This document shows, piece after piece, positions 1 through 64,000 of a stretch of 64,000 nucleotides of DNA; positions within the stretch are counted from its first letter, which is position 1, and each line of letters starts with the position of its first letter. Source of the DNA: Bacteroidales bacterium (GTDB lineage: Bacteria; Bacteroidota; Bacteroidia; Bacteroidales; UBA932); NCBI GenBank assembly GCA_017630215.1, contig JAGBVR010000001.1, positions 124,001-188,000 on the forward strand, given 5' to 3'. The notes under the pieces were generated by a model. It ran no database searches. It saw only the letters and a program-made list of their open reading frames with translations, and was not told the origin of the DNA. The position numbers were made by a program, and so were the translations under genes.

Positions 1-1
1 G

Positions 2-1153
2 AACTGGACCTATCTGGGCACTCCTGTCTCGACAGCAACATTCGATTGGGCTTTCCAAGGTGACCGGGCCTGGGCATCGCAGGCGGTGGAAAGGAACGGA
101 AAATGGTATTGGTATGTATGTCTTACGGAAGCGGCGACCAATGCCGATGCACTTGCAGTAGCGGTTGCCGATCATCCTCAGGGTCCGTATAAGGATGCTA
201 TTGGTGGTCCGCTTGCTACCGGGTGGTCATTCATTGATCCGACGGTGTTCATTGACAAGGATAACAGTGCATATCTTTTCTGGGGCAACAAGGGCTGCTG
301 GTATGGAAAGCTAGGAAATGATATGGTCTCTTTTGAGAACGGTTATAAGGAAGTTCCGGGTTTCCATGATCCGGCGTGCTTCGGCCCCGAATCAATGAAG
401 ATGAACTGGGCCAAGGGACGCGAGGAAATGATGGTGGGATATGAAGAAGGACCTTGGGTGTCGAGAAGAGGCGATATTTATTATATGACTTACCCGGCGG
501 GAGGTGTTCCCGAACATATGGCCTATTCGACAGCTCCTTCAATTGACGGCCCGTGGACATACAGAGGCCGTATAATGGATGAGGCGGAAAATGCCTTTAC
601 TATCCACGGCGGTGAGGTGGAGTTCAAGGGAAGGAACTATATGTTCTATCACAACGGAGCCCTTCCCAATGGTGGCGGTTTCCATCGTTCTGCCTGTGTC
701 GAGGAATTTACTTATAACGAGGATGGCACCATCCCGTTTATCCCTTTCACAAAACATGGACCCCGCCCTGTCGGTGCAGTCAATCCGTACAATAGGGTAG
801 AGGCGGAGACCATGGCCTGGTCTTGGGGTGTAAAGACTGACAGACTTGCGGGCTTCAAGCATTATGTCACACAGATCCATAATGGTGACTGGATAAAGAT
901 ACGCGAGGTCGATTTCGGACAGGACAGTCCTGGTGAGATTGAACTTGAAATCTTGAATTTTCGCACTCCCGGGGTTGTGGAATTTTATGTTGATGCATTG
1001 GGAGGAAATCCTTTTGCCTCCTTCGATATCCGGGATTCCGGAGCTATGGAAACATCCATTGCACGCCCGGTGACAGGCCTGCATGATGTATATGTCCTTT
1101 TCCGCGGTGGTGATGATCAGCTTTTCGATTTCGACTGGTGGCAGGTGAAATAA
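2..1153 (+). CDS. GH43 family glycoside hydrolase with C-terminal CBM6 (5' end outside window)
   Basis: The open frame runs from the window edge, so the N-terminus is missing; the GTG at 86 is an internal codon. The protein shows GH43 five-bladed propeller signatures: a DPTVFID stretch supplying the pKa-modulating Asp and a CFGPES stretch carrying the likely general-acid Glu. The catalytic-base Asp is expected upstream, outside the window. The last ~120 residues, starting at NRVEAETMA and ending FDFDWWQVK, look like a CBM6 carbohydrate-binding module. Family members are arabinofuranosidases or xylosidases that trim xylan side chains or oligosaccharides. The GH10-esterase gene 148 bp downstream on the same strand supports a xylan role. 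The exact substrate cannot be read from sequence. Confidence 0.9.
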   Translation, partial: NWTYLGTPVSTATFDWAFQGDRAWASQAVERNGKWYWYVCLTEAATNADALAVAVADHPQGPYKDAIGGPLATGWSFIDPTVFIDKDNSAYLFWGNKGCWYGKLGNDMVSFENGYKEVPGFHDPACFGPESMKMNWAKGREEMMVGYEEGPWVSRRGDIYYMTYPAGGVPEHMAYSTAPSIDGPWTYRGRIMDEAENAFTIHGGEVEFKGRNYMFYHNGALPNGGGFHRSACVEEFTYNEDGTIPFIPFTKHGPRPVGAVNPYNRVEAETMAWSWGVKTDRLAGFKHYVTQIHNGDWIKIREVDFGQDSPGEIELEILNFRTPGVVEFYVDALGGNPFASFDIRDSGAMETSIARPVTGLHDVYVLFRGGDDQLFDFDWWQVK

Positions 1154-1249
1154 GCCTGACTTTGTCAAATTCGTTCCAATTCGTTTAAAATTTCGTCCAC
1201 ACTGTCTTGCAGCAGTCCATCCAGTATCGGACTTATCCGAACAAGCATT

Positions 1250-3467
<2,218 letters not shown>

Positions 3468-3487
3468 TCATCTGTCAGAATGATAAA

Positions 3488-3521
3488 AGAGGGACGACCA
3501 AATTGTTTGGTTGTCCCTTTT
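3488..3521. terminator. Bidirectional rho-independent terminator
   Basis: A 12-bp stem (3491-3502 with 3506-3517, one G-T pair) closes a 3-nt loop. It is followed by TTTT on the plus strand and by CTTTT on the minus strand. It lies between the convergent xylanase-esterase gene and the minus-strand acetyltransferase gene, so it probably ends transcripts from both sides. Confidence 0.9.
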
Positions 3522-3522
3522 C

Positions 3523-3996
3523 TTACTTCTGATAGGCCTCGCGCGGATCTCCACTCTCAAGATAAATTGTACCGCAATGTGTGAAACCATAGCGGTTCAG
3601 GATATGATGCATTATGACATTGTCCTTATGAGTGTCGATTCTGATGCATTCAGTCTGGGTGAATGCCCAGTCGAAGAGGGTTTCAGCGGCTTTGTGACCG
3701 GGCTCGATGGCTGCTATGCGGTGGATGACGTGATATGGAACGTCATTGAGCCATTTCCCTTCAATATTGGCGTAAGTCGGATCGGGCCCGGGAATGAATG
3801 CCATAGTGGCAATGATGCGGTCCTCTTTGCATAGTACGATGCAATTATCTGCATCAATATCACTTCTGACAATGTTTTCCGACGGATAGTTGTCGTTCCA
3901 TTGATGCATGTTGCCGCTTGAGCGCATGATTCCCTTTGCCTTTTGGAATATCTCCATCAGAAAAGGAAGGTCTTTGTATGTGGCTTTTCTTATCAT
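3523..3996 (-). CDS. GNAT family N-acetyltransferase
   Basis: 157 residues from MIRKATYKDLP, a typical GNAT start. A longer frame begins at 4095, but its first 33 codons overlap the upstream gene out of frame and are not GNAT-like. The chosen ATG overlaps the upstream TGA as ATGA, which implies translational coupling. A beta strand (DNCIVLCKEDRIIATMAF) is followed by the acetyl-CoA-binding region around EPGHKAAETLFDWAF. The acceptor substrate is unknown. It is the last gene of an operon with a Gfo/Idh/MocA oxidoreductase and a PTS_EIIC_2-type membrane protein. Confidence 0.85.
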   Translation of the reverse strand: MIRKATYKDLPFLMEIFQKAKGIMRSSGNMHQWNDNYPSENIVRSDIDADNCIVLCKEDRIIATMAFIPGPDPTYANIEGKWLNDVPYHVIHRIAAIEPGHKAAETLFDWAFTQTECIRIDTHKDNVIMHHILNRYGFTHCGTIYLESGDPREAYQK

Positions 3997-4994
3997 TGGT
4001 TCAGCTTCATGTCGCCGGGCTTTATCCAGCCAAGTCGGGTCATTATTGTGTTGATTGCCAGGCTGATGATTCCCGGTGCGATGAAATATAGACATATAAT
4101 CTTTACTATCAGCATGCCGGTGGAATGAGTCGTCTGGGACATTGCAGCATATGTGGCTAGAGGACCGACGAGTCCCGATGTACCCATTCCAGCGCCCAGG
4201 GAATTATTGGTCATTTCCAGCCAGACGGTGGAGACGGGACCGAGAATAGCAGAGGTCAGAGTCGGAGCCAGCCAAATGACCGGCTTGCGCATGATGTTTC
4301 CGATCTGAAGCATTGATGTGCCGATTCCTTGTGAAAGCAGCCCTCCGATACCATTGTCTTTATAACTGATCACTGCAAATCCTATCATCTGTGCACAGCA
4401 TCCTGCAGTTGCCGCCCCTGCAGCGAGTCCGTCGATTCCAAGCATTACGCAGATGGCTACCGAACTGATCGGCAGAGTAAGAGCGCAGCCGACCAATACA
4501 GAAACGGTTATTCCCATCAGGAAGGGACTGAGCTGAGTGGCATTGTTGATCACTGATCCAAGGTACTGCATGAAGTCATTTATAGGGGAACAGCAATATC
4601 TGGCAAAAAGTCCACCGCAGATTATTGTAACCATCGGGGTCAAAATGATGTCTACGGGAGTTTTCTTTGAAATCAGCATTCCTATTTCGGATCCTATTAT
4701 GACGCTCAGATATGCTCCTACGGGGCCTCCGAACTGGTAACCCAGCGCTCCTGTGATTGCAGAAGAAATCGTAACCAGAGGTGCACATGACAATCCTGAA
4801 GCCATGGCCAGACCAATGCATGCTCCTGTCAATGGTGAAGTGCTTGATAATGCTTCAGCTATGAAATCCAGAAAACCCAGTCCCGGAATCCTGGCGATCT
4901 GGCTTATTATCAGTCCTAGAATGAGGGAACAGAACAAGCCCATTGCCATATGGCTCATCGCATCGACAATGTATTTCCTGAATATTTTTTTCAT
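3993..4994 (-). CDS. PTS_EIIC_2-type multispanning membrane protein
   Basis: 333 residues, almost entirely hydrophobic with about nine or ten predicted spans and Gly-rich loops such as GAGMGTSGLVGPLATYA. This matches the family annotated as PTS transporter subunit IIC (PF13303). No IIA or IIB component lies nearby, so phosphotransferase transport is doubtful and the substrate is unknown. Its start overlaps the stop of the upstream oxidoreductase by 4 nt, and its own stop overlaps the acetyltransferase start by 4 nt. The three genes are therefore one coupled operon. Confidence 0.75.
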   Translation of the reverse strand: MKKIFRKYIVDAMSHMAMGLFCSLILGLIISQIARIPGLGFLDFIAEALSSTSPLTGACIGLAMASGLSCAPLVTISSAITGALGYQFGGPVGAYLSVIIGSEIGMLISKKTPVDIILTPMVTIICGGLFARYCCSPINDFMQYLGSVINNATQLSPFLMGITVSVLVGCALTLPISSVAICVMLGIDGLAAGAATAGCCAQMIGFAVISYKDNGIGGLLSQGIGTSMLQIGNIMRKPVIWLAPTLTSAILGPVSTVWLEMTNNSLGAGMGTSGLVGPLATYAAMSQTTHSTGMLIVKIICLYFIAPGIISLAINTIMTRLGWIKPGDMKLNQ

Positions 4995-5965
4995 TTATCC
5001 ATCGGATATACGATTCCCCATTCTTTTCTAAGGGAATCCATTTGTTTCATAATGTCAATTGTTTCTCTGTGAGGCATCATCGGTGATTCCGTCAGACCCG
5101 CTTCAATGCATCGCTTGCATTCAATCACCTGATACTCATAGCCGTTTATCATTTCTTCCGGTCTGGTGATTCTTTCCACCAACTCGTAATTCCTCCATAC
5201 CTCTATGCACTCGGGACAATTGATGTTGTCTATGCGGATATATCCTTCAGTACCGCTGATTATACCCTGACGGTCATTCAAGCAAAGAGCACCTGACTGA
5301 AGATTTGCCATTTTCCCATCTGCGTAACTGAGGGAGATGCATTCGTGCATGTCCATTCCGGTCGGGCCGAGGTGACAGTTGCTGACAGTTCTAGTGATGT
5401 CTGTGCCGAAATACATTCTGGCGAAGTTCAATGCATAGACTCCCAGATCCAGCAGAGCACCTCCGCATAGGTCTGCTCTTACGATCCTTTCCTTATGCTC
5501 CATCATGTAGCAAAGTGTGGCTGTTAAGATGCGGGGTTCGCCGATGATTCCGCTCTCCATTATCTCTTTTACCTTATGAGATAAGGGCATGTATCTGGTC
5601 CAGATCGCCTCGGTAATGAATAGCCCCTTGCTTCTGGCGGTGTTGATTAGCTCTTCTGCCTGACTGGCATTTGCGGTGAATGCCTTTTCCACCAATACTG
5701 GTTTCCCGTGTTCGAGTGCCATCATCGCATGTTCGAAGTGGTGTGAATGCGGAGTGGCGATATATACTAAGTCAATATCGGGGTCCACAACCATTTCTTC
5801 ATAACTTCCGTAAGCTTTAGGAATATTGTGCATTAGAGCGAATTCCTTTGCCTTTTCGATTGATCTTGAGGCGATCGCGTGAGTCTCGATATCGTGTAGG
5901 GGAGCAAGGGCCTGGACCATCTTTTCGGCTATCCATCCAGCACCTATTATACCTGTTCTGAACAT
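4991..5965 (-). CDS. Gfo/Idh/MocA family NAD(P)-dependent oxidoreductase
   Basis: 324 residues with an N-terminal Rossmann motif (GAGWIAEKM), the conserved EKAFTANASQAEEL segment carrying the Lys of the family's EKP-like motif, and the C-terminal dimerisation/substrate domain with HECISLSYADGK. Relatives oxidise sugars, inositols or dihydrodiols. The EKA variant and the overall shape resemble the dihydrodiol or xylose dehydrogenase-like branch, but substrate is an inference. It is the first gene of a three-gene operon and overlaps the next gene by ATGA. Confidence 0.9.
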   Translation of the reverse strand: MFRTGIIGAGWIAEKMVQALAPLHDIETHAIASRSIEKAKEFALMHNIPKAYGSYEEMVVDPDIDLVYIATPHSHHFEHAMMALEHGKPVLVEKAFTANASQAEELINTARSKGLFITEAIWTRYMPLSHKVKEIMESGIIGEPRILTATLCYMMEHKERIVRADLCGGALLDLGVYALNFARMYFGTDITRTVSNCHLGPTGMDMHECISLSYADGKMANLQSGALCLNDRQGIISGTEGYIRIDNINCPECIEVWRNYELVERITRPEEMINGYEYQVIECKRCIEAGLTESPMMPHRETIDIMKQMDSLRKEWGIVYPMDK

Positions 5966-6052
5966 TTTACTGTGATTCTGAATTTTAACAACTGTTATTA
6001 TGCGGAACTTGGCTTCATTGTCATTATGAGGAGCTAAGCCACATAAAAATCT

Positions 6053-6835
6053 TTATAGCCAATACGGCTGAGGAAAGTGCATGCCATAAACCTTCAGACC
6101 TTCTCTCTCAGCTGTCTCCATTAAAGCTTTACGTGTCTGGACAGCTTTCTCCTTATCCATATCGAAACGTGCGCAATACTGCGGATAGTCGACTTGAAGA
6201 GCAGTTCCATGCATGATATCACCGGCAATCAGATTCTCTCCCACCTGATAAGCAGTATGTCCCGGAGTATGTCCGTATGCCTCGACTGCCTTTATGCCGC
6301 AAGGCAGAGTTTCGTCAGGTATGAATGTGTGTAGCCTGTCTTTATAAAGTTCGATTGTCTTTCTGAGAGATATTGTCTGTTCTTCCGGCATTGACATCCA
6401 TGCATCCAGTTCGACGATGTTGATATGCAATTGCGCATTAGGAAAGGCGGCCTTCTGACCTGACGTCAGACCTCCGATGTGGTCACCATGCAGATGAGTG
6501 ATGAATATGTGGTCTATATCTTCCGGTTTCACTTGCAGCGAACTTAGTGTCGGAAGAAGCTGTGAATCCGCAGCTCCGTTTGCTGCATCGAAGAGGATTT
6601 CCTTATTCTCGGTCTTTACGAGAAATGCACATACGGAAGCCGGAATGCCTTCTTCCAGACCGAGTTCTGAAATCAGGCTGTCAGGTGCTTCAGCGAAAAG
6701 TGCTCTAGGCATCAATCGTGGTTTTACATTGTCCTGAATCGGGTGGATTTCTATTTCAGAGACTGTGTTTCGGCACGCGTTGTTGAAAGTCAATGCGGCA
6801 GCAAGCATCAAGATGGCTTTATTTTTCATAGTCAT
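6053..6835 (-). CDS. Exported MBL-fold metallo-hydrolase
   Basis: 260 residues. The N-terminal hydrophobic stretch ends in NNAC, a weak lipobox, so it may be a lipoprotein or a periplasmic enzyme. The zinc-binding HxHxDH motif is HLHGDH at residues 114-119. Later ligands are His in HTPGHTAY and Asp in GDIMHG. It resembles N-acyl-homoserine-lactonase-like or general MBL hydrolases; the substrate cannot be assigned. Translation may begin at Met1 or Met3. It is monocistronic between an oxidoreductase operon and an MsrA fusion. Confidence 0.85.
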   Translation of the reverse strand: MTMKNKAILMLAAALTFNNACRNTVSEIEIHPIQDNVKPRLMPRALFAEAPDSLISELGLEEGIPASVCAFLVKTENKEILFDAANGAADSQLLPTLSSLQVKPEDIDHIFITHLHGDHIGGLTSGQKAAFPNAQLHINIVELDAWMSMPEEQTISLRKTIELYKDRLHTFIPDETLPCGIKAVEAYGHTPGHTAYQVGENLIAGDIMHGTALQVDYPQYCARFDMDKEKAVQTRKALMETAEREGLKVYGMHFPQPYWL

Positions 6836-6927
6836 GCTAGTTGTTGTAATTGTCTTTAAATCAAGGTTCTATCTTGAATTACCTACGGGGCAAATGGAGT
6901 AGGTAGTTCAGCGTATTGTCTTAAGTG

Positions 6928-8106
6928 TCATCGCTTTAGGAAATCCTTCCTCTGCTCGGGGCTGAATCTCTCTATAGCATATCTCAGCATAGTGCGAGGC
7001 ATAACGTTTTTATGTTCTTCCAGGAATCTGCATAGCAGCCCATTGTCTCTCTTTCCGACTTCCCGCAGCATCCACCCAACTGCCTTCTGCATGAGGTCGT
7101 ACCTTGTTGTCAATAATTTCCCGGCCAATTTCATCGTATCTTCAAACTGTCCTTTCCTGATAAGGGCCAATGTCGATACGATTGCGATCCTCTGCTCCCA
7201 TAAGACAGGAGAGTCAGCCAATTCATAGAGTATCTTGCGTTCTTCTATATTTGCCAGATAATCTCCAAGAATATAAGGAGCGGAAAGATCCACCAGATCC
7301 CAATTGTTCACCCATTTTGTATGGTTCAGATAAAATCTGACGATTCTCTCCGGATCCTTCCGGTATTTTTCGATCAATATCAGTAAGGCGCACATCCGGC
7401 TTTCGTGCCACTCGCTTTCCAGAAGCATCTCCACAATATCCATCTGCAATCCGGCTGCAGTCTTGGCTACCTTGCGGATATCAGGGACAGACACCCCCAT
7501 AAAACGGTCGCCCTCACCATATTGACCTTTTCCAGTCTTGAAGAAGCGAGGCAGGACTACCTTCTTTTCCGCATCAGAATATACTCTCAGTTCTTTAAGC
7601 ACTTCAGTATATTGTCTGGCTGCTTTTATAGTCAGTGGTGATAGATGACAATATCCTCCCGGATTCTTTATAAGGTAATCCTGATGATAGTCTTCTGCTG
7701 GATAAAAGCATGCAAGCGGCTTTTTCTCGACAGCCAATGGACCAGGACTGATGGCTTGTATGTCTTTGAAGACCAGTTCGATATCTTTCTTGTCATCAGC
7801 GTCTGTCCAATAGATTCCTGTTCTATATCTTGTTCCGATGTCGTTTCCCTGGCGGTTTATCAGAAGAGGATCGATTGACCGGAAGAACAGTCTGCAGAGA
7901 GTCTGAAGGGAAATGACCTCAGAGTCATATGTCACCTTCACGCATTCCGCATAACCGGTCTTGTCTGTATATACATCTTCGTAGCTCGGATCAGGAACAT
8001 TGCCGTTCGCGTATCCCGGCACAGTCTCGATGACTCCATCAAACTGTCTCAAGTAATGTTCGGTCCCCCAGAAACATCCTCCTGCAAAGTAAATTGTCTT
8101 TATCAT
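6928..8106 (-). CDS. Peptide methionine-S-sulfoxide reductase fused to AlkD-like DNA glycosylase domain
   Basis: 392 residues in one uninterrupted frame. Residues 1-~160 are MsrA: catalytic Cys11 in GGCFWG, the DYHQDYL stretch and the GGYCHL end. MsrA repairs oxidised methionine. Residues ~172-392 match the HEAT-like DNA alkylation repair family, with GEGDRFMGVSVPDIR and NNWDLVD, whose Trp269 and Asp273 fit the AlkD active-site Trp and Asp. AlkD proteins excise bulky alkylated bases. A linker of ~10 residues joins the domains and no start codon context separates them. The fusion suggests one protein serving both protein and DNA damage repair. That co-function is inferred. Confidence 0.9.
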   Translation of the reverse strand: MIKTIYFAGGCFWGTEHYLRQFDGVIETVPGYANGNVPDPSYEDVYTDKTGYAECVKVTYDSEVISLQTLCRLFFRSIDPLLINRQGNDIGTRYRTGIYWTDADDKKDIELVFKDIQAISPGPLAVEKKPLACFYPAEDYHQDYLIKNPGGYCHLSPLTIKAARQYTEVLKELRVYSDAEKKVVLPRFFKTGKGQYGEGDRFMGVSVPDIRKVAKTAAGLQMDIVEMLLESEWHESRMCALLILIEKYRKDPERIVRFYLNHTKWVNNWDLVDLSAPYILGDYLANIEERKILYELADSPVLWEQRIAIVSTLALIRKGQFEDTMKLAGKLLTTRYDLMQKAVGWMLREVGKRDNGLLCRFLEEHKNVMPRTMLRYAIERFSPEQRKDFLKR

Positions 8107-8159
8107 ATCTTGACAAAGTTATCAATTATTGTCCGAATATCAATGCCAGGATATAAGTT

Positions 8160-8201
8160 TACACCTGTCATGTAGGGCCTAGTCGCGACATGACAGGTGT
8201 A
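8160..8201 (-). terminator. Long hairpin downstream of gadC
   Basis: ACACCTGTCATGT (8161-8173) pairs perfectly with 8188-8200 over 13 bp, with a 14-nt loop. It begins 24 bp after the gadC stop codon in the direction of transcription. The following minus-strand bases are only modestly T-rich, so it may act as a terminator or as a 3' RNA-stabilising hairpin. Confidence 0.65.
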
Positions 8202-8224
8202 GATATTTATATTGTTCCCTAAAT

Positions 8225-9682
8225 CTATTTCTGTTCCCAATGGAATGGAGCGAATTCTGCGTTCGGGTCACGCCATGATGGTTTTCTCATTGCATAGATT
8301 ATGAACGGAATCACTACCATCACGATACACCCGATGATGAGTACCGAGTACCATACAGCATTGCTTCCTGTGGCAATCTGTCCCGGTGGAATGAAACTGA
8401 GGATGAATGCAAGCAGTGAGCCTGCAAATCCGACTGCACCCAGAATCCACATCAATGCGTTTCCTTTACCAAGACGGAACGGGCGGGGTGCATCCTTCAT
8501 CTTGTATCGGAGTACAATGGCAGCAGCAAACATCAGCATGTACATTATCAGGTACAGGAGAATGGTAAGCTGAGAGAGTATCTGATAGAATGACTGTACG
8601 GACGGCATTACTACGAACAGCAGTGACAGGAGAGTCACGATTCCTCCCTGGACTATGAGGATGTTACGCTGAACGCCGTTGCTGTTGGTTTTCTGGAAGA
8701 ACGGAGGCAGGTAGCCGGCCTTTCCGACAGTGAATATTCCTTTAGACGGACCCGCTACCCATGTCAATACGCTGGCCAGCACTCCGAACATCAGGGCGAT
8801 TGCGATTATCGGTCCTGCCCATGAAATGTGGAAATGCCTGAAGTAATTGTCAAATCCGATAAGCAATGACTGGGTGAGATTGATGTCTTTCGCCGGAATA
8901 ATGAAACCAAGGGCAAAAGTTCCCAGTACGAAGATCGCTACAGTAGCCAATGAACCTATTATTATCGCTTTCGGATAGTTTTTAGAGGGATTGTTCACAT
9001 CCATCACATGCACACCCATCATCTCCATTCCAGCATAGAAAAGGAAGATGCTGCTGGCCAGGACCAGATTGTCGAATTTCGTCAAGTCAGGAAAAAATCC
9101 CTGTGACATATCCATGTGATTGTGTCCTCCAGAGACAATGTATATCACGCCAAGAAGGATCAGAAGTCCTGCAGGGATTATAGTTCCTATCATGCCGCCC
9201 CATTTGCTGATCTTGCCGACCCAGCCGAGACCTTTCAAAGCAATGAATGTTGCGATCCAATATATTGCAAGAACTGTTACAAGCGTGAATATCTTGTTTG
9301 AGGCCAAGGCTGCATCCGAAGCATCATTCAGTCCGATATATGCGAAAGATACGGCCCCGAAGGTCAATACGGTAGGATACCATATGGTGGACTCGATCCA
9401 TTGCAGCCATATTGCCAGGAATCCAGTGCGCGGACCAAAGGCTTCGCCGACCCAACGGAATACTCCGCCCTGCTTGTCGGAAAACATCGCGGCCATCTCT
9501 GCTGCAACCATTGCTGTAGGAATCAGAAAGACAATGGCTGCAAAGAGATAGTAGAATGCCGATGACGGACCGTATACAGCTTCGGCAGGCAGACCGCGAA
9601 GACTCACAACCGCTGTTATATTCATGATGGCCAATGTGGCTACGCTCAGTTTGAATCCTGTATTTGTTTTCTTTGTGTCCAT
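8225..9682 (-). CDS. gadC: Glutamate:GABA antiporter (GadC-type APC transporter)
   Basis: 485 residues with about 12 membrane spans and APC-superfamily features, including an N-terminal MNITAVVSLRGLPAEA stretch characteristic of GadC-like antiporters. GadC imports glutamate in exchange for GABA made by the decarboxylase, which exports protons from the cytoplasm under acid stress. It lies 60 bp downstream of gadB on the same strand, the usual acid-resistance arrangement, and a long hairpin follows the gene. Assignment rests on sequence pattern plus the gadB neighbour. Confidence 0.92.
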   Translation of the reverse strand: MDTKKTNTGFKLSVATLAIMNITAVVSLRGLPAEAVYGPSSAFYYLFAAIVFLIPTAMVAAEMAAMFSDKQGGVFRWVGEAFGPRTGFLAIWLQWIESTIWYPTVLTFGAVSFAYIGLNDASDAALASNKIFTLVTVLAIYWIATFIALKGLGWVGKISKWGGMIGTIIPAGLLILLGVIYIVSGGHNHMDMSQGFFPDLTKFDNLVLASSIFLFYAGMEMMGVHVMDVNNPSKNYPKAIIIGSLATVAIFVLGTFALGFIIPAKDINLTQSLLIGFDNYFRHFHISWAGPIIAIALMFGVLASVLTWVAGPSKGIFTVGKAGYLPPFFQKTNSNGVQRNILIVQGGIVTLLSLLFVVMPSVQSFYQILSQLTILLYLIMYMLMFAAAIVLRYKMKDAPRPFRLGKGNALMWILGAVGFAGSLLAFILSFIPPGQIATGSNAVWYSVLIIGCIVMVVIPFIIYAMRKPSWRDPNAEFAPFHWEQK

Positions 9683-9742
9683 GATATTGTTCGTTTTATG
9701 TACTGAGATTGTCCCTCACTCTTGGTAATGACGCTTTGGATT

Positions 9743-11158
9743 CTAATGGGTGAAAACCTTTCCTGTCTGCCTCTCCTTTTTCATGTAAGTCAGACGGGAT
9801 GGAGTCGGGAATTTTAACTTTTCCAGTTCACTTACAGCATTGCGGATGTCCTGAATAAGCATGTCTGCCATATCGCGGGACATTCCCTGGCGCACCACTA
9901 TTCTCATGACCACCATATCTTCGATGTTCTTCGGCATAGTATAGGCCGGTACCATCCATCCGCTCTGCATGAGTTTGTCCTGAAGATCGAAAAGTGTCCA
10001 ATTGGCCTTTTCTTCATAGTCGGGTTTCATTTTCCAGATGAAAAGAGGATTGTCTAATGTTTCGGAGTAATTTTCGAAGCAATGCATCTTTCCGATGGCC
10101 TTGTGACAATATTGGGCGATATCCATCGAGTTTGTATGAATCTCTTTGTAACCTTCCATGCCAAGGTGGATGAAGTTGTAATATTGACCCAGAATCTGTG
10201 CGGCAGGACGCGAGAAGTTAAGTCCGACCTGTGCGATGCTTGCTCCCAGGTAATTTACACTGAATGACATATCTGCAGGAAGATATTCCTTGTCTCGCCA
10301 TATTACCCAGCCAAGACCAGGATAAACCAGTCCGTATTTGTGACCGGATGTCGAGATCGAATATACCCATTTGAGTCTGAAATCCCATTTCTTTTCAGGG
10401 AAGAGGAACGGGAGGATAAAGCCTCCGGATGCCGCATCGATGTGGATCGGAATATTGTATCCGGTCCTTGTATTGTAGTCATCAAGAGCATCATTCAGTG
10501 CTTCCACATCGTCGTTCATGCCGGTCCATGTCACTCCCATTATCGGTACGATGCAGATGGTGTTTTCGTCGCACATTCCGATTGCTTCTTTGATATCCAG
10601 TGTAGGGTGCTCGAGGGTGATAGGCACAGTGCGCATCTCAATCTGCCATAGCTGACAGAATTTCTCCCACACTACCTGATATGCTGTACTCATTACCAGA
10701 TTCGGTCTGTCGTATGGCTTCCCTTCTTTTTTGCGTCTATCACGCCACCGAAGCCAGGCAGCCACTCCACCGAGCATGCATGCCTCTGAGGATCCGATTC
10801 CTACAGCTCCTGTCTTCCATGCTCCTTTTTCCGGTGTGTTCCACATGTTGGCGACCATGTTGATACAGCGTCCGCACATCACTGCCACGCGAGGATACTC
10901 CGTTTCGTCGATGAAATTTACTCCTACTGCCTCATTCATCAGACGTGTGCCGTAGTCATCCATATATGTTGTTACGAATGTCGCGAGATTCAGCCGGGGC
11001 TGAGTCTGCGGGAAGGTCTCGTCCTTGACCATCTGATATGCAGTTTCCGCAGGTGTCCTGTGTCTTGGGATGAATTCCGAAGGAGCAGGTTCCCTCATTT
11101 CTTCTGAGCCGAAAATCTCGCTCATGTCATCTCTTACAGTCTTTTTTCTTGTGTTCAT
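9743..11158 (-). CDS. gadB: Glutamate decarboxylase
   Basis: 471 residues, near the usual ~466. The PLP-binding lysine is Lys274 in TSGHKYG, and HIDAASGGF supplies the Asp that contacts the pyridine nitrogen. It converts glutamate to GABA and CO2, consuming a proton. The C-terminal tail TGKVFTH ends with His, as in Escherichia coli GadB, whose tail closes the active site at neutral pH. It is transcribed with gadC. A 41-codon ORF upstream overlaps its start codon as ATGA. Confidence 0.97.
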   Translation of the reverse strand: MNTRKKTVRDDMSEIFGSEEMREPAPSEFIPRHRTPAETAYQMVKDETFPQTQPRLNLATFVTTYMDDYGTRLMNEAVGVNFIDETEYPRVAVMCGRCINMVANMWNTPEKGAWKTGAVGIGSSEACMLGGVAAWLRWRDRRKKEGKPYDRPNLVMSTAYQVVWEKFCQLWQIEMRTVPITLEHPTLDIKEAIGMCDENTICIVPIMGVTWTGMNDDVEALNDALDDYNTRTGYNIPIHIDAASGGFILPFLFPEKKWDFRLKWVYSISTSGHKYGLVYPGLGWVIWRDKEYLPADMSFSVNYLGASIAQVGLNFSRPAAQILGQYYNFIHLGMEGYKEIHTNSMDIAQYCHKAIGKMHCFENYSETLDNPLFIWKMKPDYEEKANWTLFDLQDKLMQSGWMVPAYTMPKNIEDMVVMRIVVRQGMSRDMADMLIQDIRNAVSELEKLKFPTPSRLTYMKKERQTGKVFTH

Positions 11159-11280
11159 AATTTATAATTTTTAAAAATTGTAATATCTTGTCCGCGGCAG
11201 GTCACAAATTGTGCCATTGTGTTTTTCCCCTTGAGTATTGCCCATATATCTCCCGAAATGTCCATCCTGAACTTTTTCAT
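11155..11280 (-). CDS. Possible 41-aa leader ORF coupled to gadB
   Basis: An ATG at 11280 opens a 41-codon frame starting MKKFRMDISGDIWAIL. It ends in TTATGA, and that TGA overlaps the gadB ATG by 4 nt. The same ATGA arrangement joins several certain gene pairs in this window. The peptide is basic, contains one Cys and has no recognisable domain. It could be a regulatory leader peptide, a small protein, or a chance frame in a long 5' UTR. No homologue is known to me. Confidence 0.4.
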   Translation of the reverse strand: MKKFRMDISGDIWAILKGKNTMAQFVTCRGQDITIFKNYKL

Positions 11281-12033
11281 TTGATCCGTCCTTTTTTAAA
11301 GTTAAAGGTGAGCAGCATTTATCTTATTGAATATTAGGATGTTACCTGTGTGAGGGTCGGAAAATTTAACGATCCTTGTTTGCCTAAGGTGGTGATAGCT
11401 AGCGCATTAGGTGATGCGCTCCTTCTCCGCATCGAAACTCAGTCAGAGGGCATGAACACACTTGAGGGAACATGCAGAAAGTCACACTTCTGTCCGGATG
11501 GCACATTTTCGGATAAGCTGCTTCAATGAGACTGATGCGTCCTGATTTACAAAGATTAGTGGAGGAAAAGCACAAAGCATGAGTGTAGCCCTTGGACTGA
11601 GCTGCCTGCTTTCAGCTGCCGAGTTCCGTATATTCTGGCAGCGCTGCGGTCTATACGATGACTGAGGGTTCAAAAGAGCATCCAATGAAACGGGATTCTC
11701 ATGATTGTCAGCCCATAACCCTGATGCAAAGTCCCTTGCATTTTCAGCTGGGTTCCTATATGTTCACGCTGTATCTGCATGCACGTAACAAGTAAAGCAA
11801 ACAGTCATCACATACTGCTGTCAGTTAAGCCAAGTGTCGAAGATTATAATGCTATGGCACATGCTTTTGTGACTGATCCGATTGGACAGGAGAAAAAGGC
11901 AGTTCTTACGGCCCGGGTTCAAAACACGAAAGCAGCAGGCAATAAGGAACTATTCCCGATTGCCTGCTGCTTCATAAATATGCCGTAGCGTGGATTGACG
12001 GATGTCGTTGAGGTTGTGATAAGTATCTCCGAT
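11281..12033. other. Intergenic stretch without a supported gene
   Basis: About 750 bp between the gadB leader and the DUF4491 gene. Two frames of 60-70 codons occur (11482-11685 minus, 11779-11988 plus); neither has a recognisable domain or credible context. The minus frame stays open upstream of its ATG for about 24 more codons, which could mean a decayed coding region. A small hairpin AGCGCAT-N6-ATGCGCT sits at 11401-11420. A 14-bp hairpin at 11930-11972 is listed separately. I cannot assign a function. Confidence 0.5.
11930..11972. terminator. 14-bp perfect hairpin, possible terminator
   Basis: AAGCAGCAGGCAAT (11930-11943) pairs perfectly with 11959-11972 around a 15-nt loop. It lies 61 bp beyond the DUF4491 stop codon in that gene's direction. 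On the minus strand it is followed by TTCGTGTTTT, a moderate U-tract. A terminator for DUF4491 is the simplest reading. A structural element of an unknown RNA is possible. Confidence 0.55.
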
Positions 12034-12321
12034 TTATCTTCTATGTCCAGGACCTTCTGGAAACCACCCTTTCCTGACACGCTCTTTTTGTTCTTTCAGT
12101 TCAAGAATACTCCAGAATGATGAAAAGGCGGTAACTCCGAGGATAGTGGAAATCAAGAAGTTGCTTATTATCAATGATGTTGCTCCAAAGATGATTCCCG
12201 CGAGCAGGAACATCCACCAGCATCTTGTTCCTAGATAGTATTCTGCCTTGATTACTATAGGGTGGAATATTCCGATAATGAGAAATGTCGCGAGTCCCGC
12301 TATTATGCCTGTGAAATTCAT
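12034..12321 (-). CDS. DUF4491 small membrane protein
   Basis: 95 residues beginning MNFTGIIAGLATFLIIGIFHPIVIKAEY, with three predicted spans and a conserved GTRCWW segment. This is the pattern of the DUF4491 family, common in Bacteroidota. The C-terminal ~20 residues are charged (ELKEQKERVRKGWF) and probably cytoplasmic. Molecular function is unknown. It is transcribed divergently from the outer-membrane-like protein at 12417 and its 3' side carries a strong hairpin. Confidence 0.85.
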   Translation of the reverse strand: MNFTGIIAGLATFLIIGIFHPIVIKAEYYLGTRCWWMFLLAGIIFGATSLIISNFLISTILGVTAFSSFWSILELKEQKERVRKGWFPEGPGHRR

Positions 12322-12372
12322 AGTTATTATGGTTTGCTATGGCTAAGGTAAAGATAAATTCCGGAATTTTCC

Positions 12373-12380
12373 TATTTTTG
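12373..12380 (+). promoter_or_regulatory. Bacteroidota-type -7 box
   Basis: TATTTTTG matches the TAnnTTTG -7 consensus of the Bacteroidota primary sigma factor and lies 36 bp before the ATG at 12417. No clear TTTG -33 element sits at the usual 19-21 bp spacing. Confidence 0.45.
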
Positions 12381-12416
12381 TCGCCTTGAATTAATTGTTA
12401 TATCCATAAACGAATT

Positions 12417-13016
12417 ATGAAACGCTTTATTTTGATTTGCATATCCAGCTTGATATGTATCTGCGCAGTGGCTCAGGAAAAGAAATTCATCAAAGGATTT
12501 TCTGGTGGCATGATGCTGCATTCCGGATATCAGTTTGGTGGTGATAATCCTTATAACTACAACCCCAAAGGGGCTACTTTTGGTATTGGTGGCGTGGCAA
12601 GACTGCATCTTTCAGACCATTTTCGTACTGGATTTGAAGGTTATTTCTCGACTCTCGGATTGAAAAAAGATCTCGTTAAAGGAAGTCACAATAAACTATT
12701 CTGGACAGGTATACTTGCTGATTGGTACTGGAAGGCCGGACGTTTTTATCCGTATGTAGGCGCGACATTCGGCGGTGGCATGGAGACAGCATATTATATG
12801 TTCGAAGGTGACAGCCACGACTGGTTGCCTGAGACAAATGCGGTATTCAATAAGCAGCCGTTCTTTGCTGTCGATCCGTTTATCGGCTGTGATATAGCGG
12901 TTGGAGATGCTTTGCGTCTGACTGTCAAGGCAGACTGGCTTATGGCGATCCGTAACACGGGTATAAACAGACCGCATGGTCCAAGAATCTATTTCGGATT
13001 TATCTTTGCACATTAA
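12417..13016 (+). CDS. Predicted outer-membrane beta-barrel protein
   Basis: 199 residues with an 18-20 residue signal peptide ending CAVAQ. The mature part alternates Gly- and aromatic-rich amphipathic strands (GGMMLHSGYQFGG, FRTGFEGYFSTLG, YPYVGATFGGGM) and ends RIYFGFIFAH, consistent with an eight-stranded barrel closing on an aromatic-rich strand. Family and function are not recognised. It is the first gene of a plus-strand run with an AlaX-like protein 12 bp downstream. Confidence 0.75.
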   Translation: MKRFILICISSLICICAVAQEKKFIKGFSGGMMLHSGYQFGGDNPYNYNPKGATFGIGGVARLHLSDHFRTGFEGYFSTLGLKKDLVKGSHNKLFWTGILADWYWKAGRFYPYVGATFGGGMETAYYMFEGDSHDWLPETNAVFNKQPFFAVDPFIGCDIAVGDALRLTVKADWLMAIRNTGINRPHGPRIYFGFIFAH

Positions 13017-13028
13017 TTTTCACCGAAT

Positions 13029-13493
13029 ATGGAAACGATAGTACTTAATCACCACAATAAGCAGGAATATGAGCCGGCGCATACTGCGGAGCATATTCTG
13101 AATGCTACGATGGTGAAGATGTTCGGGTGCCCTCGCTCAAGAAATGCTCATATAGAGAAGAAAAAGTCTAAATGTGATTATATTCTTGAGGTCGAGCCCG
13201 GTGCTGATGAAGTAGCTCGGATAGAGGCTAAGGTCAATGAGGTGATTGCTTCCGGACTGGATGTCACTGTGGAGTTTGTATCTCGTGAGGAGGCAGCAGC
13301 GATTGTTGATCTAAGCAAGCTTCCAGAGGATGCATCCCAGACATTGAGAATCGTGAGGATAGGGGATTATGACGCTTGTGCATGCATCGGAGCACATGTG
13401 GTAAATACAGCAGAAATCGGCATTTTCAAGATAATCAGCCATTCCTATTCCGAGGGTGTTTGGAGGCTGCGTTGGAAAGTAGTATCAAAATGA
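13029..13493 (+). CDS. AlaX-like trans-editing protein (tRNA SAD domain)
   Basis: 154 residues with the zinc-binding pairs of the threonyl/alanyl-tRNA synthetase second additional domain: HTAEH (residues 18-22) and a CxxxH in CACIGAH near residues 117-123. Such free-standing proteins hydrolyse mischarged Ser- or Gly-tRNA(Ala), or related mis-acylated tRNAs. It lacks the AlaRS Gly-rich domain, so it is a minimal form. Substrate specificity is inferred. It follows the outer-membrane-like gene by 12 bp. Confidence 0.8.
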   Translation: METIVLNHHNKQEYEPAHTAEHILNATMVKMFGCPRSRNAHIEKKKSKCDYILEVEPGADEVARIEAKVNEVIASGLDVTVEFVSREEAAAIVDLSKLPEDASQTLRIVRIGDYDACACIGAHVVNTAEIGIFKIISHSYSEGVWRLRWKVVSK

Positions 13494-13502
13494 TTATTTT
13501 TG
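13472..13502 (+). promoter_or_regulatory. Putative promoter for the zinc-ribbon/SDR pair
   Basis: TTGG at 13472-13475 and TATTTTTG at 13495-13502 are 19 bp apart, close to the Bacteroidota TTTG-N19-TAnnTTTG arrangement. The next start codon is at 13526, giving a short leader. Confidence 0.5.
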
Positions 13503-13525
13503 CCGACCTTTAACTAGAAAGATAT

Positions 13526-13855
13526 ATGAATGAAATTCCAAAGTGCCCTAAGTGTGGCAGTGAATACACTTATTTTGACGGATCGCTTTATGTGTGCCCG
13601 GATTGTGCGTATGAGTTTGATTCTGTAGAAGATGCTGCAGAAGCTGATGATGTTGCAAGGGATTCCAATGGCGCCGAATTGTTTGATGGTGACGCTGTTA
13701 CAGTCATAAAGGATCTTAAGGTCAAGGGCTCTTCAATGGTCATCAAACGTGGAACCAAGGTGAAGAGTATTCGTCTGACAGAGAATCCGGAAGAAGTGGA
13801 TTGCAAAATCGACGGCAGCAGTATCGTACTTAAGACCTGCTTCCTGAAGAAGTAA
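13526..13855 (+). CDS. YjdM/PhnA-like zinc-ribbon protein
   Basis: 109 residues. An N-terminal zinc ribbon has CPKC and CPDC knuckles within the first 35 residues. A C-terminal SH3-like domain carries GDAVTVIKDLKVKGSS and ends in KTCFLKK, as in YjdM (formerly PhnA). Despite the old name the family is not clearly required for phosphonate use, and its function is unsettled. One nucleotide separates its stop from the SDR start, so the two are probably co-translated. Confidence 0.9.
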   Translation: MNEIPKCPKCGSEYTYFDGSLYVCPDCAYEFDSVEDAAEADDVARDSNGAELFDGDAVTVIKDLKVKGSSMVIKRGTKVKSIRLTENPEEVDCKIDGSSIVLKTCFLKK

Positions 13856-13856
13856 G

Positions 13857-14522
13857 ATGAAGGTACTGGTAACAGGGACGTCACAGGGAATTGGACGGGC
13901 AATAGCAGAGATGTTTTTGAGTAATGGTCATCATGTCGTTGGACTTGACCGTCAGGAAACATCTCTGACTTGTGTCAATTACACTCATGTCATATGTGAT
14001 GTGAGAGGTGAGCTTCCTGATATTGATGGAGTTGAGATCCTGGTCAATAATGCCGGAGTCCAGAATGAGGATGATATAGATGTAAATCTCAAGTCTCTGA
14101 TCAGGGTTACCGAGAAGTATGGTGTCCGCAAAGGAATCAAGTCTATTCTTAATATTGGTTCAGCAAGCGGGCATACGGGATCGGAATTTCCAGAATACTG
14201 CGCCAGTAAGGGAGGAGTGATTGCCTACACTAAGAATGTGGCGTTGAGGGTTGCTGCATTCGGAGCAGTCTGTAACAGTCTGGATCCTGGCGGTGTTCTG
14301 ACTCCTCTGAATGACTGTGTCGTGAATGATCCGGTTCTTTGGAATGAGATTATGGATCAGACTCCGTTGAGAAGATGGGCAACTTCTGAGGAAATAGCCC
14401 AATGGGCATATTTCCTGACTGTGACAAACCGTTTCTGCACTGGTCAAAGTATAGTGGTGGACGGTGGCGAGTCCATCAATTCTAAGTTTGTATGGCCGGA
14501 ATCCATCATGCCTAAGGTCTGA
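13857..14522 (+). CDS. Short-chain dehydrogenase/reductase (SDR)
   Basis: 221 residues with the classical SDR elements: cofactor motif TGTSQGIGRAI, structural NNAGVQ, a catalytic Ser in NIGSASG and the active-site YCASK. The C-terminal GQSIVVDGGE is typical of 3-oxoacyl-ACP-reductase-like members. It is slightly short for the family because the central region is compact. Substrate is unknown. It is co-oriented with the zinc-ribbon gene 1 nt upstream. Confidence 0.88.
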   Translation: MKVLVTGTSQGIGRAIAEMFLSNGHHVVGLDRQETSLTCVNYTHVICDVRGELPDIDGVEILVNNAGVQNEDDIDVNLKSLIRVTEKYGVRKGIKSILNIGSASGHTGSEFPEYCASKGGVIAYTKNVALRVAAFGAVCNSLDPGGVLTPLNDCVVNDPVLWNEIMDQTPLRRWATSEEIAQWAYFLTVTNRFCTGQSIVVDGGESINSKFVWPESIMPKV

Positions 14523-14564
14523 CCGGCTCTAGGAATTCCGGAAGGAGGCGTTGACCTGACCAAT

Positions 14565-15188
14565 TTATCTGATGTAATGTGTCTCCACAAGATCTTCTTG
14601 AATCTTCGGTGAACCGAATTTTTCCAGACCGAGTTTTATAGACTTTATAAGAAAAGCCATGTTCAGTCCCAGCTGACGCATTGTCTGCATTCCTTCTTCA
14701 TCCTGAAGTACTTCTTCCGGTGATGTGCCGTGTGCGATGCTCCAGTATTGTGACGGCACTACAGGCATATTGGTCTTCAGAAAATATTTGTTCAATACAT
14801 CCATAGTAGCGGTTGATCCTCCACGACGGGCAATGCTCACTGTTGCGCCGACCTTCATGCTCCAGTCGGTATGCAGATTGGAATAGAAAAGCCTGTCGAG
14901 CAGAGCGAGTAATGTGCTGTTCGGAGATGCGAAATATACCGGAGAACCTATCAGAAGACCGTCGGCTTCCTTCATTTTCAATGATATTTCATTGACAATA
15001 TCATTGAAACCACAGACTCCGGTATCCCAGCATCTGTTACATGCCATGCAGCCTCTGATGTCCAGATGTCCTACGTGAATCCATTCTGTTTCAATGCCTT
15101 GACTCTGAAGTGTCCCTTCTACTTCTCGAAGAGCTCTGGCTGTATTTCCCTTTGCCTTGGGACTTCCGTTCAGTATTATTACTTTCAT
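14565..15188 (-). CDS. Flavodoxin-family NAD(P)H-dependent FMN reductase
   Basis: 207 residues starting MKVIILNGSPKAKGNT, the phosphate-binding loop of the FMN-reductase fold. A CMACNRCW Cys pair and the GLLIGSPVYFASP segment are typical of iron-sulfur-flavoprotein-like NADPH:FMN or quinone reductases. It probably acts in the cytoplasm in electron transfer or quinone and xenobiotic reduction. A second paralogue lies at 26987-27622. No operon partner is evident; the gene is convergent with the SDR gene. Confidence 0.85.
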   Translation of the reverse strand: MKVIILNGSPKAKGNTARALREVEGTLQSQGIETEWIHVGHLDIRGCMACNRCWDTGVCGFNDIVNEISLKMKEADGLLIGSPVYFASPNSTLLALLDRLFYSNLHTDWSMKVGATVSIARRGGSTATMDVLNKYFLKTNMPVVPSQYWSIAHGTSPEEVLQDEEGMQTMRQLGLNMAFLIKSIKLGLEKFGSPKIQEDLVETHYIR

Positions 15189-15348
15189 GACTATCTGAAT
15201 ATAAGTTGTGGTAACGACGTTGGATATCCTCTCCAGACTTTCCGCCTGTGTCTGTTCGCTATTACAATGAGCCTTGGTTTTGCTTTGCTGAGGTCATATC
15301 CGGCAAGTATTAATGCTATTTTTCAGTAAAGTGTTCCTAGTGTCAGCC

Positions 15349-17007
15349 TCATAAAATCCTTTTCTTTAATTTCCCCATGAATGCAGGTGAGGGTTGGTGG
15401 TTCTGAGAATCAAATCCGAATAGGAATTTTTCATCACCGGAATTCAAAAGAAAGTATCTGTGTGATGTCTCTACCTGACCATATCTGATGTCCATTGTCA
15501 GTTCCTCATTTTCAAGATATGCTTCGATATGCTTGACTCTGGCAATATTACCTGCAGGCTCTTTCTTGAGAGACAGCCCGGCTTCGATCCATGCAATGGA
15601 TACTTCTGACACTTTTTCTGGATAATGCTCCCTGCAATATTCGTATAATATGATGCCACGTCTTTCAATACTGACAGGAGAGTCGAGCATCATCCTGTTT
15701 TTCAGATATCCGGTGAAATCCTTTGCGAATTCCTCGGAAATCATGTTTCTGATAACCTTCTGCCATGTCTGGCAATTGTAATAAAGATCCACCATTCTGG
15801 ATACATGCATAGCCTTGAGAATTTCTTCAGCTGACATGCTTGGGGTCTGAAGTACCTCATATGGGGGCATTGGAGAAAATTTCAGCTTGCGCATCTTGGA
15901 TTCATTGCGCATCCTGGTGCCAGGCAGAACCTTAAGTGATTCTATCTGAAGCTCATCCACGCCAATGGATATCAGTTTTACAATATCCTTGTACAGCATT
16001 GCAAGGTCATATTCCGGCAGCCCGGCTATCAGATCCGCGTGTGTCTGCAGATTGTCTAAGCTGCATAAATATTCCAGACCTTTCAATGATGCCTCAAGGC
16101 TTCCTTTTCTTCCGCTTTCGGTCAATACCTTGCTGTCCAGACTCTGAATTCCCGCTTCAAGATGCAGAAGACCTGAAGGCAGAGACTCAAGTTTTCTTTT
16201 TAATGCTTCTGAAATCAATGCCGGATGGATTTCCAGATGGAAACGCATTCTGCCCTTATATTCTGCGAATATATCCAGCATTTCGCAGGCACGTGCTGTA
16301 TCATAATTGAACGTCCTGTCAAGAACCCTGATATCCTTGATTCCGTGAGCACATATATTTTCAAGCCTTGCCTTGACTTGCTCCATGCTCTGGTATCTTA
16401 CGGGTTTTTCTCCACCGCTTACGCAGAACGCGCAGGTGTTGAAACATCCGCGTGTGGTTTCAAGCTGAACAAATGGTTTGTCCCAATTGAAGAAAGGACT
16501 CTGCTCAGGGTATTTCAGGGCTGCGAAATCTTTTACTCTGGCAGCTCCGTTATCCCGGTATTGTCCCGAGTCTTCATCGATCCAGCACAATCCTTCAACA
16601 GGACTCCAGTCCTTCGCGTTTTCGACGGATTCCAAAAATTCCGGCAGTGCTTCTTCTCCTTCTCCTCTAATTACGGCAGTAACGAATCTGTTGCTTCTCA
16701 GGAAGTTCTCGTTGTCTCCGAGGAATTCCGGTCCACCGCATATGATCTTCACTTCTTCGCAAAGCATTGACACTCTAGAAAGAATCTCTATCTGCATCCT
16801 ATGCGTGAATAGCCAGAAGGTCGCAGCTATGATGTCCGGTTTCTGCTGGACTACCTCTGCAGCAATTGCTCCCGGATTGTCGTTGATCGTACCTCTGACT
16901 ACGCACCATTCCCACTCATTCTTATCGCTCACTTGAGCGTGAATGGCAGGAAGAGCTACGGATGAGTGCGAATATGAACTGTTTATGTCGAGCCAGAGTA
17001 TTTTCAT
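15349..17007 (-). CDS. B12-binding-domain radical SAM protein with DUF4080
   Basis: 552 residues. Residues ~1-140 form a cobalamin-binding-like Rossmann domain. A radical-SAM TIM barrel follows, with the [4Fe-4S] cysteines C188, C192 and C195 in RGCFNTCAFC. The last ~170 residues fit the DUF4080 extension. It uses SAM and possibly cobalamin for an unknown radical reaction. Its ATG overlaps the stop of the upstream membrane protein as ATGA, in an operon led by a LytTR regulator. Confidence 0.88.
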   Translation of the reverse strand: MKILWLDINSSYSHSSVALPAIHAQVSDKNEWEWCVVRGTINDNPGAIAAEVVQQKPDIIAATFWLFTHRMQIEILSRVSMLCEEVKIICGGPEFLGDNENFLRSNRFVTAVIRGEGEEALPEFLESVENAKDWSPVEGLCWIDEDSGQYRDNGAARVKDFAALKYPEQSPFFNWDKPFVQLETTRGCFNTCAFCVSGGEKPVRYQSMEQVKARLENICAHGIKDIRVLDRTFNYDTARACEMLDIFAEYKGRMRFHLEIHPALISEALKRKLESLPSGLLHLEAGIQSLDSKVLTESGRKGSLEASLKGLEYLCSLDNLQTHADLIAGLPEYDLAMLYKDIVKLISIGVDELQIESLKVLPGTRMRNESKMRKLKFSPMPPYEVLQTPSMSAEEILKAMHVSRMVDLYYNCQTWQKVIRNMISEEFAKDFTGYLKNRMMLDSPVSIERRGIILYEYCREHYPEKVSEVSIAWIEAGLSLKKEPAGNIARVKHIEAYLENEELTMDIRYGQVETSHRYFLLNSGDEKFLFGFDSQNHQPSPAFMGKLKKRIL

Positions 17008-17879
17008 ATTTGAGAAGGAACTTTCCAGACTATGAAGTTTTCATATTGATAGCCATAACGGAACTTATTATAGATTATTTCCAGCTGGTCATAGTAATCT
17101 CTGAAGTAGCCGAACGAACTGCTGCCTACGAGATAAATGGCATTGTTCACCTTGAAATCTATCAAGGCCTGGGAGAAGTCATGGAAGGATTCAGGAGTCT
17201 GAGACATCACTACCATTATTTCACCACCGCGGTCGCAAAGGGCTTTGCGGATGGATTTGCCTTTCGGCTCATTCTCGACCAGTATGTTTTGGGCGACCAG
17301 AGGATATTGGCGGAAGAAATAACCTTCTTTTTCGGTCGCTTCTTCGAACAGCGGTGAATTGTCTGCAACTCCGACTGTGAGCTTTCCATCAATAATGGCG
17401 CAGTAGCCTTTCTTGGACAGTCCCCATGAGAGAGGTTTTCCCTTCAGTACAAAGGCTCCGACAATCTTTCCGTTATCTGCCCTTATATCGGCAGCCTGGG
17501 TCGTGAAGACGATACTTTTATCATGAATGTCGGGTACTCCGAGCATCAGTTCTGGGATGGCATTATGAGGAATATATATATCCAGAGGAATGTCGTTTAT
17601 GGTGTCTCGGAGATGCTCGGTATAGGATTTTACAGTGTCAGCATAGCTTCCGAGCCATTTAAGTTCCGGTGCAGATTCGATTGTTACTTCGGGCTCGAAG
17701 ACCATTTCAGCTCTTTCTTCCACAACCCCTTTGTCCCGGGACAACATAAGCATGCATATCGAAGCCCCAGCCACAGCAGTTATGAGAGCGGGCCATATCC
17801 ACAGACGATTGTGTTTTTTCGTCGGTGACGCAGTGATGATTCGGATCTCATCATCTTTGATATCTTTGCTTCTTCTCAT
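17004..17879 (-). CDS. Membrane-anchored phosphodiester-glycosidase-like (NAGPA) protein
   Basis: 291 residues: a short cytoplasmic tail, one span at about residues 24-46, then an extracytoplasmic domain. The GYCAIIDGKLTVGVADNSP segment and a later stretch ending in AIYLVGSSSFGYFRD resemble the NAGPA/DUF2233 fold, but the usual LDGGGS-type ending is altered, so catalysis is doubtful. It starts 2 nt after the LytTR gene and overlaps the radical SAM gene by 4 nt. Its role is unknown. Confidence 0.55.
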   Translation of the reverse strand: MRRSKDIKDDEIRIITASPTKKHNRLWIWPALITAVAGASICMLMLSRDKGVVEERAEMVFEPEVTIESAPELKWLGSYADTVKSYTEHLRDTINDIPLDIYIPHNAIPELMLGVPDIHDKSIVFTTQAADIRADNGKIVGAFVLKGKPLSWGLSKKGYCAIIDGKLTVGVADNSPLFEEATEKEGYFFRQYPLVAQNILVENEPKGKSIRKALCDRGGEIMVVMSQTPESFHDFSQALIDFKVNNAIYLVGSSSFGYFRDYYDQLEIIYNKFRYGYQYENFIVWKVPSQI

Positions 17880-17881
17880 AC

Positions 17882-18247
17882 TTATTTTTTCACAGTGCTT
17901 TCAACATATTCCTTCAGCTTGATCAGGACCTCTCTGGATGCTGTCAGTTCATGACGGCTTCCTTCGCAGTCGGAAAGAACCAGGACTTGTTGTGATATGT
18001 CGATGTAATTGATGTAATCAGTGTTTATGATCAGACCGCGCCCGGCACGGATGAATATGCTTCCGCTGCTTCCCAGCTGTTCTGATATGAGCGTCTCTAT
18101 CTGTCCAAGCTGCATACTCATGAGTGTCCTATGCGAATCCCTTGTCACCACTACGGAATAATTTCCCTCGGCTGAAACGTACATCAGCGATACCAGCGGG
18201 ACTCTGAGAAGTTCCGTTCCTTTGGATATGACCAGATGTGTAGGCAT
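17882..18247 (-). CDS. Stand-alone LytTR DNA-binding protein
   Basis: 121 residues forming essentially one LytTR domain: VSLMYVSAEGNYSVV, then FIRAGRGLIINTDYINYI and the basic terminal helix. No receiver domain is present, so it may bind DNA constitutively or be controlled through partners. LytTR proteins bind tandem imperfect repeats near promoters. It leads an operon with the NAGPA-like membrane protein (2-nt gap) and the B12 radical SAM gene, so local autoregulation is plausible. Confidence 0.88.
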   Translation of the reverse strand: MPTHLVISKGTELLRVPLVSLMYVSAEGNYSVVVTRDSHRTLMSMQLGQIETLISEQLGSSGSIFIRAGRGLIINTDYINYIDISQQVLVLSDCEGSRHELTASREVLIKLKEYVESTVKK

Positions 18248-18277
18248 AATTTACATGTATCCTACAAATATACTGAT

Positions 18278-20422
18278 TTATTCCTGATATTGGAACGGTT
18301 CAGACAAGACATGCTCCAGCTTATAGTCGCAAAGATTATCGCATTTTATCTGTATGTATCTTGATGCGTAAGTGTCCGGGTATTTCTCCACGGCTGTCCT
18401 CCATTGGCATAACTGAATATGAGCTATTGCTGCAAGTTCATCATTATCAATGATTCTTAGAGCTTCGCGATAATGCTTCTCCGCTTTGCTGTAAAAGTCA
18501 TCCGTTACTGTGGCATATTCCCATGATCCAGAGAATCTGCCATAGTCGGTAAGTGGCCAGCAGCGTGTGAATGAATTCATGAGTCCAGTGGCGTAGCGGA
18601 TCATCTCGAGTCCTTTCCTGCTCGGGTCTATGTCTGATATGATTGACTTTTCAAGACGAAGCATTTCTTTCGCGAATTCCATCTTGTAGTCCTTATAATC
18701 AGTCAATGTATTCTGCCCGATGCTGAACGGATCGCGATACATGTATATTTCTGTGTTCAGTCTTGACTGGTAGGACGATGGTACTTTTGAGAGATATTTT
18801 ACAGCATTGGCGTAGTCCATTTCCCTCAGATATCTTGTTCCTATCAGGTCATTGAAATAGTCATTGTCAATAAAGCCACGTGAATTCAGGAAAGTATCGA
18901 ACTCAGTAGTGCAGGACATTGCTCTTCCTGTGTATGATAGCAGATCGTTCATCGGAACAGCATGGAACATCAGCTGGAAGAACTCGCTGCAATAATCGAT
19001 CTGGTTATGCTCGACGTCTTTACGATATTTGCTCAATGGCATCCCGTCCATCTGGCCGATATAGTTCAGCAATGTGTTGTCGGCCAGATTTGCCAGCTGC
19101 AAGGCTCTGACATACATCCCTCTGTCTATCATCCTCGGACATACTTCAGCCAGCAATATGCGTCTTAGCATATCGTTCCAATAATAAAATCCTATGTTGA
19201 CACGCATGTAGATTCCGTACATACCGTACTGGTCATTCCTTATGTCGTCATTGATATTCTTCCTGATCTTTTCATCCAGCCATTTCAGGTCTTTGAAAAG
19301 CCGATTCTCATAGGCCTTGTCATAAGCGCTGGTTTTGGCATCCAGATACATTCGCATCACTCTTATGGATTCCTTCATGAATTCGGAAGTCTGACATGCG
19401 GATGCATCCCGGATGTGTTTCAATGCTTTGTCTGGCTTGGCATCCAGATCAGCAAGGAAGGCTGCCGTGTAGCACCATACAGCCTGATTTGCAGACTTTT
19501 CACCTGACATTTTTACAGATAAATCATAGAACAAGTCAAATGATTTTCTCATGTAGTCACTGACGAATGTACTGTCTCTTCGATACTGGTAGGTGCGATA
19601 TTCGTATCCTCTGGGTTCGAAGTCTTCCATTGCTTTCTGAAGAAGCTCCGGTATCTGGTGGCTGTCCGGGGCATACTGGGCAATGCATTCGATTTCACTT
19701 TTGGTGTCACTGATTATACCCATCTGTCTGAGACAGTAAATCATGGAGTTCAGGTCACCGGTCTGTGCGAAATACTCCAATGCATAATCTGCCTTTCCTG
19801 TTCGTGAATATGCACCGAGAAGATATGAATGTGTCATATTCTTTATCAGGCCTTCTGGCAGACAGTCTTTGATTCCCTCCCAATATTCTATACATTCCTT
19901 GTATCTTTTTGCCGAGAACATTGCCCTGACAGCCTGCAAGACATATCTGTCCTTAAGACGGCTTCCGCTATATTCTTTTGCCTTTTCTTCTATTTCGATC
20001 AATGACAGGAATGTACCGTCATTCTTGCTGGGATAATACCAGGGATCTGTCATCAGCCCTCTTGTCCTTTCGCATATCTTGGCCAATTTCAGGAATTCAT
20101 AGATTTCCATGTCATTGTTTTTTCTTATCCAGGAAGCGAAGGCGTTCGGGTCTGTCACTGTCATCATATCCTTCATCTGGTCGAGGGTATATTTATAAAC
20201 TACCTTTTCGATATCCTCAAGAGGAATTTCTTCAGATGACAATTTCTGCCATAGTCTGCAGTTCTCCTTTCTTTCATCTGGTTTTACTTCGGCATTCTTT
20301 TCATGGACGCGGTACATCATGTATCCGTATGGATAGTATTCAAAAGGACCGCAGGCATGGCTCTGATTGCTTATGAGAAGCGCCAGGATACTAATAAGAC
20401 AGAAGCATATATTCGATTTCAT
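18278..20422 (-). CDS. Large exported protein of unknown function with TPR-like helices
   Basis: 714 residues from the Met starting MKSNICFCLISILALL. A longer frame from 20455 would add 11 residues and a poorer signal peptide. The signal peptide ends near SHAC followed by GPFEYYPYGYMMYRV, so it may be a lipoprotein. The rest is helical, with repeated paired helices (LKDRYVLQAVRAMFSAKRYKECIEY cut at several points) suggesting TPR-like superhelix. No catalytic motif was recognised. It overlaps the 3' end of the upstream lipoprotein gene by 32 nt, which implies coupling. Confidence 0.7.
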   Translation of the reverse strand: MKSNICFCLISILALLISNQSHACGPFEYYPYGYMMYRVHEKNAEVKPDERKENCRLWQKLSSEEIPLEDIEKVVYKYTLDQMKDMMTVTDPNAFASWIRKNNDMEIYEFLKLAKICERTRGLMTDPWYYPSKNDGTFLSLIEIEEKAKEYSGSRLKDRYVLQAVRAMFSAKRYKECIEYWEGIKDCLPEGLIKNMTHSYLLGAYSRTGKADYALEYFAQTGDLNSMIYCLRQMGIISDTKSEIECIAQYAPDSHQIPELLQKAMEDFEPRGYEYRTYQYRRDSTFVSDYMRKSFDLFYDLSVKMSGEKSANQAVWCYTAAFLADLDAKPDKALKHIRDASACQTSEFMKESIRVMRMYLDAKTSAYDKAYENRLFKDLKWLDEKIRKNINDDIRNDQYGMYGIYMRVNIGFYYWNDMLRRILLAEVCPRMIDRGMYVRALQLANLADNTLLNYIGQMDGMPLSKYRKDVEHNQIDYCSEFFQLMFHAVPMNDLLSYTGRAMSCTTEFDTFLNSRGFIDNDYFNDLIGTRYLREMDYANAVKYLSKVPSSYQSRLNTEIYMYRDPFSIGQNTLTDYKDYKMEFAKEMLRLEKSIISDIDPSRKGLEMIRYATGLMNSFTRCWPLTDYGRFSGSWEYATVTDDFYSKAEKHYREALRIIDNDELAAIAHIQLCQWRTAVEKYPDTYASRYIQIKCDNLCDYKLEHVLSEPFQYQE

Positions 20423-21455
20423 CATCAGTGTATTTTGAGAGATTTGCTGAATCAAGGTGGTAGATGATCTGGCGGGATCTTTTCATGTTGTGCCGTCTGC
20501 TGAGGTCGGATTTGACGCGCTCGATCTCCCTGAACCGGGAGCTCTCGTTACGTATCATATCTCCCGTCTTCAACGGAGTCCCGCTTACGACAGTATCCCT
20601 GCGGGCAATATATCTGTTGTAGTCTGATTTCTGGAACAGTGAAGTGTCTGTCAGGTCTATGTTCCTTATGATGCATTTGAAGCCGTTATCCCTAAACAGC
20701 AGATTCCAGCTGTATGTCGGATATGCATAATCGACAGGGTATGAGATGGAATGCTCTCTGATATATGGCTCGGCATCTTCGTAGGATAGGATTGAATTCA
20801 CTGTGTCGGGATTTCTGAATGAACCTGTATTGTAAAGCATAAGTACTCCTCTGTCAGCCGGCATTTCAAAATCCTGCTTGCTCATCTGATGCAGTCTGAG
20901 AGTGATGCTGAACTTTTTTCCTTTCGAATTCAGAATCTGTTTGGCGCTCCGGCAAATATAGTAATAAGCTGCCCGTGTCGATGAGGTCCAGTCGCAGTCG
21001 AACTGGACTTCCTTGATAGGAGGCAGTTCGTTGTATGAAGCCATAGCTTCCACTCTGGTCAATATTCTCTTGACGTAACTCTCTATATATGAGAGGTCTT
21101 TACCTTTAAGGTGTGAAAGAGCTTCCAAAGTTATATATACAGTGGGGATGATTTCCAATCCTTCCGGTACCGGACTTCTGAATCGTGTAGTGGCTATGGG
21201 TATCACAGCCAATGTGTCCAGATTCGCTCCGTTCTGCAAGGCTACATCGAACATTTTTATATATATTCTGGAAATGTCGTGTCTGGCAATGAAATCCAGT
21301 TCATAATCATTCAGGTTGAACTCAGTTTTCCAGTGGTAGATAGCCTTGTCTGAAGTGATTGTGCTTGATGCTGCTTCAGATGTCTTGATGCCATGTCTGC
21401 AACTGACGAGGAAGGTAGATAAAAGGATAAAAAACAGAATCTTCTTCATAGACAT
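20391..21455 (-). CDS. Lipoprotein with DUF3142-like TIM-barrel features
   Basis: 354 residues; lipobox at LVSC near residue 19. The central region EVQFDCDWTSSTRAAYYY, followed by FSITLRLHQM, resembles DUF3142-type glycosidase-like barrels in which a QxDxD strand is conserved. It is an extracytoplasmic, inner- or outer-membrane-anchored protein. The partner gene downstream overlaps by 32 nt and also encodes an exported protein, so they may act together. Substrate is unknown. Confidence 0.65.
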   Translation of the reverse strand: MSMKKILFFILLSTFLVSCRHGIKTSEAASSTITSDKAIYHWKTEFNLNDYELDFIARHDISRIYIKMFDVALQNGANLDTLAVIPIATTRFRSPVPEGLEIIPTVYITLEALSHLKGKDLSYIESYVKRILTRVEAMASYNELPPIKEVQFDCDWTSSTRAAYYYICRSAKQILNSKGKKFSITLRLHQMSKQDFEMPADRGVLMLYNTGSFRNPDTVNSILSYEDAEPYIREHSISYPVDYAYPTYSWNLLFRDNGFKCIIRNIDLTDTSLFQKSDYNRYIARRDTVVSGTPLKTGDMIRNESSRFREIERVKSDLSRRHNMKRSRQIIYHLDSANLSKYTDDEIEYMLLSY

Positions 21456-21613
21456 AATTTTGATGGTACAAATATTATTAAAATTGTTCTCAGAATATAA
21501 GACTTCCGTACTGTATGTATGAATTAAATGTATACTGTATGAAATCCTCTATCATAACGCTGTCTTTTCTTTTCCCGGATGCTCTTTCTTAAACTTTGAC
21601 CGGGAATGCAAGT

Positions 21614-21642
21614 AAAAAAAAAGAGCACAATCAAATGTGCTC
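21614..21642 (-). terminator. Rho-independent terminator of the esterase gene
   Basis: On the minus strand GAGCACA pairs with TGTGCTC around a 6-nt loop and is followed by nine Ts. It lies 20 bp after the stop of the esterase gene. Confidence 0.92.
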
Positions 21643-21662
21643 TCTCTGTAGGTCAATATGTC

Positions 21663-23015
21663 TTACCATCTCTTGTTTGTGATTTCCGGTGCACTGAGGA
21701 CCTGTGCATTCATCCACTCGAAGATATTGGCATGACCCTGAGGTGCGACGCTGCCGCCTCCATTGTTGCTTGGCTTCACATCGCCTTCGCTCTGCTCTTG
21801 AGACATTGTTACAGCGTCATTGAAGAGATAACACCATGCAAAGTGTCCGAAGAGCTTCTGGCCTGGATTATCCATACCCTCGACACTCTCGAACATTGAC
21901 ATCCATACATTCTTTGCACCGGCCTTCATAAGACGTCGGAAAGTAGGAATGCAGTGAGTCTCCGCTTCTACAGTGGTGTCATCGTATGACTGAACGAACC
22001 ATATGTTTTCTTCTGCGAGTGCAGCGATCTCATTGTCTGAGATGTTCTTGTCGAGATAGGCCTGACATGTAGGGTATGCAGCCGCGAAATATCTTGGATT
22101 GCGCATCAGCATGTGCATTGTCATATAGCCTCCGTTAGAACATCCGCCGAGATAAATGCGGTTACGGTCTATGTCAGGGTGCTGGTCAACGAATTCGTCG
22201 ATGCATGATTTGAGTACGTCGGCATAGAGTGACGGGTACTCTCCGTGGCCGAACCCCTTGGATGTTCCCATCCACATTGTAGGACACTGGATAGAAAGAA
22301 CATATGCTCCACCTTCACCGCCTTCAGTAGTGAAATGTGACTGGATTTGCGGACGGATGAGTGAAACCACCTCGTTGCCAAGAAGAGTAATCGATACGTC
22401 TATACCTCCTTCTCCACCTCCGTGAAGCCAGATTACCAATGGGTTGGCCACGCCATCACCCTTGAGTGACCATGGCTCGTAAGAGGCATAAGTGAGAGTC
22501 ACATCACCTGGCTTTCCTGTCAGTCTGCCAGTGAAAGTCGCTTTGTTGAAATAGTCAGCCTCGGAAATGAAGTCTTTGAGTCCCTTTTCAGTCTCACATT
22601 CGATGGCAGTAAACTTCTGCTTGCCGACTTTGAGTGTCTTGCCTTTCTTGAGACCTACATTGACTGAATATTCCTCTTTCCATACTTTTCCGGCTTTGGA
22701 TAGGCCGATTCCCTTTCCGTTAGCCTTCTCAAGACCGAGAGCAAGGTATTCGCCTTCAGGATCGAATGCTCCTCTGGCGTCGCAGGGATATACTGAAATG
22801 ACATTTCGTTCAGTACCGTTTGTGTTGACTGTGAGGATGGAAGGGTCAGGAGTCTCGATTTTAATCTCCGGCTTGACAACCACGAGATTTACTGCTGTGG
22901 AAGCTTCATATGTTGTTACACCTGAAACCTGATGTTGCATTTTAAGCGTCTGCGCGCCTGCTGTTGCCGCTGCCGTCATTGCCATTGCAGCGAGGATTGC
23001 TTTTAAAGTTTTCAT
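21663..23015 (-). CDS. Secreted alpha/beta-hydrolase, prolyl-oligopeptidase/PHB-depolymerase-like esterase
   Basis: 450 residues with a signal peptide ending AGAQ. Residues ~30-180 form a beta-rich N-terminal domain. The hydrolase domain has the oxyanion-region LHGGGEGG and nucleophile Ser in GGCSNGGYM. Asp in QSYDDTTV and His in FGHFAW probably complete the triad. Such enzymes in Bacteroidota cleave ester-linked side groups of plant polysaccharides or act as peptidases. Substrate is inferred only. It is followed at the 3' end by a strong terminator and preceded by an acetyltransferase gene 3 bp away. Confidence 0.8.
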   Translation of the reverse strand: MKTLKAILAAMAMTAAATAGAQTLKMQHQVSGVTTYEASTAVNLVVVKPEIKIETPDPSILTVNTNGTERNVISVYPCDARGAFDPEGEYLALGLEKANGKGIGLSKAGKVWKEEYSVNVGLKKGKTLKVGKQKFTAIECETEKGLKDFISEADYFNKATFTGRLTGKPGDVTLTYASYEPWSLKGDGVANPLVIWLHGGGEGGIDVSITLLGNEVVSLIRPQIQSHFTTEGGEGGAYVLSIQCPTMWMGTSKGFGHGEYPSLYADVLKSCIDEFVDQHPDIDRNRIYLGGCSNGGYMTMHMLMRNPRYFAAAYPTCQAYLDKNISDNEIAALAEENIWFVQSYDDTTVEAETHCIPTFRRLMKAGAKNVWMSMFESVEGMDNPGQKLFGHFAWCYLFNDAVTMSQEQSEGDVKPSNNGGGSVAPQGHANIFEWMNAQVLSAPEITNKRW

Positions 23016-23018
23016 TGT

Positions 23019-23582
23019 TTATTTAGCTTTTATATTCCTGATTACTTTGCAAGGATTGCCTGCCGCTACCACGTTTGAAGGGATGTCCCTGGTTACAACG
23101 GATCCCGCACCGATGGTCACGTTATCACCGATAGTGACCCCCGGTAGGATGGTGGCGCTGCCGCCTATCCAGACATTGTTTCCGATTGTAACTGGCTTCG
23201 CCCACTCATTGCGTGTATTCCTTTCAATCGGATCGGTACTGTGGCAAGCTGTATAAATGCTTACATTCGGTCCTATGAAACAATCATCCCCTATGGTGAC
23301 CTTCGCTTCATCAAGCACCGTGAAATGGAAATTGGCAAAGAAACGTTTACCCACGCTGATCTGCTTCCCGTAGTCGCAGTAAAAGGGCTGATTGATGATG
23401 ATTTCATCATCTGCGATGTTTCCAAGCAATCCTTTGAGAATATCAAGACGGCCAGCAGCATCAGCAGGGGAGAGCGTGTTGTATCTATGCACAACTTCCT
23501 TAACGGCGTTTAGTTCTTCCAGCAACTGTCTGTCCACAGCTGAATAGACCATTCCGGCGAGCATTTTTTCCTTTTCAGTCAT
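23019..23582 (-). CDS. Sugar O-acetyltransferase (LacA/Maa family)
   Basis: 187 residues. An N-terminal maltose-acetyltransferase segment (TEKEKMLAGMVY) is followed by left-handed beta-helix hexapeptide repeats such as VTIGDDCFIG, VTIGNNVWIG and VTIGDNVTIG. The active-site His is expected in TACHSTD. The family moves acetyl from acetyl-CoA to sugar hydroxyls. It sits 3 bp upstream of the esterase gene and 2 bp downstream of the DUF1349 lipoprotein gene, so the three form an operon probably concerned with sugar or polysaccharide handling. Confidence 0.9.
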   Translation of the reverse strand: MTEKEKMLAGMVYSAVDRQLLEELNAVKEVVHRYNTLSPADAAGRLDILKGLLGNIADDEIIINQPFYCDYGKQISVGKRFFANFHFTVLDEAKVTIGDDCFIGPNVSIYTACHSTDPIERNTRNEWAKPVTIGNNVWIGGSATILPGVTIGDNVTIGAGSVVTRDIPSNVVAAGNPCKVIRNIKAK

Positions 23583-23584
23583 GG

Positions 23585-24310
23585 CTATTCTCCATCAGGT
23601 TGTTGCCCATCATGTGCTTTCCACATGCATTCTGTAATCTTCATATCAGTGAATACAGCCGTGAATGAAGAATCTTCTGGAGAACATGCGTAGATTCCGA
23701 AGCTGATTTCTTCGGCTCCTTTGTACATGTGGCATATACGCATCTGACTGAAGGTGACTCCATCAGCCGAGCACTCAATGCAGTAGTCATCTGCACGGCG
23801 TGAGAAGCGGTACCACATGGTCTTTACATCTGCAGGTATTGCAGTCGTAGCCCAATCCGAGTATCCGTTATTGGTGGTGACACTTCCAAGATGCTGGAAC
23901 TGCTCGTTTTCATATTCTACAGAACCTTTCAGCCAGTTGTCGCTGTCAAGATACATGACGATGCCGCACTGGTCGAAACGGTGATGACTCTGAGTGAAAT
24001 CTGTCTTTACGACAAAGCTGAAATACTTCTGTCGAGTCTTCATCTGCAGTACGGGGGCATTGTCATTCCGGAAATGATAATATGTCCTCTGCCATAGGTC
24101 TGTATGAGGTGCAGTCGTGATAGTGAGGGTGTCTGCGTTGATAGTGAAATTTTGTGGTTCGCGTGTCCACTTCAGGAGTTCTATGTCGATCTCTCCTTCA
24201 TTTTTCATCGCTTCGGTTACTGCGTCAACGAATGTGGTTTCCGATGGGTTTGTGCATGATGCCAAGATAAAGCTAAGGCATGTTGCAAAAAATGCTCTTG
24301 AACGTTTCAT
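23585..24310 (-). CDS. DUF1349-type lectin-like lipoprotein
   Basis: 241 residues, lipobox LASC near residue 19. The mature domain matches DUF1349 (concanavalin-like fold, as in YesU): GIVMYLDSDNWLKGSVEYEN followed by a WYRFSRRADDYCIECSADG strand and GIYACSPEDSSFTAVFTDM. It probably binds glycans at the cell envelope; hydrolytic activity is not evident. It is first in an operon with the sugar acetyltransferase and the esterase. Confidence 0.85.
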   Translation of the reverse strand: MKRSRAFFATCLSFILASCTNPSETTFVDAVTEAMKNEGEIDIELLKWTREPQNFTINADTLTITTAPHTDLWQRTYYHFRNDNAPVLQMKTRQKYFSFVVKTDFTQSHHRFDQCGIVMYLDSDNWLKGSVEYENEQFQHLGSVTTNNGYSDWATTAIPADVKTMWYRFSRRADDYCIECSADGVTFSQMRICHMYKGAEEISFGIYACSPEDSSFTAVFTDMKITECMWKAHDGQQPDGE

Positions 24311-24437
24311 TCTGATTGGTCGTATTTGTCAATGCGAAGATAATGATAATGAATAGGAAATCCAACAGCACCTCCTTATGCATTTGCTGGCAATCCCTCC
24401 TCAGATCTGCGAGGTGCGGGGCTGAGCATTATCCAGC

Positions 24438-25337
24438 TTAACAGGATGTGATGAACCGATATTGATTCAAGATACATGAACCGGAGAAAAACAGTGCGAA
24501 AATCAGAAGGTTCATTGCAGTTCTACCCAGGAGCGGATTTATGGCAGAACCGGTTGATTCTCTGAGATTCTGCCAGGTCTTGAGATGTAGAACAAGGTAA
24601 ATAAGAGGAACAGCCAGAACCCAGACAGGCATGTCGAGCCAGACTTGGGTCATTACAAGCATTCCGATAAATCCCGATAGCAGATAGACAGTACTCATAA
24701 ACTTCCGTCCGAAAATAACTACTGTTGTGCGTTTGCCGGCTGCGGCGTCGTCTTCCATGTCTCTGTAGTTATTGACTATCAGTACATTGGCTGCAAGAAT
24801 GCCGATGGCTACAGAAGTCTCTATGACAAGATCGACGGACTCCCATGATGAGGTCTGAAGGTACCAGGTCAGTACCACTGGCACGATACCGAAGAAAATG
24901 ATCACGGCGATGTCCCCTAATCCATGGTGTGACAGAGGATATGGGCCAGTGCTATATGCAAGGGCGAAGCACATGATCAGAACTCCGACGATGATCAGCC
25001 ACCATGGACCATAGATCAACATGGTGCATCCGACTGCTGCTGCGATTCCCAATGTTATGAATGTCGCTGCTTTCATTGCTTTGGGATCAATCTCACCTTC
25101 AGTCACGCCTCTGCGGAAGCCCGCTCGGCCTTTCTTGTCGATTCCGTTCTTGAAATCATAATATTCGTTACCGAAATTGGCTGCAATCTGTGCAAGTATT
25201 GCAAATGCGAGGCATAGCAGAGCCGGAATCGGCTTGAAAGACTCAGCTGCAATGGCACAGCCTGTCCCGGCAATTACTCCTGCAATGCTTACAGGAAGTG
25301 TCCTTAGCCTCATAGCCTCTATCCAACGCTTCATCAT
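24438..25337 (-). CDS. menA: 1,4-dihydroxy-2-naphthoate polyprenyltransferase
   Basis: 299 residues from the ATG that overlaps the ubiE stop (TTATGATG). A longer frame to 25370 would overlap ubiE out of frame. UbiA-superfamily prenyltransferase with about nine spans, a first Asp motif in NEYYDFKNGID and a second in NNYRDMEDD. It attaches the polyprenyl tail to dihydroxynaphthoate in menaquinone synthesis in the inner membrane. Position next to the demethylmenaquinone methyltransferase gene strongly supports the assignment. Confidence 0.93.
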   Translation of the reverse strand: MMKRWIEAMRLRTLPVSIAGVIAGTGCAIAAESFKPIPALLCLAFAILAQIAANFGNEYYDFKNGIDKKGRAGFRRGVTEGEIDPKAMKAATFITLGIAAAVGCTMLIYGPWWLIIVGVLIMCFALAYSTGPYPLSHHGLGDIAVIIFFGIVPVVLTWYLQTSSWESVDLVIETSVAIGILAANVLIVNNYRDMEDDAAAGKRTTVVIFGRKFMSTVYLLSGFIGMLVMTQVWLDMPVWVLAVPLIYLVLHLKTWQNLRESTGSAINPLLGRTAMNLLIFALFFSGSCILNQYRFITSC

Positions 25338-26038
25338 AATGCAGCCTTTTTTCCCACGTACATACGGCATATGCCGAAGGTCATCGAAGTATGTTCTACG
25401 GCTGCAAAGCCTGCAGACTTCATCATCTGGATGAACTTGGCCGGAGCCGGAAAACGCAGTACGGATGCTGGCAGATATTCATATGCGCTCCTGTTTCCTG
25501 ATACCAGACCTCCTATTGCCGGAAGAATCTTCAGGAAATACAGTTTGTAACACCATCGTATGAAGGCATTGGAAGGAACCGACAATTCGAGAATCACAAG
25601 TTTTCCACCGGGAACCAGCACTCTGTGCATTTCACTGAGGCCAGCTTCAAGATGTTCGAAATTACGCACTCCGAATCCTACGGATATGCGGTCGAATGTA
25701 TTATCCCGGTATGGAAGTGATTCACAATCTGCTACCGATAATTCTGCAGAGAGGCCGGCTTTCTTAATCTTCTCCCTACCTATGGTCATCATTCCTTCGG
25801 ATATGTCAACTCCCGTCACCTTACTTCCCGGTGCGACCTTCTTGGCTATCTCGATTGTGAAATCTGCCGTTCCGCAGGCCACATCAAGTACATTCGCCGG
25901 CTTCTGCATGTCGGCAATCTCGCGGACAGCCTTCTTTCTCCACCCCTTGTCGATGTTGAGGGAAAGGATATGATTCAGCTTGTCGTAATCAGGTGCAATA
26001 TTGTCAAACAGTTTTCTGATACCTTCTTTCTTCGCCAT
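25334..26038 (-). CDS. ubiE: Demethylmenaquinone methyltransferase
   Basis: 234 residues with the class I SAM-binding motif VLDVACGTADF, the ISEGMMTIGREK strand-helix and the family signature RISVGFGVRNFEHLEAGLSEMHRVLVPGG. It methylates demethylmenaquinone at C2, the last step of menaquinone synthesis. Its stop overlaps the menA start, and its own start lies 2 bp after the BASS transporter stop. Menaquinone in this organism fits an anaerobic respiratory or fumarate-reducing lifestyle. Confidence 0.95.
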   Translation of the reverse strand: MAKKEGIRKLFDNIAPDYDKLNHILSLNIDKGWRKKAVREIADMQKPANVLDVACGTADFTIEIAKKVAPGSKVTGVDISEGMMTIGREKIKKAGLSAELSVADCESLPYRDNTFDRISVGFGVRNFEHLEAGLSEMHRVLVPGGKLVILELSVPSNAFIRWCYKLYFLKILPAIGGLVSGNRSAYEYLPASVLRFPAPAKFIQMMKSAGFAAVEHTSMTFGICRMYVGKKAAL

Positions 26039-26040
26039 AT

Positions 26041-26898
26041 CTAATTTTGTTTTCTTCGGATAAAATATACATATGTGAGTAGAATCACATTCATCAGCAA
26101 GGCGTAGCAGATAGCCGGAAGAGCCATCTGGCCGCTATTGAAGATAAATGGAGATGATGCTATTGCAATAGCCTGCGCTGCATTCTGCATACCCACTTCT
26201 ATCACTATTGTACGTCGTACGGCATCGCTGAATCTTCCCATCCGGGATATGCACGAACTGCAAGCCATTGCCATGACTATAAGTATTGCGGCAGAGAGGC
26301 CCAACGAAGCAAAGTTTCCGGCAATTTCTTTCTGGTACTGCAGGAAGAATATCCCGGCAAGAATCATCAAGGCAGGGAAGGCCATCTTACCTAATACTTT
26401 TCTGACCTTGACCGCTGCTTCCGGGCAAAAGTGCTTGAACAGGCTTCCTGCAAAAAGAGGAACGAAAATCAATACTATATTCTGTATAAGGAGCTTTCCT
26501 ACAGGCAGTTCGATTTTTACGCCCGACATGTCAGATATAGCTGCGGTGACGAACTCCATGATCACCGGTAGAGTGAAAAGAGTAATTATGCTGCTCAGTG
26601 CAGTCAGAGTGACAGACAGCGCGACTTCTCCCTTTGCAAGCATGGAAAATATATTTGACGAACTGCCTCCCGGACAGCAAGCCACAAGCACAAGTCCCGT
26701 GAAATATACAGGTGGAAGTTTCAGAAACCATGCTATAGAGAATGCGATTACAGGAAGAATGACCAGCTGGCCTATCAGGCCAAACAGCACAGCTTTAGGA
26801 TTATGTGCAATATCGGTAAATGCTTTCTTGTTAATGTCGATTCCCAGCAGAAACATCAGCACTATGAGAATCGGCATCACAATCCATATGGTATTCAT
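26041..26898 (-). CDS. Bile acid:sodium symporter (BASS/SBF) family transporter
   Basis: 285 residues from MNTIWIVMPILIVLMF; the frame extends to 26937 but the extra 13 codons are not family-like. About ten spans; the conserved LVACCPGGSSSNIFSMLAKGE and EVGMQNAAQAIAIASSPF segments match the Na+-binding regions of the SBF family. The transported organic anion is unknown and need not be bile acid. It heads a tight cluster with ubiE and menA, but functional linkage is unproven. Confidence 0.9.
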   Translation of the reverse strand: MNTIWIVMPILIVLMFLLGIDINKKAFTDIAHNPKAVLFGLIGQLVILPVIAFSIAWFLKLPPVYFTGLVLVACCPGGSSSNIFSMLAKGEVALSVTLTALSSIITLFTLPVIMEFVTAAISDMSGVKIELPVGKLLIQNIVLIFVPLFAGSLFKHFCPEAAVKVRKVLGKMAFPALMILAGIFFLQYQKEIAGNFASLGLSAAILIVMAMACSSCISRMGRFSDAVRRTIVIEVGMQNAAQAIAIASSPFIFNSGQMALPAICYALLMNVILLTYVYFIRRKQN

Positions 26899-26986
26899 AG
26901 AAATGCAGATAAGGTTAAGTTCGGTAAATTTATGCAAAATTTTTCATTTCCTCCAGCTCCCATTCCTGATGATGTCTGGAGTCATC

Positions 26987-27622
26987 TTATTCTACTACCA
27001 TCTGTCGTCCAGCCTCGAATGCCTTCTGCAGATCCTCCTCCCAATGAGTGTCGCGCCATTGACGCTTAGCCTCTTCCGAGAATCCTGCAAGTTCATAACG
27101 GTCATAGTCTTTTACCTGACAGGTATTGTATGCAATGAGGCGTTGCGGCTGACCGAGGGCCCTTGTGATGCAGAACTCCATGCTGCCGAATCCGTTGCTG
27201 TTGTTCTTTTCTGGCAGGCCGTTCAGTGTTTCTATCAGTACAACCGGCATCCTCTTAGGGGCAGTCATGCTGTAGTCATTATAGGAAAGCCATGGGAATG
27301 TCAATCTCTCAAGGAAGGCACGCATCTGACCTGTGACTTCGCCGAAGTAGATAGGGGAGCCAAGAACAAGGCCGTCTGCCTGAGCTATCTCTTCGAGGAC
27401 AGACGAGAGCATATCCTTGAATCTGCACACGTTGGAAGCTCTGTCCTTGAGCTTGCACGACATACATGACATGCATCCCTTATAGTCCAGGTCGTAGAGC
27501 CTTACAGTCTTGACTTCTATGTCTCCTCCTGCTGACTTTGCTCCTTCTGCGAATTTCTGAAGCATATGAGCGGTGTTCATGTTGCGGCGTGGGCCTCCAT
27601 CGATGATGATGATCTTTTTCAT
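26987..27622 (-). CDS. Flavodoxin-family NAD(P)H-dependent oxidoreductase
   Basis: 211 residues, MKKIIIIDGGPRRNMNTAHM at the FMN phosphate loop. A CMSCMSCKLKD Cys cluster and LVLGSPIYFGEVTGQM follow, as in iron-sulfur flavoprotein-like reductases. Length and C-terminal region differ from the paralogue at 14565. It lies 56 bp downstream of the NCS2 permease gene, which may be coincidental. The electron acceptor is unknown. Confidence 0.85.
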   Translation of the reverse strand: MKKIIIIDGGPRRNMNTAHMLQKFAEGAKSAGGDIEVKTVRLYDLDYKGCMSCMSCKLKDRASNVCRFKDMLSSVLEEIAQADGLVLGSPIYFGEVTGQMRAFLERLTFPWLSYNDYSMTAPKRMPVVLIETLNGLPEKNNSNGFGSMEFCITRALGQPQRLIAYNTCQVKDYDRYELAGFSEEAKRQWRDTHWEEDLQKAFEAGRQMVVE

Positions 27623-27678
27623 TCTCTACTGTTATTTCAACTTGTTTGATTCTCTTGTATTGATTTGAATTTATAAAG

Positions 27679-28971
27679 TCAGATTATAATGTATTTCAAG
27701 ATAAACAAAACAGCAAGTATGTACATTGCAGGAGACAGTTTCTTGAATTTACCGCAGATCACGTTCATAAGTACATAGGTTATCATGCCTATGAGAATTC
27801 CGTTGGAAATCGAGTATGTCAGTGGCATCATTATCATACATACGAATGCCGGAATTGACTCTGAGAAATCTTCTAAATCGATACTCTTGATCTGTTCTAC
27901 CATCATCAATCCTACAATGATCAACGCAGGAGCTGTGGCGGCAGACGGAATTGAAAGGAACAGTGGCGAGAAGAACATTGCTATTACGAAGCAGCATCCT
28001 ACAATCAGAGCTGTCAATCCTGAACGACCTCCCTGAGCCACTCCCGCTGCGCTCTCGACATATGTTGTAGTAGTAGAAGTTCCCAAGATCGCTCCTATAG
28101 TCGTGGCTATGGAATCTGCCATGAATGCCTGTCTTACTCTGTAGATATTACCATTTTCATCTATCATCTTTGCTTTGGTACATACTCCTACAAGAGTTCC
28201 CACCGTATCAAACATATCAATGAAGAAGAAGGTGAATACAACTACCAGCATGTCGGCAGAGAAAATCTGATCGAACTCGAACTGACAGAAGATAGGTGCT
28301 ATAGATTCAGGCGCAGATACGATTCCCTTGAACTCAGTCACACCTAGAGGGATGCCGATTGCCATAGTGATGATGATTCCCAGAAGAATGGCTCCCGGTA
28401 CATTACGGGAGTACATGAAGCCAGTAATGATCAGACCAATGAAAGCTAACAGGGCCGAGCCGGAAGTGATATCGCCAAGGGTCACTAGAGTTGCACTGTC
28501 TTGTACCACGACCCCCGCACTCTTCAGACCGATGAAAGCAATGAAGAGTCCGATGCCGGCTCCGATGGCATTTCTCAGACTCATCGGAATCGCATTCACG
28601 ATAGCTTCACGTAAATTGGTAAGTGTCAGTACTATAAAGATAAGGCCTTCAATAAGTACTGCGGTAAGAGCAAACTGCCATGTGTAGCCCATTCCAATGC
28701 ACACACTGTATACGAAGAATGCGTTCAAACCCATGCCCGGAGCCAGACCGAAAGGAAGTTTGCCTACAAAGGCCATTGCCAGACAGCCAACAATGGCTGC
28801 AAGAGCTGTTGAGGTAAATACAGATCCAACAGGCATACCGTCGAGCTCTCCGAACATTGTCGGATTAACGGCAAGGATATACGACATGGTGAGGAATGTG
28901 GTGATGCCAGCAACAATTTCAGTGCGGATTGTCGTCTTTTGGGAATCAAATCCGAATAGTTTCTTAAGCAT
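27679..28971 (-). CDS. NCS2-family purine permease (AzgA/PbuG-type)
   Basis: 430 residues with about 12-14 spans. The AzgA-like signatures are visible: FLTMSYILAVNPTMF near the N-terminus, GLAPGMGLNAFFVY, GAGIGLFIAFIGLK and FFIDMFDTVGTLVGV. The family imports hypoxanthine, guanine or adenine with protons. The Tsx-like outer-membrane channel gene 11 bp upstream suggests a two-membrane nucleobase/nucleoside uptake route. The precise substrate cannot be read. Confidence 0.93.
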   Translation of the reverse strand: MLKKLFGFDSQKTTIRTEIVAGITTFLTMSYILAVNPTMFGELDGMPVGSVFTSTALAAIVGCLAMAFVGKLPFGLAPGMGLNAFFVYSVCIGMGYTWQFALTAVLIEGLIFIVLTLTNLREAIVNAIPMSLRNAIGAGIGLFIAFIGLKSAGVVVQDSATLVTLGDITSGSALLAFIGLIITGFMYSRNVPGAILLGIIITMAIGIPLGVTEFKGIVSAPESIAPIFCQFEFDQIFSADMLVVVFTFFFIDMFDTVGTLVGVCTKAKMIDENGNIYRVRQAFMADSIATTIGAILGTSTTTTYVESAAGVAQGGRSGLTALIVGCCFVIAMFFSPLFLSIPSAATAPALIIVGLMMVEQIKSIDLEDFSESIPAFVCMIMMPLTYSISNGILIGMITYVLMNVICGKFKKLSPAMYILAVLFILKYIII

Positions 28972-28982
28972 ATCGTTTCAGT

Positions 28983-29693
28983 TTAGAAAGTCCATTTAGC
29001 ACCAGCTGCCGGCATTGCATGGAACCCTTTGGCGACAAAGTTTGCCGAAAGCTCAAGTTCTCCACCGACACTGAGATTGATATTTTCCCATCCTTTGATC
29101 TTGTTCAGGTTGACCCAGAACTGAGGTTCTGTCATGAAGATGAATTCTGTACCCTGCCAAGGACGAATTTCCCTCCAGAAATCAGCAAAACCGCTGAATG
29201 TGCACCAGCCTTTTGCAAACTCTATTCCCCATACTCCTGTAATCTGGAAGTTATGCATCCGGCACCTGCCCAAAACATCAACTGTTCCCGGAATCGCCTT
29301 ATACATAGCAGAAATTGACCAGGTCTTTGTGAAATCTTTTGAATGACCTGAATATGTCACACCTCCGAGGAAAGAATTGTTGAACGAAGTTCCTGCACTG
29401 AGTCCGCCATTATATTCAACGTGAACGGAAAGCCAGCTCACTTTTGAATTCTGCCAGAAGTTCAGTTCACGGGCAATCTCCCAATATGCTCCGCTTGCTT
29501 TTGGAGAGTAGTCGAAGTCAATGAAGAAAAATGTGCTTCCTCCCGCATCAGGACGGAACATTTCCACTGTAGATGTGGCGCAACCTCTACCGGGATCATA
29601 AAAGAGTTGCAGATTTTGGGCCTGTACTTTATTTATTCCTGACATGAAGATAACAGAAATAAGAAGCAAGGCTGTAATGAAAGTCTTTTTCAT
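28983..29693 (-). CDS. Tsx-like nucleoside channel, DUF5020 outer-membrane protein
   Basis: 236 residues; signal peptide ending KVQAQ. The mature sequence is a beta-barrel pattern with NLQLFYDPGRG, TFFFIDFDYS and a C-terminal strand ending AGAKWTF (terminal Phe, as many outer-membrane barrels). DUF5020 proteins are Tsx-like channels that pass nucleosides. It is first in an operon with the purine permease, and a promoter with good -33/-7 spacing lies upstream. Confidence 0.85.
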   Translation of the reverse strand: MKKTFITALLLISVIFMSGINKVQAQNLQLFYDPGRGCATSTVEMFRPDAGGSTFFFIDFDYSPKASGAYWEIARELNFWQNSKVSWLSVHVEYNGGLSAGTSFNNSFLGGVTYSGHSKDFTKTWSISAMYKAIPGTVDVLGRCRMHNFQITGVWGIEFAKGWCTFSGFADFWREIRPWQGTEFIFMTEPQFWVNLNKIKGWENINLSVGGELELSANFVAKGFHAMPAAGAKWTF

Positions 29694-29712
29694 AAATCAA
29701 GGTTTATTTCTG

Positions 29713-29743
29713 TAAAGATATGTAGTTTTATGTGGACTTCCAA
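29713..29743 (-). promoter_or_regulatory. Promoter of the Tsx-like / purine permease operon
   Basis: On the minus strand TTGG (29743-29740) and TATCTTTA (29720-29713) are separated by 19 bp, fitting the Bacteroidota TTTG-N19-TAnnTTTG layout. The ATG at 29693 is 20 bp beyond. No purine riboswitch consensus was recognised in the 230 bp upstream. Confidence 0.55.
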
Positions 29744-29852
29744 GGTAGCGGGTCTACTTTTAAATGACGAAAAGGAAGAATCCGTATAATCTGGATTTAT
29801 CCTTTCGGTACGCGGCCTGATAGGTCTGATTGTCCTGAATTTCCATATATTT

Positions 29853-29883
29853 CAAAAGCAAGGACCGCCTTTCGGCGATCCTT
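29853..29883 (-). terminator. Rho-independent terminator after the GNA1162 lipoprotein gene
   Basis: On the minus strand AAGGATCGCC pairs with GGCGGTCCTT (one mismatch) around a GAAA tetraloop and is followed by GCTTTT. It closes the CsgG/DUF4810/GNA1162 operon, 39 bp after its last stop. Confidence 0.88.
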
Positions 29884-29921
29884 TAAGAATTAAGTATGGA
29901 CGACCATTCTCCGCGGTCGCA

Positions 29922-30596
29922 TTATTTCACTCTGGCTACGATATCCTTGTCTTCCGCAATAATATCCTTGTCAAGCATATAATCAGGACTATATTTACCT
30001 CTTGGGATATCCCTGAGTATATAATAGTTTGCCTTTCTGGCTGCCTTTATATGATCGGTCGCTGCTGTGTTGATTGCTGATGCAGCCAAATCAACCAGGG
30101 CCCCGATAAGACCATTCTGGTTAGAGTCAATCGACAAGTCGAGATACAGTTCGCAGCTTCTGTCGAAAAGAATCTCGTTTGTGTATGCGGATTTGATCAC
30201 GTACCTTATCTTTGTTTCGATCCCCATACCTTTCTTTGCCCATGTGTCTATCACAGAGAATACAACTGCGTCAGCTCCGAAATAATTCTGGAATGAAGTG
30301 AGAGGCGCTTCAAAGAACAATTCAGAATCGTATGCACTTTCTGCCTTCAGCACATCCATTGCAAGGAGGGGAGAGATGACATAGTATCCTGCCTCCACCA
30401 ATGGCCTGCTGATCGATGTGTACAAAAGATCTTTTGCTTCCACATTGGTGGAATTATTGATCGGAGGCATCACCAAAAGAGTGATAGGCTTCTCTTCATA
30501 CATCTTTGCATATTGAGACTCTCTTGTGACAGTGTTTAACAATCCACATGAAGCGGTCATGCAGCAAAGCATTATGAAATATAGAATTCTTTTCAT
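29922..30596 (-). CDS. GNA1162-family (DUF799) lipoprotein
   Basis: 224 residues, lipobox TASC near residue 17. The domain begins ITLLVMPPINNSTNVEAKDLLY and contains FQNYFGADAVVFSVIDTW, signature segments of the GNA1162/DUF799 family. Family members resemble the TolB-like/CsgG-like N-terminal fold and are outer-membrane lipoproteins of unsettled function. It is the last gene of a five-gene operon with CsgG and DUF4810 proteins, a grouping also seen in Proteobacteria. Confidence 0.88.
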   Translation of the reverse strand: MKRILYFIMLCCMTASCGLLNTVTRESQYAKMYEEKPITLLVMPPINNSTNVEAKDLLYTSISRPLVEAGYYVISPLLAMDVLKAESAYDSELFFEAPLTSFQNYFGADAVVFSVIDTWAKKGMGIETKIRYVIKSAYTNEILFDRSCELYLDLSIDSNQNGLIGALVDLAASAINTAATDHIKAARKANYYILRDIPRGKYSPDYMLDKDIIAEDKDIVARVK

Positions 30597-30604
30597 ATGG
30601 CAGT

Positions 30605-31045
30605 TTATTTACACAGTCTTTCAATAAGAGGAGCAATGAACTTGGACGATTCCGGATAAAGTTCTATCTCCTTCTGAAGCATTTCCTTTCCTTTTTCAGG
30701 GAAGAATGATGCATAGTCTCCGGAATCGAATGTTCTTTTCTGCATTGCAGTTGCATGTTCTGCAAAGATCGCTGCATTCTCAGGAATCAGAAGCATGTAT
30801 CCGTATTCTGCACATATGCCTGGAGGGGGCATTCTGCGTATTCCTCCCGGATTGCTTACGATGTCTTCATACATGCATATAAGCCTGCATATGCTCTCGG
30901 GAGTCTGCTTATCATAGTTCTGATATGCAAGATTTTCGTAGGTTGTGGTTCCATTCTGCATGCCGCCCCAATAATATAGCGAGCTGCTTATTCCGCATGA
31001 GGTCATGACGAACGAAGCCAACGCGATGATCAGAATGCGTCTCAT
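30605..31045 (-). CDS. DUF4810 lipoprotein
   Basis: 146 residues, lipobox MTSC at residue ~17. The LYYWGGMQNGTTTYENLAYQ and PPGICAEYGYMLL segments identify DUF4810, which accompanies CsgG-like and GNA1162 lipoproteins. Its ATG overlaps the stop of the upstream 112-aa lipoprotein gene by ATGA and the next gene begins 8 bp later. It is probably a subunit of the same envelope complex. Biochemical function is unknown. Confidence 0.88.
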   Translation of the reverse strand: MRRILIIALASFVMTSCGISSSLYYWGGMQNGTTTYENLAYQNYDKQTPESICRLICMYEDIVSNPGGIRRMPPPGICAEYGYMLLIPENAAIFAEHATAMQKRTFDSGDYASFFPEKGKEMLQKEIELYPESSKFIAPLIERLCK

Positions 31046-31380
31046 AATTCGATGATCTTATGCTCGCCTGTAGAAAGGAAAAGTTTTTTGCTGAATACGT
31101 CAGTACCGTTCATGGTCACCTTGACTTCATGCTGTCCCGTTCCGATCTTGATGGTGTTAAGGGCTGTTTGCTTGATGTCTCTTCCGCTCTTGTATGCCTT
31201 CTGCTTCACGGTCTTGAGAACATACGTCTGATCATCTACGGTGACGGTGATATCCTGTTCTAAATCGTCAGTAAATGATATGAATGCGGCATCTTCCACG
31301 CCAGACTGTACTGAGTAGTTTCCCACTCCGCAGCCTGTCAGCAAAATGGTGAAGGCTGCTATTATCATTAACTTCTTCAT
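31042..31380 (-). CDS. Small lipoprotein of the CsgG-DUF4810-GNA1162 operon
   Basis: 112 residues, lipobox LTGC at residue ~17. The mature part (VTVDDQTYVLKTVKQKAYKS then IKIGTGQHEVKVTMNGTDVF) is beta-rich and resembles PEGA-like domains. No specific family was recognised. It starts 2 nt after the csgG-like gene and overlaps the DUF4810 gene by 4 nt, so it is a core member of the operon by position. Confidence 0.75.
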   Translation of the reverse strand: MKKLMIIAAFTILLTGCGVGNYSVQSGVEDAAFISFTDDLEQDITVTVDDQTYVLKTVKQKAYKSGRDIKQTALNTIKIGTGQHEVKVTMNGTDVFSKKLFLSTGEHKIIEL

Positions 31381-31382
31381 GA

Positions 31383-32261
31383 CTATTTATCCATTATATA
31401 ATAATTTGTGAGATTTTCTGCATCAAGAGCTTCACCCTCGTAACTGCAGAAAGAGAGCTCTGTGTCAGGAGTGTCACCGAATGATGACAGGATTGTGATC
31501 TCTCCAGTCTTCGTTCCGGGCAGCTCCACATTAATTCCTGTTTGTGGGTTCTTCACGACCTTACCCTTTTTGTAAACAGTGAACTTGTCTCCAGCCGCAA
31601 GTCCCTGTGATGTTCCACCGGAGATGATGTATGTGTCTTCTTCCACTGAGAGGATATACGACTTCCACGGCTTGTCCATGCACTTGTTGATTATGTTCTC
31701 CACGAGCTGTGACAATGCGGCTGAAATAGCCTTGTCGCTGAGTGTTGCGTCATATCCTGCAGAACCACCGATTCCCATAGTCTGTTTGCTGGAAGTCTCG
31801 GCATATCCTTTTGCTTCATCAGAGTAGATTATAAGGCCAGTCGAAGCTTCCACCAGTCTGATGCTGACACCGGCTTCCACAGTCTGAGTCTTTGTCGATG
31901 AGAATACTTTCTGTTCGCCTTCAGTCTTGCGTCCGAATTCTGTAATCGATCCGAGGATGATGTAATCCGCTCCGATCTTGTTCATACCCTCACCGGCTTC
32001 GCTTACGAGAATATCGAGGTCCTCTCTTTCGAGAAGGATGAACTTTTCGCTTGCAGCCAGCTTTGATGAAAGAATGTCCAGAGCTTGCTTTCTCATAGGG
32101 TCATTCTCTTTGTCGTAGAACATTCCTTTTGCGTACTGGGTCTCGTTAGAGAAACGTCCGATTGCCACCTTTCTCTTGATTGTCCTTTCTCCCTGTGCTG
32201 CCATAGGAAGTGCTACCATGAGCACAAGCATGATAGATAAAAATTTCTTGATTGATTTCAT
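31383..32261 (-). CDS. CsgG/HfaB-family outer-membrane assembly protein
   Basis: 292 residues; signal peptide ending MAAQ without a clear lipobox Cys at the cleavage site, unlike E. coli CsgG. The CsgG domain runs from KVAIGRFSNETQY through LERE-DLD and GADYIILGSITEFGRK, with AGVSIRLVEASTGLIIYSDEA. A C-terminal ~70-residue extension after TYIISGGTSQGLAAGDKF is beta-rich. The family forms secretion pores for curli-like or adhesin export. No curli subunit genes are in the window, so its cargo is unknown. Confidence 0.85.
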   Translation of the reverse strand: MKSIKKFLSIMLVLMVALPMAAQGERTIKRKVAIGRFSNETQYAKGMFYDKENDPMRKQALDILSSKLAASEKFILLEREDLDILVSEAGEGMNKIGADYIILGSITEFGRKTEGEQKVFSSTKTQTVEAGVSIRLVEASTGLIIYSDEAKGYAETSSKQTMGIGGSAGYDATLSDKAISAALSQLVENIINKCMDKPWKSYILSVEEDTYIISGGTSQGLAAGDKFTVYKKGKVVKNPQTGINVELPGTKTGEITILSSFGDTPDTELSFCSYEGEALDAENLTNYYIMDK

Positions 32262-32282
32262 ATCGTTTGATTTTAATTGTTC

Positions 32283-32843
32283 TTAAAAGGCAAGACCTAG
32301 TCTATACTGAATGTGCGGTGCTATGAATAGTTCATCAGCTATACCGATCCTCGGACCGAAAGTAATTTCATGGAACCAAAGCTTGCCGAACGTTCTTCGT
32401 ATTCCATATGCCGGTGTAAAGCAGACTTCCAGTTCCCCATCACTTGTCAAGGCCCTAAGCCTCATTGAAATAAAGTCTGAAGAGTTGTTATAGGTACTTC
32501 TGCCGTATTCTGCACGCTTGGCTATATTCGAATACCATCTTGTTTCAAATGTCAATCCAATGCCCATATTTCCGATAAAACTGGTCTTTTCCGGGGTTGA
32601 AAATAATACAAAGCCATTAGGTACAAGTCCGGCTCGTCCGATGAGCGTCCATCTGTCAGCCACGCGTCCTTCGAATGAATATTCAAGACCTAAAAGTGTT
32701 GTAGAAACAGAATGGTTAGAGCGCAATTTATACGTATAGGTAATCTGGTCCTGAGGTCTTTCCTCTATCGGTTTCCTCCTTGCTTCAGCATTGATTGCGC
32801 AGATAGCTGCGGTAAAAAATAACAGTATTCGTCTCATAATCAA
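32283..32843 (-). CDS. Predicted outer-membrane protein upstream of the CsgG operon
   Basis: 186 residues; signal peptide ending NAEA, with Met1 or Met3 as start. The body alternates strands of a small barrel (WTLIGRAGLVPNG, FIGNMGIGLTFETRWY, HIQYRLGLAF) and ends in Phe. No family was recognised. The CsgG-like gene begins 21 bp downstream on the same strand, so it is probably the first gene of that operon. Confidence 0.65.
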   Translation of the reverse strand: MIMRRILLFFTAAICAINAEARRKPIEERPQDQITYTYKLRSNHSVSTTLLGLEYSFEGRVADRWTLIGRAGLVPNGFVLFSTPEKTSFIGNMGIGLTFETRWYSNIAKRAEYGRSTYNNSSDFISMRLRALTSDGELEVCFTPAYGIRRTFGKLWFHEITFGPRIGIADELFIAPHIQYRLGLAF

Positions 32844-32852
32844 TATTTTTCA

Positions 32853-32860
32853 CAAATATA
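32853..32860 (-). promoter_or_regulatory. -7 box of the CsgG operon
   Basis: TATATTTG on the minus strand matches TAnnTTTG and lies 9 bp before the annotated ATG (15 bp before Met3). The -33 region is not clear. Confidence 0.4.
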
Positions 32861-33047
32861 GTGGAGGTAGGGTTCAAATCCAAGAATAAATACAATTTTT
32901 AAATCGTAAAACTCACCCCTGAATGACCCTCAATCCAAGTTTAAGTTCCTGACGAGGACATATCTGATGCTCTTTACACCACTATTCTCAAAGAAGGGCT
33001 GATAACTTTGACTGACTGCTACAATCCGACAGACAGAATGTCAGTAG

Positions 33048-33497
33048 TCACTTGCTCGGACACATTTTTTCATATAATGCCGGTCTTCGCTCACGGGCTT
33101 CTTCCATCATTTGTTTTCTCTGCTCTGGAGTAGGGTGAAATACCTGATATCCCCATCCGTAGGCATTTTCAAATGCGCGTCTTCCCGCTGGTGTCATTAG
33201 ACCACGGTCTTCAAGATCCATGCACCTGTCCATATTCAGTTTGGTCCAATGGCTGTTCTTTCTTCTTGGAGACAGTCTCTGTGCGAGTCTGCCATCAGGA
33301 AGTTTCTTGAGGGTGCTGTCAATCCATCCGAAGCATAGGGCTTCTTCCACGACATCAATATATGGCAGTATGCCCGGCGGGGGAGTCTTGCTCCTGCTCA
33401 TGACGACCCAGCACTCCTTCTCCTTGGAGTGATTCTCCTGCAGCCATGCCCTAAGCTGCGACCGTTCTGAATATTCTAACAGTGTGGTGATTTCCAT
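33048..33497 (-). CDS. YdeI/OmpD-associated family protein
   Basis: 149 residues with the family's CWVVMSRSKTPPPGILPYID, EALCFGWIDSTLKKL and RLSPRRKNSHWTKLN segments. Members are cytoplasmic and were linked genetically to peptide or bacteriocin resistance, but a biochemical activity is not known. It stands 30 bp after the end of the accessory nucleotidyltransferase operon on the same strand and may be transcribed with it. Confidence 0.9.
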   Translation of the reverse strand: MEITTLLEYSERSQLRAWLQENHSKEKECWVVMSRSKTPPPGILPYIDVVEEALCFGWIDSTLKKLPDGRLAQRLSPRRKNSHWTKLNMDRCMDLEDRGLMTPAGRRAFENAYGWGYQVFHPTPEQRKQMMEEARERRPALYEKMCPSK

Positions 33498-33526
33498 GTT
33501 TTCTCCCTACTTTTTTCCAAGATTGA

Positions 33527-33748
33527 CTATTGTTTCAAGTAACCACCATTGTTTTTGCAGCAAACTATCAAATCGTCAACAGCATCGTCAATTGACTGAA
33601 GGTGTTCAATCTCATAGAACTCAATCAAGAAGTCCAGACCCTTATATTGATCCAGATATTTATGAGCTGCTTTGGCAGATAGATCGAATCTCTTTGCAAA
33701 TGCTCTAATGCAGGCGTTGATATATGGGATTTTATATTTGTCTTCCAT
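33527..33748 (-). CDS. DUF3791 protein
   Basis: 73 residues. The helical pattern YINACIRAFAKRFDLSAKAA followed by YLDQYKGLDFLIEFYEIEH matches DUF3791, a small family often found next to DUF3990 or other toxin-like genes in gut bacteria. Here it starts 3 bp after the metallophosphoesterase stop, as the fourth gene of the nucleotidyltransferase operon. DUF3990 is absent. An antitoxin-like or accessory role is inferred from its usual company. Confidence 0.8.
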   Translation of the reverse strand: MEDKYKIPYINACIRAFAKRFDLSAKAAHKYLDQYKGLDFLIEFYEIEHLQSIDDAVDDLIVCCKNNGGYLKQ

Positions 33749-33751
33749 GTC

Positions 33752-34510
33752 TTATCGAACCTCCGTGATTTCCATAATGTCGAGCATAGAAAAGAGTACT
33801 CCCTCTATCTCTGATGTCCAGCTCCTGTGGAAATGGCCATAGTACCAATGTGAGACCGGATGTCCGTCTGACTTCAGATGATTGAAGATCTGGTCTATTG
33901 TCTTGCGTTCCTTGTTGATGTCTGCAAAGAGGTTGTCATCCCATTCTGCCCACTCTGATATGCCATCCTTGGCGATTAACTCGCAGAAGGAAGGTGCAGT
34001 ATGAGTGATAACTGTGTCTATCTGGAAATTCTTGCCAATCTCGTTGAGTAATGACTCATTGTACACAGGAATCTCATCAGGCCAATATGATGCAACTTGT
34101 GAGATGCGATTCCTGTTGTCGTACTTCTGTCGATTGTATCTGTCAATACTTATAGCTCCACCAATGCATAGGATGTTGTGCTCGCATGCCTGGATTACGC
34201 TATAGTCAGGAATGGTGCGGAATCGTTCATGTGCTATCCTTTCCTCATTGAAATACGCAGGATCATCATGATTGCCACGAACCATCACGACCCAGTTGTT
34301 TGCTTTGTTTAGTCGTGAAGAGTTGCGATTGAAGATGATGTCATAGTAGCCAGGCTTTTCAAATCCAAATCCACAGTCACCGGCAATGATAAGCAAGGTG
34401 TCTGTCATCTGATATTGGACACACATCTTGAATATCACTTCGTTGAAGTGACCGTGAATATCTCCGCAGACAACAATGTTCTTGGCGTCTGGAAATGAAT
34501 ATGTATGCAT
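33752..34510 (-). CDS. Metallophosphoesterase of the nucleotidyltransferase operon
   Basis: 252 residues with the complete calcineurin-like metal-binding set: GDIHGH near residue 17, GDCGFGF, GNHDD, TH in VITHTAPSF and GHFHRS near the end. Members cleave phosphomono- or diesters such as nucleotides, RNA ends or proteins' phosphate groups. It lies 2 bp after the nucleotidyltransferase and 3 bp before DUF3791. A role in reversing or processing the partner's nucleotide transfer is a hypothesis from context. Confidence 0.92.
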   Translation of the reverse strand: MHTYSFPDAKNIVVCGDIHGHFNEVIFKMCVQYQMTDTLLIIAGDCGFGFEKPGYYDIIFNRNSSRLNKANNWVVMVRGNHDDPAYFNEERIAHERFRTIPDYSVIQACEHNILCIGGAISIDRYNRQKYDNRNRISQVASYWPDEIPVYNESLLNEIGKNFQIDTVITHTAPSFCELIAKDGISEWAEWDDNLFADINKERKTIDQIFNHLKSDGHPVSHWYYGHFHRSWTSEIEGVLFSMLDIMEITEVR

Positions 34511-34512
34511 GG

Positions 34513-35193
34513 TTATGACAGTTTCTTAATCATTTCAATTATGTAATCTACTCGGTTCTCTTCACCGTATGGGAGTTTGCATTCAATCTCTTCGCGAATG
34601 TTGGTTCGTTTAAGCATTTTTGCAAACTCCTCTTTGAAGAATTCCTTTAGATCGTCATCTGCTTTCTGGAGTTCCTCAGCAATGTTTTTGTTGTAGTTGA
34701 ATATATAGACAAGGTCTTCGAAATCGTGTGACCATCGCCAATCAGTGCCACCTCGTCCATTCACTGCTTCAATCTTCGTCGCTATGTAATAAGGAAGGGA
34801 GAATATCCAAATCCTTATGCCGTTGGATAGGTGCATTTCCTGCTTGTGGGAAATGGCATCGTGGTACCATCTGTTTGTAAATCCGATGACTTTGGCGTCA
34901 TCAGGCATGATGTCAACGATTTCATTCTCATAAACCCATCTGCATATTGGAGCTCCAGGAGTTGTGTCGTTCTGGAATCCGCAGCTTCTCAATCGTTCTT
35001 CAAGGCTGGTTAATTCACGGTATGACTTCAAGTGTGTAACGCAATCAACGTCCATTGTCTGCCTGACATCAGACTTTGCTGAGTCTATTACATAGAATTC
35101 AGCTACTGAGCCACCCACATATACGACTTCTTCGTTGATTGAACCTAAGCCTTTGGCGACCTTTTCGATTCTTGATATATTATTGCTGTGCAT
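34513..35193 (-). CDS. Nucleotidyltransferase, AbiEii/MenT-like toxin family
   Basis: 226 residues with the polymerase-beta NTase signature: GGSV near residue 29, the catalytic pair in TMDVDC and the third Asp in EIVDIMPDD. A Lys in IATKIEA and HDFEDLVYI complete the AbiEii/AbiGii-like pattern. Relatives transfer nucleotides to tRNA or other targets and act as toxins or abortive-infection effectors. Its start overlaps the winged-helix gene by 14 nt, as in common HTH-NTase pairs. Target and toxicity are inferred. Confidence 0.88.
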   Translation of the reverse strand: MHSNNISRIEKVAKGLGSINEEVVYVGGSVAEFYVIDSAKSDVRQTMDVDCVTHLKSYRELTSLEERLRSCGFQNDTTPGAPICRWVYENEIVDIMPDDAKVIGFTNRWYHDAISHKQEMHLSNGIRIWIFSLPYYIATKIEAVNGRGGTDWRWSHDFEDLVYIFNYNKNIAEELQKADDDLKEFFKEEFAKMLKRTNIREEIECKLPYGEENRVDYIIEMIKKLS

Positions 35194-35713
35194 AGTGGTC
35201 TAATCTGATTTTAAGTTCTTCTATAGCGATTTCAAGTTCTCTGACTCGTCCCATTCTGAGTGTATCCGCAATGACTAGCAGCTCATATAATGCGTTGTCT
35301 TTTGAACATGCTTCAGGGACAGTGCGGTAGAGGGGCTCAATAGCTTGACCTCTGTGATTGCCATCCTTTGATGGCCACACATACGAGTCTTGTCCCTGTG
35401 AGATTTTGCTTTTGATAGGTTCTGCAGAGAATGCGGTGGGCATTCCTCTCACTATGGCACCAGGAAGCGGGGGATAAACATATTTAAGACCATGTATCAT
35501 AAAGTCCTGGAACGATAGGATGTTCACCCTCTTCTTGGTGTTGTCAATCAGTTTTGCAATCTTGCATCTTTCTAGACTGCATGATATTTCTGCTGGACTG
35601 ATTCCCAATTCGTTTGCTAATTGGTTATTCATCCATTCTTTATTCTCTAAAGCGACAATCTTTAGCAGAATAACTACATCTTGAGGTTTAAGAGCTATAA
35701 TTCCCATAGTCAA
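35180..35713 (-). CDS. Winged-helix regulator, probable antitoxin partner
   Basis: 177 residues. Residues ~10-70 form a MarR-like winged helix (QLANELGISPAEISCSLERC). The conserved central part has FMIHGLKYVYPP, VRGMPTA and YVWPSKDGNHRGQAIEPLY, and the C-terminal helix is LYELLVIADTLRMGR. This protein type is widely paired with an adjacent NTase gene, which overlaps it here by 14 nt. Two palindromes containing ATTTGC lie upstream, consistent with autoregulation. Antitoxin function is inferred. Confidence 0.8.
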   Translation of the reverse strand: MTMGIIALKPQDVVILLKIVALENKEWMNNQLANELGISPAEISCSLERCKIAKLIDNTKKRVNILSFQDFMIHGLKYVYPPLPGAIVRGMPTAFSAEPIKSKISQGQDSYVWPSKDGNHRGQAIEPLYRTVPEACSKDNALYELLVIADTLRMGRVRELEIAIEELKIRLDHYAQQ

Positions 35714-35720
35714 TTATTCG

Positions 35721-35737
35721 ATTTGCGAATTGCAAAT
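35721..35737 (-). promoter_or_regulatory. Operator-like palindrome 1 of the winged-helix/NTase operon
   Basis: ATTTGC-GAATT-GCAAAT, perfect 6-bp arms with a 5-bp spacer, 8 bp upstream of the annotated start. The arms match the core of the larger palindrome at 35806-35821, suggesting two sites for one DNA-binding protein, most likely the encoded winged-helix protein. Confidence 0.6.
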
Positions 35738-35805
35738 TTATATCATATTATTTGAAAAATCAATAAGATACGATAAATAAATTTGCTTAGTAATTTGTTG
35801 AATTC

Positions 35806-35821
35806 GCGATTTGCAAATCGC
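35806..35821 (-). promoter_or_regulatory. Operator-like palindrome 2 of the winged-helix/NTase operon
   Basis: GCGATTTGCAAATCGC is a perfect 16-bp palindrome flanked on both sides by AATT. It includes the ATTTGC/GCAAAT core seen at 35721-35737, and a further half-site ATTTGC occurs at 35781. The three occurrences lie within 110 bp upstream of the operon. Confidence 0.65.
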
Positions 35822-35845
35822 AAATTCTCATAATTTAATAGGCGC

Positions 35846-35940
35846 TTTTCACATAATCCGTGCTATTTTGAGGGGTAAATTTCACATAATCCGGCCATTT
35901 TTGAGCTCAAATTTCACACTTTTCGGATTTTGGGCTCGGG
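35846..35940. repeat. Three degenerate ~33-nt direct repeats
   Basis: TTTCACA recurs at 35847, 35880 and 35912. The first two units continue as TAATCCG, about ten variable bases, then TTTTGAG; the third is more diverged. The 33- and 32-bp spacing resembles multiple transposase-binding repeats at the ends of some insertion sequences such as IS21-family elements. No intact transposase gene is adjacent, so this may be an element end or remnant. That reading is tentative. Confidence 0.45.
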
Positions 35941-36137
35941 ATGCTAGTCTCTTGATGAGTAAACTTTCTTTGAAATGTTTGTTCGTTTGATAAAGGATAT
36001 TGTCGTACTAGATGCTTTTCCTGCTCGAGAATACATGATTTACGGGCTATGAGTTTCTGATTTTCCATGAAGCCAAGAGTAAAAATATGCCCGGTTTTAC
36101 ACAATAAGCAAGATGGGCAATTGTAATACAAAGACAA
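35907..36137 (-). other. Doubtful 76-codon ORF beside the direct repeats
   Basis: The frame encodes a Cys- and Gln-rich sequence (MENQKLIARKSCILEQEKHL from its second Met) with no recognisable domain. It overlaps the third direct repeat at its 3' end. The surroundings (35941-36264) are AT-rich and otherwise empty apart from a weak CATTTCG/CGAAATG inverted repeat. It could be the tail of a lost mobile gene or a chance frame. Confidence 0.25.
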
Positions 36138-36264
36138 TACGATTTCAAAGTAAGATGATCAGAAAATACTGCCCAAATTTTTAATTGTAGCATTTCGTTA
36201 ATGGATAAATAAGCGAAATGTAAAAATGATGGTTGGTTTTTGTATCATAAACTAAATAATGGAT

Positions 36265-36302
36265 AAAAAATCCCAGCCAGGGACTTATGTCTTCTGACTG
36301 GG
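36265..36302 (-). terminator. Rho-independent terminator of the blaI-blaR1 operon
   Basis: On the minus strand CCCAGTCAG pairs with CTGGCTGGG (one mismatch), with an inner GAC/GTC pair, followed by ATTTTTT. It begins 26 bp after the BlaR1 stop codon. Confidence 0.9.
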
Positions 36303-36328
36303 GTACTTATGTTTAACTACTGAAAAGG

Positions 36329-38101
36329 TTATCGTCTGATATCTTTCGGCTCTGTCTCTGATACATTCATCGGAACCGCCTGATATATCACCTGCATTTC
36401 TGCGTCAGAAAGTTCTGCGAGCGTCTTGCCGAATACTTCTGCCGAGAGTTCCTCACGAAGTTCCTTGTAGGCTGTGGTAATGCATTCCATTGCTTTAGTA
36501 TAGCCTTCATATGAAGTGCCTCTGTCAATTTGTAATGAAACAATAGCATTGCTTACTTTGAACTGCTTGGTCGAGCCGTCAGGCATTGTGATGTCCCTCA
36601 TTTCGTATTCCGGTAGAGTTGCTTTATTCTCAGGATTCAAAATGTGATTCTTTAGGATTTCTACATCAAATTCCGAAGCATCGCAGATATAATGCCCTTG
36701 AGCCCTGAAAGATCTGTCAGTCGCCAGCAGTACCTTATCTTTTGCATTGATCTTAAAACTGATAAGATTTCTTCTGCTTACATCAGTTGCCCATTCTTCT
36801 GGAGTCATGAAACGAGGCTCATCTGATTTTTGTTCTGTGTTTTCTACAGCAGGCGGCATACGCTTCTCAATAGCACTATCGTCGGTTTCATATCTGACCT
36901 TCAATGCACGGGCATTTCTGAGCTGCTCCTTGATGTCAGTTATGATGCCCATCGGTACATTTTCATCCGCTGAAATGGAAACAGTCGTATTGTACATTTC
37001 CTCACCTGAGAAATATTCGGACACAGTCTTGCTGATGGTTTCAATGTCAGTCAGATTGTCATTGCAGTAAATAGAGTACGTTCCTTTCTCTTCATTGCTT
37101 TTAGCAACATGGATACGGAAGGTAAGCGGTTCCTGTTCGTCTAAAGTTAAGTTCGTAGTTTCTACGGCTTCTTCTTGACTTTTTACTCCGCATCCGAATG
37201 CGAGGAATACGAGAGCAATTACGGGGAGTGTGGCAGCCAGCCTGAGCCAGGCCCCTTTGCCACGATGAGATTGAGTCATCATAATGAATCTTTGTTTTGT
37301 CAATGAATGATTCAACCCACAGGTAATATCCGGATTATAACCAAAGAGTTGTTTGAATATGGTTGTTCTATAAGTTTTCAGGCTCCATCCTTCGTCCAGC
37401 ACATCCTTGTCAGCTTCCCACTCCTGCACTTCCTCCAGATCCTTCTCTGCCATCCAGAAGAACGGATTGAACCAGAAGATAGAACGGAGTACCGACATGA
37501 GAAGTCGCTCGTATGAATGTCTATGTCGTACGTGACTTGCTTCATGAGTGAGGATCTGTCTGCGCTCCTGAGGCTCATAGTTGAAGCCCATGAATATGGT
37601 CCTGATGAAGGAGAACGGAGTCTTTATGTCCTCGTGTTCTGCGAGGGTATAGTCCTCTTCGTATGTGAGCTTTGACTTACTGCGAAGCCTGTATATCCTT
37701 GCTGTGTTGTATGCGAGCAGAGCAAGTGATATGGCTCCGACTAATGTGTACAGGATGGTCAGGATCAATTTCAGGTCAATTGATTTGTCTGTTATTTGGG
37801 CTGATGATTCAGGCTTTATAGCCTCGCTGTTATGATTGACTGCGACTGCTTCTTCCAGGTCAGCTGGAACTGCACCGAAATCGTCAAAGCTGAACACAGT
37901 CCATTCGCTGAGTCTAACCACGTTCTCAGATGGATACAACGGTACATCCATAATCGGAATTGTCACAGAAAGCACCATCGTCACTATCAGATAGGCACGG
38001 CAGATCCTGAAGCCGACTTTCTTTGCCAACATCCAACGATATAGCACCAGAAAGAGTCCGCTGCAGATCAATGATTCAACTATGAAACTGATTACTGACA
38101 T
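36329..38101 (-). CDS. BlaR1/MecR1-like M56 membrane metallopeptidase
   Basis: 590 residues. Three N-terminal spans occur at about 5-23, 33-50 and 110-132. The M56 zinc motif HEASH is at 186-190, with EVQEWEADKD supplying the downstream Glu/Asp; a fourth span is near 285-305. The ~290-residue C-terminal domain is extracytoplasmic and lacks a penicillin-binding SxxK/SxN fold. The signal sensed may therefore not be a beta-lactam. In the family, the peptidase cleaves or triggers loss of the BlaI repressor encoded 21 bp upstream. Confidence 0.9.
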   Translation of the reverse strand: MSVISFIVESLICSGLFLVLYRWMLAKKVGFRICRAYLIVTMVLSVTIPIMDVPLYPSENVVRLSEWTVFSFDDFGAVPADLEEAVAVNHNSEAIKPESSAQITDKSIDLKLILTILYTLVGAISLALLAYNTARIYRLRSKSKLTYEEDYTLAEHEDIKTPFSFIRTIFMGFNYEPQERRQILTHEASHVRHRHSYERLLMSVLRSIFWFNPFFWMAEKDLEEVQEWEADKDVLDEGWSLKTYRTTIFKQLFGYNPDITCGLNHSLTKQRFIMMTQSHRGKGAWLRLAATLPVIALVFLAFGCGVKSQEEAVETTNLTLDEQEPLTFRIHVAKSNEEKGTYSIYCNDNLTDIETISKTVSEYFSGEEMYNTTVSISADENVPMGIITDIKEQLRNARALKVRYETDDSAIEKRMPPAVENTEQKSDEPRFMTPEEWATDVSRRNLISFKINAKDKVLLATDRSFRAQGHYICDASEFDVEILKNHILNPENKATLPEYEMRDITMPDGSTKQFKVSNAIVSLQIDRGTSYEGYTKAMECITTAYKELREELSAEVFGKTLAELSDAEMQVIYQAVPMNVSETEPKDIRR

Positions 38102-38122
38102 CAGGGTAGGGAATTAGAATGT

Positions 38123-38506
38123 CTATCTGTCTCCGTTCAATATCTTAAGAATCTCATCTGTCTCTTCAAGAGAGATTGACTTCTGTGACGAGAAGAAGTT
38201 CACCATACGGCTTACTGAGCCTTCGAAGAAGTTATCAAGGACGGTACGCATGTAAGTGTTGGTGTATTCCTCCTTGCCGACGATAGGGAAGTACTCGTAC
38301 GTCCTTCCGTATGCCTTGTGCGAAACGAATCCCTTGTTCTCAAGGATTCTCACGATCGTCGACACTGTATTGTAAGCTGGCTTTGGCTCAGGCAGTTCAG
38401 CAAGCACGTCGTGAACAAGCACCTTCTCTTTCTGCCAGATCACCTGCATGATTTCAAGCTCAGCCTTTGTAAGCTCCTGAGGTCTCTTCTTTAATGTCTC
38501 TCCCAT
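38123..38506 (-). CDS. BlaI/MecI/CopY-family repressor
   Basis: 127 residues with the family's winged helix (LTKAELEIMQVIWQKEKVLV, then PAYNTVSTIVRILENKGFV) and C-terminal dimerisation helices. It represses promoters until its membrane partner is activated. The palindrome AACTAA-N4-TTAGTT, 95 bp upstream, is a good candidate operator. It is co-transcribed with the M56 peptidase gene. Confidence 0.93.
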   Translation of the reverse strand: MGETLKKRPQELTKAELEIMQVIWQKEKVLVHDVLAELPEPKPAYNTVSTIVRILENKGFVSHKAYGRTYEYFPIVGKEEYTNTYMRTVLDNFFEGSVSRMVNFFSSQKSISLEETDEILKILNGDR

Positions 38507-38600
38507 TATATTTCGTCTATATTATGTAACAAATATGCACCGGAAAATACGGTTCTCCGAACTTCCCGATGCAAACATAAAACTAATATTTTAATATTCC

Positions 38601-38616
38601 AACTAAAAGATTAGTT
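38601..38616 (-). promoter_or_regulatory. Candidate BlaI-type operator
   Basis: AACTAAAAGATTAGTT is a perfect inverted repeat of AACTAA/TTAGTT with a 4-bp centre, upstream of the repressor gene. A further half-site AACTAAT begins at 38581. It also lies 34 bp beyond the end of the next gene upstream. Confidence 0.55.
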
Positions 38617-38649
38617 AATTAACGAAATTTTTCATTTGGCTCTCGAAAA

Positions 38650-39036
38650 TCAGATTTTAGGTTTCTGGACGATCCTGATAATTAAAGAAATCAGGTAAAT
38701 GACAATACCGTATATAGTAGAGATCAATGACACCCTTAGACCTCCGAAAATAACAATCGGAGAAATGTCTGGTGCTCTTAAAATAGCACCGAATGCCTGA
38801 TAAAGTCCCAAGAGAGTCCATAGGATGCTTGCAACAAGTGCGGCAATGCCGATTTCCTTTACCCATGCCGGGAATTTCCAAGCGGAGAACAACATGAATG
38901 CAAATAGAAGTGTGATGATACTCATACCTCCGAGTCCACCGTCTACGAAGAACTGTACAAATGCGGCGTTTGGAAGAATTGATAACATAGCGATATAATT
39001 TAAGTGGTTAATTAATGTTTCTGCAAAGGTATTCAT
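38650..39036 (-). CDS. Small membrane protein, possibly MotA/TolQ/ExbB-related
   Basis: 128 residues from MNTFAETLINHLNYIAMLSIL; the frame reaches 39081 but the extra 15 residues are hydrophilic and cross the probable promoter region. Four hydrophobic stretches occur, with FFVDGGLGGMSIITL early and GGLRVSLISTIYGIVIYLI near the C-terminus. The latter resembles the pore region of MotA/TolQ-type proteins, though no Arg-rich cytoplasmic domain is present. Function is uncertain. It is divergent from the LytTR gene at 39151. Confidence 0.6.
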   Translation of the reverse strand: MNTFAETLINHLNYIAMLSILPNAAFVQFFVDGGLGGMSIITLLFAFMLFSAWKFPAWVKEIGIAALVASILWTLLGLYQAFGAILRAPDISPIVIFGGLRVSLISTIYGIVIYLISLIIRIVQKPKI

Positions 39037-39150
39037 GATTAACGAATTATCGAAAGTCGAAACCCATTCTGAATCCGTCAAATCCTATTGTCGGACCTTA
39101 TGAACTGCTTTCAGACCATATATTTAAAGTATTATTGATAAATTTGTGTC

Positions 39151-39873
39151 ATGAAGATCAGAAGAACAACAGCATTGATTGCGTATTGGACGGCGGCCCT
39201 CATCATAGTGGCGATGATATTGCTCAGCTTGGATTATAACTTTACAGAGGCATTGTTCATGTCATCTCTTTTTTCGCCTGGTGTAGTAGCCGCTAAATTT
39301 TTTCTCTCACAAGCCGAGAAGGGCGCCTCAAACAAGGCTGTCATAAACGCTGTATATATTTTCGGTGCTATCGCAGTGATGGAGTTTTTGCTTATTGTCA
39401 TCGGTCACAGACTATTGGAATATATCGAAGAACAGAGTCCATTGTATTTAGGTATAGGGGTCGCAGACATCCTCGTAAACCCTGTCTTTGTAGCAGTGAT
39501 AATCTTATTGATTCTGGCAGGGGAGCATCTGGTCCGGCAAAAATATAAGGAGACCAGTGAGGTCCGTACTATATCCTTTACTTCAGACCGTCATAAAATG
39601 ATCATGAACAGCAACGAGATTTCCTATATAGAGTCCAATGACTCGGAAGTCTGGGTCGTGGCAAATGACAGAAGACGTTTCCGCAACAAGACCGGCATAA
39701 GTCAATGGGAGAATCTACTTGGAAAAGATTTCATCAGAGTTCACAGATCCTATTTAGTCAGGAAAGAATTGATTCAAGAGACCTTATATGATTCTTTGAC
39801 ACTTGCGGACGGTACGTCCATTCCTGTTTCAAGGAAATACAGAGATATAGTTGCATCGTTAAGTGACAACTAA
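39151..39873 (+). CDS. Membrane-bound LytTR transcriptional regulator
   Basis: 240 residues: four predicted spans in the first ~135 residues, then a LytTR DNA-binding domain (SNEISYIESNDSEVWVV, followed by FIRVHRSYLVRKELI and a basic end). A membrane-tethered LytTR protein can sense an envelope signal directly. Its targets may include the divergent small membrane protein gene. No partner kinase is adjacent. Confidence 0.88.
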   Translation: MKIRRTTALIAYWTAALIIVAMILLSLDYNFTEALFMSSLFSPGVVAAKFFLSQAEKGASNKAVINAVYIFGAIAVMEFLLIVIGHRLLEYIEEQSPLYLGIGVADILVNPVFVAVIILLILAGEHLVRQKYKETSEVRTISFTSDRHKMIMNSNEISYIESNDSEVWVVANDRRRFRNKTGISQWENLLGKDFIRVHRSYLVRKELIQETLYDSLTLADGTSIPVSRKYRDIVASLSDN

Positions 39874-39881
39874 AGAAAGAT

Positions 39882-39904
39882 GCCCTGCAATTCTACCGCA
39901 GGGC
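39882..39904. terminator. Terminator between LytTR gene and catalase gene
   Basis: GCCCTGC pairs with GCAGGGC around a 9-nt loop, between the convergent stops at 39873 and 39917. The minus strand is followed by ATCTTTCTTT; the plus side is less U-rich. It probably serves the catalase transcript, and weakly the other. Confidence 0.7.
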
Positions 39905-39916
39905 ACTATAATTCAA

Positions 39917-41419
39917 TCACCTGTCATCCCATTCCGGATGTGCCGGATCTTCGGCAATGAGGGCTTCATCCAATGAAAGTCCCAGTGCCACTGCGACTCC
40001 TTTACCGTATGCGGGATCGGCTTTGAAGCAGTTGCGGATGTGCCTCTGCTTGATGAATATCTCCGAATCGCCCATCGCGCGTGCGGTGTTTTCGCATGTC
40101 GCCTTCCTGTCTTCCGCTGACATCAGACGCCAAAGCTTTCCCGGCTGGGTGTAGTAGTCGCTGTCGTATTCCCGCTCGTCATAGCTGAACACATCTCCCA
40201 TAGCAGCTAACGGAGGCTCCTTTGCTGAAGGCTTTTCCTTCCATTCGCCGTAACTGTTAGGTTCATATGAAACTGCTCCTCCCATATTGCCGTCGGTACG
40301 CATCTGACCGTCACGGTGAAAGGAATGGAACGGGCATCGTGGACGGTTCACCGGAATTTCGTTGTAATTCACCCCGAGACGATATCGCTGAGCGTCACCA
40401 TATGAAAAGAGACGTCCCTGGAGCATCTTGTCAGGGGAGAAACCTATGCCCTCGATGATGTTTGCCGGATTGAATGCGGCCTGCTCCACTTCCGCAAAGA
40501 AGTTCTCCGGATTGCGGTTCAGCTCCAGAATGCCCACATCGTGGAGAGGGAAGTCTCCGTGATACCATACCTTGGTCAGGTCGAACGGATTGATCTCGTA
40601 GTTCCTGGCCTGTTCCTCCGTCATCAGCTGTACCTGCATCAGCCAGCGTGGATAATCTCCTCTTTCGATGGCCTCAAACAGGTCACGCTGATGCGACTCT
40701 CTGTCCTTTGCGATGATTGTTTCCGCCTCGGCATCCGTCATGTTCCTTATGCCCTGGAGTGTCCTAAGATGGAACTTTACCCATGTGCGACGGTTCTCGG
40801 CATCGTAGAAGCTGTAGGTATGGCTTCCGAATCCGTGCATGTGGCGAAAGGATGCAGGGATGCCGCGTGGTGACATGGTGATCGTCACTTGGTGCAAAGC
40901 TTCGGGAAGGAGAGTCCAGAAGTCCCAGTTTGAGTTAGCCGAACGCATTCCAGTGTGGGGATCACGCTTTATCGCATGGTTCAGATCGGGGAACTTCAGC
41001 GGATCGCGAAGGAAGAATACCGGAGTGTTGTTGCCTACGAGGTCCCAGTTGCCCGAGTCTGTGTAGAACTTCATTGCAAATCCTCTGATGTCTCTTTCAG
41101 CATCTGCCGCTCCGCGTTCACCCGCTACAGTGGAGAAACGCACGAAGCACTGCGTCTTCTTTCCTACTTCAGAAAATATCGAGGCGCGGGTGTACTTCGT
41201 GATGTCGTGAGTGACTGTGAATGTTCCGTATGCTCCAGCACCCTTTGCATGCATTCGTCTTTCCGGGATGACCTCTCTGTCAAAATGGGCCATCTTCTCA
41301 AGAAGCCAGGTGTCCTGCAATGTCACAGGTCCGCGATGGCCTGCTGTCTGTGTGTTCTGATTGTCCGCAATAGGACGGCCGTTCTCCGAGGTGAGATGTT
41401 TCTTGTCGTTCGTTTTCAT
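39917..41419 (-). CDS. katA: Heme catalase (small-subunit type)
   Basis: 500 residues, typical clade 3 length. The distal catalytic His57 is in [11 protein letters not shown], the Asn in GNNTPVFF, and the proximal heme-ligand Tyr is in the [14 protein letters not shown] motif. It converts hydrogen peroxide to water and oxygen in the cytoplasm and indicates tolerance of some oxygen exposure. It stands alone between a terminator and the DUF2723 gene. The gene symbol reflects common use for such catalases. Confidence 0.97.
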
Positions 41420-41487
41420 ATTGTGAAAAATTAGATGAAAACGCCGATACCTAAAAGTGTGCCAGCTGGTTATGGAGGTACCTTTAT

Positions 41488-44400
41488 CTATTCTAACAAT
41501 GAATTGAATCGTTCACGTATTGATGATGACATTGCAGTATCTCCATATTCGTCAGCAACGGATACCAGGACTGCAAGGACATTGTAGCAAGATTCAAAAT
41601 AATCTTTTGCATCCTCATAGTGCTTAAGGAAAAATTCACACGAGTGAAGAACTTGATCAGACATCGACGAGCACAATATAGAGGCTTTTTCTGGTTCTCC
41701 AGCAAGATAGTAAGCCTCAATTATACATATGAGATCTCTCTCGTTGCTTAAGCCATACATGATGATATCGAGCGGGAAGTTCTCCTCAGGAATCACAGAC
41801 TGACATTTATCGAGGATTTCTACTGCCATGTCATATTCTCCGGCTTTGATCATTTCCATTGCTACAGATGCAAATATCCCTCTCTGAGACATTACCCCAC
41901 AGAATGTATAAAGGTTCTGATAGTCTACAAACCAGTCAGTTCTCTTCAGTGTATCCCATGTGTACAAGGATGTCATCTTACGATAAAGTTCATCCGTGTC
42001 GGTAAATCCTCTTTCAGAGAGATTTGTCTTGTTCTTGATAGGAACGAAACGATAGGTGAATCCGTCATACATAAGGTAGTCCTTTATACCGACCTGAAGG
42101 TCACCTCCTGCACTGAGAAAATTCAGAGGCCTGTCCCACTTGTAATTTGAGAGGAGATCCAGAAGGAACAGTTCCGGTTTTGTGATTCCATTCTTGCCTT
42201 CCGGAATCGTCAAGATAATTTCTGATGGAATCATATCAGCATATTTCTCATCAAGAATACCATACTTGATCACATTCTCCTTGTTTACTGGTATGCTGAA
42301 TTTTCTCGATACGATATAATCTGCATATTCACCGTTTGTCAATGGTATCTTTGCATCAGGATGTCGGAATACCCTCATTACATCAGTTAGCGGATATACC
42401 GAGTCTCTTGCATCATAAATGAGAACATACTCATTTTCCCCCTGCATATACTGCCTTTTACCTATATTCAGATCCAATGGCGCAGATTCATTTGATGCGT
42501 ATTTCATCTGGTCAATGTGCCAGTCGGCTCCCAAAAGCGAGGTGTTTACAATACGTACATCCGTTCGGAATCCCTCGACTTCCTGAATATACCATATAGG
42601 GAACGTGTCATTGTCACCGTGAGTTACAAGTATGCCGTTTTCTCCAATTCCCCTAAGGTAGTTTATGGCGAGCTCGCGTGCCGTATATCTGTTGCTTCTA
42701 TCATGATCATCCCAGTTCACGGTGGCCATCAATGCGGGGATTCCCATGCCGGCGCATACTGTGACTGCAGCGATCCCTTTCTCCCATCGTGTGTCATTTA
42801 TGCGATCAAGAATCTTCTGAACCAAAGCCAGACAGCCTATTCCGATCCATGCACTGAAGAAGTAGAATGAGCCGACATAGGCATAGTCACGTTCACGTAC
42901 CTGGAAAGGGGACTGATTGAGGTAAATCACAATGGCTATTCCTGTCATGAAGAACATCAGGAAATTGAGCCAGCATCCTCTTTTATCTCTGGCATATTGG
43001 AAGAACATGCCGATAAGGCCTAGTAGCAGCGGCAGCATATAGTAGTGGTTCTTTCCCTTGTTATCTGCCAGATAAGCAGGAGCATCTGACTGATCACCCA
43101 ATCTCAATCTGTCAATGAATCCTATTCCGCATTCCCAGTTTCCTTGGAAGATATCTCCCGGCATCGGGCTGTGAATCTCATTTTGGCGTCCTGCGAAATT
43201 CCACAGGAAATATCTCCAATACATCCAGTTGACCTGATAGTCAAAGAAGAATATGAGGTTCTGAATGAAGGTCGGCTTCAGATCATTACAGCCGCGAACC
43301 TTGATCCCATTCTCACCTATATAACTTTTATATACGGCGATATACGAATCGTCCCTGTTGTCCCACATGCGCGGAAAAATCATCTTTGATTCCGAAGTAT
43401 ATCTTACATCTATGCTGGAGCTCTTTACGTATCTGTCACCCATGCGGGTCCAATAATCCTTCTCTACTATGTCATAGCCGGCACCATAAAACTCTCCATA
43501 TACAAGGGGGCCTTTCGGATATTGGTCGCGAGCGAGATAGCTCATCAGAGTAAAAGGATTATCCGGTTTGTTCTCGTTCATGGGTGTGCCGGCATTGGAG
43601 CGGATTATGACCGTCGCATATAATGAGAAACCGATGATTATCGTAGTGACGCACAGAAGGACGGTGTTGACTACTACCTTGCTATGTTTCAGACTGTTGA
43701 ACAATCCCCAGAAGAGTGCTAAAAACAATACAAGCATGAATGTTATCGCTCCACTGTTGAACGGAAGGCCGAATACATTGACGAAGAGCAGGTCGGTGTA
43801 TGCTGCTGCCTTTGGCAGAAACGGAATTATCCCGAAGAGGATGGCTGCAAGAATAAGACACGAAAGTATGAAGATGCCGCACAATTCCTTAAAAGAGTAT
43901 GAGCCGTTTTCGCGGATACGGTAGAAATACAGGAATACAATAGCCGGAATGCTTAGAAGGTTGAGAAAATGTACTCCGATAGAGAGTCCCATCAGGAAGC
44001 ATATGAGTATGATCCATCTGCTGGAATGCGGCTGGTCAGCCTCGTCGTACCATCTGGTCATGGCCCAGAATACGATGGCTGTAAATAATGATGACATTGC
44101 ATATACCTCGGCTTCTACAGCGGAGAACCAGAATGTGTCGCTGAAGCAGTAGGCGAGTGCACCAACCGCTCCGCTGCCGCAGATGGCAATGATATATGAA
44201 ACGCTGTATTCCTTTCGGGAAACAAGTCTTCTGGCGAAGAATACGATGGTGAGGTAAAGGAAGTAAATCGTCAAAGCTGAACAGATGGCACTGCATGCAT
44301 TGATTGCAGCTGCGGCATGCTCTGGACCCACGAATAATGTGAATATCTTTGCAAAGATCTGCCATGTAGGGTTTCCGGGTGGATGACCAACCTCAACCTT

Positions 44401-44538
44401 GTAGGATGATGCAATGAACTCCCCGCAATCCCAGAATGAGACAGTTGGCTCGATGGTCAGAAGGTATGTTGCTGTCGCAATAGCAAGAACGACTAGCGAG
44501 GTGATGGTGTTCCATTTCTTGAAACTTTTCTCGGTCAT
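41488..44538 (-). CDS. DUF2723 protein O-mannosyltransferase-like membrane protein
   Basis: 1016 residues. The N-terminal [20 protein letters not shown] and [11 protein letters not shown] carry the acidic and HPPG residues typical of DUF2723, a GT-C-like fold related to protein O-mannosyltransferases. About 13 spans occupy residues 10-630, and the remainder is extracytoplasmic, ending in a helical repeat region. In Bacteroidota this family is linked to general O-glycosylation or envelope glycan assembly. Donor and acceptor are not readable from sequence. A GTATCA/TGATAC repeat lies upstream. Confidence 0.88.
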
Positions 44539-44542
44539 ATAT

Positions 44543-44558
44543 GTATCAGTTTTGATAC
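44543..44558 (-). promoter_or_regulatory. Inverted repeat upstream of the DUF2723 gene
   Basis: GTATCA-GTTT-TGATAC, perfect 6-bp arms, 5 bp upstream of the ATG. On the minus strand a TAATTTTG -7-like box overlaps its upstream edge. It may be an operator or a leader hairpin near the ribosome site. Confidence 0.4.
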
Positions 44559-44687
44559 AAAATTATTGAGAGAAAGTTTTACATTTATCTTTCTTTAAGA
44601 AAATCACGCCATTATAATGAATTGATATGCAGCAAATTAGGAAAATTTTGTAAAAATTGGATCTGATAAAGTCTAACATCGGCCATT

Positions 44688-45629
44688 TTAGAGGTTCTCA
44701 GTATCCGAAAGCAGTGTTCTGAGCCAGATTCCGATGTTTGTATCGTGTTCGCCGAGTCCAAGTTTCTTACGGATCTCGCTGCTGATGATGTAGTGACGCT
44801 TCTTCTGTATGAATTCGCCGACTTCCTTACCTTTAAGACCAAGCGTAAAGAGACAGCAGTAACCGATTTCCCAATCTGTAAGACCCTTCTGTTCGAGGAT
44901 GCAAATGAACTTCGGATGATTCTCCTTGAATACGATCTTTGTGGAAATCAGGAATGATTCTCTGTCGGAAATCAGGTTTTCGATCTCCTCCTCAGAAATC
45001 CTGTATGCCTTGTCGTCTGATGATATATGCGATGCGAGGACTTTATCCAATACAGATAGCCTTTGCCTGATCAGAGCCATTGCTTCATCATCAGGTTTCT
45101 GATTGAGTCTGTGAGCGTATCTTCTGATTATTATGATGCAGAGTGCAACTGCGGCAAAGGCGGCAAGAATAATGGCCGATGTCTGCCTTCTTTTCTCGAC
45201 AAGTTCAAGTTTGTCTGCATACCGTTCCTGAATTATCCGGGCATTCTGTCTCTGGAGAGTGTCTGTCGGTGATATCTTCCCGGCATTTTCAAGGATTATG
45301 CGTCTCCACTGAAGTGCCGTTTCAATATTCTGCTGGTCACCTTTATTGTTGTAGTAATCTACAGCGATATTAATGATGCTGTCATTCGTCATGCTTATTC
45401 CACATTTCTCGAGAGCAATGGAGTAAAGCAATGCATGGCGGGCACGCAGTTCCGGTGTATTGAGCTGACGTCGGTCAAGTGAATCCAATGCTACGAAAGC
45501 GCTGTCCGGGTGCATCTCAAGATGTGCTTCAGCATCGTCTAGAAGCCTTTCTGCATCGCTGTTATGCATGCATGAGACGACGCATAAGGATAATATCAGA
45601 ATAAATATGATGTTTGATAGTCTCGACAT
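44688..45629 (-). CDS. TPR-containing lipoprotein with cytoplasmic HTH-like region
   Basis: 313 residues, lipobox VVSC near residue 19. Residues ~25-135 are TPR-like (LLDDAEAHLEMHPDSAFVAL). A coiled segment precedes one span at about 148-166. The C-terminal 120 residues include EQKGLTDWEIGYCCLFTLGL followed by KKLGLGEHDTNIGIWLR, which resembles a LuxR-type HTH. Such Bacteroidota proteins are predicted membrane-bound regulators. It lies 75 bp downstream of the histidine kinase gene on the same strand. Confidence 0.7.
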   Translation of the reverse strand: MSRLSNIIFILILSLCVVSCMHNSDAERLLDDAEAHLEMHPDSAFVALDSLDRRQLNTPELRARHALLYSIALEKCGISMTNDSIINIAVDYYNNKGDQQNIETALQWRRIILENAGKISPTDTLQRQNARIIQERYADKLELVEKRRQTSAIILAAFAAVALCIIIIRRYAHRLNQKPDDEAMALIRQRLSVLDKVLASHISSDDKAYRISEEEIENLISDRESFLISTKIVFKENHPKFICILEQKGLTDWEIGYCCLFTLGLKGKEVGEFIQKKRHYIISSEIRKKLGLGEHDTNIGIWLRTLLSDTENL

Positions 45630-45704
45630 AGGGTAATTTTAACGACTCGGAGAATAAGCAAAATTCATTCCTTTGAGATATACCCTCGGGTAATTAAACG
45701 AAAA

Positions 45705-46913
45705 TTACCTGAACACCAACGTAAACACAGTCCCATTCTCGTCACTTCTGGTCAGCTTCAGCGAACCATTGTGAAGTCTCATGATCTGACGAGAAAGGCT
45801 GAGTCCGATGCCTGTGCCTTCCTGTTTGGTCGTATAGAACGGAACGAAAATCTCCTCCTGGCTTTCCTTGCTGATCGGATGGCCGTCATTGGTCACATTG
45901 ATGATGATATGTTCAGAAAGGTTGATCTCGGCAGTAATCTCGATATTCTTAGCTTCTGCCTGGACTGCGTTCTTGACCAGATTGATGAGAATCTGCGTGA
46001 TCTGACCTTCGTCGGCATAAAGAAGCACATCCTCTGACTTCTCGATATATGTGCATGCCGCTCCAGATATAACAGCCTGCTCACGAGTCAGATTGATCAC
46101 TCTCTCTGCAAGCTCTCTGAAATAGAACGCCTTCTTGGACGGTATAGCCACACGCGTGAGATTACGATATGTATCCACGAACTTGATAAGTCCTCTCGAT
46201 GACTGCGAAATGGTGCTGAGACCATTCCTGACCTCTCCATCCACATTATCAAACTTAAGAAGAGTCTCGCTGAGCGAAGCGATAGGAGTAACCGTATTCA
46301 TGATCTCATGAGTCAGCACCCTGATCAGCTTAGACCAAGACTCCTGCTCATTCTCTGCAATCTCATTACTGATATCGTTGAACGCAATGACACGAACGTG
46401 TTCCTTTCCAATGGTAGCAGCCGAAGCCGTAAGAGCAATGGTCATCTTTCCGGACTCATTATAATAGCTGGCCCTCTCTTCAACTCCATCCGTAATCGAC
46501 TGGAATATCTCATATAGTGAATCACTCACACTTCTTAGCTGACGTATGTGGCCGAATGTCGCCACACCCAAAAGAGTCAGCGCAGTATTGTTACAATAGT
46601 TGACACGGCCACTATCCTCGACGACAACGACACCAGTCTTTACGTGGTCCAGCATCAGTCCGAAATACTTCTCCTGCTCAATGATCTCGTGCCTCTCTTT
46701 GTCGAAGATACCACGAAGACGATTCAATGTCTTATTGAATCTGCGTCCGATCAATCTCTTCTCGTCAAACCTGAAATTCAATTCCTTGTCTTCCAATGCA
46801 TCAAGCATATATGCTACCTTCTTTCGCATCTTCCTCGATGTGTGGAAAGCGGCAATAACGGCAGACACGATGGCTGTCGCTAATACGATTGATATGATTT
46901 GAATTGATGTCAT
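45705..46913 (-). CDS. Sensor histidine kinase (NtrB-like, PAS domain)
   Basis: 402 residues: one N-terminal span (~5-22), a short helical region, a PAS domain (~85-170), an H-box in LTHEIMNTVTPIASL with the phosphoacceptor His, and an HATPase domain with DEGQITQILINLVKNAVQAE and GTGIGLSLSRQI. It autophosphorylates and most likely donates to the sigma-54 response regulator encoded 19 bp upstream. The lack of a large periplasmic sensor suggests an envelope or cytoplasmic cue. Confidence 0.93.
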   Translation of the reverse strand: MTSIQIISIVLATAIVSAVIAAFHTSRKMRKKVAYMLDALEDKELNFRFDEKRLIGRRFNKTLNRLRGIFDKERHEIIEQEKYFGLMLDHVKTGVVVVEDSGRVNYCNNTALTLLGVATFGHIRQLRSVSDSLYEIFQSITDGVEERASYYNESGKMTIALTASAATIGKEHVRVIAFNDISNEIAENEQESWSKLIRVLTHEIMNTVTPIASLSETLLKFDNVDGEVRNGLSTISQSSRGLIKFVDTYRNLTRVAIPSKKAFYFRELAERVINLTREQAVISGAACTYIEKSEDVLLYADEGQITQILINLVKNAVQAEAKNIEITAEINLSEHIIINVTNDGHPISKESQEEIFVPFYTTKQEGTGIGLSLSRQIMRLHNGSLKLTRSDENGTVFTLVFR

Positions 46914-46932
46914 TCCGAGCTTGACGAGGAAT

Positions 46933-48270
46933 CTAGATTCCGTATTTCTTCAACTTAGCGTAAAGGGTAGGACGGCTGATCTCCAACGACTTCGCCACCA
47001 TAGACAGATTGCCTCCAAAACGGGCCATGGCCGCACGGATAGCCTTTTCCTCTGTCTCTTCAAGCGTATTAGTGCCGGAAACTTCAACAGATGGCCTTGC
47101 CGGTATGATCTCAAGATCAGCAGCGGTCAGAAGCTCATTCTCAGAAAGAATGACTGTCTTCTCAATACAGTTCGAAAGTTCGCGGATATTGCCGCTCCAG
47201 AAGTGTCCCTTCAAGACTTCTGCAGCATCAGCGGAAATTCCCTTGACGTTTCTTCTGTATTTCTCAGCAAACTTATTCACGAACATCTCCGCCAACGGAA
47301 GGATTTCATCAGTCCTTTCCCTCAGGGCAGGGAGGTGGAGCTCGAATGTATTGATTCTATAGTACAGGTCCTGTCGGAATTCACCGTTTGCGACCATCTG
47401 CTTCAGGTCCTTGTTTGTAGCGCAGATGAGTCTAATATCTATAGGTATTGACTTGTCGTCTCCGACTCTTGTGATGCATCTGTTTTGAAGAGCACGCAGA
47501 AGCTTTGCCTGCAGATGCGGCGGAATGTTTCCGATCTCATCAAGGAAGAGTGTGCCACCGTTTGCCTGTTCAAACTTGCCGACATGGTCTGCATGAGCAT
47601 CTGTAAATGCACCTTTCACATGGCCGAAGAGTTCGCTCTCGAAAAGAGTCTCAGTGATTGCCCCCGCATCCACGCATACCATAGGTCTGAGAGACCTATC
47701 CGACATCCTGTGAATCTCACCAGCAAGTACGTCTTTTCCCGTGCCGTTCTCACCTGTAATAAGCACAGTCGCATCAGTAGATGCAATCTTCTCGACAGTC
47801 TGCCTTATACCGCTCATCGCCGGACCTTTGCCCCAGAACATCTTCATTGATGAAGGAGCGACCGCAGCCTTTTCCTTCTTGCCAGTACGGTCGTATGCCG
47901 CCTTCAGCGTTTCAACCAATTTGTCGTTGTCCCAAGGCTTCACGATGAAGTCGAATGCACCTCGCTTCATTCCTTCAACAGCAAGTTGGATATCAGCGTA
48001 TGCCGTAAAAAGCAATACCTCAGTCTCCGGGCTGCGTTTCTTGATTTCCGAAAGCCAGAAAAGGCCTTCGTTTCCTGTATTTATGTCTGTGTGGAAGTTC
48101 ATGTCCAGCAGCACGACATCCGGACGGAAGTCGGCCATCTTGGTCACCAGCTCCTTCGGCGAAGGAATCAGCTCCACCTGCGAGAAATGCAGCGGCAGCA
48201 GCACCTTCAGTGCCGCCCTGATTCCGCTGTTGTCATCCACAACCAGTATTTTCGCTTTGCTTTTTGCCAT
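46933..48270 (-). CDS. Sigma-54-dependent response regulator (NtrC family)
   Basis: 445 residues. Receiver domain with Asp56 in VVLLDMNF; AAA+ domain with Walker A GENGTGKD (173-180) and the sigma-54 loop GAFTDA, a variant of GAFTGA; C-terminal Fis-type HTH ending NLSMVAKSLEISRPTLYAKL. Phosphorylation by the adjacent kinase should activate sigma-54 promoters. The neighbouring FtsX-type permease array is the natural target, though no convincing -24/-12 site was found in the upstream regions I inspected. Confidence 0.95.
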   Translation of the reverse strand: MAKSKAKILVVDDNSGIRAALKVLLPLHFSQVELIPSPKELVTKMADFRPDVVLLDMNFHTDINTGNEGLFWLSEIKKRSPETEVLLFTAYADIQLAVEGMKRGAFDFIVKPWDNDKLVETLKAAYDRTGKKEKAAVAPSSMKMFWGKGPAMSGIRQTVEKIASTDATVLITGENGTGKDVLAGEIHRMSDRSLRPMVCVDAGAITETLFESELFGHVKGAFTDAHADHVGKFEQANGGTLFLDEIGNIPPHLQAKLLRALQNRCITRVGDDKSIPIDIRLICATNKDLKQMVANGEFRQDLYYRINTFELHLPALRERTDEILPLAEMFVNKFAEKYRRNVKGISADAAEVLKGHFWSGNIRELSNCIEKTVILSENELLTAADLEIIPARPSVEVSGTNTLEETEEKAIRAAMARFGGNLSMVAKSLEISRPTLYAKLKKYGI

Positions 48271-48352
48271 GTATTATTGATATAATTGCCAAATTCAAAG
48301 CAAAAGTATACTAAAACCATATACTTTCGGTGGAAATTAGGCAAAATTACAT

Positions 48353-48568
48353 TCATAGAAGGTTATTCTTGACCTGATTTATACGCTCCGCCCACCTCTC
48401 TCTCTTTACATCAATATTTCGCATCATCTGAGAAAAATACTCTTCATCAGCCCTTCGTTTGCGCTGATTTGCTTCCATCGCCGCTTCCATCATGATTTGC
48501 TCCAGCATTTCATCGCTTGGCTCCTCACTAGAAACAAACCTGTATGAATTCATTTCCTTCTCCAACAT
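48353..48568 (-). CDS. Small charged helical protein next to the response regulator
   Basis: 71 residues (Met1 or Met6 as start). It is strongly helical and charged: SSEEPSDEMLEQIMMEAAME then KRRADEEYFSQMMRN. Similar short proteins with an EEPxDEQLE-type start are widespread hypotheticals in Bacteroidota. No function is known. It lies between the first FtsX gene and the NtrC-type gene on the same strand and may link them in one transcript. Confidence 0.6.
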   Translation of the reverse strand: MLEKEMNSYRFVSSEEPSDEMLEQIMMEAAMEANQRKRRADEEYFSQMMRNIDVKRERWAERINQVKNNLL

Positions 48569-48648
48569 ATCTCTTGAATTGATCTGTTACTGCAAAAATA
48601 GCATTTTTTAAGTGCCGTTCTGATTCTTTCTTGCAATAATTCTCTTGG

Positions 48649-51006
48649 CTACTCCTTCTTTAGCACCACAGCCGGGTTGGTACGCATCAGACGTATTGTC
48701 TGCAGCACGACCGAAATGAAGACAACTATCAGCACAAAAATGACCGCGACGGCATATATGAACCATGAATTTTCTATCCTGACCATATAATTCTCGAGCC
48801 ATTTCGAGGCTATGAAACAGGCCGTCGGAACCGCCGCGACTGCAGATACGAGTACAGGCGCGATGAATCCCCATACCGTCTTGCGGAACACTTCCAGGCC
48901 GGATTCGCCAAAGACCTTGCGTACAGCGGTGTCGTGGGTCCGCAGCTGTGCGTAATAGCCGCTGAAAGCCGCAATAGCCAAAGCAGTCAGCAGCAGACAG
49001 GCCAGCACAAATGTGATCAGAAGATTCTGCAGATTCTTCTCCTTCCTTATGTCATCCTTCAGATACTGGTTTAAAGACTTGACTGAAATCATCTTCTCGT
49101 CGTATCCCAGTTCCTTATACATCTCCTGTAGTTTCATGACCGCCGTTTCTTCATTTCCCTTAACCTTTACGAGATAATTATGCTCGTCCGGATTGTGCTC
49201 GGTCCTCCAGTCAGCAATGACCAGTGCGGCACAAATTCCCGAATCGAGTGTCTTCAATAATGTTCCTGTCCGGAAGTGACTGCATGTACCCATTATCTGC
49301 CTCCTTGAACCCCAGTCTTCTGCAAACCATTCCCTGTCAGTTATCGCACCGGGGATGGCATCCATCGTCGCCTCACTCAGGTACATCGCTTCACCAGCAG
49401 GGCTGAAATGTGTCTCCCCATAGTCATTTATCTCTATTCCCAGCATGTCAAATGTACTGCGTTGTGCCTCGATGTAGCCGAGAGCACCACCTCCATTCGG
49501 GAACATGACCCTGTAACGGTACATAGGGAGACAGTTCATCGCTCCAACTTCCTCGACAAAGGCCTGGCTCTTGATCTTGTCCAGATATCTTGGGCCGGCG
49601 GTCCTGAAATCCAGATAGATGAGATTGTCCTTTTCGTATCCCATCGGATAATTCATGATGAATGCGTTCTGCCGGGTGACTGTGATAAGCATGGCAGTAG
49701 AAGCAATCGCAATACAGCCTTCGAGTCCGATGAACAATTTACTGATGAGAGATTTTTCCTGTCTTCTGTTCTGTCCCTTTATTATGTCGACCGGACTGTA
49801 TTTGGCAATCGCGATCGATGACGCTGTACCGGAAGGAATTGCCATCAATAATGCTGTCAAAATCAATATGATATATTCTCCTGAAGTACGCATCGGATGC
49901 ACTTCGGTGTCAAGCAGACTGCTGAATATATCCTTGCAGGAAATTGCTGCAAGGATGGCCATAATCATGGAAACTGCAATAATGAACAGTGCTTCAAAGG
50001 TACATCTGATCACGACCCCGTGTCTGTCGGTGCCGAGAAGCTGGCGGGTAGCCATCTCCTTTATCCTGAAATGCGAATATGCGACAGTCAGCAGTATGTA
50101 ATTCAGTAGAGAAAGAATCGCCAATATGATGCATATGTTCAGATAAACGCTGTAAATATCTGTATTTCTGAATCTTCCATATGCCCTGGAGCCATGCCCG
50201 TACTTACAATGATAATCCTTCAGACTTACAAGTTCGATCTTATAATATTCTTCCCGGCCAGCAATGTTGTTCAGGATAGTTGTCAAGCTGGTCTTTATGG
50301 ATTCTATATCGCCGCCTTTTTCTGTTCTGATGAATTCGACTCTCGGATCACCTGTCCAATCCCTCCTCGAACCCCAGATCTTGGAGGCACATTCCTTATA
50401 GCTTTCGTGACTGATTATCACATCAGCTTCAGGTAGTGATGTGTTCGGAAATCCCGGGAAGACTCCTTCTACGACAAACTCGTTCTTCTCACCGAATGAG
50501 ACGAAAGGAATCCGAATCATCTTTCCCACTGGATTTTCAATTCCGAAAATCTTTTCGGCAAGCTGTCCTGATATCACTGCTCCATTGTGCCCGGCCAGGT
50601 TTTTTAGAGGATTTCCAGAATCAAGAGGGAAGCTGAAAAAATCGAAAAAGTTATCCTCCACGGCAAGGAGGGAAGTGAAGTAATGTTCATTTTCCTGATA
50701 TTCCGCCATGAAAGTCTGTCCTCCCAGGTTATCTTCTGCAAAGACTATCTGGGTCATGCTCTTGATGCCGGGAATATCACTGAATCTGTCTTCATCCATA
50801 TCGTGCCGCACAAAGAACTCCTCCATACCGTTCATATTACGCAGTACGTACACTTCCTCGGCATTCCCGATGCTCTTGTCGCAACTAAGATCTTCAAGAA
50901 TATACGAACCCAGTACAATCACAAATGCCAGCGCAAGGCTCAGTCCCACGACCTCGATCGCGGTGTATAGCTTATTTCGGCTCAGGAATCTCAGGTAGCT
51001 TTTCAT
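48649..51006 (-). CDS. MacB/FtsX-like ABC transporter permease 1
   Basis: 785 residues from MKSYLRFLSRNKLYTAIE, the start shared by the paralogues; the frame continues to 51084 but that part matches a conserved intergenic region. Layout: span at ~18-38, MacB-type periplasmic domain, three spans at ~285-420, a fifth span, a second periplasmic domain, three C-terminal spans, ending in RTNPAVVLKKE. Such double MacB_PCD-FtsX proteins move substrates or transmit force from a cytoplasmic ATPase. No ATPase gene is in the window. Its first 89 bp are nearly identical to those of permease 2. Confidence 0.9.
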   Translation of the reverse strand: MKSYLRFLSRNKLYTAIEVVGLSLALAFVIVLGSYILEDLSCDKSIGNAEEVYVLRNMNGMEEFFVRHDMDEDRFSDIPGIKSMTQIVFAEDNLGGQTFMAEYQENEHYFTSLLAVEDNFFDFFSFPLDSGNPLKNLAGHNGAVISGQLAEKIFGIENPVGKMIRIPFVSFGEKNEFVVEGVFPGFPNTSLPEADVIISHESYKECASKIWGSRRDWTGDPRVEFIRTEKGGDIESIKTSLTTILNNIAGREEYYKIELVSLKDYHCKYGHGSRAYGRFRNTDIYSVYLNICIILAILSLLNYILLTVAYSHFRIKEMATRQLLGTDRHGVVIRCTFEALFIIAVSMIMAILAAISCKDIFSSLLDTEVHPMRTSGEYIILILTALLMAIPSGTASSIAIAKYSPVDIIKGQNRRQEKSLISKLFIGLEGCIAIASTAMLITVTRQNAFIMNYPMGYEKDNLIYLDFRTAGPRYLDKIKSQAFVEEVGAMNCLPMYRYRVMFPNGGGALGYIEAQRSTFDMLGIEINDYGETHFSPAGEAMYLSEATMDAIPGAITDREWFAEDWGSRRQIMGTCSHFRTGTLLKTLDSGICAALVIADWRTEHNPDEHNYLVKVKGNEETAVMKLQEMYKELGYDEKMISVKSLNQYLKDDIRKEKNLQNLLITFVLACLLLTALAIAAFSGYYAQLRTHDTAVRKVFGESGLEVFRKTVWGFIAPVLVSAVAAVPTACFIASKWLENYMVRIENSWFIYAVAVIFVLIVVFISVVLQTIRLMRTNPAVVLKKE
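50918..51006 (-). repeat. 5' coding repeat shared with permease 2
   Basis: This 89-bp segment matches 53479-53567 at 87 of 89 positions; both differences are silent. The rest of the two genes is clearly diverged, so this block looks recently copied or homogenised. Confidence 0.85.
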
Positions 51007-51111
51007 TTCTCTTGTTTTGTGGTAGCGCGTAAACGCCTGTGTTTCAGTGTTTTCCTTATTGTGCGTGCTGTCGGGAGACCGCATGCAGGTAGTGTAAGTC
51101 TTTGAAAATCA

Positions 51112-51165
51112 ATGCGGTATCGGATGCTATCGGAGATCCTTCACTTCGTTCAGGATGACAGTTTC
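51112..51165 (+). repeat. REP-like sequence GATCCTTCACTTCGTTCAGGAT
   Basis: The intergenic region between permeases 1 and 2 contains GAGATCCTTCACTTCG followed by TTCAGGATGACA, an imperfect hairpin. Very similar strings are scattered through many bacterial genomes as small intergenic repeats. Only one copy is in this window, so dispersal in this genome is not shown. Confidence 0.35.
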
Positions 51166-51191
51166 CAGCCATGTCCTGCTCCGACCGAGCT

Positions 51192-53567
51192 TTATTCCTT
51201 CTTAAGCGCCTCAGCAGGATTCGTTCTCATCATATGCAGGGCCTGCAGAAGGATAGCTACGAGGACCACTATAAGGACAAGTGCAAGCGCTCCGGCGTAT
51301 ATCGCAGGGGAGTTGTCGGTGCGGATTACGTACCCCTCGAGCCAACGTCCGATGACCATATAGGCAATAGGGATAGCAACTACAGCGGAAATTATGACAG
51401 GAAGCATGAAGTTAAAGGTCAGTTTTCTGACCAACTCTCCTTTTGAGCATCCGAATACATTACGCACAGCATTGTTTCTTTCGTTTGTCTTCGCATGGTA
51501 ACTGCTGAGACCTGTAACTGTCATTATCGTCATCAGGATACATATGATGGAAAAACCGGTGAGAAGTTTGAGAAGGTCATTTTCCTCTTTCAGTTCTGCC
51601 TTAAGATGATCCCTGAACGGTACAACAAAAACAGTTTCGTCATTAAACCCTTTTGAATGGTAGAACTCCTTTATCCTCTGACAGATATCGTCGATGTCAC
51701 CATCCGTCCTGACACAAATCTGGACACCTAGACCGAATGAATTCTCGTAGTCATTGATAATCGTTATACCCATCAGTTTTCCGGTAGTATCTTCCGACAG
51801 TTTTCCCATTTTCAAATCGCTGACTGTGCCGCAGACCGGTGTCTTCCCCCTCCATGTCATAATTGTGTTACCATCCCTTAGCCCTGAAGTCGCATCATAG
51901 GTACTTTGACACAGATATATGTTTTCCGCTTCATACGGTTCTGAGAATTCTTCAATGAATTCCACTCCCAACATATCGAAATATGCTCTGTTTCCCTCTA
52001 TGAATATCAATGACTCAGTCTGTCCGTCAGGTCGTCCGATTATCGTGGCTGAGGGACTGTCAGGCCTGTTTGTGCAATAGCCTATCTCTGAGACATATGA
52101 CTGTGACTCTAATTCTTCGTAATAGCGGTTCATGTTCTTATCCAGGAACTGGATGAATATGACATCCTCATAATCATATCCCAGAGGCTGGTTCATCAGA
52201 TGTCGGGTCTGTCTGGTAATTCCGAAACAGACAGCAAGTGCGCTGATGCTCAAAAGACCTGCTAAAGCGACGAATAGCTTCCCATAGACCATTTTATCCT
52301 TATACCTTGCTTCTCCTTTAATTACATTGATTGCACTGTAGGATGACAGAATGATTGAAGGAACCGCACTGGCCAATCCTACCATCACGAGTATGATTCC
52401 TGCGAGAATAAGGTATTCGTTCAGATGAGATAGGGGATTGATTTCCATGCCGAGTATCAGGCCGACAGGTTTCTTAAGCGATACAGCAATGATCGCTGCA
52501 AAGATACATGAAGAGACAAGCAGCAGGAAGGCTTCAATGAAACATCTTCCTATCACTCCTTTTCTGTCCGTACCGAGAAGCTGACGTGTGGCGATCTCCT
52601 TTATTCTGAATCTTGAGAATGCTATGGTCAGAACGATGTAGTCGAGCAAGGCGACAACTGTCAGAAATATGCACATCAGGAGATAGATTCCGAACAGCTT
52701 GCCGTTTCTGATGTTGCAGAAATACATGTTTATATCGGGGAATTGTCCTTCCGCTGGATTCTTCAGATCATCGAATGCCGTAAGTCTGTAATTTTTATAG
52801 AAAGGATGATCGACAAGCTCTTCAAGCTCATCTTTGATCCGGACAGCTACGGTATCTTTATCAGCACCTTCCGTCAATCTTACACAGCAGCATCCGTTCA
52901 GTATGAGCATACCCTGATACATATTCTGCATAAATTCGTTATATAGATCTATATTGATGATGATGTCCGGTTCATGGAATATGGTCTTTGAAAAGGGCTT
53001 GAAGACACCGGTCACAGTGAGATTCACGTCAAGATCGGTGAAGTCTGGATATTGACTCTTCATCGGGTTAGCCTCAAAAAGATTTATCTCTTTACCCAAT
53101 ACATCTCCGTCAGGAAAGAAGGTCAGCGCCAGTTCCTCAGAGATTATCACCGAGTTCTTCGATCTCAGTACTTCTTTCGGATCACCTTTTGACAATGGGA
53201 ACGTAAAGAAATCGAATAGGTTTGCAGATGCCGCCATGCTTGAGACCTGCAACTCATCATCTGCATATCTTGCAAGCGTGACACCGGTAAACATCCTCTT
53301 TTGTCCCGTGCAGGGACTGAAAGAGCATGCATCCTTGATCTGAGGAATCTTTCCTATAGATGAATTCAATGATGCATCTGCTGTAATATATTCGGAAAGA
53401 CTGCATAGATAGATGTCGTCAGTGTGCTTCAGTACTTTGTTTACACTCATGTCATCCACGATGTAAGCGCTTAGCACTATCACAAATGCCAGCGCAAGAC
53501 TCAGTCCCACGACCTCAATCGCGGTGTATAGCTTATTTCGGCTCAGGAATCTCAGGTAGCTTTTCAT
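51192..53567 (-). CDS. MacB/FtsX-like ABC transporter permease 2
   Basis: 791 residues from MKSYLRFLSRNKLYTAIE; the ATG at 53591 would add 8 unrelated residues. Same eight-span, two-periplasmic-domain layout as permease 1, with IKEIATRQLLGTDRKGVI in the first cytoplasmic loop and a C-terminal RTNPAEALKKE. The periplasmic domains differ strongly from the paralogues, which suggests different partners or ligands. It is transcribed toward permease 1 with a 185-bp gap containing a REP-like sequence. Confidence 0.9.
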   Translation of the reverse strand: MKSYLRFLSRNKLYTAIEVVGLSLALAFVIVLSAYIVDDMSVNKVLKHTDDIYLCSLSEYITADASLNSSIGKIPQIKDACSFSPCTGQKRMFTGVTLARYADDELQVSSMAASANLFDFFTFPLSKGDPKEVLRSKNSVIISEELALTFFPDGDVLGKEINLFEANPMKSQYPDFTDLDVNLTVTGVFKPFSKTIFHEPDIIINIDLYNEFMQNMYQGMLILNGCCCVRLTEGADKDTVAVRIKDELEELVDHPFYKNYRLTAFDDLKNPAEGQFPDINMYFCNIRNGKLFGIYLLMCIFLTVVALLDYIVLTIAFSRFRIKEIATRQLLGTDRKGVIGRCFIEAFLLLVSSCIFAAIIAVSLKKPVGLILGMEINPLSHLNEYLILAGIILVMVGLASAVPSIILSSYSAINVIKGEARYKDKMVYGKLFVALAGLLSISALAVCFGITRQTRHLMNQPLGYDYEDVIFIQFLDKNMNRYYEELESQSYVSEIGYCTNRPDSPSATIIGRPDGQTESLIFIEGNRAYFDMLGVEFIEEFSEPYEAENIYLCQSTYDATSGLRDGNTIMTWRGKTPVCGTVSDLKMGKLSEDTTGKLMGITIINDYENSFGLGVQICVRTDGDIDDICQRIKEFYHSKGFNDETVFVVPFRDHLKAELKEENDLLKLLTGFSIICILMTIMTVTGLSSYHAKTNERNNAVRNVFGCSKGELVRKLTFNFMLPVIISAVVAIPIAYMVIGRWLEGYVIRTDNSPAIYAGALALVLIVVLVAILLQALHMMRTNPAEALKKE
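53479..53567 (-). repeat. 5' coding repeat shared with permease 1
   Basis: Partner of the 50918-51006 block; 87 of 89 bases agree. It encodes the first span and cytoplasmic N-terminus. Confidence 0.85.
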
Positions 53568-53767
53568 TATTATATTGGTTAAGTCGTTCATTGATTATAC
53601 CGCCACGGTATTCGTCCTATATATCAAGCATTTTTCCCTCCGGCTATACGATTACAATGGTCGGAATGCCTGATATTTCTAATCAATATGACAAAACTAT
53701 ATTCGTGCCAAAATTTCTACTGTCTTGCATATCAATGCATTGGCGTGTTCGTGCTTATTCTGCCACT

Positions 53768-53796
53768 GTAAAGAAACTTTACACAATTGTAAAGTT
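53768..53796 (+). promoter_or_regulatory. Triple TGTAAAG/CTTTACA element upstream of the PBECR-like gene
   Basis: TGTAAAG-AAA-CTTTACA-CAAT-TGTAAAG gives two overlapping inverted repeats; the second has 9-bp perfect arms (AACTTTACA and TGTAAAGTT). It lies ~90 bp upstream of the start at 53888 in the otherwise empty 320-bp gap after permease 2 and is a likely operator or promoter control site. Compare the palindrome at 1250-1271. Confidence 0.55.
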
Positions 53797-53887
53797 AAAA
53801 TTTATTTTATCCAGCATAAAATTAATTTTACCAGTGGCTGATCGTGAACAGGAAAGTTTCAAAAACCAAAGAAAAAGAAAAAAAATC

Positions 53888-54393
53888 ATGAAGAATTACA
53901 GATTAGCCGTCGATGAAAACGGCTCTCCGTTCGTCCTGAACAGCAAAGGATCAATCGATTTCGGGTACATCACAGAGGAAATGAACCTGTCACCTGCTCC
54001 TATCAGGGTTGCTGAAGGAGATGAAAGTTATGGTCTTGCGCATATGGTCAAGAATCATTCTGATCAATTATCCCAATGTGGATTTGCTGACGTGCCAGCA
54101 TTCGTGGAATATGTGACAGAACACTTTACAACAATCAAAGAAGGACATACCGGATCATATCTTCTGGAAGTTAATGAAGACAGGAACCATACATTATTCA
54201 TATCCTTGTCCAGAACAGAAGATTATTGGAAAGTGATCAGTGGAGGAGTGTTCAGGCTGAAATATTCCAGAAATAAGAAAATGTCTATTCCGTACCCGCA
54301 ATCCGGATGCCTGAACCTGTCCTTCAGGCAAAGGTTCCTGCTTCTGGTGAGATTCAACAGGACTCAACCGAAGCGAGCGGGAATTCCTTATAG
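53888..54393 (+). pseudogene. PBECR-like (barnase/EndoU/colicin E5-RelE type) nuclease gene with a frameshift
   Basis: ATG at 53888 starts MKNYRLAVDENGSPFVLNSK. The domain pattern (IRVAEGDESYGLAHMVKNH, FVEYVTEHF, HTLFISLSRTEDYWKVISGG, FRLKYSRNKK) resembles phage-associated nuclease domains found in mobile elements. Near 54277-54281 the frame should shift by -1: the alternative frame reads NVYSVPAIRMPEPVLQAKV and ends at TAG 54391-54393, giving ~168 residues. One A missing from a run of As would explain it. In the literal frame the ORF runs to 54565 into unrelated sequence. It could be a real mutation or a sequencing error. Confidence 0.65.
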
Positions 54394-54469
54394 ACCTTTT
54401 CTGCCTGCAAATATATCAAAATTCATTCAAAATCAATGCTTTGGTCTGAATCTTTTATTGATATACCGA

Positions 54470-56008
54470 TTATTTCAGATATTTGCCAATAGTTTCCTTT
54501 GTCTGAGGAATGGAAGGTCGCAGATGCTCTCCGAAGTCTACGATGACCCCTTCCTTGTTGATTAAGATATAGAACGGAATGCCGTGACCGGTATGGAGAA
54601 TCGGGTCGAGCCCCAGTCGCTGTTCATCAGTGAGATGGTAGGTTTCGATGTTGGTGGCGAAAGGATTGGTACCGTCCGAACCGTTGTCAAGATAGAAATT
54701 TACGATGCGTAGAGGCTGGTCCTTATATGCTTCTGCCATTTCGACCTGGAACGGTATCTCATGCCTTGTACCAGGGCACCATGTCGCACCTACTTGTATA
54801 TAAATGACCTTGTCTTCGTTACCGGCTATCACCGATCTCATCAGTTTCAGACCCTCATTCTCCTTAACCAAGGCCATCTGTCCCTCTCGCGGACGGTCAG
54901 CATGCAGAATCGCATCAGAAAGAATCTTAGGGTTTTCTGCGTATGCTTTCTTGATAACGTATCTGTCTCTTGTATTCAGTTTCAACAGAGGAAAGGTAAC
55001 AGTCTCATTGAACTCCCTGAAATGCTTCTCGAAACTCTCTGTATCATTCGCTTCCAGCATCTGGTTATAAAAATGAGAGGTAAGCATCTGAAGCAGCATC
55101 TTGTTCTTTGTTCTTTTCCTGAGAAAACGCATCAAAGATGTGTTGTCAGCCATCATTAAACCCGCCTCTTCAGGATCCATATCATGCAGAAGCCAATAGT
55201 TGATATTCGACGAAAGCTCAAAAAGGTTGCTCGGCATACAGTCCGGACTGAATAGCCCTGCAGCATCCTTGACACGAAAATAATCCGACACATCCTCTCC
55301 GGCATTCTTATACGACAGCAACCCCTGTATAAGTCTGGAATAATAATCCGCCTCGATTTCTTTACGGCAGAGCGCCTCCAGTTCCTTGCTTGGATGCTTC
55401 TCCTTTATAAATGCCTCAAGCCTTGAAAGATGGTAAGCCAACTTTTCTTTCAATGCCTCGCTCAAACTTGCCGCATCCTTATACTTTCTTACAGGAGTCC
55501 CATCTGCAGCTACCTCATAATTGCCATGTGACGGCCAGTCATGGCTAAGATAATAGAACATATGGAACTCGTTCATCTTGATATTGTTATCCGCTCCATT
55601 TCCAGAAAAATGCACCTTCCCAAGTTCGGAGAAGTCTAACTCAACATGAATCGAGTCGCCTGGACAAACGACCATATGATCGACATACGGAGCCATCGAA
55701 ACCGTACGCGGTGCATACGGCAGCACAGAAAATCCGAACCTATCTTCATATATCAAGGAAGTCTGCCTATTGTCTACTCTGTCGTAGAAAGGTATAGTAA
55801 TCCCGACCTCTGTGACATTGGGATAGATATCACGATTGGCAATATGTCCAGTAATCACCGCAGGTTTCGAGTAATATGCCTCATCTCCCTCAATGTTTTC
55901 TGTGCTGAATACAAAATCAGCGGGTTCGCTTATAACATTATGTCTGCACGCACATAACAGAGTGCATGCAGAAAGAAACAGCGTCTTTATATTACTTCTT
56001 ATTCTCAT
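54470..56008 (-). CDS. Thioredoxin-like (TlpA-type) lipoprotein lacking the second active-site Cys
   Basis: 512 residues, lipobox LCAC near residue 21. Residues ~30-150 form a beta-rich domain, then a helical segment, then a thioredoxin-like fold at ~370-512 (VIYIQVGATWCPGTRHEIPF). The usual CxxC is C411-P-G-T414, so a disulfide cannot form in the motif. Bacteroidota have many such DUF4369/TlpA-type lipoproteins. Redox activity is doubtful; a chaperone- or peroxiredoxin-like role is possible. Its start overlaps the decayed RhuM gene by 17 bp. Confidence 0.8.
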   Translation of the reverse strand: MRIRSNIKTLFLSACTLLCACRHNVISEPADFVFSTENIEGDEAYYSKPAVITGHIANRDIYPNVTEVGITIPFYDRVDNRQTSLIYEDRFGFSVLPYAPRTVSMAPYVDHMVVCPGDSIHVELDFSELGKVHFSGNGADNNIKMNEFHMFYYLSHDWPSHGNYEVAADGTPVRKYKDAASLSEALKEKLAYHLSRLEAFIKEKHPSKELEALCRKEIEADYYSRLIQGLLSYKNAGEDVSDYFRVKDAAGLFSPDCMPSNLFELSSNINYWLLHDMDPEEAGLMMADNTSLMRFLRKRTKNKMLLQMLTSHFYNQMLEANDTESFEKHFREFNETVTFPLLKLNTRDRYVIKKAYAENPKILSDAILHADRPREGQMALVKENEGLKLMRSVIAGNEDKVIYIQVGATWCPGTRHEIPFQVEMAEAYKDQPLRIVNFYLDNGSDGTNPFATNIETYHLTDEQRLGLDPILHTGHGIPFYILINKEGVIVDFGEHLRPSIPQTKETIGKYLK

Positions 56009-56380
56009 TACAAAATAGCATCAATTTCTCAAATTCACTTTCGGCAAATGCCTTTGCCACCTCAGTAGATACTTTGCCGATGTTGTTCAATAAATCATAC
56101 TCGTTAAACTGTAGAAATGCATCTAACTTTTTAGACCCTCCCATCGGAGGCAGTTGCCGAGAAATACTCGGTAACTGAACTCTCTTCGAGTTCTCCCTCT
56201 TGAAATATATGCTTGAGATGAAGGCTGATATTGTCAGAGGAACATTCAAACAGTACTCCCATCAACTTCTGACTTAACCATATAGTCTCATCCTGAAGCC
56301 TTACCTCTATTCCATCCTCTTGTGCCTGAATTGTAAAAGTCAGGAACTCTGCTGTTGCGAATCTTTAATGTCCTATTCAT
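55992..56380 (-). pseudogene. Decayed RhuM-family gene
   Basis: Starting at ATG 56380, MNRTLKIRNS is followed after a frameshift by FLTFTIQAQEDGIEVRLQDE and SQKLMGVLFECSSDNISLHL, matching the RhuM N-terminus. A stop follows at about residue 84. After a gap equal to most of the protein, another frame gives FLQFNEYDLLNNIGKVSTEV and AKAFAESEFEKL, the RhuM C-terminus. Roughly 200 codons are missing. RhuM genes are mobile-island cargo of unclear function; this copy is inactive. Confidence 0.75.
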
Positions 56381-56455
56381 AGACTATTTATCTAATAGTA
56401 TATGGCAAAGATAAGTAATTTGTTTCGTCTTATTTCCAGTATGTCATGTTATACT

Positions 56456-58735
56456 TTATTCCTTCTTCAGCGCCTCTGCAGGGTTGGTGCGCATGAGACG
56501 GATAGTCTGGAGGGAAACTGCAGCGATGGTAGCCAGCAGCGTAATGAGTATTGCCACAGCATAGATGCCAGGAGAATTTGCAATCCTGATCACATATGAC
56601 TGCAGCCAATGGCTGACATACATATATGCCAAAGGGACTCCGATCAAGGCTCCAAACAAGACTGGGAATATGAATCCCCATATTGTTTCCCAGAAGATTT
56701 CCCTGCGCGATATTCCTAATACTTTACGTATGGCTGTGTCATGTGTGTGCAGGTGCGAGTAGTAACTGCTCAACGCCGTCAACGCCATGATTGTCAGGAT
56801 TATGCAGAGGAGTGAAAATCCTCCGATTATCATACACGAATTCCGCTCGGTGGTAAAGCTTTCCTTTACCATATCCTTCAATATCTTTACTGGATTGGCT
56901 GAAACATATCTATCCTCCATTGCTTCATCAAAGGCTTTGACAATCTGATCTTTTGCATCGTGAATATCTCCGTTCACTTCTACCAGAAGCCAACCAATTC
57001 TTCCTTCTCTTTTTGTCAGATCGATGCATACGGCACCGTCAGTGATTGTTGCTGAATTGCCGAATTTGAAGTCACTTACAATGCCACCGTAGTGGTGTTT
57101 GATACTCTCTTTATCAACTCCGTTGCTTTCATACAAAGATTCTATAATTCCTTGACTGCTTTTGGTAAAGTATGTATTCTCGTCATTATTGAAATCCTCA
57201 AGAATCTCTATCCCAAGTATTGATAAAGCCTCCCTGTCGCATTCCAATTCATAAGCGGAAATATGCGACTTCTTGTCTTTTATCCCTAGAGATCTTCTAG
57301 CATGCGAATATGATATAGGCGCCGAACTATATCGTCCTACTCTATTTACACATGGCAGACTCTCCAGAATATTATATAGATCCACATCATCGTAATAATC
57401 ATCTACCTCTATCAGGTCTTCCGTCCGGTATCCCAATGGTGTATTGATCATCTTTCGAGTCTGAAGATACATTACCAGAGAAATAGAAATAATTGTGATA
57501 CATATTCCAGCCTGTACAGCAATGAAAACTCTGCCGAGAATCATCTTGTCTTTCTTGAGACTTTCGCCTTTGATGACTTCTATCGGCTTTACTTTTCCCA
57601 TACTGAATGCAGGAACGAGTGCTGCGATTACAGAGCATAAAATGATGACAACAGTTCCCCAGAGGATTTCCGTATTATTGCTGAATATGTCTATTTCGCT
57701 TCTTAGCAGTAATGACACATGCTTCTCCACTCCTACTGCGATTAACGCACCTGCAGCAAATGCCACAGATGTCAGCAGCAATGACTCAGCCAACAGACGT
57801 CTCATTATCTCCCACCTGGACGTACCAAGGAGCATTCTGGTGGCAATCTCCTTGGCTCTGAATCTCGAAAATGCTAATGTCAGGAAGATATAGTTCAATA
57901 GTGAAAATATCAGAAGTATAACACACACCGATATGAATTTCTTCTGCTGATTCAAATCTGAGAGATTCTGGAAGGGATCCGGGGCTCCGATGTTGACATC
58001 CAGCTCGTCAAATCTTGTGAATTTCAGCTCCGGTACTAACCTTGATTTAAAGAACTCGTCGGTAGAATTGTAATATATATCATGAGCAAGCTTGCTGATG
58101 TCCGGACTACCATTGAATCTGACCAGATTTACAGCTCCTCTCCAGCCGCCTCTAGTCTCTATTGATGGGATAAGCCGCTCATTTACAAGTATATCTGTAT
58201 TAAGTATCTGTGTATTCTTTACGTCCTTGAAGATACCCGTGACTATGAGATTTCTAATAGTACCATCATAATCAAACTCAATAGTCCTTCCTATAGGATT
58301 CTCTCCCGGGAAGTATCTTTCTGCAAATGATTCAGATATGACAGCAGAGAATTCTTGTTTGAGCACTTCATCCGCATTTCCGGAAATCAATTTGTAAGGA
58401 AGGAACTCAAAGAAGTTATCTGAAACCCACATTGGATAGCGTTCTATTTGTTCGCCCTCCATGAAGACTCCTATATATGCATTGCAAAATTGGCAAAACT
58501 CCCTGACTTCCGGATATCTGGAAAATTCCTCAGCCAAGAAAGTAAATGATGTGGCACCTCCTGTATTGTGGCATAAGTATATCTCATCCTTATCCTTTAT
58601 CTCCCTGTCGTATGATAAATTCTTGATCACATACGAACTCATCAGGATTATAAAGGCAAGGGACACACTTAGCCCCACCATCTCGATGACGGTATACACT
58701 TTGTTTCTTGAAAGGAATCTTATGTAGCTTTTCAT
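56456..58735 (-). CDS. MacB/FtsX-like ABC transporter permease 3
   Basis: 759 residues starting MKSYIRFLSRNKVYTVIEM, ending RTNPAEALKKE. Eight-span double-FtsX layout as in the paralogues, with AKEIATRMLLGTSRWEIMRR in the first loop and HDTAIRKVLGISRREIFWET in the second. The N-terminal DNA is more diverged than that of permeases 1 and 2. It is followed (3') by a decayed RhuM gene and preceded by a toxin-like gene. Confidence 0.9.
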   Translation of the reverse strand: MKSYIRFLSRNKVYTVIEMVGLSVSLAFIILMSSYVIKNLSYDREIKDKDEIYLCHNTGGATSFTFLAEEFSRYPEVREFCQFCNAYIGVFMEGEQIERYPMWVSDNFFEFLPYKLISGNADEVLKQEFSAVISESFAERYFPGENPIGRTIEFDYDGTIRNLIVTGIFKDVKNTQILNTDILVNERLIPSIETRGGWRGAVNLVRFNGSPDISKLAHDIYYNSTDEFFKSRLVPELKFTRFDELDVNIGAPDPFQNLSDLNQQKKFISVCVILLIFSLLNYIFLTLAFSRFRAKEIATRMLLGTSRWEIMRRLLAESLLLTSVAFAAGALIAVGVEKHVSLLLRSEIDIFSNNTEILWGTVVIILCSVIAALVPAFSMGKVKPIEVIKGESLKKDKMILGRVFIAVQAGICITIISISLVMYLQTRKMINTPLGYRTEDLIEVDDYYDDVDLYNILESLPCVNRVGRYSSAPISYSHARRSLGIKDKKSHISAYELECDREALSILGIEILEDFNNDENTYFTKSSQGIIESLYESNGVDKESIKHHYGGIVSDFKFGNSATITDGAVCIDLTKREGRIGWLLVEVNGDIHDAKDQIVKAFDEAMEDRYVSANPVKILKDMVKESFTTERNSCMIIGGFSLLCIILTIMALTALSSYYSHLHTHDTAIRKVLGISRREIFWETIWGFIFPVLFGALIGVPLAYMYVSHWLQSYVIRIANSPGIYAVAILITLLATIAAVSLQTIRLMRTNPAEALKKE

Positions 58736-58797
58736 TTATTTGTATGTCATTTTACTTTTTCAATAAACTGTCATACTGAAGACTAAATGGTTTATGA

Positions 58798-58828
58798 TTT
58801 GCTTTTATAATGAAAATAACTATCTTTG
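58798..58828 (+). promoter_or_regulatory. Consensus Bacteroidota promoter on the plus strand
   Basis: TTTG at 58798-58801 and TATCTTTG at 58821-58828 are 19 bp apart, an exact TTTG-N19-TAnnTTTG match. It points away from permease 3 into the 3' end of the toxin-like gene. No plus-strand ORF follows, so a small RNA is the likely product. Confidence 0.7.
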
Positions 58829-58834
58829 CAGAGA

Positions 58835-58930
58835 AAGATGAGAGTTGCATATAGGCGCGATAACATCAAGCTCCGCAGCCGTCTAGTTATACGAGGCCGT
58901 AAGTTCAATGCTTACGGCCTTAGTGTTTCT
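58835..58930 (+). ncRNA. Candidate small RNA antisense to the toxin-like gene 3' end
   Basis: From the promoter at 58798-58828 transcription would start near 58835 and run ~60 nt to a perfect 10-bp hairpin (58894-58903 with 58911-58920, AGGCCGTAAG/CTTACGGCCT) followed by TAGTGTTT. Before it, CGATAAC and GTTATACG can form an imperfect stem. The RNA would overlap the last codons and stop of the minus-strand nuclease-like gene at 58912. Size, ends and expression are predictions. Confidence 0.4.
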
Positions 58931-59391
58931 AGTTTGGTTTCAATTTCTCTTCTTGTCTGATATCTTGCATTCACTCTGACTGCCTTCCCATAGAATACTA
59001 CATAACAATCCGTAATCATGCATGATGTAAAATCGGTTTTCCTCCTTGAAATGTATTTGGATAGTGAAAATGAGTCAAGATGCATTACGTGTTCATCAAG
59101 GTCTATAACGACAATCTTACATCCTTGTCTCTTTGCAGACTTGAATCCAGCTGTTATCCCTTTCTCGCTCATTACACCCTTTCTGTCACCCAATTCTTCA
59201 CAAATTGTATACTCCGGATTCTTATGCCCGATAGCATACGTATGAGGATTTATGCGTATACTGATCTCATCATATGACCGCAGAATAGCTCTGGCAGCCC
59301 TTATGTTGCTGCCTAACTCACTTTTGTCTGCATTGATACTGATTAAGAGACGTTCCCCGAACTCCTCATCCAACAAATACTCAGTCTCCAT
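58912..59391 (-). CDS. Stand-alone CdiA/MuF-type nuclease-like toxin domain
   Basis: 159 residues. The sequence has INADKSELGSNIRAARAILR, NPEYTICEELGDRKGVMSEK, GITAGFKSAKRQGCKIVVID and ending CYVVFYGKAVRV, a pattern resembling C-terminal nuclease domains of phage-head (MuF) and contact-dependent toxins in mobile elements. No secretion domain precedes it and no immunity gene is obvious. It sits between permeases 3 and 4, ending in a hairpin that includes the stop codon. Family assignment is moderate and toxicity is inferred. Confidence 0.55.
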   Translation of the reverse strand: METEYLLDEEFGERLLISINADKSELGSNIRAARAILRSYDEISIRINPHTYAIGHKNPEYTICEELGDRKGVMSEKGITAGFKSAKRQGCKIVVIDLDEHVMHLDSFSLSKYISRRKTDFTSCMITDCYVVFYGKAVRVNARYQTRREIETKLETLRP

Positions 59392-59490
59392 ACATTAAGA
59401 ATATGTTTCAGCGACAAATGTAGGAATCCTTTTCTGTATAATCAAACCTATTTAGTTTCCAGTATGTCAAAGAACTTTTCGTGTTATATT

Positions 59491-61830
59491 TTACTCCTTC
59501 TTCAACGCCTCTGCAGGGTTGGTGCGGGCTGCACGGCTGACCTGCACAAAAACTGCTGAGAGTGAAATGATTACAGATATGGCCATTGCAAGAGCATATA
59601 CCCACCACTTGTTGTCGATCCTGTATACAAATTCTTCAAGGTATCTCCCGCAGGCATAGATTGCTATCGGGAGCGCAATTATACAGGAAACCAGGACAAT
59701 ACGCATATATCTCCATGTGCTGACAAGCGTTTCAGAGCGAGCAGAGCTACCGTATATTTTTCGAATCGCTATGTCTGAGGTACTTTCAGATGAATAATAA
59801 GTGCTCATAGCAAGCAGACCCATAAAGGATAATATGATGGAAATCAGCATAAACAGATCCATTATCTTCGTCTGGTTATCAACTGTCTGAAGTTTCTTTG
59901 AAAGAAGATCTTTGATATATCCCGAATATGCAGGCTCCGTATATCGACCTTCCACAGATTCTACATATTTACGATATTCCTCATCTATCTTCTTTTTGTT
60001 GTCACCATGCTCACCAGTTGTTTTAATAAGCAATCCTGCGCCATTGGACATCCACGGAGAGAAATTTTTCGCATCCTGAATCTGTATATATGTAAGATAG
60101 CCCTCACTGTCGCGCAGGGCATCCAAAACAGCATAATCCTCCACAATTCCTCCGAATGTTATCGTTTCCTCACCTGCAAACAACGGGTGTTTTTCAATAA
60201 ATCCAGCTTGAGATACCAGGGTGGAGTATGTCTGCTGAGGCATCCATATCGAATTCACAGTAGGATGGTTGTTAGCAGATGCTCTCTTGAAGTTATATAG
60301 GCGGAATGCGGTAGAGTCACATAGAATCATACCTATTTTGATCTCATTGCCTTCTCTGTCAAAAGTGTTAGTCTCAGTGGCTTGCCCAGGAAAACCTTCC
60401 GAAACACCAACTTCGCAGACAAAAGGAAGTTTCTTCAATGCATTTTCAAGAGGCTCACGCCTATCGATGTCATTGACGTAAAGATAGTACAGATCACCAG
60501 TATCTGCCCCAACTGGCTTACTGATCATATGATTCATCTGTGACTGCATTGTAATGGCAAGCGCAATGAGCACAGTGGAAATGGTGTTCTGTAACAATAT
60601 GAATGCTTTGCTGAATACTCTTTTATTGTCCCTTTTTATATCTCCCTTGATAACATACATTGGATGAACGGATATTCCTATGGAAGCAGGGATCAGGCCT
60701 GACACTACACCGACCAGAATAGCAGCGACTGCATATATAAGAATTGCGCCGAGGGAGTGGGAGACCTCTATGGGAATATCACTTCTGACCAGATTGTTGA
60801 TGTAACCTTCAAGGACAATGGCGGTTACTATGGCAATGATTCCACATATAAGGCTGATGCCGGCCGATTCAAATAAATATCTGTAAAACAACTTCTTCCT
60901 GCCAGCACCGATAATCATTCTTGAGGCAGTCTCCTTCATTCTCTTTGTATACAGGGCCGTACTCAGATTCACAAAGTTAATGATTGCAGATGCAAACAGA
61001 AGGATCACGACAAACAACATAACCTTCAGCGACTTCAAGTCTGACTTGTTAAGCCACATATAGCCATACTTAGAAAAGAAGAGTTCTTTGCAGTTTACTA
61101 TTATGCAGTCTGGCGACTTTAAGAATTCACCTTCTTCTGCAATTTTCTTCATTTCCTCCTCAATCTTAGGCTTAATCGTTTCAATATCAACGTCTTCTCT
61201 TAGCTTCAGAAATGGTATGGTGGTGCTATAGAATTTGAATCTCTTCAGCCTTGAATTGATGTCGGAGTCGGGGTTGATGACTATGTCATAATCTTTGAAT
61301 AAAGACTTCTTCTGCTCCTTCAGTACTGCGGCGACGACGAACTCTTTGTTTCTTAATATGACCTTTTTGCCAATGACTTCAACAGGGCCTCCGTTAGCAT
61401 TAGCAAAGGACTCGCTTACAATTATATTTGATTTGTCATCGAGCACATTGCAGGAACCATTCAAGAACTCAATTCCGAATATGTCAAAGAATCCCTTGTC
61501 TGCGCATATGGGCTTTGCCTGTATATTGATGCCGTCGCATACGATATCCTGAAGTGGCATATCCAGATAACTTCCTGAGAGTTCGATCTCAGGAATATTG
61601 TCTCTTATCTTATCAGCGGCACCAAGATACAATCCGACTCGGGAAAATTCTCCAGTATCATATCCTAAGGAATATATCCTGTCATAATCCCTTATATTAT
61701 GAGCAGTATTGAATTGTTGCCATACATAAGTGCCAATCAATGTCACGAATGTAAGCGCAACGCTCAGCCCCACCGCCATGATCGTGGTGTACAGTTTGTT
61801 TCGGGAGAGGAATCTTAGGTATGATTTCAT
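59491..61830 (-). CDS. MacB/FtsX-like ABC transporter permease 4
   Basis: 779 residues from MKSYLRFLSRNKLYTTIMAV; the frame continues to 61899, where the extra 23 codons align with the equally extended frame of permease 1 and represent conserved intergenic DNA. It ends ARTNPAEALKKE. It is more divergent than the others, with TKRMKETASRMIIGAGRKKL in the first loop and SDIAIRKIYGSSARSE in the second, and closer to generic FtsX-like ABC permeases of Bacteroidota. Ligand unknown. Confidence 0.9.
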   Translation of the reverse strand: MKSYLRFLSRNKLYTTIMAVGLSVALTFVTLIGTYVWQQFNTAHNIRDYDRIYSLGYDTGEFSRVGLYLGAADKIRDNIPEIELSGSYLDMPLQDIVCDGINIQAKPICADKGFFDIFGIEFLNGSCNVLDDKSNIIVSESFANANGGPVEVIGKKVILRNKEFVVAAVLKEQKKSLFKDYDIVINPDSDINSRLKRFKFYSTTIPFLKLREDVDIETIKPKIEEEMKKIAEEGEFLKSPDCIIVNCKELFFSKYGYMWLNKSDLKSLKVMLFVVILLFASAIINFVNLSTALYTKRMKETASRMIIGAGRKKLFYRYLFESAGISLICGIIAIVTAIVLEGYINNLVRSDIPIEVSHSLGAILIYAVAAILVGVVSGLIPASIGISVHPMYVIKGDIKRDNKRVFSKAFILLQNTISTVLIALAITMQSQMNHMISKPVGADTGDLYYLYVNDIDRREPLENALKKLPFVCEVGVSEGFPGQATETNTFDREGNEIKIGMILCDSTAFRLYNFKRASANNHPTVNSIWMPQQTYSTLVSQAGFIEKHPLFAGEETITFGGIVEDYAVLDALRDSEGYLTYIQIQDAKNFSPWMSNGAGLLIKTTGEHGDNKKKIDEEYRKYVESVEGRYTEPAYSGYIKDLLSKKLQTVDNQTKIMDLFMLISIILSFMGLLAMSTYYSSESTSDIAIRKIYGSSARSETLVSTWRYMRIVLVSCIIALPIAIYACGRYLEEFVYRIDNKWWVYALAMAISVIISLSAVFVQVSRAARTNPAEALKKE

Positions 61831-61983
61831 TGTCTTGTGTTTTGTTGCAGCACTTAAATGCCTGTATTTCAAATTGTTCCTTAAAGTGCGTGCTGCCATA
61901 GGGGAGCACGCAGATAATGTAACTTGTTGTGCATCAGTGATGTCGCTGTTGTGCCGTTATTGCCGTACAAAGCAGATATGGCG

Positions 61984-64000
61984 CTACTCCTTCTTCAGCG
62001 CCTCGGCAGGGTTGGTGCGCATCAGGCGAAGAGCCTGAAGGGTGACGGTAGCGAGGGTCACGAGCAGGACGATGGTGAGGGCGGCGAGGTATATGGCAGG
62101 GGAGTTTCCGATGCGGACAGGATAGGCCTGGAGCCATCGGCCAAAGTATGCGTACGACAATGGCATGGCAACGGCCGCACCGACCAGGACTGGTGCGATG
62201 AAGCCCCATACCGTCTTCCAGAAAACATCTCCGCGCGAGATGCCGAATACCTTCCGCACGGCTGTATCGTGCCTGTTGGTCTGTGCATAATAGCTGCTGA
62301 GTGCGATGATCGCAAGGGCGGTCATGATCATGCATATAATCGCAAATACGGCTATAAGTCTCATCATCCTGTTTTCATCTTCATAATTCATCATGGACCA
62401 TTCCTCAAGGGTGTGGATACGTAACTGGTCATTGTACAGTCCCTTGTCCATATAGAACTGACGGATCGCATCCCTAGCTTCATACTGGTCGCCGGACACC
62501 TTGACAAGAAGGTTGTTGCCGACCCATTCTATGGCTGAATCATCAATCTGCACCTCAAATATCGTCTTGCTTTTTTCCACTTCCTTGATGTTGCCGATAT
62601 GAAAATCCTCCAATATTCCCACAATCCTGCCGGACCAGTCAATCTTTTCCAATGAATTGTGAATTTCATAGCTACTTTCAGACAGATAAGTCTGCCGGTT
62701 GAGCATACCTGAAATATCAAGATACTCCTTGACATTGAAGCCCAATATATCAAATGCAGACTGATCGCATGTGAGATAGCACCATTTTATATCGTCTTCA
62801 AGATTCTGTACTTGAGCATATCTTATGAACTCATTGATAGTGCATCCGATATCTTCTACAAAATGGAGATTGCGTAGCTCATCCTTATAATTCATATAAG
62901 ATTTTTCATCTCCATTGATTTGTATGATGTTCTCCATATTGTATCCTACCGGATAATCTGTCATCTTCTTTGTCTGCATCATGATACCGATACCGAAGAC
63001 GACCGTCGCGATACAGATTGCGCTCTGGAAGCCGATGAATATCTTGCCCATTACAGCTTTGTCGTGATAACGGCTTTCGCCGCGGATTACATCGATCGGG
63101 CGGTATCTTCTGTTGATCATGAAGTTGATTCCGCTTGCACAGGCAGCTGTAAGTAAGGCTGTTATTATGATTGCAATTACAACGGCGGCATTTCCTAATG
63201 GTCTGATTTCCAAGCCGAAGAATGAACTTAATTCATTCTGGAATGCAAGTATAAGCAGGACAGCCATCACGCAGGAGCTGCTGACAAGAATCAATGCTTC
63301 TGCAAATCCTCTCAGCACGATTTCCCTGCTTGATGTGCCCAGCAAAGACCTTGTAGCAGCTTCCTTGAGTCTGAAACGTGAGAAGGCAACAGTCAGCGAA
63401 ACGTAGTTCAGGAGCGCAAAAGCAAGTATGACTATACATATCAGGCTGAATGCGTTGGAGAACTTCGGATCCGAAATATTCAGATAATTATATGCTCGTA
63501 TCTTTCCGTCCTTGATGTCCTCGAATGGAATGATGTCGGTCTGCTGGAAATCTCTATCTGTGTATTCGTTTCCAGTCTTGTGATTGCGGATAAGATCCTG
63601 TATAGCTTTGACATTCTTCTTCGAATCAGGTTTGAACATCCATCCGTTCCTATGATACGGCGGTTCACAGAAACTTATGTACAGATCTGCATCTGGAAGA
63701 ATGCACTTTCCCAATTCCTCCGCAATGCCTGTAATCGTATATGTTCCTCTTATGTCACTCTCAGCGTGAAGACTGATGCTCTTTCCGATTGGATGTTCAT
63801 CAGGAAAGACTGCATCGGCCAGATGCTTGGACAGCACGACGTGACCTCTTGGCTCCAACGGTTTGGTATCCATGTCACTAGGTCCTGCCAATGCAAAGGC
63901 ACCGCCTCCTGAACTCACAAAAGGCCTCTCCTCTCCATTGATCTTCAAGGCCTGCTCCTGATCGCCATGAATCAGGTCAATACCGAAGAAACTGAAGAAG
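61984..64000 (-). CDS. MacB/FtsX-like ABC transporter permease 5 (5' end outside window)
   Basis: The frame is open to the window edge; codons before the Met at 63948 read FFSFFGIDLIHGDQEQAL, equivalent to the FFDFFSFPL stretch of the paralogues. About 671 residues are present. The first periplasmic domain is partly missing. Visible are loop 1 LKEAATRSLLGTSSREIVLR, loop 2 HDTAVRKVFGISRGDVFWKT and a C-terminal RTNPAEALKKE. Downstream (3') is a 150-bp gap to permease 4. Confidence 0.9.
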   Translation of the reverse strand, partial: FFSFFGIDLIHGDQEQALKINGEERPFVSSGGGAFALAGPSDMDTKPLEPRGHVVLSKHLADAVFPDEHPIGKSISLHAESDIRGTYTITGIAEELGKCILPDADLYISFCEPPYHRNGWMFKPDSKKNVKAIQDLIRNHKTGNEYTDRDFQQTDIIPFEDIKDGKIRAYNYLNISDPKFSNAFSLICIVILAFALLNYVSLTVAFSRFRLKEAATRSLLGTSSREIVLRGFAEALILVSSSCVMAVLLILAFQNELSSFFGLEIRPLGNAAVVIAIIITALLTAACASGINFMINRRYRPIDVIRGESRYHDKAVMGKIFIGFQSAICIATVVFGIGIMMQTKKMTDYPVGYNMENIIQINGDEKSYMNYKDELRNLHFVEDIGCTINEFIRYAQVQNLEDDIKWCYLTCDQSAFDILGFNVKEYLDISGMLNRQTYLSESSYEIHNSLEKIDWSGRIVGILEDFHIGNIKEVEKSKTIFEVQIDDSAIEWVGNNLLVKVSGDQYEARDAIRQFYMDKGLYNDQLRIHTLEEWSMMNYEDENRMMRLIAVFAIICMIMTALAIIALSSYYAQTNRHDTAVRKVFGISRGDVFWKTVWGFIAPVLVGAAVAMPLSYAYFGRWLQAYPVRIGNSPAIYLAALTIVLLVTLATVTLQALRLMRTNPAEALKKE

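What the first reader, a model, noticed from the sequence alone, without database searches (positions are those of the whole stretch)
33527..35821. Four-gene winged-helix / nucleotidyltransferase / metallophosphoesterase / DUF3791 operon
Gaps are -14, 2 and 3 nt, so the four genes are one unit. The HTH-NTase pair is a widespread toxin-antitoxin-like couple. A calcineurin-type phosphoesterase and a DUF3791 protein directly appended are not part of the usual pair as I know it. One enzyme could add nucleotides and the other could remove or process them, with DUF3791 as a further control. The surrounding DNA (AT-rich, empty flanks, possible element end) fits an accessory defence or stress island.
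Basis: partly seen in the sequence, partly recalled or inferred. Interest (0 to 1): 0.72.

Follow-up and report, generated by a model that had tools for sequence, protein, structure and literature searches.

The report
Toxin pair with swappable phosphoesterase gene
A gut bacterium carries a small growth-arrest-type toxin pair followed by an enzyme gene that, in related gut bacteria, sits behind several unrelated kinds of nucleotide-transferring toxin systems, so it looks like a shared accessory of such systems whose job is still untested.

Summary
The four genes exist as described (gaps -14, 2, 3 nt). Genes 1-2 are PADLOC candidate PDC-M21 (E 5e-47, 3e-55): a winged-helix protein and an AbiEii-like nucleotidyltransferase (NTase) with AbiEii motifs I-IV, behind two palindromes. 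In 9 of 9 strong M21 loci read outside the window's order the pair stands without this phosphoesterase. Gene 3, a metallophosphoesterase (MPE), is the real find. Of 208 relatives found, 80 were kept: 32 end an operon with one of four NTase modules (AbiEi-AbiEii 14, a second wHTH-NTase 12, M21 3, CD-NTase-SLATT 3), 5 follow RhuM-Fic, and 28 show no recognised module. In 40 of 40 locus pairs with different core modules, DNA similarity begins -59..+33 nt from the MPE match start: modules are exchanged at that border. DUF3791 is a local addition (window and one close relative) without its usual DUF3990 partner. Best reading: an autoregulated AbiE-like toxin pair with an exchangeable phosphodiesterase that reverses or limits nucleotidyl transfer; that function is inferred. 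Rivals: a phosphatase that reactivates the toxin, or unlinked cargo. Ten paper searches showed no description of this association.

The parts
35180..35707 (-). winged-helix protein, 175 aa (PDC-M21A): presumed autorepressor and antitoxin
   Evidence: PADLOC PDC-M21A E 5.2e-47; no Pfam match above cut-off
34513..35193 (-). nucleotidyltransferase, 226 aa (PDC-M21B), AbiEii-like: presumed toxin
   Evidence: PADLOC PDC-M21B E 3.2e-55; GG, R44-x-T46-x-D48-x-D50, K140..R147, D157..D160
33752..34510 (-). metallophosphoesterase, 252 aa: the recurrent, exchangeable partner
   Evidence: PF00149 38.3 bits; GDIHG, GDCGFGF, RGNHD, THT and GHFH motifs; family loci
33527..33748 (-). DUF3791 protein, 73 aa, without a DUF3990 partner
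   Evidence: PF12668 E 4.9e-22; next ORF has no Pfam match; 21 of 30 DUF3791 loci have a DUF3990-like protein
35721..35737 (.). proximal palindrome (presumed operator), overlapping TAAATTTG at 35733-35740
35800..35827 (.). distal palindrome, 14-nt arms with one mismatch (presumed operator)
33048..33497 (-). 149-aa ORF 29 nt downstream, possibly co-transcribed; no Pfam or PHROG match
33499..35932 (.). block shared at 96% with L042, whose flanks are otherwise different

Best explanation
Shown: the operon is a PDC-M21 winged-helix/NTase pair followed by a metallophosphoesterase from a Bacteroidales family that is exchanged between several unrelated NTase and Fic modules, plus a stray DUF3791. Inferred, and the mechanism I commit to: the winged-helix protein represses its own promoter at the two palindromes and neutralises the NTase. 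Once released (phage, stress), the NTase stops growth by adding a nucleotide to tRNA or another target, as AbiEii/MenT toxins do. The MPE, made from the same mRNA, is a phosphodiesterase that cleaves the bond made by nucleotidyl transfer (NMP-RNA, NMP-protein or cyclic oligonucleotide) and so sets a threshold or allows recovery; it can serve many modules because they all make the same kind of bond. DUF3791 is probably the stray half of a DUF3791-DUF3990 pair.
For: Pair identity and NTase motifs. MPE placed at the end of AbiEi-AbiEii, wHTH340-NTase254, M21 and CD-NTase-SLATT operons (32 of 80 loci) and behind RhuM-Fic (5 of 80, and the own genome's contig C46). Stop-to-start distance within -20..+20 nt in 40 of 45 computable loci. 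Exchange border at the MPE start in 40 of 40 different-module pairs. Changes of partner are spread over the MPE tree. Metal motifs kept in 93 of 107 MPE rows, all 14 exceptions viral. GNHD plus GHxH motifs, which I recall as typical of phosphodiesterases rather than PPP phosphatases.
Against: No function was tested and no structure could be predicted. 29 of 83 labelled loci have no recognised module, and Bro-RhuM and the ~400-aa partners are not known nucleotidyltransferases. The MPE is optional: 0 of 30 AbiEii loci of the own family have it. Labels cluster on the tree and many loci are near copies, so the counts overstate independence. An eraser beside its toxin could equally be a phosphatase.
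Confidence: 0.4

Rival explanations
1. Cargo: the MPE is an independent mobile gene (phage-derived or selected for itself) that settles behind autoregulated toxin and defence genes because their promoters and mobile islands suit it; there is no biochemical link to the NTase.
For: 29 of 83 loci have no recognised module; relatives occur in 28 IMG/VR loci and 32 phage records, where no such module HMM hit was seen beside them; the operon lies beside excisionase- and integrase-like genes in L042.
Against: Tight, often overlapping junctions; a module gene is directly upstream of 36 of 83 MPE genes but of 0 of 621 other genes in the same loci (a biased control because loci are centred on the MPE); ParE and HipA genes, about 99 and 110 in 119 family genomes, were not seen among the upstream proteins scanned.
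Confidence: 0.27
2. Activator: the MPE is a phosphatase that switches the toxin on. The antitoxin induces phosphorylation of the active-site threonine of the NTase, and the MPE removes that phosphate.
For: R-x-T-x-D-x-D with its threonine is invariant in the aligned M21B (14 rows), NTase254 (9) and AbiEii (10) partners; MenT1 is inactivated on T39 of R37-x-T39-x-D41-x-D43 (PMC11375011, passages); an unidentified reactivating phosphatase was postulated for the related toxin TglT/MenT3 (PMC7205606, passages); the MPE profile shows weak similarity to PP2A over its first ~75 positions (E 3e-5).
Against: Phosphorylation of these NTases is not shown; Fic, SLATT and RhuM partners are not known to be regulated that way; the motif combination GNHD + GHxH is not the PPP type (recalled).
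Confidence: 0.2
3. Second effector: the MPE is itself a toxic nuclease or nucleotide-cleaving effector, and the upstream module controls its expression or supplies its trigger.
For: Calcineurin-superfamily phosphoesterases are predicted effectors in other conflict systems (PMC7159879, passages) and are listed among SAVED-linked effector domains of CBASS (PMC10419184, passages).
Against: Here the MPE is the constant part and the toxins vary; the modules exist without it; it also stands without any recognised module or antidote.
Confidence: 0.1

Closest known systems
PADLOC phage-defence candidate PDC-M21 (M21A + M21B)
   Same: Both models match strongly and in order.
   Different: An MPE and DUF3791 are appended; 9 of 9 strong loci read outside the order lack the MPE.
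AbiE type IV toxin-antitoxin system (AbiEi + AbiEii)
   Same: wHTH-NTase order, NTase motifs I-IV, two palindromes at the promoter (definitions from passages of PMC3985639). True AbiE operons also carry this MPE (14 of 80 loci).
   Different: NTase below the Pfam AbiEii cut-off and wHTH without an AbiEi match.
MenAT nucleotidyltransferase toxin-antitoxin systems
   Same: RxTxDxD active-site pattern including the phospho-acceptor threonine; weak profile match to PDB 8an4, an AbiEii/AbiGii-family toxin (E 9e-4).
   Different: Antitoxin type not compared directly; no phosphoesterase is mentioned in PMC11375011 (0 occurrences of 'phosphoesterase' or 'phosphatase' in its main text).
DUF3791-DUF3990 pair (PADLOC PDC-M13)
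   Same: DUF3791 matches PF12668 and PDC-M13A.
   Different: No DUF3990 follows here, against 21 of 30 loci.
Metallophosphoesterases of phages (phrog_1649; Prevotella phage Lak)
   Same: Same broad family: phrog_1649 E 1.7e-21; 15 Lak records at 28-30% identity over 97% of the query.
   Different: No AbiE/M21/Fic-type module HMM hit beside the 28 IMG/VR copies; Lak-A2 has a Pol-beta NTase about 4 kb away.

Membership tests
PDC-M21 (PADLOC candidate) | adjacent M21A and M21B proteins | tested here: met
   E 5.2e-47 and 3.2e-55, overlapping genes
PDC-M21 (PADLOC candidate) | anti-phage activity | not testable with these tools
   a candidate label only
AbiE type IV TA | NTase motifs I-IV of AbiEii/DUF1814 | tested here: met
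   present in the window NTase; in the 14-row alignment my patterns matched I-II in 13, III in 13 and IV in 13 (one row is truncated, one misses pattern III)
AbiE type IV TA | NTase above the Pfam AbiEii cut-off | tested here: not met
   17.7 bits against 22.5
AbiE type IV TA | AbiEi-family antitoxin | tested here: not met
   wHTH matches PDC-M21A and weakly M64B, no AbiEi model at E <= 1
AbiE type IV TA | autorepression through two promoter inverted repeats | tested here: inconclusive
   two palindromes present and seen in some relatives; binding not testable
AbiE type IV TA | toxicity neutralised by the antitoxin | not testable with these tools
   needs expression
Calcineurin-like phosphoesterase (PF00149) | score above cut-off with the metal motifs | tested here: met
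   38.3 bits against 21.5; motifs
SbcD / YfcE named subfamilies | NCBIfam score above cut-off | tested here: not met
   22.0 against 77.65 and 22.2 against 56.25
DUF3791-DUF3990 pair (PDC-M13) | DUF3791 protein | tested here: met
   PF12668 78.1 bits against 25
DUF3791-DUF3990 pair (PDC-M13) | DUF3990 gene directly downstream | tested here: not met
   the next ORF, 33048-33497, has no Pfam match at E <= 1

The most novel reading that the evidence does not exclude
One mobile phosphodiesterase family is a general eraser of nucleotidyl-transfer damage. Lak-type megaphages use a relative to undo tRNA- or protein-nucleotidylating defences of gut Bacteroidales, and the bacteria have fitted the same enzyme, repeatedly and exactly at its start codon, to AbiE-type, M21, CBASS-type and Fic modules as an exchangeable antidote or off-switch.
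Probability: 0.12. Interest if true: 0.87.

Novelty: new variant of a known kind. Interest (0 to 1): 0.62.

Why it matters
How NTase toxins of the AbiE/MenT kind are turned off or repaired is open: one paper read in passages says there is no evidence that cytidine-extended tRNA is repaired by known pathways (PMC10435456), another postulates an unidentified phosphatase that reactivates the toxin (PMC7205606). A conserved phosphoesterase joined repeatedly and precisely to unrelated NTase and Fic modules is a concrete candidate for either missing enzyme, and nature supplies matched pairs (nearly the same MPE, different toxin) to test it. It could also serve as a marker for unrecognised toxin or defence modules in gut Bacteroidales, and it links them to a gene carried by Lak megaphages.

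Tried and rejected
DUF3791 as a standing partner: rejected; among 111 MPE loci searched only the window and L042 have it. A mobile-element end marked by the TTTCACATAATCCG repeats (35847-35893): not supported; the looser pattern occurs 4 times in the genome, 2 of them here, and the motif with up to 2 mismatches gave 3 window hits against 0.73 expected. The block shared with L042 does end at 35932, just past them, so the point stays open. RNA element: no Rfam match at gathering threshold in 32500-36600. Sigma-70-type and terminator scans: about as many hits as in shuffles. Relation to lariat debranching enzyme: the full profile aligned over nearly its whole length (E 7.6e-4) but the C-terminal part alone found nothing credible, so I do not use it. 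Whole-gene replacement of the MPE between window and L042 (dS 0.35 against 0.07 for the NTase): the excess sits in one tract around 34060-34300, so local recombination is simpler. M21 NTase in viral contigs: 70 pattern hits, none confirmed; none in phage records. Collinsella plasmid MPE relatives (24-27%): one directly before a second MPE, one beside a hypothetical gene, no NTase annotated nearby in the two looked at. Pattern test of motifs III and IV on NTase254: 0 of 9 and 0 of 9; but the same pattern also failed or matched elsewhere on true AbiEii rows, so it is not a fair test there. Palindromes like the window's were not seen upstream of M21A in L064, L171, L173, L177 and L178. Literature: all 10 searches used. 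AbiEii + metallophosphoesterase gave 1 paper (a phage genome, listing only); CD-NTase + metallophosphoesterase 0; metallophosphoesterase + toxin-antitoxin + Bacteroidales 0; calcineurin-like phosphoesterase + toxin-antitoxin + nucleotidyltransferase 4 (two read in passages, two seen in the listing only).

Rows dropped: 8 G-handle loci that duplicate genome contigs records; split MPE genes L050, L079, L134, L145 and 20 of 26 usable viral rows from the tree; 25 of 160 alignment pairs whose labels differ but are not both core modules. 128 of the 208 MPE relatives were never seen (the tool keeps 80).
Full report
What is there. The window lies in a 2.26-Mb, 57.8% complete draft genome of 50 contigs; its nearest named relatives are Bacteroidales. 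On the - strand four open genes follow each other with gaps of -14, 2 and 3 nt. Genes 1 and 2 match the PADLOC candidate pair PDC-M21A/B (E 5.2e-47, 3.2e-55), gene 3 is a calcineurin-like metallophosphoesterase (MPE; PF00149, 38.3 bits), gene 4 is DUF3791. Gene 2 scores below the Pfam AbiEii cut-off but carries AbiEii motifs I-IV (motif definitions from passages of PMC3985639).

Regulation. Two palindromes lie at 35721-35737 and 35800-35827, upstream of the first ATG (35707); the proximal one overlaps a TAnnTTTG box, which I recall as the Bacteroides -7 element and which is common in the window (36 matches to TAWNTTTG, 20.5 expected). L042 has both, L043 the distal one; by eye L041, L060 and L170 have related sequences near the start codon, and L174 has two palindromes of another sequence at similar places; L064, L171, L173, L177 and L178 show nothing alike. 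AbiEi represses its own promoter through two inverted repeats (PMC3985639, passages), so the layout suggests autoregulation; binding is not shown.

The core pair is widespread, the rest is added. In a phylum sample the M21B model matched 19 of 395 genomes; 10 of 20 matches were strong (E <= 2.7e-38), one of them the window. The other 9, all outside the order, were fetched: in 9 of 9 the wHTH-NTase pair is present, and in 0 of 9 was this MPE seen within five ORFs either side. In the own family 4 of 299 genomes matched the NTase: the window; G283, with MPE; G152, without this MPE but with a different PF00149 protein 51 nt upstream of the pair; and one weak hit.

The MPE is a well-conserved, promiscuous partner. 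In the own family 17 of 299 genomes have a match; 11 of 21 matches are nearly full length, the rest are fragments, broken or cut. In 296 genomes of the phylum only the own genome reached E 1e-40 (weaker relatives would not show). A scan of the species-genome collection gave 208 relatives, of which the best 80 were kept. I labelled these 80 with the window, the second MPE of the own genome (contig C46) and one more family locus, 83 in all: no recognised module 29, AbiEi+AbiEii 14 (AbiEii broken or cut in L044, L047, L049), wHTH340+NTase254 12, RhuM-Fic 6, ~400-aa unknown or second phosphoesterase 5, M21 4, CD-NTase+SLATT 3, Bro-RhuM 3, AbiEi only 2, Bro-RhuM on the other strand 2, M21A on the other strand 2, wHTH340 only 1. 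All 29 'no module' loci are among the 80; one of them (L090) sits in the MPE branch of the RhuM-Fic loci and is counted as none. Among the 80, 32 end an operon with an NTase module of four kinds and 5 follow RhuM-Fic. (The summary's 28 counts the 29 without L090.) Module names rest on Pfam and PADLOC scans of representatives and on profiles built here from them. NTase254 is a sub-threshold AbiEii relative (E 0.0024) without a PADLOC match. A faecal scaffold, MT837178, adds one more AbiEii-MPE junction.

Tight coupling and exchange. Of 47 loci with a labelled gene directly upstream, the stop-to-start distance could be computed for 45; 40 of 45 lie within -20..+20 nt, most at -8, -4, -1 or +1 to +4 (the start nearest the stop was chosen, which favours short distances). 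On the MPE tree (quick method, 25 of 84 inner branches weak) starred branches force at least 3 changes, gains or losses, for AbiE, 3 for NTase254, 5 for RhuM-Fic and 2 for M21. Labels are nevertheless clustered (27 changes in all against 54 in shuffles), except RhuM-Fic (63 of 500 shuffles as low). Where two loci share one DNA alignment across the MPE but have different core modules (40 pairs, drawn from about three groups of related loci), similarity starts -59..+33 nt from the MPE profile match (median +5) and ends a median of 116 nt past it; for the 95 same-label pairs ('other' included) the median start is 491 nt upstream, and 58 of 95 reach more than 200 nt upstream. The clearest case is Segatella baroniae B14 (AbiE, L097) against L096/L102 (NTase254): 96% identity from within the first ten codons of the MPE, nothing shared directly upstream. 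As a rough control a module gene is directly upstream of 36 of 83 MPE genes and of 0 of 621 other genes in the same loci; this is biased, since the loci are centred on the MPE.

Against over-reading. The MPE is optional: 0 of 30 AbiEii loci of the own family carry it within about 1.5 kb, several being cut at contig ends. A third of MPE loci show no module, and some partners are not known nucleotidyltransferases. ParE and HipA, with about 99 and 110 matches against about 229 for AbiEii in 119 genomes (sums by hand), did not appear among the upstream proteins that I scanned for 17 of the 29 unlabelled loci. That fits a preference for NMP-transferring enzymes, but the independent changes are few and the samples differ, so it is not proof.

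Phage side. The family occurs in 28 IMG/VR loci and 32 of 50,697 phage records, 15 of them Prevotella phage Lak genomes at 28-30% identity. In Lak-A2 a Pol-beta NTase lies about 4 kb away; dUTPase- and Nudix-like neighbours are named from the letters only. A phage origin or use is possible, not shown.

DUF3791. In 21 of 30 loci of the own family a DUF3990-like protein accompanies DUF3791 (two members confirmed as PF13151). The window has none. Of 111 MPE loci only the window and L042 carry DUF3791. It is under mild constraint between these two (dN 0.023, dS 0.101).

Mobility. Window and L042 share 33499-35932 at 96.2% and 33062-33516 at 90.5%, and nothing else of that 9.3-kb locus matches the window. 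In L042 an excisionase-like gene (phrog_66 E 1.6e-12) and an integrase arm domain (PF17293 E 5e-9) follow; five genes before it have no PHROG match. So the operon appears to travel with a mobile element there.

Mechanism. Shown: gene order, motifs, palindromes, recurrence, exchange. Inferred: the NTase is a toxin that nucleotidylates tRNA or another target, the wHTH neutralises and represses. For the MPE, the reading that covers AbiEii, NTase254, M21, CD-NTase and Fic alike is a phosphodiesterase that cleaves the bond they make (0.4). A phosphatase that reverses toxin phosphorylation is the best alternative for the AbiEii-type partners, because RxTxDxD with its threonine is invariant in all three aligned sets and a reactivating phosphatase has been postulated (PMC7205606); 0.2. 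Cargo without a link 0.27; second effector 0.1.

Papers. Abstract, passages and one section: PMC11375011. Passages: PMC10435456, PMC10419184, PMC9503650, PMC3710099 (RhuM proposed as a toxin domain, often fused to DOC), PMC7159879, PMC13356809 (AbiE and PDC-M13 abundant in rumen genomes), PMC3985639, PMC7205606. Others were seen in search listings only.

Noticed in passing
L096:4245-5971, L107, L108, L117 and others (12 loci): A wHTH protein (about 320 aa) overlapping a 254-aa NTase (GG..RATKDLD) in Prevotella-type genomes, sub-threshold to Pfam AbiEii and without a PADLOC match for the NTase: possibly an unlisted AbiE-like pair.
   Followed up: partly
L061, L076, L079 (Bacteroides xylanisolvens XB1A): CD-NTase (SMODS) + SLATT_4 operon with an MPE 10-15 nt behind it; the MPE is in two frames in L079.
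   Followed up: partly
own genome contig C46 5891-6640 (L033): A second MPE of the family 1 nt behind a RhuM-Fic gene in the same genome.
   Followed up: partly
L054, L057 and L032:6319-7494: A 391-415 aa protein without any Pfam or PADLOC match directly before the MPE, sometimes with a second phosphoesterase before it.
   Followed up: no
L041:3305-5312: M21 pair with a different PF00149 phosphoesterase 51 nt upstream: a second, separate phosphoesterase-M21 neighbourhood.
   Followed up: no
window 34060-34300 against L042: A tract of raised divergence inside the MPE gene, while wHTH and NTase are nearly identical.
   Followed up: partly
window 35847-35930: Three imperfect tandem copies of TTTCACA..AT.CGG just inside the end of the block shared with L042.
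   Followed up: partly
L060:2196-3123 and L081:5231-5773: M21A on the opposite strand, divergent from an MPE (M21B partial in L060, not found in L081): another arrangement of the same parts.
   Followed up: no
L239 (Collinsella aerofaciens plasmid, NZ_OY725718.1): Two annotated metallophosphoesterase genes in tandem, the first 27% identical to the window's.
   Followed up: no
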